From NCBI GenBank assembly GCA_903888625.1, contig CAISUD010000035.1:1-42959 (forward strand): DNA of 42,959 bases. Direction: 5' to 3'. Each line of letters opens with the position of its first letter. Positions within the stretch are counted from its first letter, which is position 1. The translations under genes were made by a program, and so were the position numbers. Below, in pieces: positions 1-42,959 of the stretch. The notes below the pieces were generated by a model. That model was given only the letters and a program-made list of their open reading frames with translations. It searched no databases and was not told the DNA's origin. The stretch is from an uncultured bacterium (GTDB lineage: Bacteria > Patescibacteriota > Minisyncoccia > Phycocordibacterales > UBA9973).

Positions 1-432
<432 letters not shown>

Positions 433-566
433 AATTAGAACGAAACAAAACAAAAAACAGATCTCTGTATTCTATTACATAGATAAATATTTTGCCTTTC
501 GTTAGAATTTAATCGTTGCTCTAAAAATTATTTATATTACTTTAAAAAACAAACTAAACTTGCACT

Positions 567-589
567 TAGCCCTGCTCCTAGCAGGGCTA
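567..589. other. Perfect hairpin in the 16S leader
   Basis: TAGCCCTGCT-CCT-AGCAGGGCTA, 10-bp stem, no T-tract on either side. Confidence 0.7.
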
Positions 590-662
590 GTTCTCAAACT
601 ATTAATTTGTCAAAGATACCGAAAATTAAAACGCATACCTACATAGATAGCGTCACTGAGAG

Positions 663-691
663 AGTATATATCAAATGAATTTTGAAGTCAA
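663..691 (-). promoter_or_regulatory. Putative sigma70-type promoter for the 16S rRNA
   Basis: Minus strand TTGACT (691-686), 17-nt spacer, TATACT (668-663). Confidence 0.75.
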
Positions 692-741
692 GGGGAAAAA
701 CTATCACTAAAAACCTTTATAAATATGGTATTTATATAATG

Positions 742-770
742 TTGTTTAAATGAGATTAGTGCAGTATAAT
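742..770 (+). promoter_or_regulatory. Putative promoter for the 777 ORF
   Basis: TTGTTT (742-747), N17, TATAAT (765-770); the ATG is at 777. Confidence 0.6.
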
Positions 771-776
771 TAAGGA

Positions 777-2159
777 ATGTTTGAATCTGAATCAGTGCCT
801 AAATTTATTAATAAGAAAAAAGAGAAAACTTCCGAAAAAATAGAATATATTGAACCAACCACTAGGAAGATTGAACGAGGCAAGAATAAAGCTGACGACA
901 TTAGAATTGAAAAATTCAATAATTTTTCCGAGGACATCACAGAAGCATTTTGCACCATCGGTACAATATTTAAAAATGCTCACCCAAAAAATCTTTGGGA
1001 AATTACTGGGTCAGCAGCATCCTTTGTGGAAGGACAAACAACCGACCACCCAGCAGATATTGATGTAATTTTTGCCGAACCAGACTATGAAAAAGTTTTA
1101 GCAGAATTTCAAAAACTACAAATCGAAGGAAAAATTCAAGACTTAAAAGTTGTAGATATGGAAAATTTTAAAAATGAAAAAAATGGTTGTAAAAAAATAT
1201 TTGCTAGAATATTAACATCAAGTGGAAAATTAATCGAAGTAGAAGCCTTTGCTCAAAATGTTGACCCTTTGAAACCGAAAAATGGAATCAATAATCCTGG
1301 ATTAGAATCGACTGATATTAATATTTATGAAAAAAATAATATTGAGATAAACTTCTCAGACAGAGAAGGAATTTATAAATTTTACCTACAAGTTGCTTAT
1401 ATCGAGTTTCAAAAATACCAAATAGATGATCGCTGCTTAACAAAAATTAAAAATAAATTTCCTCTTAGATTACAAAAATTAATTTCACTTATTTTAGGAG
1501 AAAAATTTGAAAAAAAGGTAGACAGTGACCAATTAACCAAAGATCAAAGGCCAAATATCGAGATAATTTCCGATGAGGATATTAATAAACTTATCGATGA
1601 ATTTCTTGAACATAATACTAAGAACAAAGCCCTGGAATTAAGCGACGCAAGTCATTCTAGCATCAATCCAGCTGTAGTCCTTAAAAAACTTTTTGATGAT
1701 TTTAGATTAAATAGATATAACGAAGTTAATATAGAAAGTAAAGGTTTTGTTCAAAGTGAAATTGAAAGTAAATCCTTTAAAAATAGAGAAGAAGTAATAT
1801 TTGCATTAAATAAAGAACAGTTAGAAGGAACAAAAGAAATACTAGGAATGAATGAACTTACAAAAAAATATACCACATTAAACACCATGAATAAAACCTG
1901 CGAAAAAACAAAAACTTGTGACAAAGAAGCAATAGAAAAAATGACTTTAGATGCTGATACAATTTTAAAAGAGCTTTGCAAAGTTAAATTAAAATATGAA
2001 AAATATTTAGAAAAAATTAATTATAAAGACAATCGGGATTTTATTCCTTACGTTTCATTCCAAGCAATATTAGAAGAATTTATTAATCCAACCATTGAAC
2101 TTGCAATCAAAGTTCAAAGTAAAATATCAAAAAATGTTTATTCTCCTGTATATGCTTAA
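777..2159 (+). CDS. Nucleotidyltransferase-superfamily-like protein, otherwise uncharacterised
   Basis: 460-aa ORF; GSAASFVEGQTTDHPADIDVIFAE resembles the GS...D(I)D core of the pol-beta/MNT nucleotidyltransferase fold. Confidence 0.5.
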   Translation: MFESESVPKFINKKKEKTSEKIEYIEPTTRKIERGKNKADDIRIEKFNNFSEDITEAFCTIGTIFKNAHPKNLWEITGSAASFVEGQTTDHPADIDVIFAEPDYEKVLAEFQKLQIEGKIQDLKVVDMENFKNEKNGCKKIFARILTSSGKLIEVEAFAQNVDPLKPKNGINNPGLESTDINIYEKNNIEINFSDREGIYKFYLQVAYIEFQKYQIDDRCLTKIKNKFPLRLQKLISLILGEKFEKKVDSDQLTKDQRPNIEIISDEDINKLIDEFLEHNTKNKALELSDASHSSINPAVVLKKLFDDFRLNRYNEVNIESKGFVQSEIESKSFKNREEVIFALNKEQLEGTKEILGMNELTKKYTTLNTMNKTCEKTKTCDKEAIEKMTLDADTILKELCKVKLKYEKYLEKINYKDNRDFIPYVSFQAILEEFINPTIELAIKVQSKISKNVYSPVYA

Positions 2160-2178
2160 TAGTTAATAATAAAAATTT

Positions 2179-2370
2179 ATGAAAAAAGATATAAATAAAA
2201 AAGAAAAAGAAGACTACGGAGATTATCAAACCAACAAAAAAGATAGAGCTGAAACTCATGAAGAAATAAAAAAATTGGGGTATGACTATCTTTTGGAGCA
2301 ACTTAAAAAATATGGTTTTTCAAACCCTGAAAAATTAGCCGAGGATATTTTAAAAGATAAAAAGGAATAA
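2179..2370 (+). CDS. Small charged hypothetical protein
   Basis: 63-aa ORF 19 bp downstream of the previous gene and followed by a terminator. Confidence 0.5.
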   Translation: MKKDINKKEKEDYGDYQTNKKDRAETHEEIKKLGYDYLLEQLKKYGFSNPEKLAEDILKDKKE

Positions 2371-2373
2371 TAC

Positions 2374-2404
2374 TAAAAAAATCCCCGTCAGGGGATTTTT
2401 TTAT
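2374..2404. terminator. Bidirectional intrinsic terminator
   Basis: AAAAAAATCCCC-GTCA-GGGGATTTTTTT between convergent genes. Confidence 0.85.
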
Positions 2405-2415
2405 TGTCTTTAAAT

Positions 2416-2787
2416 TTATTGAACTTGTGAAGTTGGAGGGACTACAGGAGGAACTTTTTTCACTGCCAACATTGGAACCAAAATTACTAAAAGATAACTT
2501 ATCCAATAGAAAACTGAATTAAAAATATCAGGAGCAAACCTTTGCGAAATTATAAAATCTAAAATAATTCCAACTACTGCAAAAACTAAACCGTATAAAA
2601 TTGCTTCTCCGAAATTCTTTGGGGCAATATTTTTTGCAAAAAAGAAAACTGCGACTAAAGTGACAACTGTTGTAATTATTGTGAAAAGCATATTTTGTGG
2701 CATTTTATATGCAATCAAAATACATACTACAATAAACATAATTGCCCAAACTAAAGCACCAAATCCAATTGCTTTTTTTATTTTCAT
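2416..2787 (-). CDS. Small integral membrane protein, hypothetical
   Basis: 123-aa ORF with several hydrophobic segments. Confidence 0.6.
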   Translation of the reverse strand: MKIKKAIGFGALVWAIMFIVVCILIAYKMPQNMLFTIITTVVTLVAVFFFAKNIAPKNFGEAILYGLVFAVVGIILDFIISQRFAPDIFNSVFYWISYLLVILVPMLAVKKVPPVVPPTSQVQ

Positions 2788-2824
2788 AATTTTTTTTATT
2801 ATTACTAATAACGACCTTTAAAAA

Positions 2825-3829
2825 TTATTTCTCCAAAATATTATACCGATCCAAAATTGCCTCAAACATAAATGGTACTACAATAGTTGCATCGGATTCA
2901 ATGACAAACATCGGAGTTTCTTTGGTAAGTTTATCCCAAGTAATTTTTTCATTTGGAGTTGCCCCAGAATAAGATCCATACGAAGTTGTTGAATCTGAAA
3001 TCTGACAAAAATATCCCCAAGGGCGAACTGGCTTTTTCAAATCATATTTTATCGAAGGCACGACGCAAATCGGAAAGTCTCCAGAAATTCCTCCACCGAT
3101 TTGAAAGAATCCAAGCCCTGGTCCATCTTTCACTTCACCTGCAAGTTCAGTATATCTGTCATATAAGTACATCATATATTCCACGCCAGTCTTCATCACC
3201 GTTGGACTCACAACGCCAGCTTTGCAATATCCAGCGAAAATATTTCCTAAAGTTGAATCTTCCCAACCTGGCACAACTATCGGTAAATTTTTCTTCGCTG
3301 CTTCGAGTAACCAACAATGTTCTGGATTCCCTTCATACAATCCTTTCAATTCATCGGACAAAAGAACTTGATAAAAATATTCATGTGGAAAATATCTCTC
3401 GCCTTTTGCTTCGGCATCTTTCCATCTTTTTAAGATGATAGGTTCAACTACACGAAAAGCTTCTTCTTCTGGAATAGAAGTATCCGTCACCCGGCGTTCA
3501 CCACGATTTAAAATATCTTCATCATCTTGTTTGGTAAAATATCGGTAATCTGGATAATCTTTATAACTATTATGTGCTACAAGTCTAAAAACTGATTCTT
3601 CCAAATTCGCTCCTGTGCAAGAAATCCCGTGAATTTTTTCATTTTTAATCATTGGCGCAAGAGTAATCCCCATTTGTGCGGAAGACATCGCTCCGCCCAT
3701 CGCTAAAAACATTTTTCCACCATCATCTAAATGTTTTTTATATGCCAAAGTGGCATCTTTCATTTGACGAGCATTAAAGTTAAAGAATAATTTTTGAAAC
3801 AAACCTAACATACTATTTTTGTTTTGCAT
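2825..3829 (-). CDS. Deoxyhypusine synthase family protein (DHS-like)
   Basis: 334 aa; GGAMSSAQMG, CTGANLEE, QIGGG, and NEKITWDKL matching the lysine-bearing WGK region of DHS. Confidence 0.85.
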   Translation of the reverse strand: MQNKNSMLGLFQKLFFNFNARQMKDATLAYKKHLDDGGKMFLAMGGAMSSAQMGITLAPMIKNEKIHGISCTGANLEESVFRLVAHNSYKDYPDYRYFTKQDDEDILNRGERRVTDTSIPEEEAFRVVEPIILKRWKDAEAKGERYFPHEYFYQVLLSDELKGLYEGNPEHCWLLEAAKKNLPIVVPGWEDSTLGNIFAGYCKAGVVSPTVMKTGVEYMMYLYDRYTELAGEVKDGPGLGFFQIGGGISGDFPICVVPSIKYDLKKPVRPWGYFCQISDSTTSYGSYSGATPNEKITWDKLTKETPMFVIESDATIVVPFMFEAILDRYNILEK

Positions 3830-3834
3830 ACAAA

Positions 3835-3869
3835 TATTATTGCATTTTAATTTAGTTTATGCAATAATA
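3835..3869. promoter_or_regulatory. Symmetric overlapping divergent promoter
   Basis: TATTATTGCAT-N13-ATGCAATAATA perfect inverted repeat; each strand reads TTGCAT-N17-AATAAT. Confidence 0.6.
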
Positions 3870-3875
3870 GGACAT

Positions 3876-4118
3876 ATGCAATTCGTGGCTAAAATACTGC
3901 CTTATGTGCAGATTATACTTTCAATAGTTTTAGTTTTAGCAATTTTACTTCAGCAAACAACTGCTGGTCTTGGTGGTGCCTTGGGTGGCAACGACAATGG
4001 CTCTTTTCATCATACTCGACGAGGTTTTGAAAAATTCCTCTTTTATTTTTCTATTGTTTGTGGTATTCTCTTTGCTTTATCTGCTTTTTTGGCTATAATA
4101 GTAAAAGCTCGAAGTTAA
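3876..4118 (+). CDS. secG: Preprotein translocase subunit SecG
   Basis: Two hydrophobic helices flanking LLQQTTAGLGGALGG...; the ATG at 3876 is preferred over the upstream ORF start at 3819. Confidence 0.8.
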   Translation: MQFVAKILPYVQIILSIVLVLAILLQQTTAGLGGALGGNDNGSFHHTRRGFEKFLFYFSIVCGILFALSAFLAIIVKARS

Positions 4119-4145
4119 ACTTAAATTTCTAAACTATTTTTAAAT

Positions 4146-5939
4146 ATGGAAAAACTAAAAAATATTGTGCGCAGTTTTAAATTACCAAAAAAATCGGAAG
4201 TTAAATCCGCCTTTTATTCTTTTTCAAAAAAAGAAAAAATAATATTTATTGGACTAGCACTGGTTCTATTTATTTGCACTATTGCTATTTTAGAAAATAT
4301 CAACAAATCTTTCATGGTCGCGGTGCCTGCTCGTGGTGGTTCCCTTTCCGAAGGTATTATCGGTACTCCACGTTTTGCAAGTCCAGTCCTCGCAATTTCT
4401 GATGCCGACAAAGATTTAGTTTCTTTAGTTTATTCAGGACTAATGAGAAAAAATCCGGACGGAGAATTAATTCCAGACTTAGCCGAAAATTATACAATAT
4501 CTCCTGATGGTTTGACATACACTTTCACTTTGAAAAATAAAATTTATTTTCAAGATGGTAAACCTGTAACGGCAAATGATGTCGTCTTCACCATCAATGA
4601 AATTAAGGACCCAGTTATCAAAAGTCCACTTAAAGGAAATTGGGATGGTATCAATGTAGAAAAAATTGACGACCAAACAGTTAAATTTACTTTAAAACAA
4701 CCTTACTCTTCATTTTTAGAAAATGCTACTGTCGGGATAATGCCTGAATCTTTATGGAGTGGTTCTCCACTTGAACTAAATAGTGCCAATACCAATCCTA
4801 TCGGCTCTGGTCCATTTAAAGTCTTAAATGTTAATAAGCAGTCTTCTGGGATTATCGATTCTTATACTCTTTCTTCTTTTAATAAATTTGCTTTAGGTAA
4901 CCCTTATTTGGGAAAAATCATTTTGCATTTTTATTCCAACGAAGATGATATGATCTCTGCCTTAAGAAATGGCACAGTGGACCAAGTGAGTTCTATCACT
5001 CCAGCCAATGCCGAAATTTTACGAGAAGAAAATTATCAAATAGACTCGGCTGTTTTACCAAGAGTTTTTGGCCTTTTCTTTAACCAAAATCAAGCTAAAA
5101 TTTTTACTGACAAAAATGTCGTTAAAGCCATCAACCTAGCAATCAACAAAGATAATATAATCAAACAAGTTTTAGCTGGCTATGGAGTAGTTATCAATGA
5201 TCCAATTCCTCCAAATATGATGGCTTACCAAAAATTAAGTGAAACAAACAATGCTTCTTATGAAGAAAATGTAGCGCAAGCCAAAAATATTTTAGCTAAA
5301 GATGGTTGGAAAATGGGTGCTGATGGATTTTTAACAAAAAATACTACTAGCACTAAAAAAATAACTGTTAAGGGCAAAACGACTACTAAAACTACTACCA
5401 TTACTGGTTCATCTGATTTAGGGTTTTCTATTTCTACTGGTAATACTCCTGAAATAGCCGAATCTGCTAATTTAATTGCACAAGATTTAGCTAAAATAGG
5501 GATAAAAGTTGATGTCAAAACTTTTGAAATTGGTGATTTAAACCAAATAGTAATTCGTCCTCGCAAATACGATGCTCTACTATTCGGTGAAATTATAAAT
5601 CACGAATCAGACCTTTTTGCTTTTTGGCACTCTTCACAAAGAAAAGATCCAGGGCTAAATGTAGCAATGTATGCCAATGCTAAAGTCGATAAACTATTAG
5701 AAGATGCTTCGATCACTATCAATGACAAAGCTCGAGTTTTGAAATACGCCCAATTTGAAAATCAAATCGAACAAGATATGCCAGCTGTCTTTTTGTACAG
5801 TCCAGATTTTATTTATGTTGTCTCTAAAAATCTTGAGGGTCTTTCGACAGATCATATCGTCTCGACTTCTGATAGATTTTCAAATTCATATCTTTGGTAC
5901 ACTGAGACCAATGATGTTTGGAAAATATTTGTCAAATAA
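4146..5939 (+). CDS. ABC transporter substrate-binding protein, family 5 (peptide/oligopeptide-binding type)
   Basis: 597 aa; N-terminal TM anchor; LVYSGLMRKNPDGELIPDLAENYTISPDGLTYTFTLKNKIYFQDGKPVTANDVVFTI is typical SBP_bac_5. Confidence 0.9.
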   Translation: MEKLKNIVRSFKLPKKSEVKSAFYSFSKKEKIIFIGLALVLFICTIAILENINKSFMVAVPARGGSLSEGIIGTPRFASPVLAISDADKDLVSLVYSGLMRKNPDGELIPDLAENYTISPDGLTYTFTLKNKIYFQDGKPVTANDVVFTINEIKDPVIKSPLKGNWDGINVEKIDDQTVKFTLKQPYSSFLENATVGIMPESLWSGSPLELNSANTNPIGSGPFKVLNVNKQSSGIIDSYTLSSFNKFALGNPYLGKIILHFYSNEDDMISALRNGTVDQVSSITPANAEILREENYQIDSAVLPRVFGLFFNQNQAKIFTDKNVVKAINLAINKDNIIKQVLAGYGVVINDPIPPNMMAYQKLSETNNASYEENVAQAKNILAKDGWKMGADGFLTKNTTSTKKITVKGKTTTKTTTITGSSDLGFSISTGNTPEIAESANLIAQDLAKIGIKVDVKTFEIGDLNQIVIRPRKYDALLFGEIINHESDLFAFWHSSQRKDPGLNVAMYANAKVDKLLEDASITINDKARVLKYAQFENQIEQDMPAVFLYSPDFIYVVSKNLEGLSTDHIVSTSDRFSNSYLWYTETNDVWKIFVK

Positions 5940-5978
5940 AAACTAATTAAAATTATTAATAAAAAAACTAACTAAAAT

Positions 5979-7958
5979 ATGAAGAAAAAAACTAGATTAT
6001 CTTTCAGTGCTATCAGTATTGAACCAGCCAAGAACGCGACCAACAGCTTAAAGGCCGTCAATAACAATAAATCTACCCACCATCATCAGAATCATCCTGC
6101 TCGTCCTTTTAATTCTTCGAATAATCCAAAAAGAGAATTTGGAGGAGGAAAAAATAAACAAAAAAGTTCTACTTACCAATATTCTAAATTTGGCAAAGGA
6201 GGCAACCGAAACAAAGGCTTTGGTGGTAGTAAAAATCAATATCAAAATCCTAACGAAAATAAAATTCCACCACTCGAAGAGGGTAAAATTAGAATTATCC
6301 CACTCGGTGGAGTAGAAGAAATTGGAAAAAATATGACTGCCATTGAAATCGGAAATGATATCATCGTGGTTGATGCTGGAATGCATTTTTCCAATGAAGA
6401 AACTCCCGGAGTTGATTACGTAATTCCAAATACTACTTATTTAGAAGAACACAAAGACAAAATCCGTGGTCTCTTTATCACCCACGGGCACTTGGACCAC
6501 ATCGGTGGCGTGCCACTTGTCCTTTCTCGGATTGGCAATCCACCAGTTTATTCCAGAAACATTTCTATTCTTTTAATTAAAAAACGACAAGCAGAATTCC
6601 CTCACTTACCAGCTATCAAAACTGAAGTAGTTGAAAAAGATGGCACGATGATGTGTGGGAAAATTAAATTAAGATTTTTCGGTGTTACTCATACCATTCC
6701 TGATTCAATGGGTATCATTGTTGAAACAAAAAATGGTTGGATTGTAACTCCTGGAGATTATAAATTAGACCAAATAGATGGCGTCGTTTCCAAGGAAGAA
6801 GAAAAAGAATATTCTATTTTTGATAAAGCCAAAGTACTTTTATTAATGACTGATTCTACTAATATAGAAAACGAGGGCTATTCATTGCCTGAGATAAAAG
6901 TACACCAAGGGCTAGAAAATTTAATTAAAAAAATAAATGGCCGAATAATTATTGCTGCTTTTTCTTCTTCAATCACTCGTTTAACCCACGTAATAAAAGT
7001 GGCTGAAAATTTAGGTAAAAAAGTTGCTATCGATGGTCGTTCAATCAAAACCAACATTGAGGTAGCCAGTGAAGCCAACTTTTTCAAACCAAAAAAAGGG
7101 ACAATCGTTCCGATCGAAGAGGCAGATAGTTACCCTCCTAATAAAACAATTGTTCTTATGACTGGAGCCCAGGGTGAAGAATTTTCATCTCTCAATCGTG
7201 CTTCGAATAAATCGCATACAAAATTTTCTCTACATAAAGGTGATACGATTATTCTTTCTTCCTCTATCGTGCCAGGTAACGAACTTCAAGTTCAAAAAAT
7301 GAAAGACGGTTTGTCTCGCCAAGGAGTGAAAATAATCAGTTATCGAACTCCCGGAGAAGATTTCGTCCATGCAACTGGTCACGGCAACAAAGAAGACATT
7401 CGTTGGCTTCACAAAAAAACTCATCCAAAATTCTTTATTCCAATTCATGGAAATCATTTTATGCTTGAATTACATAAAGAATTAGCCATGGAAGTCGGAA
7501 TGCCAGAAAAAAATGTCATTGTACCAGATAATGGTTCAGTTATTGAAATTTCAGCTGATGGAGAAAGAATCGAACTTCGTAAGGAACGGGCTCCAGCTGC
7601 TCCAATGATGGTAGATGGACTCGCTATTTCTGATGTTCAAGATGTTGTTATTCGAGACCGACAAATGCTAGCTCAAGATGGAATGTTTGTCATCATTGCC
7701 CTTGTTGATCAAAATTCAGGCAAATTAAAAAAATCTCCAGACTTGATTTCTCGTGGCTTCGTTTATCTAAAAGAAAATCAAGAACTTCTTCGCCAAGTCC
7801 GAATCATTATCAAAAAAACAATAGAAGATAGTGCTCCGAAAACCAACCCAATTGACTTTGATCAAATCAAAAATAATTTGGGTGAAACAATTTCAAAATT
7901 CTTATATCAAAAAACTGCTAAAAGACCACTCATTATTCCAGTGATTTTAAGTGTCTAA
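5979..7958 (+). CDS. rnj: Ribonuclease J (metallo-beta-lactamase/beta-CASP)
   Basis: IIPLGGVEEIGKNM, THGHLDHIGG, HATGHGNKEDI, PIHGNH motifs. Confidence 0.95.
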   Translation: MKKKTRLSFSAISIEPAKNATNSLKAVNNNKSTHHHQNHPARPFNSSNNPKREFGGGKNKQKSSTYQYSKFGKGGNRNKGFGGSKNQYQNPNENKIPPLEEGKIRIIPLGGVEEIGKNMTAIEIGNDIIVVDAGMHFSNEETPGVDYVIPNTTYLEEHKDKIRGLFITHGHLDHIGGVPLVLSRIGNPPVYSRNISILLIKKRQAEFPHLPAIKTEVVEKDGTMMCGKIKLRFFGVTHTIPDSMGIIVETKNGWIVTPGDYKLDQIDGVVSKEEEKEYSIFDKAKVLLLMTDSTNIENEGYSLPEIKVHQGLENLIKKINGRIIIAAFSSSITRLTHVIKVAENLGKKVAIDGRSIKTNIEVASEANFFKPKKGTIVPIEEADSYPPNKTIVLMTGAQGEEFSSLNRASNKSHTKFSLHKGDTIILSSSIVPGNELQVQKMKDGLSRQGVKIISYRTPGEDFVHATGHGNKEDIRWLHKKTHPKFFIPIHGNHFMLELHKELAMEVGMPEKNVIVPDNGSVIEISADGERIELRKERAPAAPMMVDGLAISDVQDVVIRDRQMLAQDGMFVIIALVDQNSGKLKKSPDLISRGFVYLKENQELLRQVRIIIKKTIEDSAPKTNPIDFDQIKNNLGETISKFLYQKTAKRPLIIPVILSV

Positions 7959-7981
7959 AAAATTTGCTACAATAGAGCTTA

Positions 7982-9130
7982 ATGAAAACAAACAGAAAAA
8001 TAATATATTTGGCCGGTTTTCTATTTTCAATTCCGATTGCTCTTGTTTCTTATCTAAACTCAAGTTTTCTTAAAACTTTTGTCGGGGAAGATTACATCGG
8101 AGCCCTTTATATCATTGCCTCAATTTTGACTATTGGGGGATTTTTGAAAATGCCCAAGGTCCTCAATCGCTTGGGCAATCAAGCTGTTTCCTTCTGGCTT
8201 TCTTTTTCAATTTTAATTTCTTTAATCTTGCTGGCTTTTTGTCACAACGAATTTACCGCGATTTTTGCTTTTTTTATTTATTTTGTTGCTTCCAATTTAA
8301 TTATTGCTTCCCTTGATATTTTTATCGAAGACTTTTCTAAAAGTTCTTCCGTTGGTAAATTTCGTGGCATCTATTTAACCATTATCAATTCAGCCTGGGT
8401 AATCGCTCAAATGGTCTCAGGCTCTATCATCAATAAAAGTTCTTTTCGAGGGGTTTATCTTTTCTCAGCTTTCTTTATGATTTTAGTTGCCATAATTTTT
8501 ATTTTATTTTTGCATAATTTCAAAGATCCAAAATATAAAAAAGTTTCAATTAAAAAAACTCTGTTATTTTTTACCGAGAACATCCATGCTTCAAAAATTT
8601 ATTTTATTAATTTTATTTTAAAATTCTTTTATGTTTGGATGATTATTTATTCACCGATTTATTTAAACGAATATTTGCATTTCAGTTGGTCAGAAATCGG
8701 TATTGTTTTTACGATTATGTTACTGCCTTTTGTCTTAGTTGATTATCCACTAGGTAAAATGTCGGATAAAATTGGAGAGAAAAAAATGTTGATCTGGGGT
8801 TTTTTCATTGCATCTTTTTTTACTTTGCTCATTCCACTAATCAGTGGTAAGGAACTATGGCTATGGGCACTAATTCTATTCGGTACTAGAACCGGAGCCG
8901 GGATAATTGAAATAATGAGTGAAAGCTATTTCTTCAAAATCGTGAATGCAGAAAACGACTCGGCAATCAGTTTTTTCCGCAACAATTATCCGCTCGCTTA
9001 TGTCCTGGCGCCATTACTTGCTATCCCGACTCTCCTTCTCGTCCCATCTTTTAGTTATCTTTTCTATATTTTAGGTGCGATTCTTTTAATTGGATTACTT
9101 ATTTCCCTTCGTTTGCAAGATGTGAAGTAA
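7982..9130 (+). CDS. MFS transporter
   Basis: 382 aa, about 12 TM segments; DYPLGKMSDKIGEKKML loop motif. Confidence 0.8.
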   Translation: MKTNRKIIYLAGFLFSIPIALVSYLNSSFLKTFVGEDYIGALYIIASILTIGGFLKMPKVLNRLGNQAVSFWLSFSILISLILLAFCHNEFTAIFAFFIYFVASNLIIASLDIFIEDFSKSSSVGKFRGIYLTIINSAWVIAQMVSGSIINKSSFRGVYLFSAFFMILVAIIFILFLHNFKDPKYKKVSIKKTLLFFTENIHASKIYFINFILKFFYVWMIIYSPIYLNEYLHFSWSEIGIVFTIMLLPFVLVDYPLGKMSDKIGEKKMLIWGFFIASFFTLLIPLISGKELWLWALILFGTRTGAGIIEIMSESYFFKIVNAENDSAISFFRNNYPLAYVLAPLLAIPTLLLVPSFSYLFYILGAILLIGLLISLRLQDVK

Positions 9131-9529
9131 ACTATTCTTGTAAATATTTTGTTTATAGGGTTTCAAGCGAACTATTTTTAAATCTATTTTTTTCTTTTTT
9201 ATTTCAGCCCGCAATTCTGACACAAATACTTTTTGATCATAACCAAGGGCAATGATTTGTGGTTTTTCTTTTAGAATATTGGCTAAATAATTGTTCAAAC
9301 TGCCTAAAATAACTTTATCAACTAATTTTATTTTCTTAACAAGAATTAACCTTTCTTTTTCAGAATGAAAAGTTTTTCTTTTTTTTATTTTTACAACATT
9401 TTTATCCCGAGCAATTGAAACTATCAAATATGAATTTCGAGCAAGCCGTCTTGCCTGCCTAAAAAAATCCAAATGCCCCTTGTGCACTCCATCAAATGTC
9501 CCAAAAACCATCACCTTTGTTTGTGCCAT
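9095..9529 (-). CDS. Cytidylyltransferase-like/FAD synthetase-like nucleotidyltransferase
   Basis: MVFGTFDGVHKGHLDFFRQAR HxGH-type motif; the MAQTK start is preferred (the ORF extends to 9544). Confidence 0.85.
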   Translation of the reverse strand: MAQTKVMVFGTFDGVHKGHLDFFRQARRLARNSYLIVSIARDKNVVKIKKRKTFHSEKERLILVKKIKLVDKVILGSLNNYLANILKEKPQIIALGYDQKVFVSELRAEIKKKKIDLKIVRLKPYKQNIYKNSLLHILQTKGNK

Positions 9530-9542
9530 TTTATTATTATAC

Positions 9543-9573
9543 ACAAAAAATCCCCCAATCGGGGGATTTTTTC
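9543..9573. terminator. Intrinsic terminator
   Basis: AAAAAATCCCCC-AATC-GGGGGATTTTTT. Confidence 0.8.
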
Positions 9574-9595
9574 GTTTTATTTATTTTAAATAAAT

Positions 9596-11557
9596 TTAAT
9601 TACGGATAGCAATACCTTTTGGTGTATTAAACTGCCCGTTACCATTACCACTAGTTCCCCATCCGTTTACATATGTACCACTTGAAGTAAATTCTTGGAC
9701 ACTACTAAAATCACTGGCTGTAATATAAACATTTCCATTCGAACCTATGGCAATACTATTACCACCGTAATAAGTGCCACTGTTAACAAATTGCCATCCA
9801 AGAATAAAATTTCCGCTTGAATCAAATTCTTTAGCTTCAAAATTATCCAACACATAAACATTTCCATTTGGAGCAATAGCGATACCATGAGGATTACAGA
9901 AATGCCCACTGCAAGATCCCGGACCTGTCCATTGAGTAACATAAGTTCCATTGGAGGTAAATTCAAGTATACGACTGTAATAATCTGTCACATAAACATT
10001 TCCATTTGAAGCAATGGCAATATCCCAAGGATACATAATATTGCTGTCAGGTGAAGACCATTGGGTGATATAAGTACCGGAAGATGTAAATTCCTGTATA
10101 CGATGGGTTTCAACATCACCCACATAAACATTTCCATTTGGAGCAATGGCAATACCACTATGACCATTTTGGTTATTAAATTGTCCATTGCCTGTACCAT
10201 AACTTCCCCATTGAGTTACATATGTTCCGTTTGGAGTGAATTCTTGGATTTTATTAGTATGATCAGACACATAAATATTACCACTTGGAGCAATAGCAAC
10301 ACTGTCAGTTCCCAAAAACATTCCATTGTTTCCCCATTGACTAACATAGTTCATATTTGAATCAAATTTCTGGACACGATAATTCCCCCAATCCGCTACA
10401 TAAATATTTCCACTTGCCACCGGTCCATTTATTGTAAACAAATTATCAGAAAAATCTTGAATACTAGGATTTACTAATCTTACAACCTCAACTTTAAAGT
10501 GCTGTCCAGAAATTGCATTTGGATTGAAAGTTTGTATAAGTGAAATAGTTGGTAATGTAACAATTTCAATACCATCGTTTACTGATACACTTGAACCAAA
10601 AGAAATAGCTCCAATAGGTAAATCATTTATATCATAATATTGTAACTGCATTCCAATTTGTTCTGTCGTCGGTATATTACAAGTCTTCCACTTTATTGTA
10701 ATTTGCTGACCATCTTGATACACTTCTCCCCCATTAGGAGATAATACTTGAATCCAAGATGGCATACCTGGTAAACAAGCTCTAATTGGAACTATAACTG
10801 GGCTAGTTGCTCTTGCACCTGAAGAAGGAGTTACTGCAGAAACTTTTGGAGAAACAACGGTTGAAGGATTGATAATATTAGAAGGATTTATAGAAAAGAA
10901 ATTATCAGAAGAATCAGTAGAATCGGGATTAGCAGAAATACCAGGTGTATGTGGTGGTACTAATTGAATTAGTATTTTATAAAAAGTACCATACTGAAAG
11001 GCACCTGGATAAAATTGAGAGGCTACGGGTAAAGTAAAAGTTGTTGAATTCCCAGCCCGATAATAATTACCTAAATCTTTTCCTGCAAATTTAAAAGATG
11101 CTGTCCATTGACTATTTACAGAACTTGCTTGATCAAGATAAACAACTAATTCATCATTTGCTGGTATCATTTTACAGCCATCTGTCCATGTAACGGTAAT
11201 TGTCTGACCTGGGGTATATACTTCTCCTCCATTTGGTGAAATAACGTGAACATCAGTACCAACACAAGGTATTGTAGCAGTACTTTTTACAGGGTTAGAA
11301 TTTGTAACGATAGCTGGAGTTGTAACCTTTGGTGCAGTTACAGTCGGTGGAACTACAACCTTTGCTGGTGTTGCTGTTGCTTTAACTGCCGACACTGCTT
11401 TTAAAGCAAGTCCTGATATTTCTACTTGAAGATCTGAAACTTGTTTTTGCAATGACTTAATTTGAGCCATTACGTCATCGTAAGTAGAGGCTTTAGCATG
11501 CGAAACTCCGACGAACAAAACTGCAACGAGAACGAAAATACTTATATATTTTTTCAT
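9596..11557 (-). CDS. Secreted surface protein with two Kre9/KNH-like domains and a C-terminal NHL-repeat beta-propeller
   Basis: Signal peptide; two ISPNGGEVY...GQ.ITV.W modules; repeated GNVYV.D....IQEFTSNGTYVTQWG units. Confidence 0.85.
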   Translation of the reverse strand: MKKYISIFVLVAVLFVGVSHAKASTYDDVMAQIKSLQKQVSDLQVEISGLALKAVSAVKATATPAKVVVPPTVTAPKVTTPAIVTNSNPVKSTATIPCVGTDVHVISPNGGEVYTPGQTITVTWTDGCKMIPANDELVVYLDQASSVNSQWTASFKFAGKDLGNYYRAGNSTTFTLPVASQFYPGAFQYGTFYKILIQLVPPHTPGISANPDSTDSSDNFFSINPSNIINPSTVVSPKVSAVTPSSGARATSPVIVPIRACLPGMPSWIQVLSPNGGEVYQDGQQITIKWKTCNIPTTEQIGMQLQYYDINDLPIGAISFGSSVSVNDGIEIVTLPTISLIQTFNPNAISGQHFKVEVVRLVNPSIQDFSDNLFTINGPVASGNIYVADWGNYRVQKFDSNMNYVSQWGNNGMFLGTDSVAIAPSGNIYVSDHTNKIQEFTPNGTYVTQWGSYGTGNGQFNNQNGHSGIAIAPNGNVYVGDVETHRIQEFTSSGTYITQWSSPDSNIMYPWDIAIASNGNVYVTDYYSRILEFTSNGTYVTQWTGPGSCSGHFCNPHGIAIAPNGNVYVLDNFEAKEFDSSGNFILGWQFVNSGTYYGGNSIAIGSNGNVYITASDFSSVQEFTSSGTYVNGWGTSGNGNGQFNTPKGIAIRN

Positions 11558-11595
11558 AATTTTAATGTTATGTTTAAAACATTTATAATGACTTA

Positions 11596-11624
11596 AGTAT
11601 AGCCCCCCCTTTATAGAAATGCAA
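11596..11624 (-). promoter_or_regulatory. Putative promoter of the NHL-repeat gene, with a G7 tract in its spacer
   Basis: Minus strand TTGCAT-TTCTATAAAGGGGGGGC (17 nt)-TATACT. Confidence 0.6.
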
Positions 11625-11705
11625 GTTTTTGTGTTAATTCAGTGTATTCTTTTTTCCCCTCTCCAGTATTCTAGAGAAAGCGAGGACGTGAGGTGATTTT
11701 TTTTA

Positions 11706-11734
11706 TTGACTTCCTATAGAGAAAAGCATAAACT
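11706..11734 (+). promoter_or_regulatory. Putative promoter of the cobalamin riboswitch transcript
   Basis: TTGACT (11706-11711), N17, TAAACT (11729-11734). Confidence 0.65.
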
Positions 11735-11759
11735 AAAGTAGTTGATTTAACAATTATAA

Positions 11760-11885
11760 AAATGATTGGGGAAACTGGTTTAATTCCAGTACAGTGCCGC
11801 TACGGTAAGCTCCGATTCGCCAATTTGGTGGATGGAGACAAGTCCGAATGCCAATAATTCAAAATATTTGTCCCGAGCAGGATTT
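11760..11885 (+). ncRNA. Cobalamin (B12) riboswitch-type leader
   Basis: GGGGAAACTGGTTTAATTCCAGTACAGTGCCGCTACGGTAAGCTCC...GGAGACAAGTCCGAATGCC fits the conserved GGGAA / GGU..AA.UCC / CCGC.AC.GUAA / AAGUCCGAAUGCC blocks. Confidence 0.85.
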
Positions 11886-11895
11886 GTTTAAGTTT

Positions 11896-11921
11896 AATTC
11901 TGCCCGCGCAGAATTTTTTTT
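11896..11921 (+). terminator. Intrinsic terminator of the riboswitch expression platform
   Basis: AATTCTGC-CCGC-GCAGAATT followed by a T-run; an upstream GCAGGA (11877-11882) can pair with TTCTGC as an antiterminator. Confidence 0.8.
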
Positions 11922-11992
11922 ATTTATCCCGTTAAAAAATTCAACAAACATAAATAAAAAACAATATTATTATTAATAAAATTTTTAATGGG

Positions 11993-12418
11993 ATGTCAAA
12001 AACAAAAATAAAAAAATTAATACCAATAATCCTTTTGATGATAATCTGTGGCTATTTAATTTCCACTTATTATAAATCTCCAGTCAAAACTTCTACCCAG
12101 ATTTTACCTATTAATACAGCAAATAATGCAATACAAACTACTCTCCTCTTGAGAGGGGTAAAATTAGAAAGTTCTATTTCACAGAAAACAAGCGTTTATG
12201 ATTTTATGCAAAAATTAGAACAAGAAAATAAAATAACTTTTCAAGCAAAAAATTATATTGGAATGGGAGAATTTATTGAAAGTATTAATGGAATAAAAAA
12301 TACCAATACGAATAATTGGATTTATTATATTAATAATGTAAAAGCAAATGTCGGAGTGTCGAATTATCAAATTAATCCGGGAGATGTCGTCTCCTGGAAA
12401 TATGAAGCTAATAATTAA
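11993..12418 (+). CDS. Membrane-anchored DUF4430/transcobalamin beta-domain-like protein
   Basis: N-terminal TM; SVYDFMQKLEQENKITFQAKNYIGMGEFIESINGI...NNWIYYINNVKANVGVSNYQINPGDVVSWKY has the DUF4430 / transcobalamin C-domain pattern. Confidence 0.8.
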   Translation: MSKTKIKKLIPIILLMIICGYLISTYYKSPVKTSTQILPINTANNAIQTTLLLRGVKLESSISQKTSVYDFMQKLEQENKITFQAKNYIGMGEFIESINGIKNTNTNNWIYYINNVKANVGVSNYQINPGDVVSWKYEANN

Positions 12419-12437
12419 TCTACGCCATGGCGTAGAT
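12418..12437. other. Perfect 20-bp palindrome between the two transcobalamin-like genes
   Basis: ATCTACGCCATGGCGTAGAT overlaps the stop codon of the upstream gene. Confidence 0.85.
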
Positions 12438-12445
12438 ACAAAAAT

Positions 12446-13975
12446 ATGAAACTAAAAAAGTTCTTGAGAATTTTGTTTTTAATAATCTTTTTATTTAGTG
12501 TTAAATTTAATAGTTTGCACGCACAAGTGTTTCCAGATAGTTCAGATACTTCTACTTCAACCGACCCAAACCCAGTTACCATCCATTTAATTATTGAAAA
12601 TAATTCAGGACATATCTATGACAACTCTAATTTAAATGTTAATGCTTGTGACAGTGACAATCCAAGCTCTGGCAATTTAACTGTCACTGCTTATTGTGCA
12701 GTTTTGCAATCAAATCTACCAAGCGATTGGAATCGTGCTTGGGCACCAGGAATTTTTCTAAATTCAATCAATGGTATTTCTGGCTTTACTACACAAGATT
12801 CAAATGGAACAGATGTCTACCATTATTGGAGTTGGGTATTACAAAGAGACCACAGTATTTCTGACGCTTTAGGTTTGAATGAATATCAATTGCAAACTGG
12901 CGACATAATAACTTTAACTTTTATCGACCCAGTAAACCCACCTCCTCCACCACCAGAATCACATATAGGTGGTGGAAATTATGTCGCTCCTAAAATTACT
13001 TTTGACCTACAAAAGGCGACCAACTTTTTAATTTCTAAACAAAAAACTAATGGCTCTTTTGAGGTAGATTTATATACCGATTGGACAGCTATAGCTCTAG
13101 CTTCAAATCAAAATACACCAAAAACAAATCTTGATCAATTAATAAAATATTTTTCTACTGAAACATTTTCTAGCACTCTTTTGACTGATTACGAAAGACA
13201 TGCAATAGCATTGATGTCACTTAATTTAAATCCATATAATCTAAATGGAGAAAATTTTATTAAAAAAATAATTGATAATTTTGATGGCACCCAGTTTGGA
13301 GATAAGGAAAAAGATAATGATGATATTTTTGCTCTGATTGTATTACAAAATGCAGGCTATACTGAGAATGATAAAATCATTTCTAATACTATAAATTTTA
13401 TTCTTTCAAAACAACAAAAAGATGGTTCTTGGGATGAAAATACGGATTTAACTGGAGCCGGGATTGAAGCCTTGTCCACGTTCCAAAATGACGAAAATGT
13501 AAAAAAAGCCCTAGAGAATGCCGAGAATTATTTAAAAAAGAATCAAAAGACAGATGGCAGTTGGGGAAATGTTTCTTCAACCGCTTGGGCAGAAGAAGGA
13601 TTAAAATCTCTTGATGAAAAAGTTAGTGATGCTACTTTAGAATATTTAGGAGAAAATCAAGATACAGATGGTGGGATAAAAGACACTGACACCAATAATA
13701 AACTATGGGAAACAGCTTACGTCGTCACTTCTCTATCAACCAAAACTTGGACAGAAATAATGCAAAAATTTGAAGCTCCAATTGAAAACTCTTCTAAAAA
13801 TATTTTAACTCCTGAACTAAAAAAAATAACCCTACCAGCCAAAAAAAGTATTGCCGAAGATAAAATACTTTTACCAAAGATAGAAGCAACTAGCCAAGAC
13901 CAAACACAAAATTTGCCGGTAGAAAAACCTAGTTTTTGGAGGAGGATATTAAATTTCTTTTTAAGTTTTAACTGA
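12446..13975 (+). CDS. Secreted transcobalamin/intrinsic-factor-like protein: N-terminal DUF4430-like domain, Pro-rich linker, alpha/alpha-barrel (prenyltransferase-like) repeats, C-terminal hydrophobic tail
   Basis: Signal peptide; YHYWSWVLQRD...LNEYQLQTGDIITLTF; PPPPPPE linker; repeats FLISKQKTNGSF, FILSKQQKDGSW, YLKKNQKTDGSWG, YLGENQDTDGGI. Confidence 0.8.
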   Translation: MKLKKFLRILFLIIFLFSVKFNSLHAQVFPDSSDTSTSTDPNPVTIHLIIENNSGHIYDNSNLNVNACDSDNPSSGNLTVTAYCAVLQSNLPSDWNRAWAPGIFLNSINGISGFTTQDSNGTDVYHYWSWVLQRDHSISDALGLNEYQLQTGDIITLTFIDPVNPPPPPPESHIGGGNYVAPKITFDLQKATNFLISKQKTNGSFEVDLYTDWTAIALASNQNTPKTNLDQLIKYFSTETFSSTLLTDYERHAIALMSLNLNPYNLNGENFIKKIIDNFDGTQFGDKEKDNDDIFALIVLQNAGYTENDKIISNTINFILSKQQKDGSWDENTDLTGAGIEALSTFQNDENVKKALENAENYLKKNQKTDGSWGNVSSTAWAEEGLKSLDEKVSDATLEYLGENQDTDGGIKDTDTNNKLWETAYVVTSLSTKTWTEIMQKFEAPIENSSKNILTPELKKITLPAKKSIAEDKILLPKIEATSQDQTQNLPVEKPSFWRRILNFFLSFN

Positions 13976-14579
13976 TTACAAAAAAACCAAGGAGCAGTGC
14001 CGTGACATTTAAAATTGAGTGCGCAATAGAAATCAAAACTAAATTGGGGTATTTTATATAGAGCCACGCAAATAAAATCCCAGAAACAAAAACTAAAGGT
14101 AAGACAATTCCCAAACTTGGATAAATAATATGCAAAAAAGTGAAAAGCAGGGCATTCACAATAATGACTACATATTTACTATTAAAAACCTTTTCTAGTC
14201 TTGGAATTAAGAAAGAACGATAAGCAAATTCTTGAAAAAATGAAATTGGAATAAAAAATATCCAGGTTTTCAAAAGAAACATTTTATTATCAATCTCTCG
14301 AATTTGCATCTTGTGAGCTATCATAAAAAGCACAAAAAAACTCACAACTGTAAAAATAAAATACGGTAGTAAAGATTTTTTGAAATTGTCATGCCGAATA
14401 CCCATTTCCAAATGGGTCCATTTTTCGTGATGAATAATTCCATAAATAAACAAAGCGCTGACCGTAAGTAAAATAATCCGCCAATTTAAAGGCAAAATTT
14501 TAAAAAATAAAAGCGAAACAGGTAAAATAAAAATCAAAAATATTTGTGCCAAAATCAATTTTCTAGATGGTGTGTGCAT
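13968..14579 (-). CDS. CPBP-family intramembrane protease-like protein
   Basis: Multi-TM; FFQEFAYRSFLIPRLE (EExxxR-like) and FTFLHIIYP, SIAHSILN motifs. Confidence 0.8.
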   Translation of the reverse strand: MHTPSRKLILAQIFLIFILPVSLLFFKILPLNWRIILLTVSALFIYGIIHHEKWTHLEMGIRHDNFKKSLLPYFIFTVVSFFVLFMIAHKMQIREIDNKMFLLKTWIFFIPISFFQEFAYRSFLIPRLEKVFNSKYVVIIVNALLFTFLHIIYPSLGIVLPLVFVSGILFAWLYIKYPNLVLISIAHSILNVTALLLGFFVIS

Positions 14580-14596
14580 TTTATGATTATACCAAA

Positions 14597-15214
14597 TTAT
14601 GCTTTCTTTTTGTATTCAACGATTTTACCCATCATTATCTCAATTTTATCTGCCTTGCGGAGATTTTTGAAGGTTTTTTGTGGAGCGATATCATAATGTT
14701 TTATGCTATCCAATTTTGCATCTATTTGCCATAAATCTTTTTCTTCGAGCATCCAATTTTTACCAAAAATATTTAAACTAAGCGGACGAGAATATTTTCG
14801 CAAAGTTTTCACTCCAGTATCTAAAAAATATTCATGAAAATAAGACATGACCAATTCTCGAACATTTTTATAAATCGGTTCGCGATAGCGAAGCACACCA
14901 TGGTTGGTCTTAGAAATTGCACCGAAAAGTTTATCTTTTTGAAAAATAGTTATCACATGATCATAATCACCTTTTATCGTCTGCAAATGAAGAATCCGAG
15001 GCTTATATCCGTGTTGCGACAATACATAAGCCGAAAACAATGCCCCCTCCATACAGTGTGCATTTCTTTCTCGTAGAACTCGTATAGGAGATTTTAAGGT
15101 CTCCCCTACATTTTCAAAATTAAAAGGTAAACTATTCAAAAAATCCTGCACCTTCCCGGGTGTATTTAACTTTTTCAAAAATAATTTTTCTTTTGGAGCA
15201 AAAGACAACATCAA
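14597..15214 (-). CDS. Transglutaminase-like cysteine protease-fold protein
   Basis: RNAHCMEGALFSAYVLSQHGYKPRILHL...YDHVITIF: Cys and His spacing of the transglutaminase-like core. Confidence 0.6.
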   Translation of the reverse strand: MMLSFAPKEKLFLKKLNTPGKVQDFLNSLPFNFENVGETLKSPIRVLRERNAHCMEGALFSAYVLSQHGYKPRILHLQTIKGDYDHVITIFQKDKLFGAISKTNHGVLRYREPIYKNVRELVMSYFHEYFLDTGVKTLRKYSRPLSLNIFGKNWMLEEKDLWQIDAKLDSIKHYDIAPQKTFKNLRKADKIEIMMGKIVEYKKKA

Positions 15215-15220
15215 TTTAAT

Positions 15221-15466
15221 TTATTTCTTTTCAATTGCAGTCGTCGGTCTTAAAAGATATCGGCTTAGGAATATCACAATAGCAGTCACCAAAACGGCAT
15301 AAATAAATTTAGCTAAAATACCAGACTTGGCAAACGGAAAAAGAATTTCAATTAATGATTTAATTGCATCACTCCAAGCAAGTCCAGCCACAAGCCCAAG
15401 AGCCCCAGCTATATATCCAGCTGTCTGGCTTCTAATTTGGGTTTTTATTTCTTTTTTATTTATCAT
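15221..15466 (-). CDS. DUF5654-like small membrane protein
   Basis: GALGLVAGLAWSDAIKSLIEILFP...KFIYAVLVTAIVIFLSRYL. Confidence 0.65.
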   Translation of the reverse strand: MINKKEIKTQIRSQTAGYIAGALGLVAGLAWSDAIKSLIEILFPFAKSGILAKFIYAVLVTAIVIFLSRYLLRPTTAIEKK

Positions 15467-15478
15467 ATCAACCTGAAA

Positions 15479-15661
15479 CTATTTCAATGCCTCAGCATCA
15501 GCCTTGGACATAAACTTAAACATATTTCCTCCACAAACAGAACATTGCCCCTTAGCAGAGTAACGATTATTTTTTTCTTCTACTTTTGGATCCTTCATTA
15601 CTTGCATTGTTGGCTTATTTTCTGCATTTCTACACTTCATACACAAAGCTTTTAATTCCAT
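15479..15661 (-). CDS. DUF5679-like zinc-ribbon protein
   Basis: 60 aa; ALCMKC...GQCSVCGGNMFKF paired CxxC. Confidence 0.7.
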   Translation of the reverse strand: MELKALCMKCRNAENKPTMQVMKDPKVEEKNNRYSAKGQCSVCGGNMFKFMSKADAEALK

Positions 15662-15720
15662 ATATTTTTTTACTAATTTTATTAATAATAATTGGACTCT
15701 TCTATTATACCACTTCCCCT

Positions 15721-15749
15721 TTGATTTTCATAGCAAAATACTATATTAT
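15721..15749 (+). promoter_or_regulatory. Putative promoter of the 15757 gene
   Basis: TTGATT-N17-TATTAT; the ATG is at 15757. Confidence 0.5.
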
Positions 15750-15756
15750 AGAATCT

Positions 15757-15933
15757 ATGTACGATGATGAAGAAGAAACAACTGAAGAGCAAAAAGACGA
15801 CAAAGTCTGCCCCTCTTGCGGTCTACGCCAATACGGCGAGACTTGTGCCAATTGTGACGTCCTCCTAGAAAATGAAGAAAAAGAAAAAACTAAAGACGAC
15901 GACAACGAAAACGACTGGCGTGAACGCAGATAA
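15757..15933 (+). CDS. Small acidic zinc-ribbon protein
   Basis: MYDDEEETTEEQKDDKVCPSCGLRQYGETCANCD; the start at 15757 is chosen over the listed 15586. Confidence 0.6.
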   Translation: MYDDEEETTEEQKDDKVCPSCGLRQYGETCANCDVLLENEEKEKTKDDDNENDWRERR

Positions 15934-15945
15934 AATATTTTAAAA

Positions 15946-16338
15946 TTATTGTACAACCGGTAATGGGCAACCAGTTTTATCAGAAAGCATTTGCAAAGTT
16001 GCATCGCCATTTATCCTAGAACCATCTATAAATTCCCAAGTTGGATAACCCAATATTTTTTTGTCTTTACAAATCTGTGTTTGATTGGAAGCATCTGGAG
16101 TAGAACATTCTACGTAATTTAAATATTGCTTGGAAGAACCAAATAATTTCTTTTGTGCCTGGCAATGTGGACACCAAAAAGCTCCGTAAAACACAGCGCC
16201 TTTATCTTTCAAACACTCCGCAAAAGTATTGTATTTGCCAGAAGTATCCTCGCGGTTATTAAAAAAATAAACCCCAACTATTACTAAAATAACAACTACT
16301 AATACTGACAAAAAAACCTTTATTTTTGTGAATTTCAT
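15946..16338 (-). CDS. Membrane-anchored thioredoxin-fold protein
   Basis: N-terminal TM; AVFYGAFWCPHCQAQKKLF and GYPTWEF. Confidence 0.8.
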   Translation of the reverse strand: MKFTKIKVFLSVLVVVILVIVGVYFFNNREDTSGKYNTFAECLKDKGAVFYGAFWCPHCQAQKKLFGSSKQYLNYVECSTPDASNQTQICKDKKILGYPTWEFIDGSRINGDATLQMLSDKTGCPLPVVQ

Positions 16339-16402
16339 ATAATGATTATATCAAGATATCCCCTTTTCTGCAAAAATTGGATTACTAGACAAGCCCGAAA
16401 AA

Positions 16403-16411
16403 TGGTATAAT
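16403..16411 (+). promoter_or_regulatory. Extended -10 promoter
   Basis: TGGTATAAT upstream of the 16470 gene. Confidence 0.5.
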
Positions 16412-16469
16412 GACACCAGAAAAAAGAACGCCTTAAATTGTTCTTTTTAAACTTAAAAAAGGAGGAATT

Positions 16470-16979
16470 TTGGAACCATTAATAATAGTGTTAAAAAACT
16501 ATTCGATGGGAATCAAAATCTCCTATCGAAAACCAAGGGTAAAAATTTTTACCCCAGATCAGATCTTATTAATCTGTACAATTTTGTCAAATGCGATAAA
16601 AGTTTCTTTATTATTATTTTTACCAAAAAATATGATGTCGCACTGGCAAATCATTCTGACAAACTTTTTAATCTCGGTTTTTATTTTTATTATTCTAATG
16701 ATACTTTGTCGAAACGATAAAGTTGATTTGTATGGAAAAATAAAAAAAAGCTATATTTCTTCTTTTAGAAAGTGGTCATTAAAAAGTTTACTCATTCAGG
16801 TATTAATATTTTTCCCATTAGTTGGAATATTTGACCCGTTTTTATTTTTTAAATATTTTAAAAATGGATCAAAAAAACAAAGAAAAATAATTCTATCATG
16901 GATATTGTTAATACCTAGCCTAATTTGTGCAAGCCAAATATGGTCGGTATTAATTTTTCTTAAGCAGATGCTATTCTAA
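16470..16979 (+). CDS. Hypothetical membrane protein, probable TTG start
   Basis: 169-aa ORF; AAAAAAGGAGGAATTTTGG puts a strong Shine-Dalgarno 4-5 nt before TTG; followed by a terminator. Confidence 0.65.
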   Translation: MEPLIIVLKNYSMGIKISYRKPRVKIFTPDQILLICTILSNAIKVSLLLFLPKNMMSHWQIILTNFLISVFIFIILMILCRNDKVDLYGKIKKSYISSFRKWSLKSLLIQVLIFFPLVGIFDPFLFFKYFKNGSKKQRKIILSWILLIPSLICASQIWSVLIFLKQMLF

Positions 16980-17010
16980 GAACCCTCGTTTATTCGCGGG
17001 TTCTTTTTTA
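16978..17010 (+). terminator. Intrinsic terminator
   Basis: AAGAACCC-loop-GGGTTCTTTTTT. Confidence 0.8.
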
Positions 17011-17053
17011 TTGATTAAAAGCCATTTTTATATTATTGTATATAAACAGCCAT

Positions 17054-17124
17054 TGGGAGATCGTCTAATGGTAGGACAACGGCTTCTGGAGCCGTCTATC
17101 TAGGTTCGAGTCCTAGTCTCCCAG
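17054..17124 (+). tRNA. tRNA-Gln (anticodon CTG), CCA not encoded
   Basis: TGGGAGA acceptor pairs with TCTCCCA; anticodon stem ACGGC/GCCGT with loop TTCTGGA; GGTTCGAGTCC T-arm. Confidence 0.92.
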
Positions 17125-17168
17125 CCCAAAACAGAAAATTAGTCTTGTATTATTAATTAAATTAAAAT

Positions 17169-18017
17169 ATGACAACAATTATTGACGGTAAAAAAATTAG
17201 TAAAGAAATTTTGGCTGAAATACAAAGAGAGATCACTCTCCTTTCTTTTCAGCCGGTATTTTGTGATGTTTTAGTAGGAGAAGATCCTGTTTCGATGCAA
17301 TATGTCAAAATGAAAGCCAAAATGGCAGAAAATATTGGTATCAAATTCCACCAAGCTTTTTTCCCTTCGGGAATCACCACTGAAAATTTAGTTCGAGAAA
17401 TCGAGACCCTAAATAAAATTGAAAATATGTGCGGAATAATCGTGCAACTTCCCCTTCCTTCATCCCTAGACCAACAAAAAGTCCTAGACGCAGTCGATCC
17501 ACATTTGGATGTAGATTGTCTAAGTACCAAAGGCAGTGAAAAATTTTATCAAGGAGATTTTTCACTAGGCTTCCCTACGGCTCTCGCTTGTCTCGCACTA
17601 CTTGATTCAACTAATTTAGGTTTGAAAGATAAAAAAATTGCTGTCCTTGGTCAAGGTAAGTTAGTAGGTAAACCTGTATCAAAATTAATTTCGGCTCGTA
17701 ATTTAAACCAAACAATTATCACTAGTGGAACGATAGATAAAGAAAAAATCCTAAAAGAAGCTGACGTTATTATTTCTGGAATGGGTAATGGTAAATATAT
17801 TAAAGGTGAAATGATTAAGGCTGGAGCTGTAATTATCGATGCTGGAACCTCAGAATCCAATGCCGGAATTGTCGGTGATGTAGACTTGGAATCAATCACT
17901 GGTATTGCAGGTTTCGTCTCACCAGTGCCAGGTGGCGTCGGACCAGTGACGGTCGCTATGCTTTTTGCCAATGTTTTAAAAGTCGCTAAGGCTCACAAAA
18001 CAAATAATATTCTATAA
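17169..18017 (+). CDS. folD: Bifunctional methylenetetrahydrofolate dehydrogenase/cyclohydrolase
   Basis: VGEDPVSMQYVKMKAK, GIIVQLPLPSSLD, DVDCLS, FVSPVPGGVGPVTVAML. Confidence 0.96.
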   Translation: MTTIIDGKKISKEILAEIQREITLLSFQPVFCDVLVGEDPVSMQYVKMKAKMAENIGIKFHQAFFPSGITTENLVREIETLNKIENMCGIIVQLPLPSSLDQQKVLDAVDPHLDVDCLSTKGSEKFYQGDFSLGFPTALACLALLDSTNLGLKDKKIAVLGQGKLVGKPVSKLISARNLNQTIITSGTIDKEKILKEADVIISGMGNGKYIKGEMIKAGAVIIDAGTSESNAGIVGDVDLESITGIAGFVSPVPGGVGPVTVAMLFANVLKVAKAHKTNNIL

Positions 18018-18018
18018 T

Positions 18019-19380
18019 TTATTTTCCTGCAATTTTATTTGCAAATCCTATATAGGTAAGTGGCGTAAACTTTTTTAGTTCTAATTTTATTTTAGGAGTA
18101 ACTTTTAGGGTGTCAATAAATTTTGCAAAATCTTCCATCTGAATTATTTTCCCACGAGTCAATTCTTTCAAAGCTTCATACGGAATCGGATAATTTTCTC
18201 GGCGCAGAACAGTTTGGATAGCTTCAGCAATAACTTCAGGATGAGCAAGTAAATCTTCTTTTATTTTATTTTCATTCACTGAAATTTTACTTAAACCCCT
18301 TAAGAGTGAAATATAAGCCAGATATGAATGCCCAAAAGCCGTACCAAAAGAACGCTCGACTGTCGAATCAGACAAATCACGTTGCAAGCGCGAGATAGGT
18401 AATTTGCGAGCAAAAAATTCAAACAAAGCATTGGCTATCCCTAGGTTACCTTCACTATTTTCAAAATCAATCGGATTTATCTTATGAGGCATTGTCGATG
18501 AACCCACCTCCCCGGCTTTTGGTTTTTGATTGACCCAATTGTCCGAAATGTATCTCCAGATGTCTTGATTAAAATCTAAAAGAATCGTGTTTGTTCTTCT
18601 TATCGTATCAAAAATAGCCACATAGCTATCATGACATTCTATTTGAGTGGTAATTAAATTTGCTTCTAATTTTGAAACTCTACCTTGATTAAATCCATTA
18701 ATAAAATCTTTTGTAAATTTCATCCAGTCAACTTTCGGATAAGCAGCTAAATGCGCATTCCAATTTCCACTAGCACCATTTAATTTCGCTTGAATTTTTA
18801 TACTTTGTAATCCCAGCATTCTTTTTTCCAATCGAGCAGTAAAAACTTTCATTTCTTTGCCAAAAGTTGTAGGTGAAGCTGGTTGGCCATGAGTGCGAGC
18901 CAGCATTGGTAAATTTTTATATTTTTTAGCGAGATTATTTAGTTCAGAAATTATTTTATTAATTTCTGGAATCATAATTTCTTCTACAGAATCCGAAAGG
19001 ATCAAAGCATAAGAGATGTTGTTTGTATCTTCAGAGGTCAAAGCAAAATGCACCCATTCAATAGAATCCTTAAGAGTCGTTTTTTTTAATTTCTCTTTAA
19101 TAAAATACTCAACCGCTTTGACATCATGGTTGGTGACACTCTCAAAATCTTTTATCTTTTGATATGAAACATCATCAAACTTTTCATATAAATTCTCTAA
19201 AATTTTTATTTCTTTTTGAGAAAATTTTCGTAAAGCGATCTTCCCGAAACTAGATAAGGCAATTAAATATTTTACTTCCATCAATACTCGATATTTCATC
19301 AAAGCCTGTTCCGAAAAATATGGTGCCAACACCTTTGTCTTTTCATAATATCTTCCATCTAACGGGTTTATGGGTTGCAT
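18019..19380 (-). CDS. purB: Adenylosuccinate lyase
   Basis: LNPLDGRY-like N-terminus; GSSTMPHKINPIDFENSEGN signature. Confidence 0.96.
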   Translation of the reverse strand: MQPINPLDGRYYEKTKVLAPYFSEQALMKYRVLMEVKYLIALSSFGKIALRKFSQKEIKILENLYEKFDDVSYQKIKDFESVTNHDVKAVEYFIKEKLKKTTLKDSIEWVHFALTSEDTNNISYALILSDSVEEIMIPEINKIISELNNLAKKYKNLPMLARTHGQPASPTTFGKEMKVFTARLEKRMLGLQSIKIQAKLNGASGNWNAHLAAYPKVDWMKFTKDFINGFNQGRVSKLEANLITTQIECHDSYVAIFDTIRRTNTILLDFNQDIWRYISDNWVNQKPKAGEVGSSTMPHKINPIDFENSEGNLGIANALFEFFARKLPISRLQRDLSDSTVERSFGTAFGHSYLAYISLLRGLSKISVNENKIKEDLLAHPEVIAEAIQTVLRRENYPIPYEALKELTRGKIIQMEDFAKFIDTLKVTPKIKLELKKFTPLTYIGFANKIAGK

Positions 19381-20339
19381 TATATTTTACTTAAATTATT
19401 TGTAATTCTTTCCATGATTGGAGTATTAAAATCATGTTCGAAACTTTTGCCAGTAATCGTTTCATAAATTTCAATATAACGACGAGAAAGTTCGGCTACA
19501 AGTTCAATCGGTGCCTCTGGTAATTTTTCATCTTTATATGGATCACAGTTTTCTTTAAACCAAATTCGTAAAAATTCTTTATCAAAATATTCTGGCTCTT
19601 CACCTTTGTCGAGTCTCGCCTGATAACTATCAGCTTTCCAATAACGAGAAGAATCTGGAGTATGAATTTCATCAATCAACATCAATTTACCATTTTCATC
19701 CAAACCAAATTCATATTTTGTATCAACCAGGATAAGACCTTTTGAAAGTGCAATTTCTTGCCCGCGAAGAAAAATTGCTTTGGCAGTCTTCTCGACTTCA
19801 TCAACTAATTCTTTTGACATCAATCCTTCGGCCACAATCTCTTGTGGAGACAAAGTCCTGTCATGTTCTTCAAATTTTGTCGAAGGAGTAAAAACAGGCT
19901 CAGGTAATTTTTGATTTTTCTTCATGCCTTCCGGTAAAACAAAATTTCCAAAATCTCGTTTTCCATCTTGATAATGAGTCCAAAGTGAAGTTGAAGTTAC
20001 CCCAGTGATATATCCACGGACGATAGCTTCGATAGGCAAAGGAGTACATTTTCTAGCTACTAAAACATTTGGGTCAGGGATAGATAAAACATGATTTTGG
20101 ATTATATCTTTCGTCTGTTCAAAATAAAAAGCACTAATTTGATTTAACACTTCCCCTTTAAAAGGAATATGAGCAATAATCCGATCAAAAGAAGAATGCC
20201 GATCTGTTGAAACGAGCACTATTTTATCGGGCATTGTATATACATCCCGAACTTTCCCGACTTTCCTTTCCCCCAAGTTTTTAAAATCCGTTTCTTTTAA
20301 TACATCATTTATGTGTTCTTTGATTGTTTCTATATTCAT
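19380..20339 (-). CDS. purC: Phosphoribosylaminoimidazole-succinocarboxamide synthase
   Basis: GKVRDVY, LVSTDRHSSFDRI, LILVDTKYEFG, IDEIHTPDSSRYW. Confidence 0.96.
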   Translation of the reverse strand: MNIETIKEHINDVLKETDFKNLGERKVGKVRDVYTMPDKIVLVSTDRHSSFDRIIAHIPFKGEVLNQISAFYFEQTKDIIQNHVLSIPDPNVLVARKCTPLPIEAIVRGYITGVTSTSLWTHYQDGKRDFGNFVLPEGMKKNQKLPEPVFTPSTKFEEHDRTLSPQEIVAEGLMSKELVDEVEKTAKAIFLRGQEIALSKGLILVDTKYEFGLDENGKLMLIDEIHTPDSSRYWKADSYQARLDKGEEPEYFDKEFLRIWFKENCDPYKDEKLPEAPIELVAELSRRYIEIYETITGKSFEHDFNTPIMERITNNLSKI

Positions 20340-21376
20340 AGAAATATTACTTTTTTATTACCATTAATAATTTTACCAATTTCGTATATTTTAAACTCTG
20401 GATATTTTTTAAGAATTTCTAGTATCTTTTTCGATTCTTCTTTTGGAATAATTAAAACAAGACCAATCCCCATATTAAAAGTACGATACATATCAAGTTC
20501 TGGAATTTCCCCAATTTTTTGCAGATAATTAAAAATTGGGAGTACAGGCCAAGTCCCTTTTTGAATTTCAATATCTAAATTAGAAGGTAGTACTCTTGGA
20601 ATATTTTCGATGAAGCCTCCACCTGTGATATGGGCAATCCCATTTATTTCTACTCCAGTGTCTAGCATTTCAAGTACTGGTTTTGCATAATTTATATGAA
20701 CAGCAAGCAATGCTTCTCCGATAGTCATTCCAAGTTCATCCAATTTTGCATTAACTTCATTTTTCCCAATTTCAAAAAATATTTTTCGAGCCAAAGAATA
20801 TCCATTGGTATGAAGTCCGCTTGAAGCAAAACCAAGAGCAATATCTCCTTCTTTTATTTTTTCTCCAGTTATAATTTTATCTTTTTCAACTACTCCAGTA
20901 ATACATCCTGCAATATCATGTTCACCATCTCTGTAAATGCCAGGCATTTCAGCCGTCTCACCACCCAAAAGTGAAACTCCATTTTCGCGACATGCTTTAG
21001 ACATCCCACCTACCATCGCTTCCATCACGCTCGGATCTAATTTATCATGAGCGACATAATCTAAAAATGTGAGAGACCTCGCTCCCATTGCAAGTAAATC
21101 ATCACAACAATGATTCACAATATCTTCTCCGACAGAATCATATTTATTCATCATTCGAGCAACAGAAAGTTTCGTACCAACTCCATCGATACTCTGCACG
21201 AGCACTGGGTTTTTGTAAGTTTTTAAAACTTCGCCAATATCATACAGCCCGCCAAAACTACCGATACCTGTCAGCACTACTTTGGTATGGGTACTAGCTA
21301 CATCTGCTTTGATCCGGCGAACAACCTCATTCCCGGCATCAATATTCACTCCTGCTTGTGTATATAAATCACTCAT
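20336..21376 (-). CDS. purM: Phosphoribosylformylglycinamidine cyclo-ligase
   Basis: MSDLYTQAGVNIDAGNEVV, SIDGVGTKL, GGETAEMPG, HITGGGFIENIPRVLP; the ORF extends to 21403. Confidence 0.95.
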   Translation of the reverse strand: MSDLYTQAGVNIDAGNEVVRRIKADVASTHTKVVLTGIGSFGGLYDIGEVLKTYKNPVLVQSIDGVGTKLSVARMMNKYDSVGEDIVNHCCDDLLAMGARSLTFLDYVAHDKLDPSVMEAMVGGMSKACRENGVSLLGGETAEMPGIYRDGEHDIAGCITGVVEKDKIITGEKIKEGDIALGFASSGLHTNGYSLARKIFFEIGKNEVNAKLDELGMTIGEALLAVHINYAKPVLEMLDTGVEINGIAHITGGGFIENIPRVLPSNLDIEIQKGTWPVLPIFNYLQKIGEIPELDMYRTFNMGIGLVLIIPKEESKKILEILKKYPEFKIYEIGKIINGNKKVIFL

Positions 21377-21377
21377 T

Positions 21378-21797
21378 TTAATTAAAAATATTATTAATAA
21401 CATCTACTAATTCTTCTTTATTTTTATATGGAAATATTTTTATATCTGGATTTCCTGCAAGCATAGCTGACATTTTTTTGTCGTCCACTTTATGATAGAT
21501 ACAGACAACCTTTTTATTCAAATTTTGAGCATAAGCAATTTCATAACCAACACCAAAAGATGGTACAGTAATATCAGCTATCAAAATATCAACTTTTTCC
21601 TTGATATTTTTTATATCTCGAGAATAATATTCTTCATCAGTATAGCTATTTTTACCATAACCATATTTAGCGATTGATTCATTTTTAACAAAATCACTAA
21701 GGACTTCACCGTGTTTTTGAAGTTCTTGAATGATAAAATCATACCATTCATGATGACTACTTCCTCCTCGTATTGATCCTGAAAAATATATGTTCAT
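21378..21797 (-). CDS. Nucleoside 2-deoxyribosyltransferase / DNPH1 (Rcl)-like deoxynucleotide N-hydrolase
   Basis: MNIYFSGSIRGG, DILIADITVPSFGVGYEIAYA. Confidence 0.75.
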   Translation of the reverse strand: MNIYFSGSIRGGSSHHEWYDFIIQELQKHGEVLSDFVKNESIAKYGYGKNSYTDEEYYSRDIKNIKEKVDILIADITVPSFGVGYEIAYAQNLNKKVVCIYHKVDDKKMSAMLAGNPDIKIFPYKNKEELVDVINNIFN

Positions 21798-21798
21798 T

Positions 21799-22170
21799 TT
21801 AATTAAAATAGTTAGTTTCTGGATTACGGTCTATCAATTCATGAGCTTTTTTCATTTCTTCGGGAGTATTAATATAAATAATTTTGAATTTTCCAGAAGT
21901 AATTTTATTCTGGTAATCATAATTAACTTCTAGAATATGACACAATCCCCAATAAATCCATTTACCATTTTTATTTTCAACTAGAAAATTTCTGACTGGC
22001 GGGACTTGGTATAATCTAATTCCATCTTTATCCTTAAACTCATAAACTTTCTCAATAAAATCTTCAGCTTTAAATGCATTTTTAAAATGCTCCTCCAAAA
22101 CAAGTTCTTTCGGAAAACCTTGCTCAAAAGTTATTTGCAGTGTATCGTTTATTTTTATTAATGTTCCCAT
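21799..22170 (-). CDS. Hypothetical protein in the purine operon
   Basis: 123-aa ORF packed between DNPH1-like and Fic genes with 1-4-bp gaps. Confidence 0.65.
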   Translation of the reverse strand: MGTLIKINDTLQITFEQGFPKELVLEEHFKNAFKAEDFIEKVYEFKDKDGIRLYQVPPVRNFLVENKNGKWIYWGLCHILEVNYDYQNKITSGKFKIIYINTPEEMKKAHELIDRNPETNYFN

Positions 22171-22174
22171 AATT

Positions 22175-23521
22175 TTATTTTTCCAAATTATTTTTCATCG
22201 ACTCATATATTTTATTAAAATCATCCTTTTTTAAATCATCTAAAGAATCTAATTTTTTTATAACTTCAACTAGCTCTTTCATTTTTTTGCTATTTTCCTC
22301 AGAATTTAAAAAATTAAAAACATCATCAATAAAAACATCTAATTTATTTTTTATCTCCTCCCTATCTTGCTTAATAGACAAAAAATCAGTTTCTTCTATT
22401 AACTTTTCTCCGATATCAACTAATTTTTTATCCTGTAAAAATCTCGTAAGAAGCTCATTAACATCTAATGCAATTGAACCTAAACTAGATTTTTCATATT
22501 TAGTATCAGAAACTTCTTTTTTATTAATAGTCCCTGACTCATACCTAGCAATTGGAATATGAATATTTTGAATATCTATATTAGATTTTTTTTCACTAAA
22601 GCGTCTTTGTAAAAAGACAAATAATGCTCTTCCAACTCTCCCATTTTTATCAAGAAATGGATGAATTAATTCAAAAAGCATATAATATTTCAATGATTCT
22701 TCTTGAATTTCTTGATTATTTGAAATTGTTTTTTGGTTTTCAATTTTTTTACCAAACTTGGACATCAAATCTGGCACAAAATAAGCATCAACTGGTGCAT
22801 TAAAATTTTTATTATTTTTTATTCTGTCATTTCTATATCCAATTTTATCATTTTTATCAGATACAATAGACTGAGTATTTGTAATAAATTTTTCAATTTC
22901 AATATTTACAGGAGCTGATTGAGCATATCGATAAGCGACAAGTTCAGTTATTTTTCTATTTCTATACTCAAAAGCATCTTCGATATCATAGGCAAGTGTT
23001 GTTAAATCAGAAGAATCTATCTCTAACTCTGGTTTCAAAAGTTCATATAAATTATTTTTTTTATATTTATTTAAAAGGTCCTTTATTTTGGGAGATAATT
23101 CAATCTCGTGTAAAATATCAATCGGTTCTTTTAAAACCTCAAACTTTTTTAGATGCTTGAGCATAACAAATTTCCATTTTTCTAAGTCAGAATTTTTCAA
23201 AGTTTGTAATAAATTTATATTTACTACTCCATAAGATTTACCATCTTCATAATTTAAATAACTTTCACGTGCAGTATTTCGTATCTTATCTTTTATAATA
23301 TCTATTACTTTATAATCTTTTTTTCTTTCTGTCTGTACATTATTAATATTTTGCAAACTTTCTAATTCGCTAACTAAATCATGCATAGAAGTTTTTAATT
23401 CCTTTTTTTCAGAAAATCCTAATTCATTTATCATTCTATCTTTTAGATCTAAAAAAAAATCAATAGATTTCCTATCAATATTGTTAGATTTTTCTGTAAA
23501 ATTTTGTCGGAGATTTTCCAT
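22175..23521 (-). CDS. Fic-domain protein
   Basis: ELIHPFLDKNGRVGRALFVFLQ matches the Fic HPFx(D/E)xNGRxxR motif. Confidence 0.85.
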   Translation of the reverse strand: MENLRQNFTEKSNNIDRKSIDFFLDLKDRMINELGFSEKKELKTSMHDLVSELESLQNINNVQTERKKDYKVIDIIKDKIRNTARESYLNYEDGKSYGVVNINLLQTLKNSDLEKWKFVMLKHLKKFEVLKEPIDILHEIELSPKIKDLLNKYKKNNLYELLKPELEIDSSDLTTLAYDIEDAFEYRNRKITELVAYRYAQSAPVNIEIEKFITNTQSIVSDKNDKIGYRNDRIKNNKNFNAPVDAYFVPDLMSKFGKKIENQKTISNNQEIQEESLKYYMLFELIHPFLDKNGRVGRALFVFLQRRFSEKKSNIDIQNIHIPIARYESGTINKKEVSDTKYEKSSLGSIALDVNELLTRFLQDKKLVDIGEKLIEETDFLSIKQDREEIKNKLDVFIDDVFNFLNSEENSKKMKELVEVIKKLDSLDDLKKDDFNKIYESMKNNLEK

Positions 23522-23522
23522 T

Positions 23523-24041
23523 TTATTTTTCTAAATATTTCTTAAATCCAATTTTTAAAAGTTTCTCGCCTTTCTTTTTCACTTCTTCCGCCATTTTTTG
23601 TTTGTAAGTAATTAATTTTTTCTCTAAATTTTTATCACTAATGGATAAAATTTCAATCGCGAGTAGCCCGGCATTTTTTGCCCCATTGATACCAACTGTT
23701 GCCACTGGAATTCCGGGTGGCATTTGCACCATAGATAATAGTGAATCCAGCCCATCTAAAGTTTTAGCTTTTATTGGCACACCAATTACAGGCAAAGTGG
23801 TAAAAGAAGCCAAAACCCCTGCCAAATGAGCTGCTCCGCCTGCGGCTGCAATTATTACCTTCAAACCTCTAGGTGATGCATTTTGTGCGTATTTATGGGC
23901 TAAAATAGGACTTCTGTGGGCAGAAATGACGGTCATTTCGTAATCAATTCCAAACTCTTCTAAAATTACTGCCGACTCTTTCATTACTTCTAAATCAGAA
24001 TCAGAACCCATAATTATCCCAACTTTTATACTTGTTTTCAT
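23523..24041 (-). CDS. purE: N5-carboxyaminoimidazole ribonucleotide mutase
   Basis: [35 protein letters not shown]. Confidence 0.95.
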
Positions 24042-24045
24042 TTTT

Positions 24046-25419
24046 TTATTTTAACATTTCTAATGCCTTTTTTCCAATATCAGTACGATAATACATTCCA
24101 TCAAATTTTATTTTTTCAATTGCTTTGTATGCTTTCTGTAATGTTTCCGCTAAGGTATCTCCTGTGGCACTTACTCCCAAAACTCTCCCACCATTTGTAA
24201 CTAAATTATTTTTCTCATCTATTTTTGTGCCAGCCTGAAAAATTACCACATCTTCCTCCCGTACTAAGGGGAGGATTAAGGAGGGGTCTATCGTAATTAT
24301 TTTTCCTTTTTCATATTGTTCTGGATAGCCACCGGAAGCAAGCACAATATTGCAAGCAAAACATTTTTTCCATTTTATTTCTATACCAGAAAGTTTTTTA
24401 TCTACCATCGCATTAAAAATATCTAGCAAATCAGTTTCAAGTAACCTCATGTACACTTCGGTTTCTGGATCACCAAAACGAGCATTATATTCTAAAATTT
24501 TCGGCCCGGTCTTAGTTAAAATAAGTCCTGGATAAAGCACACCTTCATACGGTAATCCTTCTGTCTTCATTGCTTCTAAAGTCGGAGCAATAATTTCTTT
24601 TTCAATTTGCTGTATTAATTCTTTTGTCACAAATGACAAAGGACCAATAACCCCCATCCCGCCAGTATTTAAGCCAACATCATTCTCACCAATTTTTTTA
24701 TGATCTTGTGAGGTTGGAAATATTTGGTAAGAAATCCCATCAGAAAAAACATGGGTAGAAATTTCAGGACCAGACAGAAATTCTTCAATCACTACTTCCC
24801 GACCCGCCTCGCCAAAAACTTTTTTTACTAAAATATTTTCTAAGGCCTCTATCGCTTCATCCATCGTTCTCGCAATTATTACGCCTTTCCCAAGAGCTAG
24901 GCCACTGGCTTTTATGACAATCGGCAAACTTTGCCCTTCCACATATTTTTTTGCTTCATTAAATTCAGTAAAAACTTCGAATCCTGCTGTGGGCAAATTA
25001 TATTTCTGCATAAATTTCTTTGAATAAGCTTTTGAAGACTCAAGCCGAGCAGCATTTTTGGTCGGACCCCAGATTCGTAAATTTTGTTTTCTAAATTCAT
25101 CCACAATGCCAAGAGCCAGTGGATCATCAGGGGTTGCTAAGGTTAAATCTATCCCGTTAGAAGCCGCCCTCGCAAAACGAGTGCTACTGTCACCTTGGGG
25201 CGACTTGCTTCTAACGGGATCAATTTTCCCCGTTTTTGCAAATTCGACCAAAGCAGGAATATCTGTTGCTTTAATATCTAGATTGGTACCTAAACTAGCC
25301 GTGCCACCATTGCCCGGTGCAAAAAACAACTCGCCACATTTTGGTGATTGTTTTAACTTCCAGCCAATAGCATGCTCCCTCGCCCCACTACCTATAATTA
25401 AAATGTTTTCCTTTTGCAT
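24046..25419 (-). CDS. purD: Phosphoribosylamine-glycine ligase with an in-frame repeat insertion
   Basis: [39 protein letters not shown]; carries the insert [24 protein letters not shown]. Confidence 0.95.
24255..24288. repeat. CCTCCC/GGGGAGG-type palindromic repeat inside purD (3' part)
   Basis: CCTCCCGTACTAAGGGGAGGATTAAGGAGGGGT, a G/C-run-rich palindrome in an AT-rich gene. Confidence 0.6.
25151..25220. repeat. 70-bp palindromic element inserted in frame in purD
   Basis: 14-bp perfect terminal inverted repeats ATCCCGTTAGAAGC...GCTTCTAACGGGAT. Confidence 0.85.
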
Positions 25420-25423
25420 AAAA

Positions 25424-26020
25424 TTATTTCTTTATTTTTTGTAAAACTTCTACATAAAGCTCATTTTCTTTTTTCTTTAATCTTTCATATAAAGATGAAA
25501 CAGTGTCATCTTTTTTTACTTCTTCAAAAACTCTGCCGAGGACCGGTCCAAAATCAAATTCTAAAGTCAAAAAGTGAATCGATGACCCAGCAAAAGTACA
25601 TTTTTTATCCAAAAAATTACCAATGGCTTTATCGGTCAGCATCCTTTTATTCCACAGAGCTTCAGTACCATCTGGATTTAAAACTTTTCCATCAATTCCA
25701 TCTGGAATAAGCCCAGGGTGTAAATTTAAAATTTTATTAGGGTATGCGAGTATAACTTCATCTAAAATAATTTGCTTCCAACCAGCCAAACATACATAGT
25801 CGGGATTTAATTTTAAAAGCAAAGGCAATAATTCTTCTTTTTTTGGACAAATTTCAATTCTTAAATTATTACTCCTTGCTCTTTCTAGTCCCAAACTTTC
25901 AACTTTATCAGAAACAACAGCGCAAATTTCAGCATCGAGTTTCCCCTCTTTTATCGCATCAATAATAGCTTGTAGATTTGTGCCTGTACCAGTATTTGAA
26001 ATAAGAATCGCGAGTTTCAT
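25424..26020 (-). CDS. purN: Phosphoribosylglycinamide formyltransferase-like
   Basis: ILISNTGTGTNLQAIIDAI, LNLHPGLIP, FAGSSIHFLTLEFDFGPVL. Confidence 0.85.
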   Translation of the reverse strand: MKLAILISNTGTGTNLQAIIDAIKEGKLDAEICAVVSDKVESLGLERARSNNLRIEICPKKEELLPLLLKLNPDYVCLAGWKQIILDEVILAYPNKILNLHPGLIPDGIDGKVLNPDGTEALWNKRMLTDKAIGNFLDKKCTFAGSSIHFLTLEFDFGPVLGRVFEEVKKDDTVSSLYERLKKKENELYVEVLQKIKK

Positions 26021-26023
26021 ATT

Positions 26024-27436
26024 TTAATCCTTAAACTTTAAACTGTCATACTTTATTTCTTTTTCGTGTTCATATATTGGAAGCGGGTATTCACCATTAA
26101 AAGCCGACAGGCACAATTTTCCTTTTGGTAAACCAACGGCTTTGACCATCCCATTGATCGACAAAAATGAAAGCGAAGTTGCTCCAAGATGTTTACAAGT
26201 TTCTGTGATTGTTTTTTGAGAGGAAATTAAATTTGTTTGCTTAGGAGTATCTATACCATAAAAATCTGGAAATTTAACCGGAGCAGAAGCTACTAAAAAA
26301 TGAACTTCTTTGGCTCCAGCATCAAAAAACATTTTTACAATTTGCTTTGAAGTATTTCCCCGAACGATTGAATCATCTACTATTCCAACCCTCTTGCCAG
26401 TAATAATACTCCGCAAGACTGTCAATTTCATTTTTATTTTTTGCTCTCGATTGGCTTGCGTTGGTTCAATAAAAGTCCTATGAATGTAGCGATTTTTATT
26501 AAGGGCCATTTCAAATGGTACCCCCGCTGCTTGTGAATAGCCAATAGCCGCAGGGATTGCGGTCTCTGGCACTGGCACCACCACATCTAATTTTAATTTT
26601 GAATTCTCTTCAAACAAAATTTTGCCAAAATTTTTACGTGTTTGATAAACAGATTTTCCTTGAATTAAACAATCGTGCCGAGAAAAATAAACAAATTCAA
26701 AAATATCAAATTTCGGATCAAGCTTGGTCATAATTTTACTCTTCATGCCTTTTTTGGAAATAGTCACAATTTCTCCAGCCGACACTTCTCGCAAAAATTG
26801 GGCACCGACAGTACGTAAGGCACAAGTTTCAGAAGCGACAATTATTTCTTTACCATTCGTACCGATCACCAGTGGTCGAATCCCACGTGGATCACGAAAA
26901 GCCACTAACTCTGTATTAGACAATGCCACGCAAGAAAAGGCTCCGGTGAAAAGTGGGTATGCTTTCTCTACGGCTTTCGATAATGAATCACCTTTCTTCA
27001 TATAAAAAGCCAGAGCTTTAGCCATTAATTCAGAATCTGATTCATCTGTAAATTTTATTTTATTTTTTTTCAAAAATTCTTCAAGAGCTTTAGTACTAGG
27101 CAAATTGCCATTATGAGCAAAAGCTACAGTATTATTAAAAATAATTGGTTGAGCATGTTTCCCATCTGTACCCCGAGAAGTTGAATACCGGTTGTGACCA
27201 ATTGCCGAAGATCCTTTTAAACCTTCAATAATTTTTTCAGTATAAACTTGGCTAACTAAACCAGAACTTTTGAAGTGGTAAATTTTCTTGCCATCAGATG
27301 AAACTATACCTGTTTGTTCTTGCCCACGGTGTTGTAAAGCAAACAAACCAAAGTAAGCTTGCCTGGAAGCAACTCCGGGTGCATTAAAAATACCAAACAC
27401 TGCACATTTTTCATTGATTTTATTTTCTTTATTCAT
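26024..27436 (-). CDS. purF: Amidophosphoribosyltransferase
   Basis: CAVFGIFN...LFALQHRGQEQTGI, GHNRYST, GIVDDSIVRGNT. Confidence 0.96.
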   Translation of the reverse strand: MNKENKINEKCAVFGIFNAPGVASRQAYFGLFALQHRGQEQTGIVSSDGKKIYHFKSSGLVSQVYTEKIIEGLKGSSAIGHNRYSTSRGTDGKHAQPIIFNNTVAFAHNGNLPSTKALEEFLKKNKIKFTDESDSELMAKALAFYMKKGDSLSKAVEKAYPLFTGAFSCVALSNTELVAFRDPRGIRPLVIGTNGKEIIVASETCALRTVGAQFLREVSAGEIVTISKKGMKSKIMTKLDPKFDIFEFVYFSRHDCLIQGKSVYQTRKNFGKILFEENSKLKLDVVVPVPETAIPAAIGYSQAAGVPFEMALNKNRYIHRTFIEPTQANREQKIKMKLTVLRSIITGKRVGIVDDSIVRGNTSKQIVKMFFDAGAKEVHFLVASAPVKFPDFYGIDTPKQTNLISSQKTITETCKHLGATSLSFLSINGMVKAVGLPKGKLCLSAFNGEYPLPIYEHEKEIKYDSLKFKD

Positions 27437-28296
27437 TATTTTCTAAAATAATTTATTGCATTTTTAAATAAGATAAGCCCTTCACCTTCATCTTTTCTTG
27501 CCCTCTGCTTACTTGCAGTGAGCTTGTCGAACCTGTCGAATGGGTCTTTTTTCTTCAACTGCCAAAGCGGTGAATGATGGAAAAATTGAGCTCTCTCTGG
27601 ATGAGGCATCATTCCTAAAACTCTACCATTATAACCCAAAATTCCAGCAATGTCGTAATTGGCTCCATTCGGATTAGCTTCTAAATTTTGGAATTTACAG
27701 ATATCTCCTTTTGTGTAAGTAAAAGCAATTTCTTTTTTCTTCAACATTTCTTTATATTTTTTTGAATCTATTAAATATCTTCCTTCACCATGAGCAATAG
27801 GTAAAGATATTTTCTTTATTCCAACAAGCCACGGACTGAAACCCCTCCCAACCCTCCCCTTCGCAGGGGAAGACGGGATTGCTAAATCTACCCAACGATC
27901 AATATACTGTGCATTTTTATTATGAGTAAGTGCACCAGGTAAAATTCCTAAATTTGTCATAATCTGAAAACCATTACAAATACCAATCGCGAGAGTGTCT
28001 CGAGATAAAAATTCATTAATTTCTTTACCTAAATGATTTTTTAATTTATTAGCATAAGCTTTACCACTGCCAGTATCATCGCCATAAGAAAATCCTCCTG
28101 GAAAAGCTAAGATCTGAAATTCTCCCAACATTTTTGGTTTAGCAATCAAGTCATTGATATGCACAATCTCCCCTATGCCACCTGCCCTCTCAAAAGCGAA
28201 TTTTGTTTCCTCTTCACAATTTAAACCATAGCCTGACAAAATCATAACTTTTGGTTTATTTATTTTTATTTTTTTTGGTGTTTTTTTGCTTGACAT
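27436..28296 (-). CDS. purQ: Phosphoribosylformylglycinamidine synthase, glutaminase subunit, with repeat-derived inserts
   Basis: FPGGFSYGDDTGSGKAYA, GICNGFQIM, PIAHGEGRY, GMMPHPERA. Confidence 0.93.
   Translation of the reverse strand: MSSKKTPKKIKINKPKVMILSGYGLNCEEETKFAFERAGGIGEIVHINDLIAKPKMLGEFQILAFPGGFSYGDDTGSGKAYANKLKNHLGKEINEFLSRDTLAIGICNGFQIMTNLGILPGALTHNKNAQYIDRWVDLAIPSSPAKGRVGRGFSPWLVGIKKISLPIAHGEGRYLIDSKKYKEMLKKKEIAFTYTKGDICKFQNLEANPNGANYDIAGILGYNGRVLGMMPHPERAQFFHHSPLWQLKKKDPFDRFDKLTASKQRARKDEGEGLILFKNAINYFRK
27478..27550. repeat. Repeat-like insertion in the purQ 3' end
   Basis: Minus strand ATTCGACAGGTTCGACAAGCTCACTGCAAGTAAGCAGAGGGC encodes DPFDRFDKLTASKQRARK between conserved PurQ blocks. 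Confidence 0.5.
27838..27880. repeat. Palindromic G/C-run repeat inside purQ
   Basis: ACCCCTCCCAACCCTCCCCTTCGCAGGGGAAG encodes the extra IPSSPAKGRVGRG. Confidence 0.6.
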
Positions 28297-28336
28297 ATGT
28301 TTATATTTTGCTATACTCTTTATATAAATGTCTCCT

Positions 28337-28645
28337 TTATTGGAGATTCCGAGAAACCCCCGTAAGGGGGTTTCGTTGTTTAAGGAAATAAGCCCTTTGT
28401 TTCATTAATAATTTCATGAAATTCACTCTTTGAAATAGCCCCATTCTTGGAGCTAAATATTTAAGAAATTTCATCTCAGATTTTAATCTTTCTTGATATT
28501 TTTCTTTTTTAGGAAATCGAAAAATATATTTATTATCTAAAACAATTACATCATGATCCCAACCTTTTTCAATTAGTTTTGAATTTTTAAATTTAATTTC
28601 AGGAAAATATCTTTTAATTTTTTTTAAATAATCTAATTTATTCAT
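28337..28645 (-). pseudogene. Truncated/frameshifted aminoglycoside phosphotransferase (APH)-like kinase remnant
   Basis: LIEKGWDHDVIVLDNKYIFRFPKKEKYQERLKSEMKFLKYLAPRM is an APH-type N-terminus; the homology breaks and a short alternate-frame tail (NGAISKSEFHEIINETKGLFP*) follows. Confidence 0.55.
28353..28374. other. Perfect hairpin upstream of purQ
   Basis: GAAACCCCC-GTAA-GGGGGTTTC. Confidence 0.7.
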
Positions 28646-28646
28646 A

Positions 28647-31600
28647 TTATTTCATCTTATTTGAAAAACTGTGATACGCGACTGAAAGTTTTTTAACTGT
28701 CGTATCAACTACTTTTTTATTTTTTGCATCAGTTATTGTAAATTTTCCATCTTTGGTGACAACACCTAATTTATTACAAACTATTTCTTTGGCTAATTTT
28801 TCAAACTTTTTTACATTTTCTTTCGCTACTGTCACCACAATTCTACCCTGGCTTTCTGAAAAAAGAATCGTTTCTGTCGACTGAGAGGCAAAGCCTCTCA
28901 GTGAGAGGTTACAACCGAGCATTCCACCCACTGAAGCTTTTGAGAGAGCAATTGCTAGTCCACCAGAACCAACAGAAATCGCACTTGAAATTAATTCATT
29001 AGAAATTGCTTGCTCTACTATTCCGTAAGTTTTCAAATTCTTTTCTAAATTTACTTTTGGCACACTACTATTATTCCCCTCTTGAGGAGTACCCTTTAGG
29101 GGGAGGTGGATATCGCCAATAATTTTTGAAAATTCACTACCACCAAATTCATCCAATGTCTCACCCAACAAATAAATAATGTCTCCAAAATTTTTAAATT
29201 CTGGAGAAACTGTTTTATAAATATCTGGCACTACGCCAATCGCCGAGATAAGCAATGTTGGCGGAATGGATATTGCCACAGGGTTCCCTTTTGCATCATA
29301 GCCTTTAAAATCATTAAACATACTGTCCTTCCCAGAAATAAATGGCGTACCAAAACCAACTGAATAATCGTAACAAGCTTGAAGTGATTTTATCAATTGT
29401 GCTAATCTTTCTTTTTCATAAGATGAACACCAACAAAAATTATCTAAAATTGCTAAATGGGAAAGTTTTGCTCCAGCACAAATTGCATTTCGAATTGCTG
29501 TATCGATTGCGCAACCAGCCATATCATAAGGACTTAATTCGGAATAAGAAGGATAAAGGGCAAAAGAAAGCGCCACTCCTTTTTTTGAAGAAAGCACTGG
29601 ACGGAAAACTTGCGCATCGGTATTGATACGTCCCCTACCAGAAATTGGTTTCAAAACAGAACCAGCTTGCACCTCATAATCGTATTGATTTGAAATAAAA
29701 GAAAAGCCACTCAAATTTTTATCAGCCAACATTTTTTCTAAAGTTTTTGTAAAATTAATCTCACCCTTCGCCTTGCTCTTATTAAGGGGAGGGTTGGTAA
29801 GAATTTCCAGAGTAGAACTTTTTAAATGTTTTTGTGGTAATCCATCATGCAAAAAATCCATCGAAATATTCATAATTTCTTTTCCATTAAAATCTACGAT
29901 GCACTTTCCCGAGTCAGTAAATTCTCCGACAATAGTGGCTTCTACTCCCCGACTCTCCATTAATTTCTTAAAAACTTCCCATTTTTTCTTTGGAATAGCC
30001 AAGGTCATTCTCTCCTGAGACTCAGAAATCCAAATTTGCCAAGGTGAAAGTCCTGGATATTTCAAAGGAACTTTTTCGAGCATTACTTTTGCTCCACCAC
30101 ATTCTTTGGCCATCTCAGCAATAGAACAAGAAATTCCTCCAGCCCCATTGTCGGTGAGACTATTATATAAATCCATTTTGCGAGCTTCTTTCACAATTGC
30201 ATCACTTAATTTTTTCTGAGTAATTGGATCACCGATTTGCACTGCCGTAGCTGGACTCGTAGAATCCATCACCACAGAAGAAAAAGTGGCTCCGTGAATT
30301 CCATCCGCTCCGACTCTGCCTCCAACTACTACAATATAGTCTCCCAACTGTGCTTGTTTTTCATGAGAAAGTTTACCATTTATTTTTTTGGGAATTATCC
30401 CAACAGTACCGACAAAAACTAAGGGTTTTCCCCTGAAACGATCATCATATTTCACAAAACCTGAAACAGTCGGAATTCCAGAACAATTGCCACCAACATT
30501 TACACCCTTTATCACTCCTGCCATAATTCGTTTTGGTGAAAGCATTTTATGAGTTAAGTTTTTATCTTTATATAAAGCACGGTTATCTTCAGGGTTCCCA
30601 AAACAAAAACCATAGAGATTGGCAACGGGTTTCGCTCCAAGGCCAAAACCAATCGTATCGCGATTCACTCCGACAATCCCAGTAATTGCACCGCCGAATG
30701 GATCGAGGGCGGAAGGACTGTTGTGAGTTTCAACTTTATGAGTGACTAAATAATCATCATCAAAAATAATTCCTCCAGAATTATCAGAAAAAACTGAAAC
30801 GCAAAAATCACTATTCCCTTTTTGAGCCCGGATTTTATTTGTGGCACCTTTGATATATGTTTTATATAAACCATCTTTTATGTCGTCAATCGGGCCAGCG
30901 AAAATTGTATGCTTGCAATGTTCAGACCAAGTCTGGGCCAAGGCTTCAAGCTCGATATCACGAGGGTCTCTACCTAATTTATTAAAATAAGCTTGAATAG
31001 CTTTCATTGATTCTAAATCGAGTGCTAATGGTCCCCGACAAATACCGTCTTCACCCAAAATTCCATCTTTCCCTATCTTAGTAAGCTCACTATCGGGCAC
31101 AGAAAGAGAAACACAAATAACTGGTTTTTTATCTAGTAAAACAACTTTTGGAATTTGTAGTGGTAAATTATTTTGACTTTTTATTTCCTTCAGAGAAAAA
31201 ATATTCGCTCTTTCAATGAGTGGGTTATATAATGTCCCAGCAATTTTTTTAACATCATCTAATTTAACTGTTCCGGAAATTAAAAAAACTTTTGAAGTAT
31301 AAACTTCAAATTTATTTTCTTCATTCAAATGAAGTAAATCAGAAATAGTCTCATGTGCGGTGTGAGCGATATTGTCTGTCACTCCCGGCAAAAAACCAAT
31401 TTCAATAATATAAGAAAATTTTAATCCATCGGGTAATTTATCAATTGAAAATTTCTCTAAAATTGGATTTGTTAATGCTTCGGCTGTTTTAATCAACTCC
31501 GGTTGAGAAAATGACGAGTCAAAAAGATAAGAATCTACTAAAAAAACTTTGGAAACCTTGCCTTTTAAACCGAGAGTGTTCCAGGATTTTAAAAATAGCC

Positions 31601-31649
31601 GATTTCGGCTATCTTCTCCTTTTTGTGTCACATATAAACGTGAAATCAT
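28647..31649 (-). CDS. purL: Phosphoribosylformylglycinamidine synthase (PurL) with N-terminal PurS-like region; PurQ is separate
   Basis: EALAQTWSEHCKHTIFAG, KVETHNSPSALDPFGGA, SLTDNGAGGISCSIAEMA, FISGKDSMFND, LFSESQGR; 1000 aa with an extra N-terminal ~200 aa. Confidence 0.94.
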   Translation of the reverse strand: MISRLYVTQKGEDSRNRLFLKSWNTLGLKGKVSKVFLVDSYLFDSSFSQPELIKTAEALTNPILEKFSIDKLPDGLKFSYIIEIGFLPGVTDNIAHTAHETISDLLHLNEENKFEVYTSKVFLISGTVKLDDVKKIAGTLYNPLIERANIFSLKEIKSQNNLPLQIPKVVLLDKKPVICVSLSVPDSELTKIGKDGILGEDGICRGPLALDLESMKAIQAYFNKLGRDPRDIELEALAQTWSEHCKHTIFAGPIDDIKDGLYKTYIKGATNKIRAQKGNSDFCVSVFSDNSGGIIFDDDYLVTHKVETHNSPSALDPFGGAITGIVGVNRDTIGFGLGAKPVANLYGFCFGNPEDNRALYKDKNLTHKMLSPKRIMAGVIKGVNVGGNCSGIPTVSGFVKYDDRFRGKPLVFVGTVGIIPKKINGKLSHEKQAQLGDYIVVVGGRVGADGIHGATFSSVVMDSTSPATAVQIGDPITQKKLSDAIVKEARKMDLYNSLTDNGAGGISCSIAEMAKECGGAKVMLEKVPLKYPGLSPWQIWISESQERMTLAIPKKKWEVFKKLMESRGVEATIVGEFTDSGKCIVDFNGKEIMNISMDFLHDGLPQKHLKSSTLEILTNPPLNKSKAKGEINFTKTLEKMLADKNLSGFSFISNQYDYEVQAGSVLKPISGRGRINTDAQVFRPVLSSKKGVALSFALYPSYSELSPYDMAGCAIDTAIRNAICAGAKLSHLAILDNFCWCSSYEKERLAQLIKSLQACYDYSVGFGTPFISGKDSMFNDFKGYDAKGNPVAISIPPTLLISAIGVVPDIYKTVSPEFKNFGDIIYLLGETLDEFGGSEFSKIIGDIHLPLKGTPQEGNNSSVPKVNLEKNLKTYGIVEQAISNELISSAISVGSGGLAIALSKASVGGMLGCNLSLRGFASQSTETILFSESQGRIVVTVAKENVKKFEKLAKEIVCNKLGVVTKDGKFTITDAKNKKVVDTTVKKLSVAYHSFSNKMK
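28880..28902. repeat. Intragenic perfect palindrome in purL
   Basis: ACTGAGAGGC-AAA-GCCTCTCAGT. Confidence 0.7.
29074..29110. repeat. Palindromic G/C-run repeat inside purL
   Basis: TTCCCCTCTTGAGGAGTACCCTTTAGGGGGAGGTGG encodes HLPLKGTPQEGN. Confidence 0.55.
29762..29799. repeat. Partial palindromic G/C-run repeat inside purL
   Basis: CACCCTTCGCCTTGCTCTTATTAAGGGGAGGGTTGG encodes NPPLNKSKAKGE. Confidence 0.5.
31595..31612 (-). other. Terminator-like hairpin in the first codons of purL
   Basis: Minus strand ATAGCCGA-AA-TCGGCTAT followed by TTTT. Confidence 0.5.
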
Positions 31650-31688
31650 ACTCTTATAATATAATATTTAAAATTTAAAAACAAATTA

Positions 31689-32321
31689 TCAGGCTATCAA
31701 TTTTATCAATGAAATTAAGGCAATAAGTATAATTTGCAAAATGATATTCATTAAAATTAAAACTATGGCAAACAAGCCTAAATGAGTGAAAAATGCCCAT
31801 GGGATAAAAACAAGGAGTAGCAACAAAAACCAAACATTTTTTAAATCTCTGGCAGAAGGACCGATCATCGCTCCGACATTTAACAATAAAAATATTGTTA
31901 TTAAATTTTTCCAATCAAAAATATTTATCTGTTTTATGAATTTCAAAAAATCAATAAAGAAAAAACGCCAATTTGAAAACTCGGGCATCGTGTATTGATT
32001 CAATAAAAAATATTTATTGATTAAAAATAAAAGGGCTATGCCACCAAAAAGTGGGGCAATAGAAATCAATAAATTCCCAACTACTGGTAATTTTGGTTTC
32101 GAATAAACGACCCTTGGTTGCTCATTAAAAACTTTATACTGACTTATTTTAGCTCCAGTCGCTAAACACAAAATTGCATGCGAAGTTTCATGCACAAAAG
32201 CTCCGAAATAATAAAGCCAGTGGTTTATTTTATAATTCAAAAATTGCCAATTGAGCCAATTGCTGAGAAACCCAAGAGCACTAATCGCTATTAACATTAT
32301 CCCAATCGTCGGGTTTTGCAT
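31689..32321 (-). CDS. M50-like membrane metalloprotease/HExxH membrane protein
   Basis: GAFVHETSHAILCLATGAKI plus several TM segments. Confidence 0.65.
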   Translation of the reverse strand: MQNPTIGIMLIAISALGFLSNWLNWQFLNYKINHWLYYFGAFVHETSHAILCLATGAKISQYKVFNEQPRVVYSKPKLPVVGNLLISIAPLFGGIALLFLINKYFLLNQYTMPEFSNWRFFFIDFLKFIKQINIFDWKNLITIFLLLNVGAMIGPSARDLKNVWFLLLLLVFIPWAFFTHLGLFAIVLILMNIILQIILIALISLIKLIA

Positions 32322-32324
32322 AAT

Positions 32325-33038
32325 TTATTTCAATTTTATTTTTTTAATTTTTTCAAAAAGTGGTTGATAAAGATCTTCTTTGATGTCAATTGTTAATTCA
32401 TTTTTATTTATTTTATTTTTAAAAACTACTGGTGCATCAGTTATCAGGCAAAGTGGCTGACATTCATTCCCCTCGCCCATACAAACAACTGCCGAAGTTG
32501 CCAAACTATCGGCAATATCCGTCCTTGAAAATTTTAAAACTCTACCGAAAATATCTTTTGTCCCTCGATAATCTCGTACCCCACTAAAACCAGCATAACC
32601 GAGTGCCACTCCGACAACTCCGGCTCGGAGGGGCAACAATCGACTATCTGATAGGATAATCCCTAAATTTTTAATTTTATAATATTTCAAAAGTTGTTGT
32701 CGTAAAATACCGGCAGTTTTGAAACTATCTTTAGGTAAGAGAATAATTTTACCGTCTGCATTTGATTCATCAACACCAGCCGAAGCAAGCACCATCCCAT
32801 CTTTGATAGTCAGCCAGACATATTTGGTACGCATAGCAAAATCACTTTCCGCCTTTATTAAAGCATCTTTTTCTTTTTCATTTTTTACTTTCACTGTTCG
32901 CCCCTCGGAAAGAGCCACAATTTTAGAAGTGACCACTAAAATAGAATTCTCTGGAATTTTTTTTATATGAGAAGTTATAAAATCAATTAGATTTTGTTTC
33001 TCTTTAAATATTCTGGTTTTGATTGATACTATTTTCAT
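32325..33038 (-). CDS. CofE-like (coenzyme F420-0:L-glutamate ligase family) protein
   Basis: ILVVTSKIVALSEGRTV, GIILSDSRLLPLRAGVVGVALGYAGFSGVRDYRG, TDIADSLATSAVVCMGEG. Confidence 0.85.
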   Translation of the reverse strand: MKIVSIKTRIFKEKQNLIDFITSHIKKIPENSILVVTSKIVALSEGRTVKVKNEKEKDALIKAESDFAMRTKYVWLTIKDGMVLASAGVDESNADGKIILLPKDSFKTAGILRQQLLKYYKIKNLGIILSDSRLLPLRAGVVGVALGYAGFSGVRDYRGTKDIFGRVLKFSRTDIADSLATSAVVCMGEGNECQPLCLITDAPVVFKNKINKNELTIDIKEDLYQPLFEKIKKIKLK

Positions 33039-33693
33039 TTTGAATTTCTAAATTTTTCTTGCCACCTCGAAGAATATAAATGGCAACATAGGAAAGTGGA
33101 GTGTAACACACACCCATGGCTACCTTGTAGAGCCACCAAGTAAGAATGATAATAAGTAAAGTATGATTATCGTAAACTCCATAAAAAGCTATCACCATAA
33201 AAATTACTGTGTCAAAAAATTCAGACCAAAGATTTGCTAAATTTGCCCGAAGCCAAAACTTTTTTGCACCTATCTTTTTCCTGAAAAAGAAAAACGCGAT
33301 GACATCTTGATATTCTCCAATCGCAAAAGCAACAAGTGAAGCGACAGAAATTCGAGCTGAAATACCAAACATCAAATTGTAACCATCCCGTGCCCAAAGC
33401 CCAGCTTGATCCCAAGGTAAGGCAAGAGAAACAATTGAATAAAGAATAAATAAAGCGATGCTCACCACCCCTGCCAAGACAAACATTTTAGCAATTTTTT
33501 TGCCATAAACCTCACTGACAACATCTATCGTGATCATAACTATCGGAAAAGAAATGAAGCCTACTGAAAGATGTGAACGGAATAAAAAAGGCATTATTTT
33601 CAAGCCGAGAGTATTGGCAGCAAATAAAGAGGTTAAATATACAACTAAAACTATTAATAATTTACGCAAATCGCGGTTCGAAAAATTATTCAT
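33004..33693 (-). CDS. VUT family transporter (YhhQ, queuosine precursor transporter-like)
   Basis: FAANTLGLKIMPF, FPIVMITIDVVSEVYGKKIA, LWSEFFDTVIFMVIAFYG. Confidence 0.85.
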   Translation of the reverse strand: MNNFSNRDLRKLLIVLVVYLTSLFAANTLGLKIMPFLFRSHLSVGFISFPIVMITIDVVSEVYGKKIAKMFVLAGVVSIALFILYSIVSLALPWDQAGLWARDGYNLMFGISARISVASLVAFAIGEYQDVIAFFFFRKKIGAKKFWLRANLANLWSEFFDTVIFMVIAFYGVYDNHTLLIIILTWWLYKVAMGVCYTPLSYVAIYILRGGKKNLEIQNENSINQNQNI

Positions 33694-33737
33694 GCCCCTA
33701 TCCTAGCAAAAATTTTGAAGAAAAGACAGCTAAAATC

Positions 33738-33811
33738 ACCTCACCCCGACAATCCAAAGAACCTCACCCCGACCCTCTCCTTGTTAAGGAGAGGGGGTAG
33801 GGAGTAAGGTT
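33738..33811. repeat. Intergenic palindromic repeat plus a half-copy
   Basis: ACCTCACCCCGAC twice (33738, 33761); CCCTCTCCTT-GTT-AAGGAGAGGG core. Confidence 0.75.
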
Positions 33812-33886
33812 AGTATTTGTGAGGGACTAGGTGTATAATAGAGAGATAAAGGTCAAAAAATATTATTAATAATAAAAAAAATATTT

Positions 33887-34168
33887 ATGGAAAATTTAGA
33901 CAAAAAGTCTTGTGGTTGTGGTCCTGAAATGGGATGCGGAATTATGGCGGGTCATATGTGTCATCATGGTAAACATCATTTGGTAAAGATGATTCTAAAA
34001 ATTATCATCATCATCCTTATTTTCTGGTGTGGCTTCAAGCTTGGTGAAATCACTGGTTCCATTCGTGCCGAAGGAGGCCGAATGAATCGAAATGATTTTA
34101 GAACAATCCAAAATTATTCTAATACCCTACCGGCTGTAAATCCTACCGCTCCAGCTCCCCTACAATAG
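33887..34168 (+). CDS. Small membrane protein with a Cys/His-rich N-terminus
   Basis: MENLDKKSCGCGPEMGCGIMAGHMCHHGKHH followed by one TM helix. Confidence 0.65.
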   Translation: MENLDKKSCGCGPEMGCGIMAGHMCHHGKHHLVKMILKIIIIILIFWCGFKLGEITGSIRAEGGRMNRNDFRTIQNYSNTLPAVNPTAPAPLQ

Positions 34169-34192
34169 AAATACAATATAAATTGTAAAATA

Positions 34193-34224
34193 AAAAAAAC
34201 GAAGGCAAGTCCTTCGTTTTTTTT
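34193..34224. terminator. Bidirectional intrinsic terminator
   Basis: AAAAAAAACGAAGG-CAAGT-CCTTCGTTTTTTTT. Confidence 0.85.
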
Positions 34225-34229
34225 ATTTC

Positions 34230-34260
34230 AACCTCACCTACCCTCTCCTGGAAGGAGAGG
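34230..34260. repeat. Partial copy of the CCTCTCC palindromic repeat
   Basis: AACCTCACCTACCCTCTCCTGGAAGGAGAGG. Confidence 0.65.
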
Positions 34261-34303
34261 AACAATAAAATTAAAATCCAAAAATTCTACCATTTTAGGT
34301 AAT

Positions 34304-35788
34304 TTATTCCACATGCACCTTTATGTCGGTTCTTTCATTTTTTAATTTCAAAAATAAAATCGTAAACGAACCAAGAAAAATTACTACTGATGCAAAAAGA
34401 AAAACATAATCATACGCATCCACTTGGGCTTTTAATTCGATAAGAGCAATATATTTTTGCACAACCCTAGGAACATGACTATACAAATGACTAAAACTAT
34501 TTATCGAAAGTACATTCGTAGTAACCCGATTATTTAAAATAGTAGTAAAAATTGCAATTCCAAAAGCACCAGCAATATTTCGAACTAAAGCTAAAACTGA
34601 AGAAGCCACTCCGATTTCACTTTGCGGAACTACTGAAGCCACAATATTGGTACGTTGCGCCATTCCAAAACCAAGTCCAAATGCCATTACTGACATTGGG
34701 ATAATAATATCTAAAGCTGTTGATTTCGGATCTAAATGTGAAAAAAGAAAAATTCCAAATGCTGCAATGATAGTACTAACAAACAAAACATATCTAGTTT
34801 GTATTTTACCGGTCAACATTCCCCCAAGTGGAGAAGCTATCATCATGATAGCCGCCATCGGCATAAAAAGATAACCCGATTGAGTCGCAGTGTAGCCGAG
34901 AAAGGTTTGAGCAAAAACTGGAATCAAAAAAACTCCACCCATCATCCCCATGAAAATAATGAAATTATTTAACAAAACATTTACAAAAGCTGGAATTTTG
35001 AAAAACTTCAAATCTACAATCGGCTCGGGAACTTTTTGCTCTATTTTAATAAATAATCCAAGAAGAACAACAAAAAAGAAATAACAAATTAAACTACTAG
35101 CTGAAAGCCAACCCCAAGTCGCACCTTGATCCAAAACTAAAACCAAAGCTGAAAGTGCCCCACCTAAAGATAAGGCTCCCCACCAATCAAAGAATTTTGA
35201 TTTTACTTCTGAACGAGATTCATTAATAAAACGGAGAGCCATTAAAATTCCTAAAATTCCGATTGGTAAATTCACCAAAAAAACTGAACGCCAACCGAAA
35301 TTATCAATAAGTGGACCACCGATTAAAGGTCCAAAAACTGCTGCTGCAGCAAAAGAGGAAGACCAAATACCAAGAGCTTGCGCTCGTTCTTTACCTTGTT
35401 TAAAAGTCACTGCGAGAATTGCCATCGCTGTAGGGTAATCAGCCGAACCGGCAATTGCTTGAATAACTCGAAAAACAATCATTGAAGATAAATTCCAAGC
35501 AAAACCTGCTAAAACTGAACCGAAAATAAAAATAGAAAAACCAATAATATAAACCTTTTTTCTACCGATTGTATCCCCCAACTTTCCCCAAATCGGTACA
35601 AAAATAGCATTAGCTAGGATATAAGCCGTGGCAATCCAACCAGCTGAAGAAACAGTAATCCCAAAAGTATTAATTATTTTTGGAAGAGCGAGGTTAACAA
35701 TCGTTCCATCTAATCGCCCCAAAAAAGTCCCGATGATAACCGTGAACAAAATCCACCAGCGTAAATTATTCTTTGGCGGAACTTCCAT
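34304..35788 (-). CDS. DHA2-type MFS drug transporter (EmrB-like)
   Basis: 14-TM profile; FLGRLDGTIVNLALPKI, GKLGDTIGRKKVY, GPLIGGPLIDNFGWRSVFLVNLPIG. Confidence 0.9.
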   Translation of the reverse strand: MEVPPKNNLRWWILFTVIIGTFLGRLDGTIVNLALPKIINTFGITVSSAGWIATAYILANAIFVPIWGKLGDTIGRKKVYIIGFSIFIFGSVLAGFAWNLSSMIVFRVIQAIAGSADYPTAMAILAVTFKQGKERAQALGIWSSSFAAAAVFGPLIGGPLIDNFGWRSVFLVNLPIGILGILMALRFINESRSEVKSKFFDWWGALSLGGALSALVLVLDQGATWGWLSASSLICYFFFVVLLGLFIKIEQKVPEPIVDLKFFKIPAFVNVLLNNFIIFMGMMGGVFLIPVFAQTFLGYTATQSGYLFMPMAAIMMIASPLGGMLTGKIQTRYVLFVSTIIAAFGIFLFSHLDPKSTALDIIIPMSVMAFGLGFGMAQRTNIVASVVPQSEIGVASSVLALVRNIAGAFGIAIFTTILNNRVTTNVLSINSFSHLYSHVPRVVQKYIALIELKAQVDAYDYVFLFASVVIFLGSFTILFLKLKNERTDIKVHVE

Positions 35789-35794
35789 AATTTT

Positions 35795-36439
35795 TTATCG
35801 AGTATAAATAGTCATTTTGGCCGACATGCCATTTTTCAATTCTGGATATTTTGAAACATCAAAACGAACTTTTACATTAAAAGTTTCAATCGGACGAGCA
35901 TCAGAAATTGAAAACAAAACTCCAGTGTTGTTGGAAGTCTCCCCGACACTATCAACTACTCCAACATAAGTTTTATTTCCATATGCATCGACAGTAAAAG
36001 TCGCTTCTTGTCCAACTTTTATTTTACTTAAACCTTTATTTTCATCAATCGATCCGACAACTTCTAAATCTGCTGGATGAATCATCGAGACAACTGATAC
36101 TCCTGGAGCAAAAAATTCTCCAATATTATTTTGTACACCAATGACAATTCCATCTTGTTTCGAAGCAACAGTATCTGTACCAATTAAAGCTACTGGCAGA
36201 TTGGCAGAAATTTTGTCCCCCTCTTTTACATATAAAGCATTCAAGGTGCCGGCAGTATCAGCGGAAAGATTAATGACTGGGGCACTAATGTTTGAATTTT
36301 CAATAGAAACTGTACCATGATTATTTTGCCAAAAAATAAATACTATAAATAAAATTACAACCAACACGGCTCCAGCGATACTCTGAGCAATTGGATTTTT
36401 TAAAATACTTTGTCTTTTTGTTATTGTTGTTGTTTCCAT
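35795..36439 (-). CDS. HlyD-family efflux adaptor (short)
   Basis: TM anchor; biotinyl-lipoyl-like module and GQEATFTVDAYGNKTYVGVVDSVG. Confidence 0.8.
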   Translation of the reverse strand: METTTITKRQSILKNPIAQSIAGAVLVVILFIVFIFWQNNHGTVSIENSNISAPVINLSADTAGTLNALYVKEGDKISANLPVALIGTDTVASKQDGIVIGVQNNIGEFFAPGVSVVSMIHPADLEVVGSIDENKGLSKIKVGQEATFTVDAYGNKTYVGVVDSVGETSNNTGVLFSISDARPIETFNVKVRFDVSKYPELKNGMSAKMTIYTR

Positions 36440-36445
36440 ATAATT

Positions 36446-37540
36446 TTATTTAGTTAATAATTCAATAGCTGGCGTATTTGGAGTAGCAATTTGCCCAGCA
36501 GTGATAGCGACATTGATAATGGTGCCATCGGCTGGAGCAGTAATAATAGTATTATTATAAGCACTTTTCGCAATTTGCAATGCCCCCTCGGCACTTTGAA
36601 CTTGAGCAGAAGCTATGGCTACATCTTCAGGACGAGCTGTCGTTACGACAGCTGTGAGAGCAGTTTTGGCTTGATCAAGCAAAGCCTGGGCACTGGCAAT
36701 CACCTGCTCTTTATTTTGTAATGCAAGATTATAGGCATTGTTATTCATATTGTAATTGGCAGCATTTTTATTTGGAATATTAATTTTATATTCTACATCA
36801 GAATAAATTTGTTTTGTTTTGTCAGCCGATAAATAAAGTCCACAAGTTCCAAGCGGTCTTGGAACATCAGTCAAATAAAGTGAACCTGATTCAAGTCCAG
36901 AATAACTTACAGAAATACCACCCGAAGATGCATAAGTTTTCAAATCATAATTTCCTTCTTTATTACAACTATAAGTGCCGGTCACAGTCGGAGCATCGTA
37001 GCCATTGTAATCACTCACCACCTGCGCTTGGGGTGTAGAGTTAAGTAAACTACTATATGCATTATTTATTAAAGTTTCTTGCTGTTTAGTAACTTCATTT
37101 AAATTGACTTGGGCAGTATTTACAGAAGCCCGGGCGACGTCAATCGTCGTGCCAGTTGCTCCATTTATAATTTTTTGATAATTTGCTAGGGCGATATCAT
37201 AAGCACCTTGGGCTTGGTTCACAATTCCTTCCGCATTACCAGCATCCAAATTTGCTAGCACATCTCCTTTTTTTACTATATCTCCGATTTTAACTGCCAC
37301 ATTATTTATCTTCCCACCCATGATAAAAGCTAAGGTTAAATCTTGATTAGCTGAAATTATAGTTGAATTATTATTAGAAACTGTTTGGCCTAAAGCTTTG
37401 ACTTGTGCCAGTTGAGCTATTTGTATTTGATTACGAGCCACGGTAACAAAAGTTCCTATAATTAAAACTAAAACGATACTTATCCCAATTGCGAGTTTTG
37501 GAGTCGTAATTATTTTTTTAAAATGTTGTTTCGTAATCAT
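36446..37540 (-). CDS. HlyD-family efflux adaptor with an insertion in the coiled-coil hairpin
   Basis: GKINNVAVKIGDIVKKGDVLANLD...ITAPADGTIINVAITAGQIATPNTPAIELL. Confidence 0.85.
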   Translation of the reverse strand: MITKQHFKKIITTPKLAIGISIVLVLIIGTFVTVARNQIQIAQLAQVKALGQTVSNNNSTIISANQDLTLAFIMGGKINNVAVKIGDIVKKGDVLANLDAGNAEGIVNQAQGAYDIALANYQKIINGATGTTIDVARASVNTAQVNLNEVTKQQETLINNAYSSLLNSTPQAQVVSDYNGYDAPTVTGTYSCNKEGNYDLKTYASSGGISVSYSGLESGSLYLTDVPRPLGTCGLYLSADKTKQIYSDVEYKINIPNKNAANYNMNNNAYNLALQNKEQVIASAQALLDQAKTALTAVVTTARPEDVAIASAQVQSAEGALQIAKSAYNNTIITAPADGTIINVAITAGQIATPNTPAIELLTK

Positions 37541-37544
37541 ATTT

Positions 37545-37958
37545 TTATTCTTTAATTAAAATGTTAATAATGCGTTCTAATATTTTTTGATCTTTTTTAT
37601 TTAATTTGGAAATCATTTTTTTGAAAATTAATTCTTTTTGTTTACAAATTGAAGCGAAAGTTTTTCTAGTTTTTACAGTCAAGGTTATAAAGATAACTCT
37701 GCGATCAACTTTATCATTAATTCTTTTGACTAAACCTTTATTTTCCATTTCCTCAATAATAGTAGTGACAGATGGCGGAGTAATTTTAAGATAACTAGCA
37801 ATATCTCGCATAGTCTTTTTACTAGTCAGGCCAATGAAATTGAGAATTTCAATTTGTGAAATAGTTAAATCGTGGTTTAAACCTTCACGTTTAACACTTT
37901 CCAAGATCTTTCGTCTAAATATTAATAATAAGTCATCTAAATTTGTTTTCATATTCAT
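37545..37958 (-). CDS. MarR-family transcriptional regulator
   Basis: LTISQIEILNFIGLTSKKTMRDIASYLKITPPSVTTIIEEMENKGLVKRINDKVDRRVIFITLT. Confidence 0.92.
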   Translation of the reverse strand: MNMKTNLDDLLLIFRRKILESVKREGLNHDLTISQIEILNFIGLTSKKTMRDIASYLKITPPSVTTIIEEMENKGLVKRINDKVDRRVIFITLTVKTRKTFASICKQKELIFKKMISKLNKKDQKILERIINILIKE

Positions 37959-38027
37959 ATATTTTATCTGCCTAATAGTTAGGCAAACTAACTATATCAT
38001 AAGCACCTTTAAAATGCAAATTTTTAT

Positions 38028-38126
38028 ACAACCCCCTAAATCCCCCTTGTCAGGGGGACTTCTTTTTTTCATATTACGTATTAGAAGAAGCCCCTCCCTG
38101 ACAAGGGAGGGGTTGGGGTAGGTTGT
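38028..38126. repeat. ~100-bp MITE-like inverted repeat (apparent full-length copy)
   Basis: ACAACCCCCTAAATCCCCCTTGTCAGGGGGACTTCT...AGAAGAAGCCCCTCCCTGACAAGGGAGGGGTTGGGGTAGGTTGT; each arm is itself a hairpin. Confidence 0.8.
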
Positions 38127-38134
38127 ATTTTCTC

Positions 38135-38153
38135 CGCTAGGTCTTGCCTAGCG
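38135..38153. other. Perfect short hairpin
   Basis: CGCTAGG-TCTTG-CCTAGCG. Confidence 0.6.
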
Positions 38154-38229
38154 AATTTGACATTGACAAGTAGTAGTAGTAGTATTGAATTAAATTCAAA
38201 TAGTTATCCAAAATTTAAAACAATAAGCT

Positions 38230-38643
38230 ATGAACAAAAACGAAAAAATTACCTGCTTGGTGGTTACGTCCGAACCATATTTTTGGAAGGAATACATCGA
38301 GCAACTAGAAAAGTTTGGGGTAAATGTTATCTTAATAACTAACGCAAAAGAAACTCTAAAGAAACTGCAAAAAGAAAAATATACTTTTGCTGTTATTAGT
38401 AACACAATGTTTGGAAAAGTAGGTAAACCACCAAAAAATGGTTTTGAATATGATCCATATAATGTTGGACTGGATTATTTATCAGAACCTCTTGAAGAGA
38501 AAAAAATCCCCTACTTCCTTCTTTGTACTGCCAGAGAAGTTCCAAAAGGAACTATTTTACCAAGTTGTCTTTGGACCGGTAAATCAAGCAGTATTCTTCC
38601 ATCTGAAATGGTAGCTATCTTAGAAGAAAAAAAGATAATCTAA
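38230..38643 (+). CDS. Hypothetical protein, possibly a degenerate receiver-like fold
   Basis: ITCLVVTSEPYFWKEYIEQLEKFGVNVILITNAKETLKKLQKEKYTFAVISN has a receiver-like beta/alpha rhythm, but no clear phospho-Asp. Confidence 0.5.
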   Translation: MNKNEKITCLVVTSEPYFWKEYIEQLEKFGVNVILITNAKETLKKLQKEKYTFAVISNTMFGKVGKPPKNGFEYDPYNVGLDYLSEPLEEKKIPYFLLCTAREVPKGTILPSCLWTGKSSSILPSEMVAILEEKKII

Positions 38644-38660
38644 ACCAGATTGAGTTTTAA

Positions 38661-38690
38661 AATGCGGAAGCCTTGCTTTCGCATTTTTTT
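38661..38690 (+). terminator. Intrinsic terminator
   Basis: AATGCGGAAG-CCTTG-CTTTCGCATTTTTTT. Confidence 0.8.
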
Positions 38691-40341
38691 ATTTCTTTTT
38701 TGTGATACAAGCTTTAATAAAAGCAGAGAAAAGTGGATGTGGAGAAAGCGGGCGAGCTAGAAATTCTGGATGAAATTGAGTACCTAGGAAGAATGGATGT
38801 TTACTTTTTGGCAATTCAGCTATCTCCATCAAATGTCCATCAGGGGAAGTTCCAGAAAAGACCAAACCCTTCTTCTCTAAATCAGTAATATAAAAAGGAT
38901 TTACTTCATATCGATGACGATGTCTTTCGGAAATTTTATCAGTCTTATAAGAATTTAGAGCAATAGTCCCCTTTTTCAAAATAGCTGGGTAAGCTCCAAG
39001 TCGCATCGAGCCGCCATATAAATTATTTTTCAAAAGTTCTTTTTGAGATTCCATCACATCAATAATTATATTTTTACAATCAGGATTTACTTCTCTCGTA
39101 TTAGCATCTTTTAAGCCTAAAACATTTCTCGCATACTCGATAACCAATAACTGCATCCCGTAACAAAGTCCAAAATATGGAATTTTATTTTCTCTAGCAA
39201 ATTTTATACAAGATATGATGCCTTCTACTCCACGAGAACCGAAGCCTCCAGGTACCACTATTCCATCATAATTTTTTAAATCTTTTAACTTATTTTTGTC
39301 TTTTTCAAAATCAGTCGAATTTAACCAAGAAATTACAGCTTTTTTATTTTGCATATAGGCTGAATATTTAATAGCTTCAATTACCGATAAGTATGAATCA
39401 GATAAAACGAAATCCCCAGTTTCAAAATATTTACCGATCATAGCAATCTTCACAACTTCTTTGCCATTATGAGCATGTTTGGCAAAATTTTTCCATTTAT
39501 CCCAAACTTTTGGTTCAGGCTTCCTGCAGGTAGCTCCTAATATTTCGCACAATTTTTCGGAAAGGTTTTCTTTTTCAAAATTTAATGGAATATCATAAAT
39601 ACTTTCTACGTCCGGAGCCGAAATTACCCGATCTGGTTGCATATTACAAAAGAAGGAAATTTTTTCTTTACGTTTTTCGTCTAAACTAGTTTCTCCACGA
39701 GCGATCAAAATATCTGGTTGAATTCCAGAAGCGTTCAAAGTACGTACTGCGTGTTGAGTTGGTTTAGTTTTCATTTCACCAATTTTTGAAGGAGTTGGTA
39801 AATACGACACCATCACGAAAATAATATCTTTTGGATTTTCAATTTTCATCATTCGAGCAGCTTCCAAAAATAAAATATTTTCATATTCACCGACAGTACC
39901 TCCAATTTCAATCATTACTACATCAGCTTTAGCATTAACTCCGGCTTTTTTAATTCGATTAACAATTTCAAAAGGAATATGCGGAACAACTTGCACACAC
40001 TTACCTTTATATTCTAAATTACGTTCACGCTCAATCACTTTTTGATAAACTCGGCCAGTGGTCATATAATTTATCCGAGTTAAATTTATATCCAAAAATC
40101 TTTCGTAATTCCCCATGTCTTGATCGCATTCATCACCATCAGAAAGTACAAAAACTTCTCCGTGTTCGGTCGGATTCATCGTCCCGGCATCAATATTTAT
40201 ATAAGGATCAACTTTTATGGCAGTCACTGAAAGCCCACGATTTTTTAAAATAAGCCCAATTGAAGAAGAAGTAATACCTTTTCCCACTCCAGAAATAACT
40301 CCTCCTACCACAAATATATATTTGCAATTATTTTTTTTCAT
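38689..40341 (-). CDS. pyrG: CTP synthase
   Basis: KYIFVVGGVISGVGKGITSSSIG, DPYINIDAGTMNPTEHGEVFV, GLCYGMQLLVIEYARNV, FHPEF. Confidence 0.98.
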   Translation of the reverse strand: MKKNNCKYIFVVGGVISGVGKGITSSSIGLILKNRGLSVTAIKVDPYINIDAGTMNPTEHGEVFVLSDGDECDQDMGNYERFLDINLTRINYMTTGRVYQKVIERERNLEYKGKCVQVVPHIPFEIVNRIKKAGVNAKADVVMIEIGGTVGEYENILFLEAARMMKIENPKDIIFVMVSYLPTPSKIGEMKTKPTQHAVRTLNASGIQPDILIARGETSLDEKRKEKISFFCNMQPDRVISAPDVESIYDIPLNFEKENLSEKLCEILGATCRKPEPKVWDKWKNFAKHAHNGKEVVKIAMIGKYFETGDFVLSDSYLSVIEAIKYSAYMQNKKAVISWLNSTDFEKDKNKLKDLKNYDGIVVPGGFGSRGVEGIISCIKFARENKIPYFGLCYGMQLLVIEYARNVLGLKDANTREVNPDCKNIIIDVMESQKELLKNNLYGGSMRLGAYPAILKKGTIALNSYKTDKISERHRHRYEVNPFYITDLEKKGLVFSGTSPDGHLMEIAELPKSKHPFFLGTQFHPEFLARPLSPHPLFSAFIKACITKKK

Positions 40342-40383
40342 AAATTTTATTATAACTTTATAAACTTTTTACTTTATAAATTT

Positions 40384-41301
40384 CTACTTGTTAAGATATC
40401 TACGAGTTGCAAAGAAAGCAGAAACTATTCCGAGCAATACTCCACTTAATAAAATTAAAAAGAAAATTTGAAAGAAATTAGCAAAGAAATAATCATACAT
40501 ATTGATACCGAGAAAACTAGTCATATGAGTACCGAGCCAAGCGGTGGCTGGCCAAAACAAAATCATCGTAATAATTGTAGAAATAATCCCATAGATAGCA
40601 CCTTCTACCATGAAAGGCCCCCGAACTCTAGTTTTAGAAGCACCCACCAAGCGCATCACGCCGATTTCTTCCTTGGAAATAAAAATAGTCAGCCGAATTG
40701 TATTGAAAGTGATGATCATCGAAATAATTATCAAAATTAAAGTAATTAAAAATCCTAATTTTTGAGCTCCGGAAATTATAGAATCTAAACGATCTATCAC
40801 AAGTTTATTTTGACTATAATCTACCTTATCGATAATTGAATCAGAGTTCAGAGCCAAGGCATCATCAGATTTTAAATAATTCGCAATCCCTTCATATTGC
40901 GAAACATCTTTAGCTTTAATATTCAAATAAGCTCCGAGTGGATTGTTGCCGAGTTCATCCAAGGCTTGAATAGTGGGATAATCGTTTTCATGTCTGTCTC
41001 GGAAAGCTTGTAAGGCATTATTCGCACTAGTATAAGAAACATTTGCTACTTCTGGTAATTTTTCAATCGATTGTTTCAAGGCCATGATCTGTTCTTCTTG
41101 GACTCCGACATTAAAATAAATTGTGACATCAACTTTATTTTTTATTTGATCTAGTGAAAAATGTAAAACTGCTTGCAGTAAAATAATTGCCGTGATAACA
41201 GAAAGAGTAATAGTAGTCACGAGAACCGCTGCCCAAGAAATAACTCCTCCTCTTTTAAAATTTATAAATCCTGATTTTATAATTCTGTTTAATTTTGTCA
41301 T
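40384..41301 (-). CDS. ftsX: Cell division protein FtsX
   Basis: Adjacent to FtsE; N-terminal TM, FtsX extracellular domain, three C-terminal TMs; FISKEEIGVMRLVGAS. Confidence 0.93.
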   Translation of the reverse strand: MTKLNRIIKSGFINFKRGGVISWAAVLVTTITLSVITAIILLQAVLHFSLDQIKNKVDVTIYFNVGVQEEQIMALKQSIEKLPEVANVSYTSANNALQAFRDRHENDYPTIQALDELGNNPLGAYLNIKAKDVSQYEGIANYLKSDDALALNSDSIIDKVDYSQNKLVIDRLDSIISGAQKLGFLITLILIIISMIITFNTIRLTIFISKEEIGVMRLVGASKTRVRGPFMVEGAIYGIISTIITMILFWPATAWLGTHMTSFLGINMYDYFFANFFQIFFLILLSGVLLGIVSAFFATRRYLNK

Positions 41302-41309
41302 TTTATTAA

Positions 41310-41990
41310 TTATATAACATACTTACCCTCTTTGTCATCTCGAATAATTTTACCTTTTTCTAAAGTGATAACTCTTTTGCCAACTGAATCTATCACTCCC
41401 CGATTGTGGGTTGTCAGGATAACTGTCGTTCCAAGGTCGTTTATCTTTTTTAAAATTTGAATTATTTCATAAGTATTAATTGGATCTAAATTGCCTGTTG
41501 GTTCGTCGGCAATGATGAGTTCAGGTTGATTGATGATGGCTCTCGCTATGGCTAACCTTTGCTGTTCTCCGCCAGACATTTGATTTGGAAAACTATAAAT
41601 TTTATCTGCTAAATCTACTAATTCTAAAACATGTGGAACATCACTAGCTATTTCTTCATTAGTCTTGCCGGCAGCTTCCATGGCAAAAGCGATATTTTCA
41701 TAAGCAGTTTTATTTGAAAGTAATCTAAAATCTTGAAAAACTACTCCGATTCGGCGACGGAGCTTGGTCAATTCTTTATTTTTCAATTTATGTACATTGA
41801 CTGACTCGAAAAACACCGTGCCATCGCTTGGATGTTCATCGGCTAAAATCATTTTTACTAAAGTAGACTTGCCAGCTCCAGAATGCCCGACAATCGATAC
41901 GAATTCTCCGGCAGTGACTGTCAAGGTCACATCCTCGAGTGCCCGTGAATTCCTGTTATATATTTTTGAAACATTATTAAAATATATCAT
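41310..41990 (-). CDS. ftsE: Cell division ATP-binding protein FtsE
   Basis: MIYFNNVSKIY, GHSGAGKSTLVKMI, MSGGEQQRLAIARAI, LIIADEPTGNLD; the ORF extends to 42041. Confidence 0.94.
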   Translation of the reverse strand: MIYFNNVSKIYNRNSRALEDVTLTVTAGEFVSIVGHSGAGKSTLVKMILADEHPSDGTVFFESVNVHKLKNKELTKLRRRIGVVFQDFRLLSNKTAYENIAFAMEAAGKTNEEIASDVPHVLELVDLADKIYSFPNQMSGGEQQRLAIARAIINQPELIIADEPTGNLDPINTYEIIQILKKINDLGTTVILTTHNRGVIDSVGKRVITLEKGKIIRDDKEGKYVI

Positions 41991-42016
41991 TCTATTCATT
42001 CTATCATAAATAAGTC

Positions 42017-42064
42017 CAAAAACAAAAAACCCTACAGGCAAGACCTGTAAGGTTTTTTGTTTTT
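42017..42064. terminator. Intrinsic terminator between ftsE and the surface-protein gene
   Basis: AAAACAAAAAACC..TACAGG-CAAGA-CCTGTA..GGTTTTTTGTTTT. Confidence 0.75.
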
Positions 42065-42084
42065 ATAAAATTTGTATTAAATTA

Positions 42085-42957
42085 CTATTGGACACTAGCA
42101 CAAGTAACAGTAAGAACAAGATTTGAAATTGATTGATCTGGGTCCCATACTCCTACTTCATATATACCAGAATTAATAGTATTAACAAACATAAATGTAT
42201 TATGAGTCATACCAGAGCCAGGAAGTGCATACCCACCACCCAATAAGACTTTCCCAGTTGGACAAGTTAATTGTGCCTGTAGAATGCGATTATCTGACGA
42301 AATATCATTAGTTCTATCAAAAATTTGAGACCATACTTCATAATTAACTAAATGACCGAGTGCAGAATAAATTTGAAAAGGATTATTCGTAGTTTTAATA
42401 GCAAGACTAGAAGAAGGATTTAAACTAACTTTTGATGACGTAGCATTTGTTATTGGAGTGACAATTTTTGGAGCAACAGTTGCAATGACAGCACTTTTTG
42501 CTGGAGCATTTATGGTAAATAATTTATCTGAAAAATCAATAGGTGCAGTTAAACCAGAATAATTTGTTTGCCAAACAGAAATTTTAAACTTATTTCCAAA
42601 AAACATTTGACTCCAGGAACTAGAAGTTGGAAGAGTTACAGCCTCTGTTCCATCATTAGCTGTTTGAGTAAGGGAAAGAGAAAAATTTTCTGGCTCAGCT
42701 GATGAATATTCCGTTAAATCAATCCTTATTGGGGAATTAGCTGGAATATTACAACTCGTCCAAGTTACTGTAATTTGTTGCCCTGCTGTAAAAATTTCTC
42801 CCCCATTTGGTGAAATAACTGTAATAAAAGGAGCTGTAGTTGGTAAACAAACTCTACTAGCTGTTCCTGTTACTGGAGTAATTGCTGCTGCATTTACTAT
42901 TGGCACACCTAAAACCAAAACACTTAAAACGACTAGAAAACCTATGTATTTTTTCAT
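42085..42957 (-). CDS. Secreted surface protein with a Kre9/KNH-like domain
   Basis: Signal peptide; ITVISPNGGEIFTAGQQITVTWTSCNIP matches modules in the 9596-11557 protein. Confidence 0.8.
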   Translation of the reverse strand: MKKYIGFLVVLSVLVLGVPIVNAAAITPVTGTASRVCLPTTAPFITVISPNGGEIFTAGQQITVTWTSCNIPANSPIRIDLTEYSSAEPENFSLSLTQTANDGTEAVTLPTSSSWSQMFFGNKFKISVWQTNYSGLTAPIDFSDKLFTINAPAKSAVIATVAPKIVTPITNATSSKVSLNPSSSLAIKTTNNPFQIYSALGHLVNYEVWSQIFDRTNDISSDNRILQAQLTCPTGKVLLGGGYALPGSGMTHNTFMFVNTINSGIYEVGVWDPDQSISNLVLTVTCASVQ

Positions 42958-42959
42958 AA

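Follow-up and report, generated by a model that had tools for sequence, protein, structure and literature searches.

A riboswitch-linked pair of transcobalamin-like proteins in Patescibacteria as a predicted module for surface capture of cobalamin

Introduction

The locus described here raises the question of why an uncultured bacterium with a small genome should place two apparently secreted proteins, one of them a lone domain resembling part of an animal vitamin carrier, directly behind a cobalamin riboswitch. In transcobalamin, a beta domain and an alpha toroid enclose one B12 molecule. The locus lies in a stretch of 42,959 nucleotides, referred to below as the window, which is the whole of contig C35 in a 97%-complete genome of 0.90 Mb and 64 contigs. 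A first-pass annotation of the window's sequence had read the locus as a system for surface capture of cobalamin. We re-evaluated this reading computationally, and consider it probable that the pair is a B12-repressed, surface-anchored cobalamin capture module that feeds a class II ribonucleotide reductase (RNR). The evidence for this reading, and the other explanations that were weighed against it, are presented below.

Results

Layout of the locus

In 5' to 3' order, the locus contains a sigma-70-like promoter, a cobalamin riboswitch, an intrinsic terminator, and the reading frames ORF1 (141 aa) and ORF2 (509 aa), which lie on one strand and are separated by 27 bases. The features, in window coordinates, are:

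11706..11734, plus strand: sigma-70-like promoter TTGACT-N17-TAAACT, found by pattern scan (9/12 matches)
11745..11883, plus strand: cobalamin riboswitch aptamer with the conserved TCCCGAGCAG element; the Rfam AdoCbl-II core is 11752-11859
11877..11884, plus strand: putative antiterminator element GCAGGATT, with 8-base complementarity to the 5' arm of the terminator
11896..11921, plus strand: intrinsic terminator AATTCTGC-CCGC-GCAGAATT-TTTTTT; the stem-loop is 11896-11915, with 8 pairs and loop CCGC, then the T run
11993..12418, plus strand: ORF1, 141 aa, with an N-terminal membrane helix (10-26) and one DUF4430/transcobalamin-beta-like domain (about 46-139)
12418..12437, no strand assigned: short inverted repeat ATCTACGCCATGGCGTAGAT between ORF1 and ORF2, terminator-like only on the minus strand
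12446..13975, plus strand: ORF2, 509 aa, with an N-terminal hydrophobic helix, a DUF4430-like beta domain (about 44-160), an alpha/alpha toroid (about 188-438), a low-confidence linker and a C-terminal hydrophobic helix (497-506)

The promoter remains unproven; the TTGACT-N17-TAAACT pattern that the first-pass annotation had named is indeed present, but such sites are no commoner in the region than expected by chance (20, with 14.8 +/- 4.3 expected).

A conserved cobalamin riboswitch precedes the pair

By the curated gathering score, the window RNA belongs to the cobalamin riboswitch clan (RF01689, RF00174 and RF01482). The match is to RF01689 (AdoCbl-II) at 11752-11859 on the plus strand, with 37.1 bits and an E-value of 2.5e-5 for the window, and since the gathering score of this family is 36.5, the window alone passes by only 0.6 bits. 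The cobalamin-riboswitch-like core reported in the first pass is upheld by this score and by the recurrence of the RNA in relatives described below. Its expected assignment to RF00174 held at the level of the clan, but the best-scoring class is AdoCbl-II and not plain RF00174. Leaders of relatives match RF00174, RF01482 or RF01689, some of them under the gathering score, and no second RNA of this kind was found in the window's genome.

A covariance model of the relatives' RNA, built from 24 upstream regions, gave the window RNA 115 bits, in a model of which the window sequence is itself one of the 24 rows. Two pairs of one 4-bp stem show compensatory changes, each in 7 sequences. Homologous loci came almost all from records named Candidatus Nomurabacteria and from other Patescibacteria (Kaiserbacteria, Magasanikbacteria, Liptonbacteria, Wildermuthbacteria and Taylorbacteria). 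Of the 65 loci with enough upstream sequence to be testable, 58 had the RNA in front of the pair; ORF1 and ORF2 occurred together in 67 of 75 loci. The riboswitch-pair arrangement that the first-pass annotation had suggested seeking in sister genomes does recur in them. A match of the 24 rows to their own model is guaranteed, and several of these rows are also among the 65 counted loci; judged from sequence, the independent support for a riboswitch is that of the Rfam matches and of the loci outside the 24 rows. When the genus was surveyed, PF14478 (DUF4430) was found in 25 of 36 genomes, the window's own included, and all 25 had the riboswitch, which was detected in only one (G033) of the 11 genomes that lack PF14478.

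The narrow margin of the window alone over the Rfam gathering score would fit a chance match, just over threshold and with no regulatory meaning. We assign this explanation a negligible probability, and it is already contradicted by the presence of the RNA at most orthologous loci, by the compensatory changes in the stem, by the high score with the relatives' model (built in part from the window sequence), and by conservation of the expression platform.

The leader has the architecture of a transcriptional switch

Downstream of the aptamer, CCGAGCAG is kept in 41/41 inspected leaders. The intrinsic terminator of the first-pass annotation was recovered at the position listed above, with its 8 pairs, CCGC loop and following T run, and the surrounding region (11000-14500) contains 6 terminator-like sites, compared to 1.7 expected. 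A terminator is found at the same position in 35 of the 41 leaders, versus 0.2% of shuffles. Antiterminator pairing of at least 6 bp was detected in 26/41 leaders and in 0 of 2,050 shuffles; its absence from 15/41 leaders counts against the cobalamin capture reading. Folds of the window leader forced into the terminator and antiterminator states had energies of -47.8 and -45.2 kcal/mol, respectively, a difference of 2.6.

Because of this terminator/antiterminator architecture, and because of the usual behaviour of such RNAs, the leader is predicted to act as a transcriptional OFF switch through which B12 represses the pair. When B12 is scarce in the cell, GCAGGATT would pair with AATTCTGC as an antiterminator, and ORF1 and ORF2 would be transcribed. 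When cobalamin occupies the aptamer, the GCAG element would be captured in the aptamer fold, the terminator would form, and transcription would stop.

ORF1 has the fold of the transcobalamin beta domain

ORF1 matched PF14478 with 54.9 bits (E 1.2e-14), well above the curated cut-off of 23.8 bits, and the same match was found in 64/64 ORF1 homologues. The AlphaFold2 model of ORF1, made with a 64-sequence alignment, has a pLDDT of 90. A hydrophobic helix opens this model and that of ORF2 as well, consistent with the two secreted proteins of the first-pass annotation. When the ORF1 model was compared with the PDB using Foldseek, 19 matches had E-values of 1e-3 or lower (best 4.7e-7), and these were transcobalamin (human, bovine and rat), haptocorrin, intrinsic factor and the bacterial DUF4430 protein 3U7Z, placing the model in the beta-domain fold of the transcobalamin family. 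Alignment with the isolated transcobalamin beta domain (5NP4/5NO0, with and without cyanocobalamin) gave TM scores by target of 0.82-0.83 and rmsd values of 1.5-1.6. A phmmer search of the PDB with the single ORF1 sequence returned no match, and a profile was required. Profile and fold agree with the earlier description of ORF1 as a lone DUF4430 domain like the transcobalamin beta domain.

ORF2 combines a beta domain with a toroid

ORF2 had been described as a DUF4430-like domain followed by alpha/alpha repeats, and this arrangement was found in its model (pLDDT 84), where the N-terminal beta domain is visible and is followed by a toroid that matches PF13243 (E 1.1e-9). Of the two structural elements anticipated for a transcobalamin-like system, the beta domain is present in the models of ORF1 and ORF2, and the ORF2 model has an alpha/alpha toroid that may correspond to the barrel. 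Among 58 ORF2 homologues, 29 matched PF14478 and 22 matched PF01122 at E <= 0.01 (best 4.9e-7); the window's ORF2 scored 13.2 bits with PF01122, below the cut-off of 25. Conservation within ORF2 is highest in the toroid, where ten residues are invariant in 58/58 homologues (N291, D292, D293, F295, Q323, D334, W381, Q405, W421 and W435); W128, which lies before the toroid, is invariant too. The complement-like thioester motif CGEQ is absent from all 58.

The best fold matches of ORF2 were type II terpene cyclases, and transcobalamins, haptocorrin and intrinsic factor were matched also. Because the matches mix terpene cyclases with B12 carriers, the fold alone is indecisive for ORF2, which by itself is not specific for transcobalamin. 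With squalene-hopene cyclase and other type II terpene cyclases as the top profile and fold matches, ORF2 might be taken for a secreted class II terpene cyclase, or another toroid enzyme, to which the DUF4430 domains are accessory. This is very unlikely, given an export-type helix and a gene that lies under a cobalamin riboswitch and, in relatives, beside B12 genes. Further, while NDD is invariant, the first D of the DxDD motif is found in only 22/58 homologues and is replaced elsewhere by V, I, F, Y, N, M or L. The terpene cyclase role was set aside because this acid motif is not conserved.

B12-related genes in the window's genome and in relatives

The earlier statement that no B12 transporter is visible holds for the window, but a putative CbrT-like ECF S component is encoded on another contig of the genome (C13:12485-12964). 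The genome also encodes a PduO-type cobalamin adenosyltransferase (C60:13052-13570) and an RTPR-type RNR (C41:32388-34265), with the S component, RNR, adenosyltransferase and ORF1/ORF2 pair all on different contigs. The nearest solved structure to this RNR is RTPR 1L1L (E 6e-46), establishing its homology to RTPR, and it matched TIGR02505 with an E-value of 2.1e-81 and 274 bits, under the curated equivalog cut-off of 340. The RNR of one relative (L032) carries the PF21995 B12-RNR insertion domain. No other RNR was detected in the window's genome, in which NrdJ_Z/NrdA/NrdE-like proteins were absent at E <= 1e-10 and NrdD was absent; neither the PF02310 B12-binding domain nor BtuC/FecCD was found there. 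CbiQ/EcfT (PF02361) was absent at E <= 1e-5 from 41 genomes, the window's included, and present in 9/14 controls, so the ECF module with EcfT/CbiQ that defines an uptake locus of the ECF-CbrT type was not found.

When a profile of the S family was compared with the PDB, the best match was CbrT of the L. delbrueckii B12 transporter (6FNP_A of 6FNP), with E-values of 0.062 using 7 sequences and 0.026 using 20 sequences, colinear over about 136 positions, which is most of the length. The profile was required, as phmmer with the genome's own S component alone found no match in the PDB. Pfam and NCBIfam weakly name a riboflavin S family for this protein. At the level of sequence, the comparison is suggestive of a relationship to CbrT. 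In a genome of another family (locus L162), the S gene itself is preceded by a weak AdoCbl riboswitch match (35.2 bits; gathering score 50).

In many relatives, these genes are linked to the pair. At least one of the S, RNR and adenosyltransferase genes lies upstream within the 5-kb flank in 17/65 loci. The gene order S-RNR-adenosyltransferase-riboswitch-ORF1-ORF2 was found in L032, L035, L048, L106 and others, and the order RNR-S-riboswitch-ORF1-ORF2 in L105, L111, L112, L114 and L123. A CobA-type adenosyltransferase occupies the PduO position in genomes G016 and G025 (L054 and L055), followed by a single DUF4430 protein. Across the genus, the S component was found in 23 of the 25 genomes with DUF4430 versus 2 of the 11 others (Fisher p 2.8e-5, kinship uncorrected). 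There are exceptions, some of them in incomplete genomes: an RTPR-type RNR is lacking in G005 and G011, which have DUF4430, and DUF4430 is lacking in G029 and G031, in which S and RNR are present. B12-dependent enzymes, which the first-pass annotation had proposed as a check, are thus represented by an AdoCbl-dependent-type RNR, accompanied by the PduO adenosyltransferase and, in relatives, sharing one locus with the S component. The same three genes accord with its view of an organism that scavenges cofactors.

A real riboswitch might also coordinate with B12 status some other surface work of the pair, such as adhesion, heme or metal binding, or cell-wall contact, and 3U7Z, a bacterial DUF4430 structure, bears the title 'putative metal binding protein'. 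We regard this as improbable because the pair is linked in relatives to genes for the S component, RNR and adenosyltransferase, because the nearest folds are those of the animal B12 carriers, and because a Lactobacillus DUF4430 protein near rtpR is annotated as part of a putative cobalamin ECF transporter (PMC9963975).

Discussion

A predicted route for cobalamin

Surface capture of cobalamin, as first proposed for this locus, is supported as far as computation goes by the riboswitch, the folds and the B12 gene context, with binding itself predicted. According to this reading, ORF1, anchored in the membrane, and ORF2, probably anchored by its C-terminal helix, would bind cobalamin on the outer side of the membrane. 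They would probably do so in the manner of transcobalamin, in which one B12 is held between beta domain and alpha toroid, with the clamp here split over two polypeptides. Such a split clamp is plausible because the alpha and beta domains of transcobalamin, expressed separately, assemble in a Cbl-dependent manner (PMC5599065). ORF1 and ORF2's own beta domain are both candidates for the domain that closes on the ORF2 toroid. B12 would then pass to the CbrT-like S component, be adenosylated by the PduO-type enzyme, and reach the class II RNR. The report that solitary CbrT gave no B12-dependent growth of E. coli (PMC5997447) counts against this route, given that no CbiQ/EcfT was found.

It is also possible, although less likely, that B12 is bound by the DUF4430 domains only, and that the ORF2 toroid is a docking, spacer or cell-wall-interaction module with no part in an alpha/beta clamp. 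The transcobalamin beta domain in isolation binds cobalamin (PMC5599065), the toroid is closer to terpene cyclases than to transcobalamin, and the two same-genus loci with a single DUF4430 protein (L054 and L055) have the riboswitch and no toroid ORF. A mere spacer is harder to reconcile with a toroid that is the best-conserved part of ORF2, with its ten invariant residues, with the PF01122 matches in 22/58 homologues, and with the pairing of ORF1 and ORF2 in 67/75 loci.

Taken in full, the capture reading would describe a bacterial two-part transcobalamin. A membrane-bound beta protein and a separate beta-plus-toroid protein would clamp one B12 molecule outside the cell, from where it would reach a CbrT-like S component operating with no recognisable ECF module, and in the end what is apparently the sole RNR of the Nomurabacteria cell. 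We put this forward tentatively, rating the whole combination at somewhat under an even chance.

Comparison with known systems

Animal transcobalamin, intrinsic factor and haptocorrin (PF01122 + PF14478) resemble the pair in that the ORF1 fold is that of their B12-binding beta domain and the ORF2 toroid also matches them. However, these carriers are one chain, whereas the pair consists of two polypeptides and is membrane-anchored, riboswitch-controlled and bacterial. Domain order differs too, since transcobalamin has alpha then beta, while ORF1 is a lone beta domain and ORF2 has beta then toroid; with no alpha-then-beta chain, we do not class the pair as a member of that family.

Closer precedents come from lactobacilli. 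The L. delbrueckii locus has the order nrdJ-cbrS-cbrT-pduO, and CbrT has been shown biochemically (PMC5997447); in L. rhamnosus, the DUF4430 protein LGG_02295/LRHMDP2_2713 near rtpR was described as an 'additional lipoprotein component of putative cobalamin ECF transporter' (PMC9963975). There, as in Patescibacteria, a class II RNR, an S component (CbrT, or in Patescibacteria a putative relative of it), a PduO adenosyltransferase and a DUF4430 surface protein lie side by side, but the Patescibacteria add the toroid protein and a riboswitch directly before the pair, and no EcfT/CbiQ was found in them. In view of these precedents (PMC5997447, PMC9963975), the module belongs to a type that had been predicted before for lactobacilli, and what is new is the split transcobalamin-like architecture, the toroid protein, direct riboswitch control and the Patescibacteria host.

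BtuG and BtuH of Bacteroides (PMC6143338, PMC8941943) are surface capture lipoproteins that act before membrane transport, as is predicted for the pair, and BtuG loci are under B12 riboswitches; their folds differ from those of the pair, and BtuG partners the outer-membrane transporter BtuB. BtuM (PMC6072759) is a solitary S-component-like B12 importer from an organism without an ECF module, but it is described as sequence-unrelated to other proteins, it has no tie to a DUF4430/toroid pair, and no counterpart of its axial Cys80 in loop 3 was identified here. A literature search, not exhaustive, for bacterial transcobalamin-like proteins, for Patescibacteria with B12 and RNR, and for such proteins in Patescibacteria found nothing relevant.

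Significance

The riboswitch, the gene order and the genome-by-genome co-occurrence tie the pair to a B12 route, and raise the question of what drives the S component where no EcfT was found. They also point to what bacterial DUF4430 proteins may do in a group distant from the lactobacilli, and suggest a bacterial counterpart of the animal alpha/beta B12 clamp. Were the two-part transcobalamin real, bacterial capture proteins such as these and the B12 carriers of animals would have a common ancestry. For an uncultured, small-genome lineage, the locus offers a concrete, testable route to a cofactor on which DNA synthesis in these cells seems to depend.

Cobalamin riboswitches and their downstream genes in related loci

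ORF1, the gene for the lone DUF4430 protein, was preceded in one relative (L085) by two cobalamin riboswitch matches in tandem. In genome G058, a riboswitch was found at the end of one contig and the start of ORF1 at the end of another, and the two may be neighbours in the real genome. Cobalamin riboswitch matches were also located before other genes.

Riboswitch matches and associated genes in the compared loci
L085:4302-4423 and 4426-4535 (G018:C1:27691-27924), tandem cobalamin riboswitch matches, 68.7 and 46.9 bits
L166:6692-6818 (+), riboswitch, G058
L039:10137-10742 (-), ORF1 start, G058
L162 (G057:C19), AdoCbl riboswitch match 5257-5411 (-), CbrT-like S component gene 4638-5285 (-)
L154 (Chloroflexaceae record), AdoCbl riboswitch 4414-4561, 804-aa protein gene 4677-7091
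L164 (G033:C7), cobalamin riboswitch 6156-6337 (-), 38.6 bits, 641-aa ORF 4129-6054 (-)

The match upstream of the S component gene was weak (35.2 bits, against a gathering score of 50). That in L154, at 52.8 bits, exceeded its gathering score of 50. By eye, the 804-aa protein downstream of the L154 riboswitch looked exported and had two toroid-like halves, with no DUF4430 seen on the same inspection, and this locus is possibly a relative of the system outside Patescibacteria. The 641-aa ORF behind the L164 riboswitch lies in a genome without DUF4430.

Two loci, L054 (G025:C20) and L055 (G016:C11), carried a CobA-type adenosyltransferase where other loci carry the unrelated PduO type, followed by the riboswitch and a single DUF4430 protein; the toroid ORF was absent. 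The locus in JAMPXW010000002.1 (L102), titled Burkholderiales bacterium, was of the Nomurabacteria type, and this title appears to be a mislabelling.

Other content of the window

1-432 (-), partial 16S rRNA gene (model positions 1-422), truncated by the contig end
17169-31649 (mostly -), apparent long purine-synthesis cluster, read by eye

Members of the cluster, also judged by eye, resembled folD, purB, purC, purM, purE, purD, purN, purF, purQ and purL. On this reading, a purine-synthesis cluster of such length is surprising for so small a genome.

Follow-up and report, generated by a model that had tools for sequence, protein, structure and literature searches.

A 68-bp in-frame palindrome in purD of an uncultured patescibacterium: probable membership of a mobile element family with start-codon and GIY-YIG-encoding relatives

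The window, by which we mean the whole 42 959-nt stretch of DNA analysed, carries a near-complete de novo purine operon (purB, purM, purE, purD, purN, purF and purL; positions 18019–31649) that is notable for a genome of 0.9 Mb. Within its purD gene lies an insert whose parts are collected in Table 1. The palindromic element proper, its ends taken as TCCCG...CGGGA, measures 68 bp; perfect 14-bp arms enclose a spacer of 42 bp, and arms and spacer are translated in frame as 24 codons of PurD. On the gene strand the element is flanked by TTGA and TAGA, a 4-bp target duplication with a single, synonymous mismatch (ATT/ATA, both Ile codons), and element plus duplication make up 72 nt, i.e. 24 codons. 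The initial annotation, made from the sequence alone, had described the same inverted repeats and a 24-codon in-frame peptide, both of which we confirmed, the latter by translation and ortholog alignment; its suggestion that ATTGAT/ATAGAT might be a target duplication holds for a duplication of 4 bp, albeit an imperfect one. The element strand is predicted to fold at −46.5 kcal/mol, compared with −24 ± 3 kcal/mol for shuffled sequences (z −7.4). The arm has no further occurrence in the window at zero or one mismatch. Rfam contains no family matching the insert, intron families included, and neither a group I nor a group II intron core was found in it.

Table 1. Features of the purD insert and its host gene, in window coordinates
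Feature	Position	Strand	Evidence
68-bp palindromic element, coding-compatible class A	25152..25219	-	arms, genome copies, fold, duplication, class alignment
Left 14-nt arm ATCCCGTTAGAAGC, one base longer than the terminal inverted repeat	25151..25164	.	repeat search
Right 14-nt arm GCTTCTAACGGGAT	25207..25220	.	repeat search
Target duplication copy TCTA (gene strand TAGA), one mismatch to partner	25148..25151	.	
Target duplication copy TCAA (gene strand TTGA)	25220..25223	.	
Inner hairpin 1, GTCGCC-CCAA-GGTGAC, class A core with the strongest conservation	25189..25204	-	fold, class alignment, covariation
Inner hairpin 2, variable loop of class A, length differences mostly 3	25166..25184	-	fold, class alignment, covariation
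Host gene purD (phosphoribosylamine-glycine ligase), reading frame uninterrupted by the insert, 24 inserted codons	24046..25419	-	

All three GARS domains of PurD were found by Pfam, the N domain being stretched so that residues 5–127 fall on 100 model positions. PurD was found in 40 of the 60 genus genomes searched, and in most the match is broken at residues 67 and 89; the 24 inserted residues are missing from every one of the 25 aligned genus orthologs. PDB sequences likewise run through the site uninterrupted, the insert falling between the segments that match PurD residues 4–66 and 86–456. The earlier expectation that PurD normally has no interruption here is thus borne out, and the outcome that would have contradicted mobility, an insert conserved throughout the lineage, did not occur (0/25). 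A single-sequence fold model of PurD reached a pLDDT of only 34, too poor for any claim about loop exposure. The ortholog of one genome (G013, locus L233) has a different insert of 12 residues, PARNASRSDAGG, at the same place, encoded by a second palindrome, CCCGCAATGCTTCGCGTAGCGATGC (peptide ARNASRSDAG), of which dispersed copies occur in 23 of 80 genus genomes; additions are therefore tolerated at this point of the protein.

The source genome contains two further copies of the element at 88–89% identity (C20:9340–9419 and C3:12440–12505), together with many copies of the terminal repeats alone, so that the result which would have counted against a mobile element, the lack of copies elsewhere, was not obtained. 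More copies occur in the genus, the class and the phylum, and we refer to these coding-compatible elements, 62–74 bp long with a few larger, as class A. The genomes compared are mutually related metagenome assemblies, and element sampling began from perfect outer ends. Seventeen class A copies can be aligned on a common shape of an outer stem and two hairpins, and the stem covaries, with both-sided compensatory changes in 11 of 27 pairs. By covariance model, class A is present in 39/80 genus genomes (the weaker matches there including start-codon elements), in 107/384 Paceibacteria genomes (E ≤ 0.001) and, at a stricter cut, in 19/380 genomes of the phylum; the class A core was absent from the viral contigs searched. 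In-frame copies lie inside RsmH, LeuS, MurB, MurC, CysS and G6PD, and another extends a Xer-type recombinase at its N terminus (names from sequence reading and Pfam family). The apparent leuS gene holds two copies in tandem, both in frame (L265, G030:C3:43404–43552). The initial proposal that a comparable in-frame element exists in this lineage is supported by these dispersed copies and by those in other conserved enzymes. That the insert is instead an old, lineage-specific and immobile loop of PurD, palindromic by chance, is scarcely credible: PurD loops do tolerate insertions, as the G013 ortholog illustrates, but that insert is itself a dispersed palindrome, and such a reading is already contradicted by near-identical copies at other genomic sites and in unrelated proteins, by the target duplications and by the lack of the insert in 25 orthologs.

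The lengths of class A elements point in the same direction. Length plus 4 is divisible by three in 14 of 16 copies, and the same holds for 16 of 21 genus copies (P = 7 × 10⁻⁵) and 39 of 55 strong copies from other genera (P = 1.4 × 10⁻⁸), the copies not being fully independent. This bears on whether the element might be lost from the transcript or passed over in it, as a mobile intron or a translational bypass element, so that the protein never contains the peptide. The strong RNA fold and conserved three-way shape would suit such a process, as would the short ORF-less and GIY-YIG-encoding insertions described in CPR rRNA genes (PMC11270868); however, removal would need no constraint to multiples of three and no open inserts, and no intron family is matched, so we consider it very improbable.

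Class A does not stand alone, since elements that share its terminal repeats, TCCCGTTAGARRY, but differ in their interiors, which are of several types, are found almost only at start codons. Elements with the outer nine bases of each end were detected in 30/60 and 22/60 genus genomes (two length ranges), against none in a reversed control; about half of the genus has elements sharing the ends of the purD element. In 140 of 153 non-class-A elements, the gene-proximal end coincides exactly with the A of the ATG starting an ORF of 50 or more codons; position alone gives a chance expectation of about 0.7%. This bias may reflect both a choice of target and the purging of insertions made elsewhere. 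Perfect 4-bp duplications flank 100 of the 153 and duplications of 3 or 5 bp another 18, the commonest targets being TGAA and TGGA. Ten of the downstream proteins were read by eye, and DnaA, AtpA, AlaS and AspS are among those that start at the ATG of an element. Minimal members, 50-bp elements with the same ends around a short GC-rich hairpin core, lie at G000:C13:12958–13007, G000:C34:17363–17412 and G006:C13:752–801. A likeness of GTTAG/CTAAC to integron attC sites was considered and dropped, because duplications on both sides do not fit it.

Such precise placement raises the question of whether the start-codon elements are domesticated regulatory leaders under positive selection, with class A as by-products. 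Besides the 140/153 elements exactly at an ATG, a leader of this kind would agree with the single orientation of class B (41/41, the two opposite matches being class A) and with the presence, in 62 of 144 start-codon elements, of a leader ORF that is coupled to the start of the gene, compared with 33 ± 4 in shuffled sequences. Many elements nevertheless have no leader ORF at all, and duplications together with presence in few genomes fit recurrent insertion followed by purifying selection; we therefore regard domestication as unlikely. We also abandoned the idea that every start-codon element relies on a leader-ORF relay, as the ORF occurs in only 62/144.

Longer members of the family may indicate how it moves. 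Three elements of 278–280 bp with the same ends encode a GIY-YIG domain protein of 83–84 residues, relatives of which are found in 50 of 60 genus genomes, and the GIY-YIG-encoding members as a whole span 278–286 bp, with the stop codon in or at the right repeat. All nine of the closest GIY-YIG genes lie inside elements with perfect terminal repeats of 13–17 bp, eight of these elements sit directly on an ATG-opened ORF (scripted call), and among the nine the stop TAA falls inside the right repeat, a few bases ahead of the ATG. Such terminal repeats were found at 20 of 30 GIY-YIG loci versus 28 of 240 swapped flanks, some swapped pairs sharing a repeat family; the more distant loci have other repeats (ACCCTGTTAAAT, TCCCGTACGAAAT). 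At least three short elements were present in 12 of the 14 genomes with a close GIY-YIG gene and in 9 of the 46 others (P = 1.3 × 10⁻⁵, a significance overstated because the genomes are related). The first ~20–28 nt and the last 18 nt of the long class C elements are common to the GIY-YIG elements, and the former look as internal deletions of the latter would. The purD copy itself encodes no GIY-YIG catalytic domain, which among its relatives is confined to the 278–286-bp members, so it is not in itself a GIY-YIG homing element. Elsewhere, at G060:C4:224–457, a GIY-YIG match falls within an open frame of 598 residues and is possibly an in-frame GIY-YIG insertion.

We propose that the purD insert is a non-autonomous, MITE-like mobile palindrome of the coding-compatible class of a Patescibacteria mobile family that is possibly GIY-YIG-driven, a reading to which we assign a probability of roughly 80%. 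Mobility of the family is strongly supported by in-frame insertion, empty sites, dispersed copies, duplications (4 bp and perfect in most relatives of the purD element), the length constraint and the covarying stem. The element would have entered purD at a site of the TNNA type, duplicating 4 bp and so lengthening the gene by 72 nt. As 68 + 4 is a multiple of three and the arms can be read through in the open frame on either strand (PVR...SNG), the host frame is not interrupted. PurD would thereby acquire 24 extra residues in its N domain, between a helix and a strand, and the enzyme presumably still works. Class A would share its ends with the larger set of short start-codon elements, and the best candidate for an autonomous member would be the 278–286-bp element coding solely for a GIY-YIG endonuclease, whose staggered cut might open the target, the elements then being copied by a presumed route. 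The association described above suggests that the GIY-YIG protein is the mobiliser; against this, we know of no GIY-YIG enzyme that integrates DNA on its own. The single mismatch in the purD duplication also weighs against the overall reading.

A trans-acting DDE or Y1 enzyme may be the mover instead. The elements would then be mobilized by a Y1/HUH transposase of the RAYT type or by an unseen DDE transposase, the GIY-YIG gene being a passenger, which we hold to be possible, if somewhat doubtful. DDE enzymes are classically recognized by terminal repeats with 4-bp duplications, each of the six element-rich genomes searched has Y1_Tnp genes, and nine genomes have at least three elements without a close GIY-YIG gene, one of the nine having no GIY-YIG gene at all. 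On the other hand, none of ten Y1 loci examined is flanked by a TCCCGTTAG pair, so that the Y1 transposase was set aside as a partner despite its presence, and Y1 transposition is not, to our knowledge, associated with target duplications. No transposase with the shared ends was found, a longer transposase-bearing element being absent among the ends listed for genomes G000 and G006, and the closest GIY-YIG genes take up exactly the length of their elements. With the GIY-YIG protein as the driving enzyme, the family could amount to a new class of mobile DNA, for which we see about even odds: palindromic-ended elements of ~280 bp with one GIY-YIG gene, inserting at start codons with a 3–5-bp duplication, rebuilding the ATG from their own last base, with a stop codon coupled to that ATG, and with a nuclease that mobilizes their very short derivatives too, including a class adapted to inserting in frame into essential enzymes.

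In-frame selfish palindromes have so far reportedly been a peculiarity of Rickettsia and Wolbachia; they now appear throughout a phylum of highly reduced genomes and in essential enzymes. The length signature of class A shows selection for frame, and the start-codon sister group with its rebuilt ATG illustrates how mobile DNA survives where nearly every base codes. Were the GIY-YIG protein indeed the mobiliser, few autonomous mobile elements would be smaller than these, and GIY-YIG nucleases would have a further, new means of moving DNA. Odd peptides that recur in proteins of Patescibacteria (PVR...SNG, ARNASRSDAG) may likewise be accounted for by the element family. A literature search, conducted mostly outside subscription journals and preprints, returned no description of terminal-repeat GIY-YIG elements, start-codon MITEs or CPR palindromic elements.

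The elements nevertheless resemble several known systems in part. Rickettsia palindromic elements (RPEs), known from Rickettsia, are ~150 bp long (Ogata 2000, 2002; reviewed in PMC10969869), and, like them, class A elements are dispersed palindromic repeats lying in frame within unrelated protein genes, adding a peptide and leaving the gene open. By analogy the purD element would work as RPEs do: it has several copies, including ones in unrelated protein genes, and keeps the reading frame, whereas at 68 bp it and its class are well short of the RPE size. The 4-bp duplication, frame-locked length, start-codon sister group, GIY-YIG relatives and different phylum also set it apart, and the two are likened by description only. 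The RPE-like idea of the initial annotation stands for an in-frame mobile palindrome and proves too narrow for what is a larger family with start-codon and GIY-YIG members. Like MITEs, the elements are short, have terminal inverted repeats and short target duplications (one mismatch in purD), are present in many copies and lack a transposase of their own; unlike MITEs, their candidate autonomous partner with shared ends encodes a GIY-YIG endonuclease and no transposase, and the non-coding classes insert almost only at start codons. Short palindromes and Y1 transposase genes in the same genomes recall REP/RAYT systems, with their GTAG- and CGTC-tagged palindromes (PMC3733652), yet the present elements have duplications and long paired ends and lie in or at genes rather than flanking Y1 genes. 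A further parallel is offered by CPR rRNA genes, which carry GIY-YIG-coding insertions that are not introns of group I or group II, plus short ORF-less ones (PMC11270868). Both sets are found in the same bacterial group and combine GIY-YIG proteins with short partners lacking an ORF, and they may be one family, although the rRNA insertions were described without terminal repeats or insertions in protein genes.

Elsewhere the window begins with the 5′ part of a 16S rRNA gene, cut off by the contig edge (1–432), and contains an AdoCbl-II riboswitch match at 11752–11859 that barely exceeds the Rfam cut-off (37.1 versus 36.5 bits). Two repeat-rich proteins, encoded at 9596–11557 and 42085–42957, have common repeats of 62–114 nt, and part of the former matches an NHL-type family.
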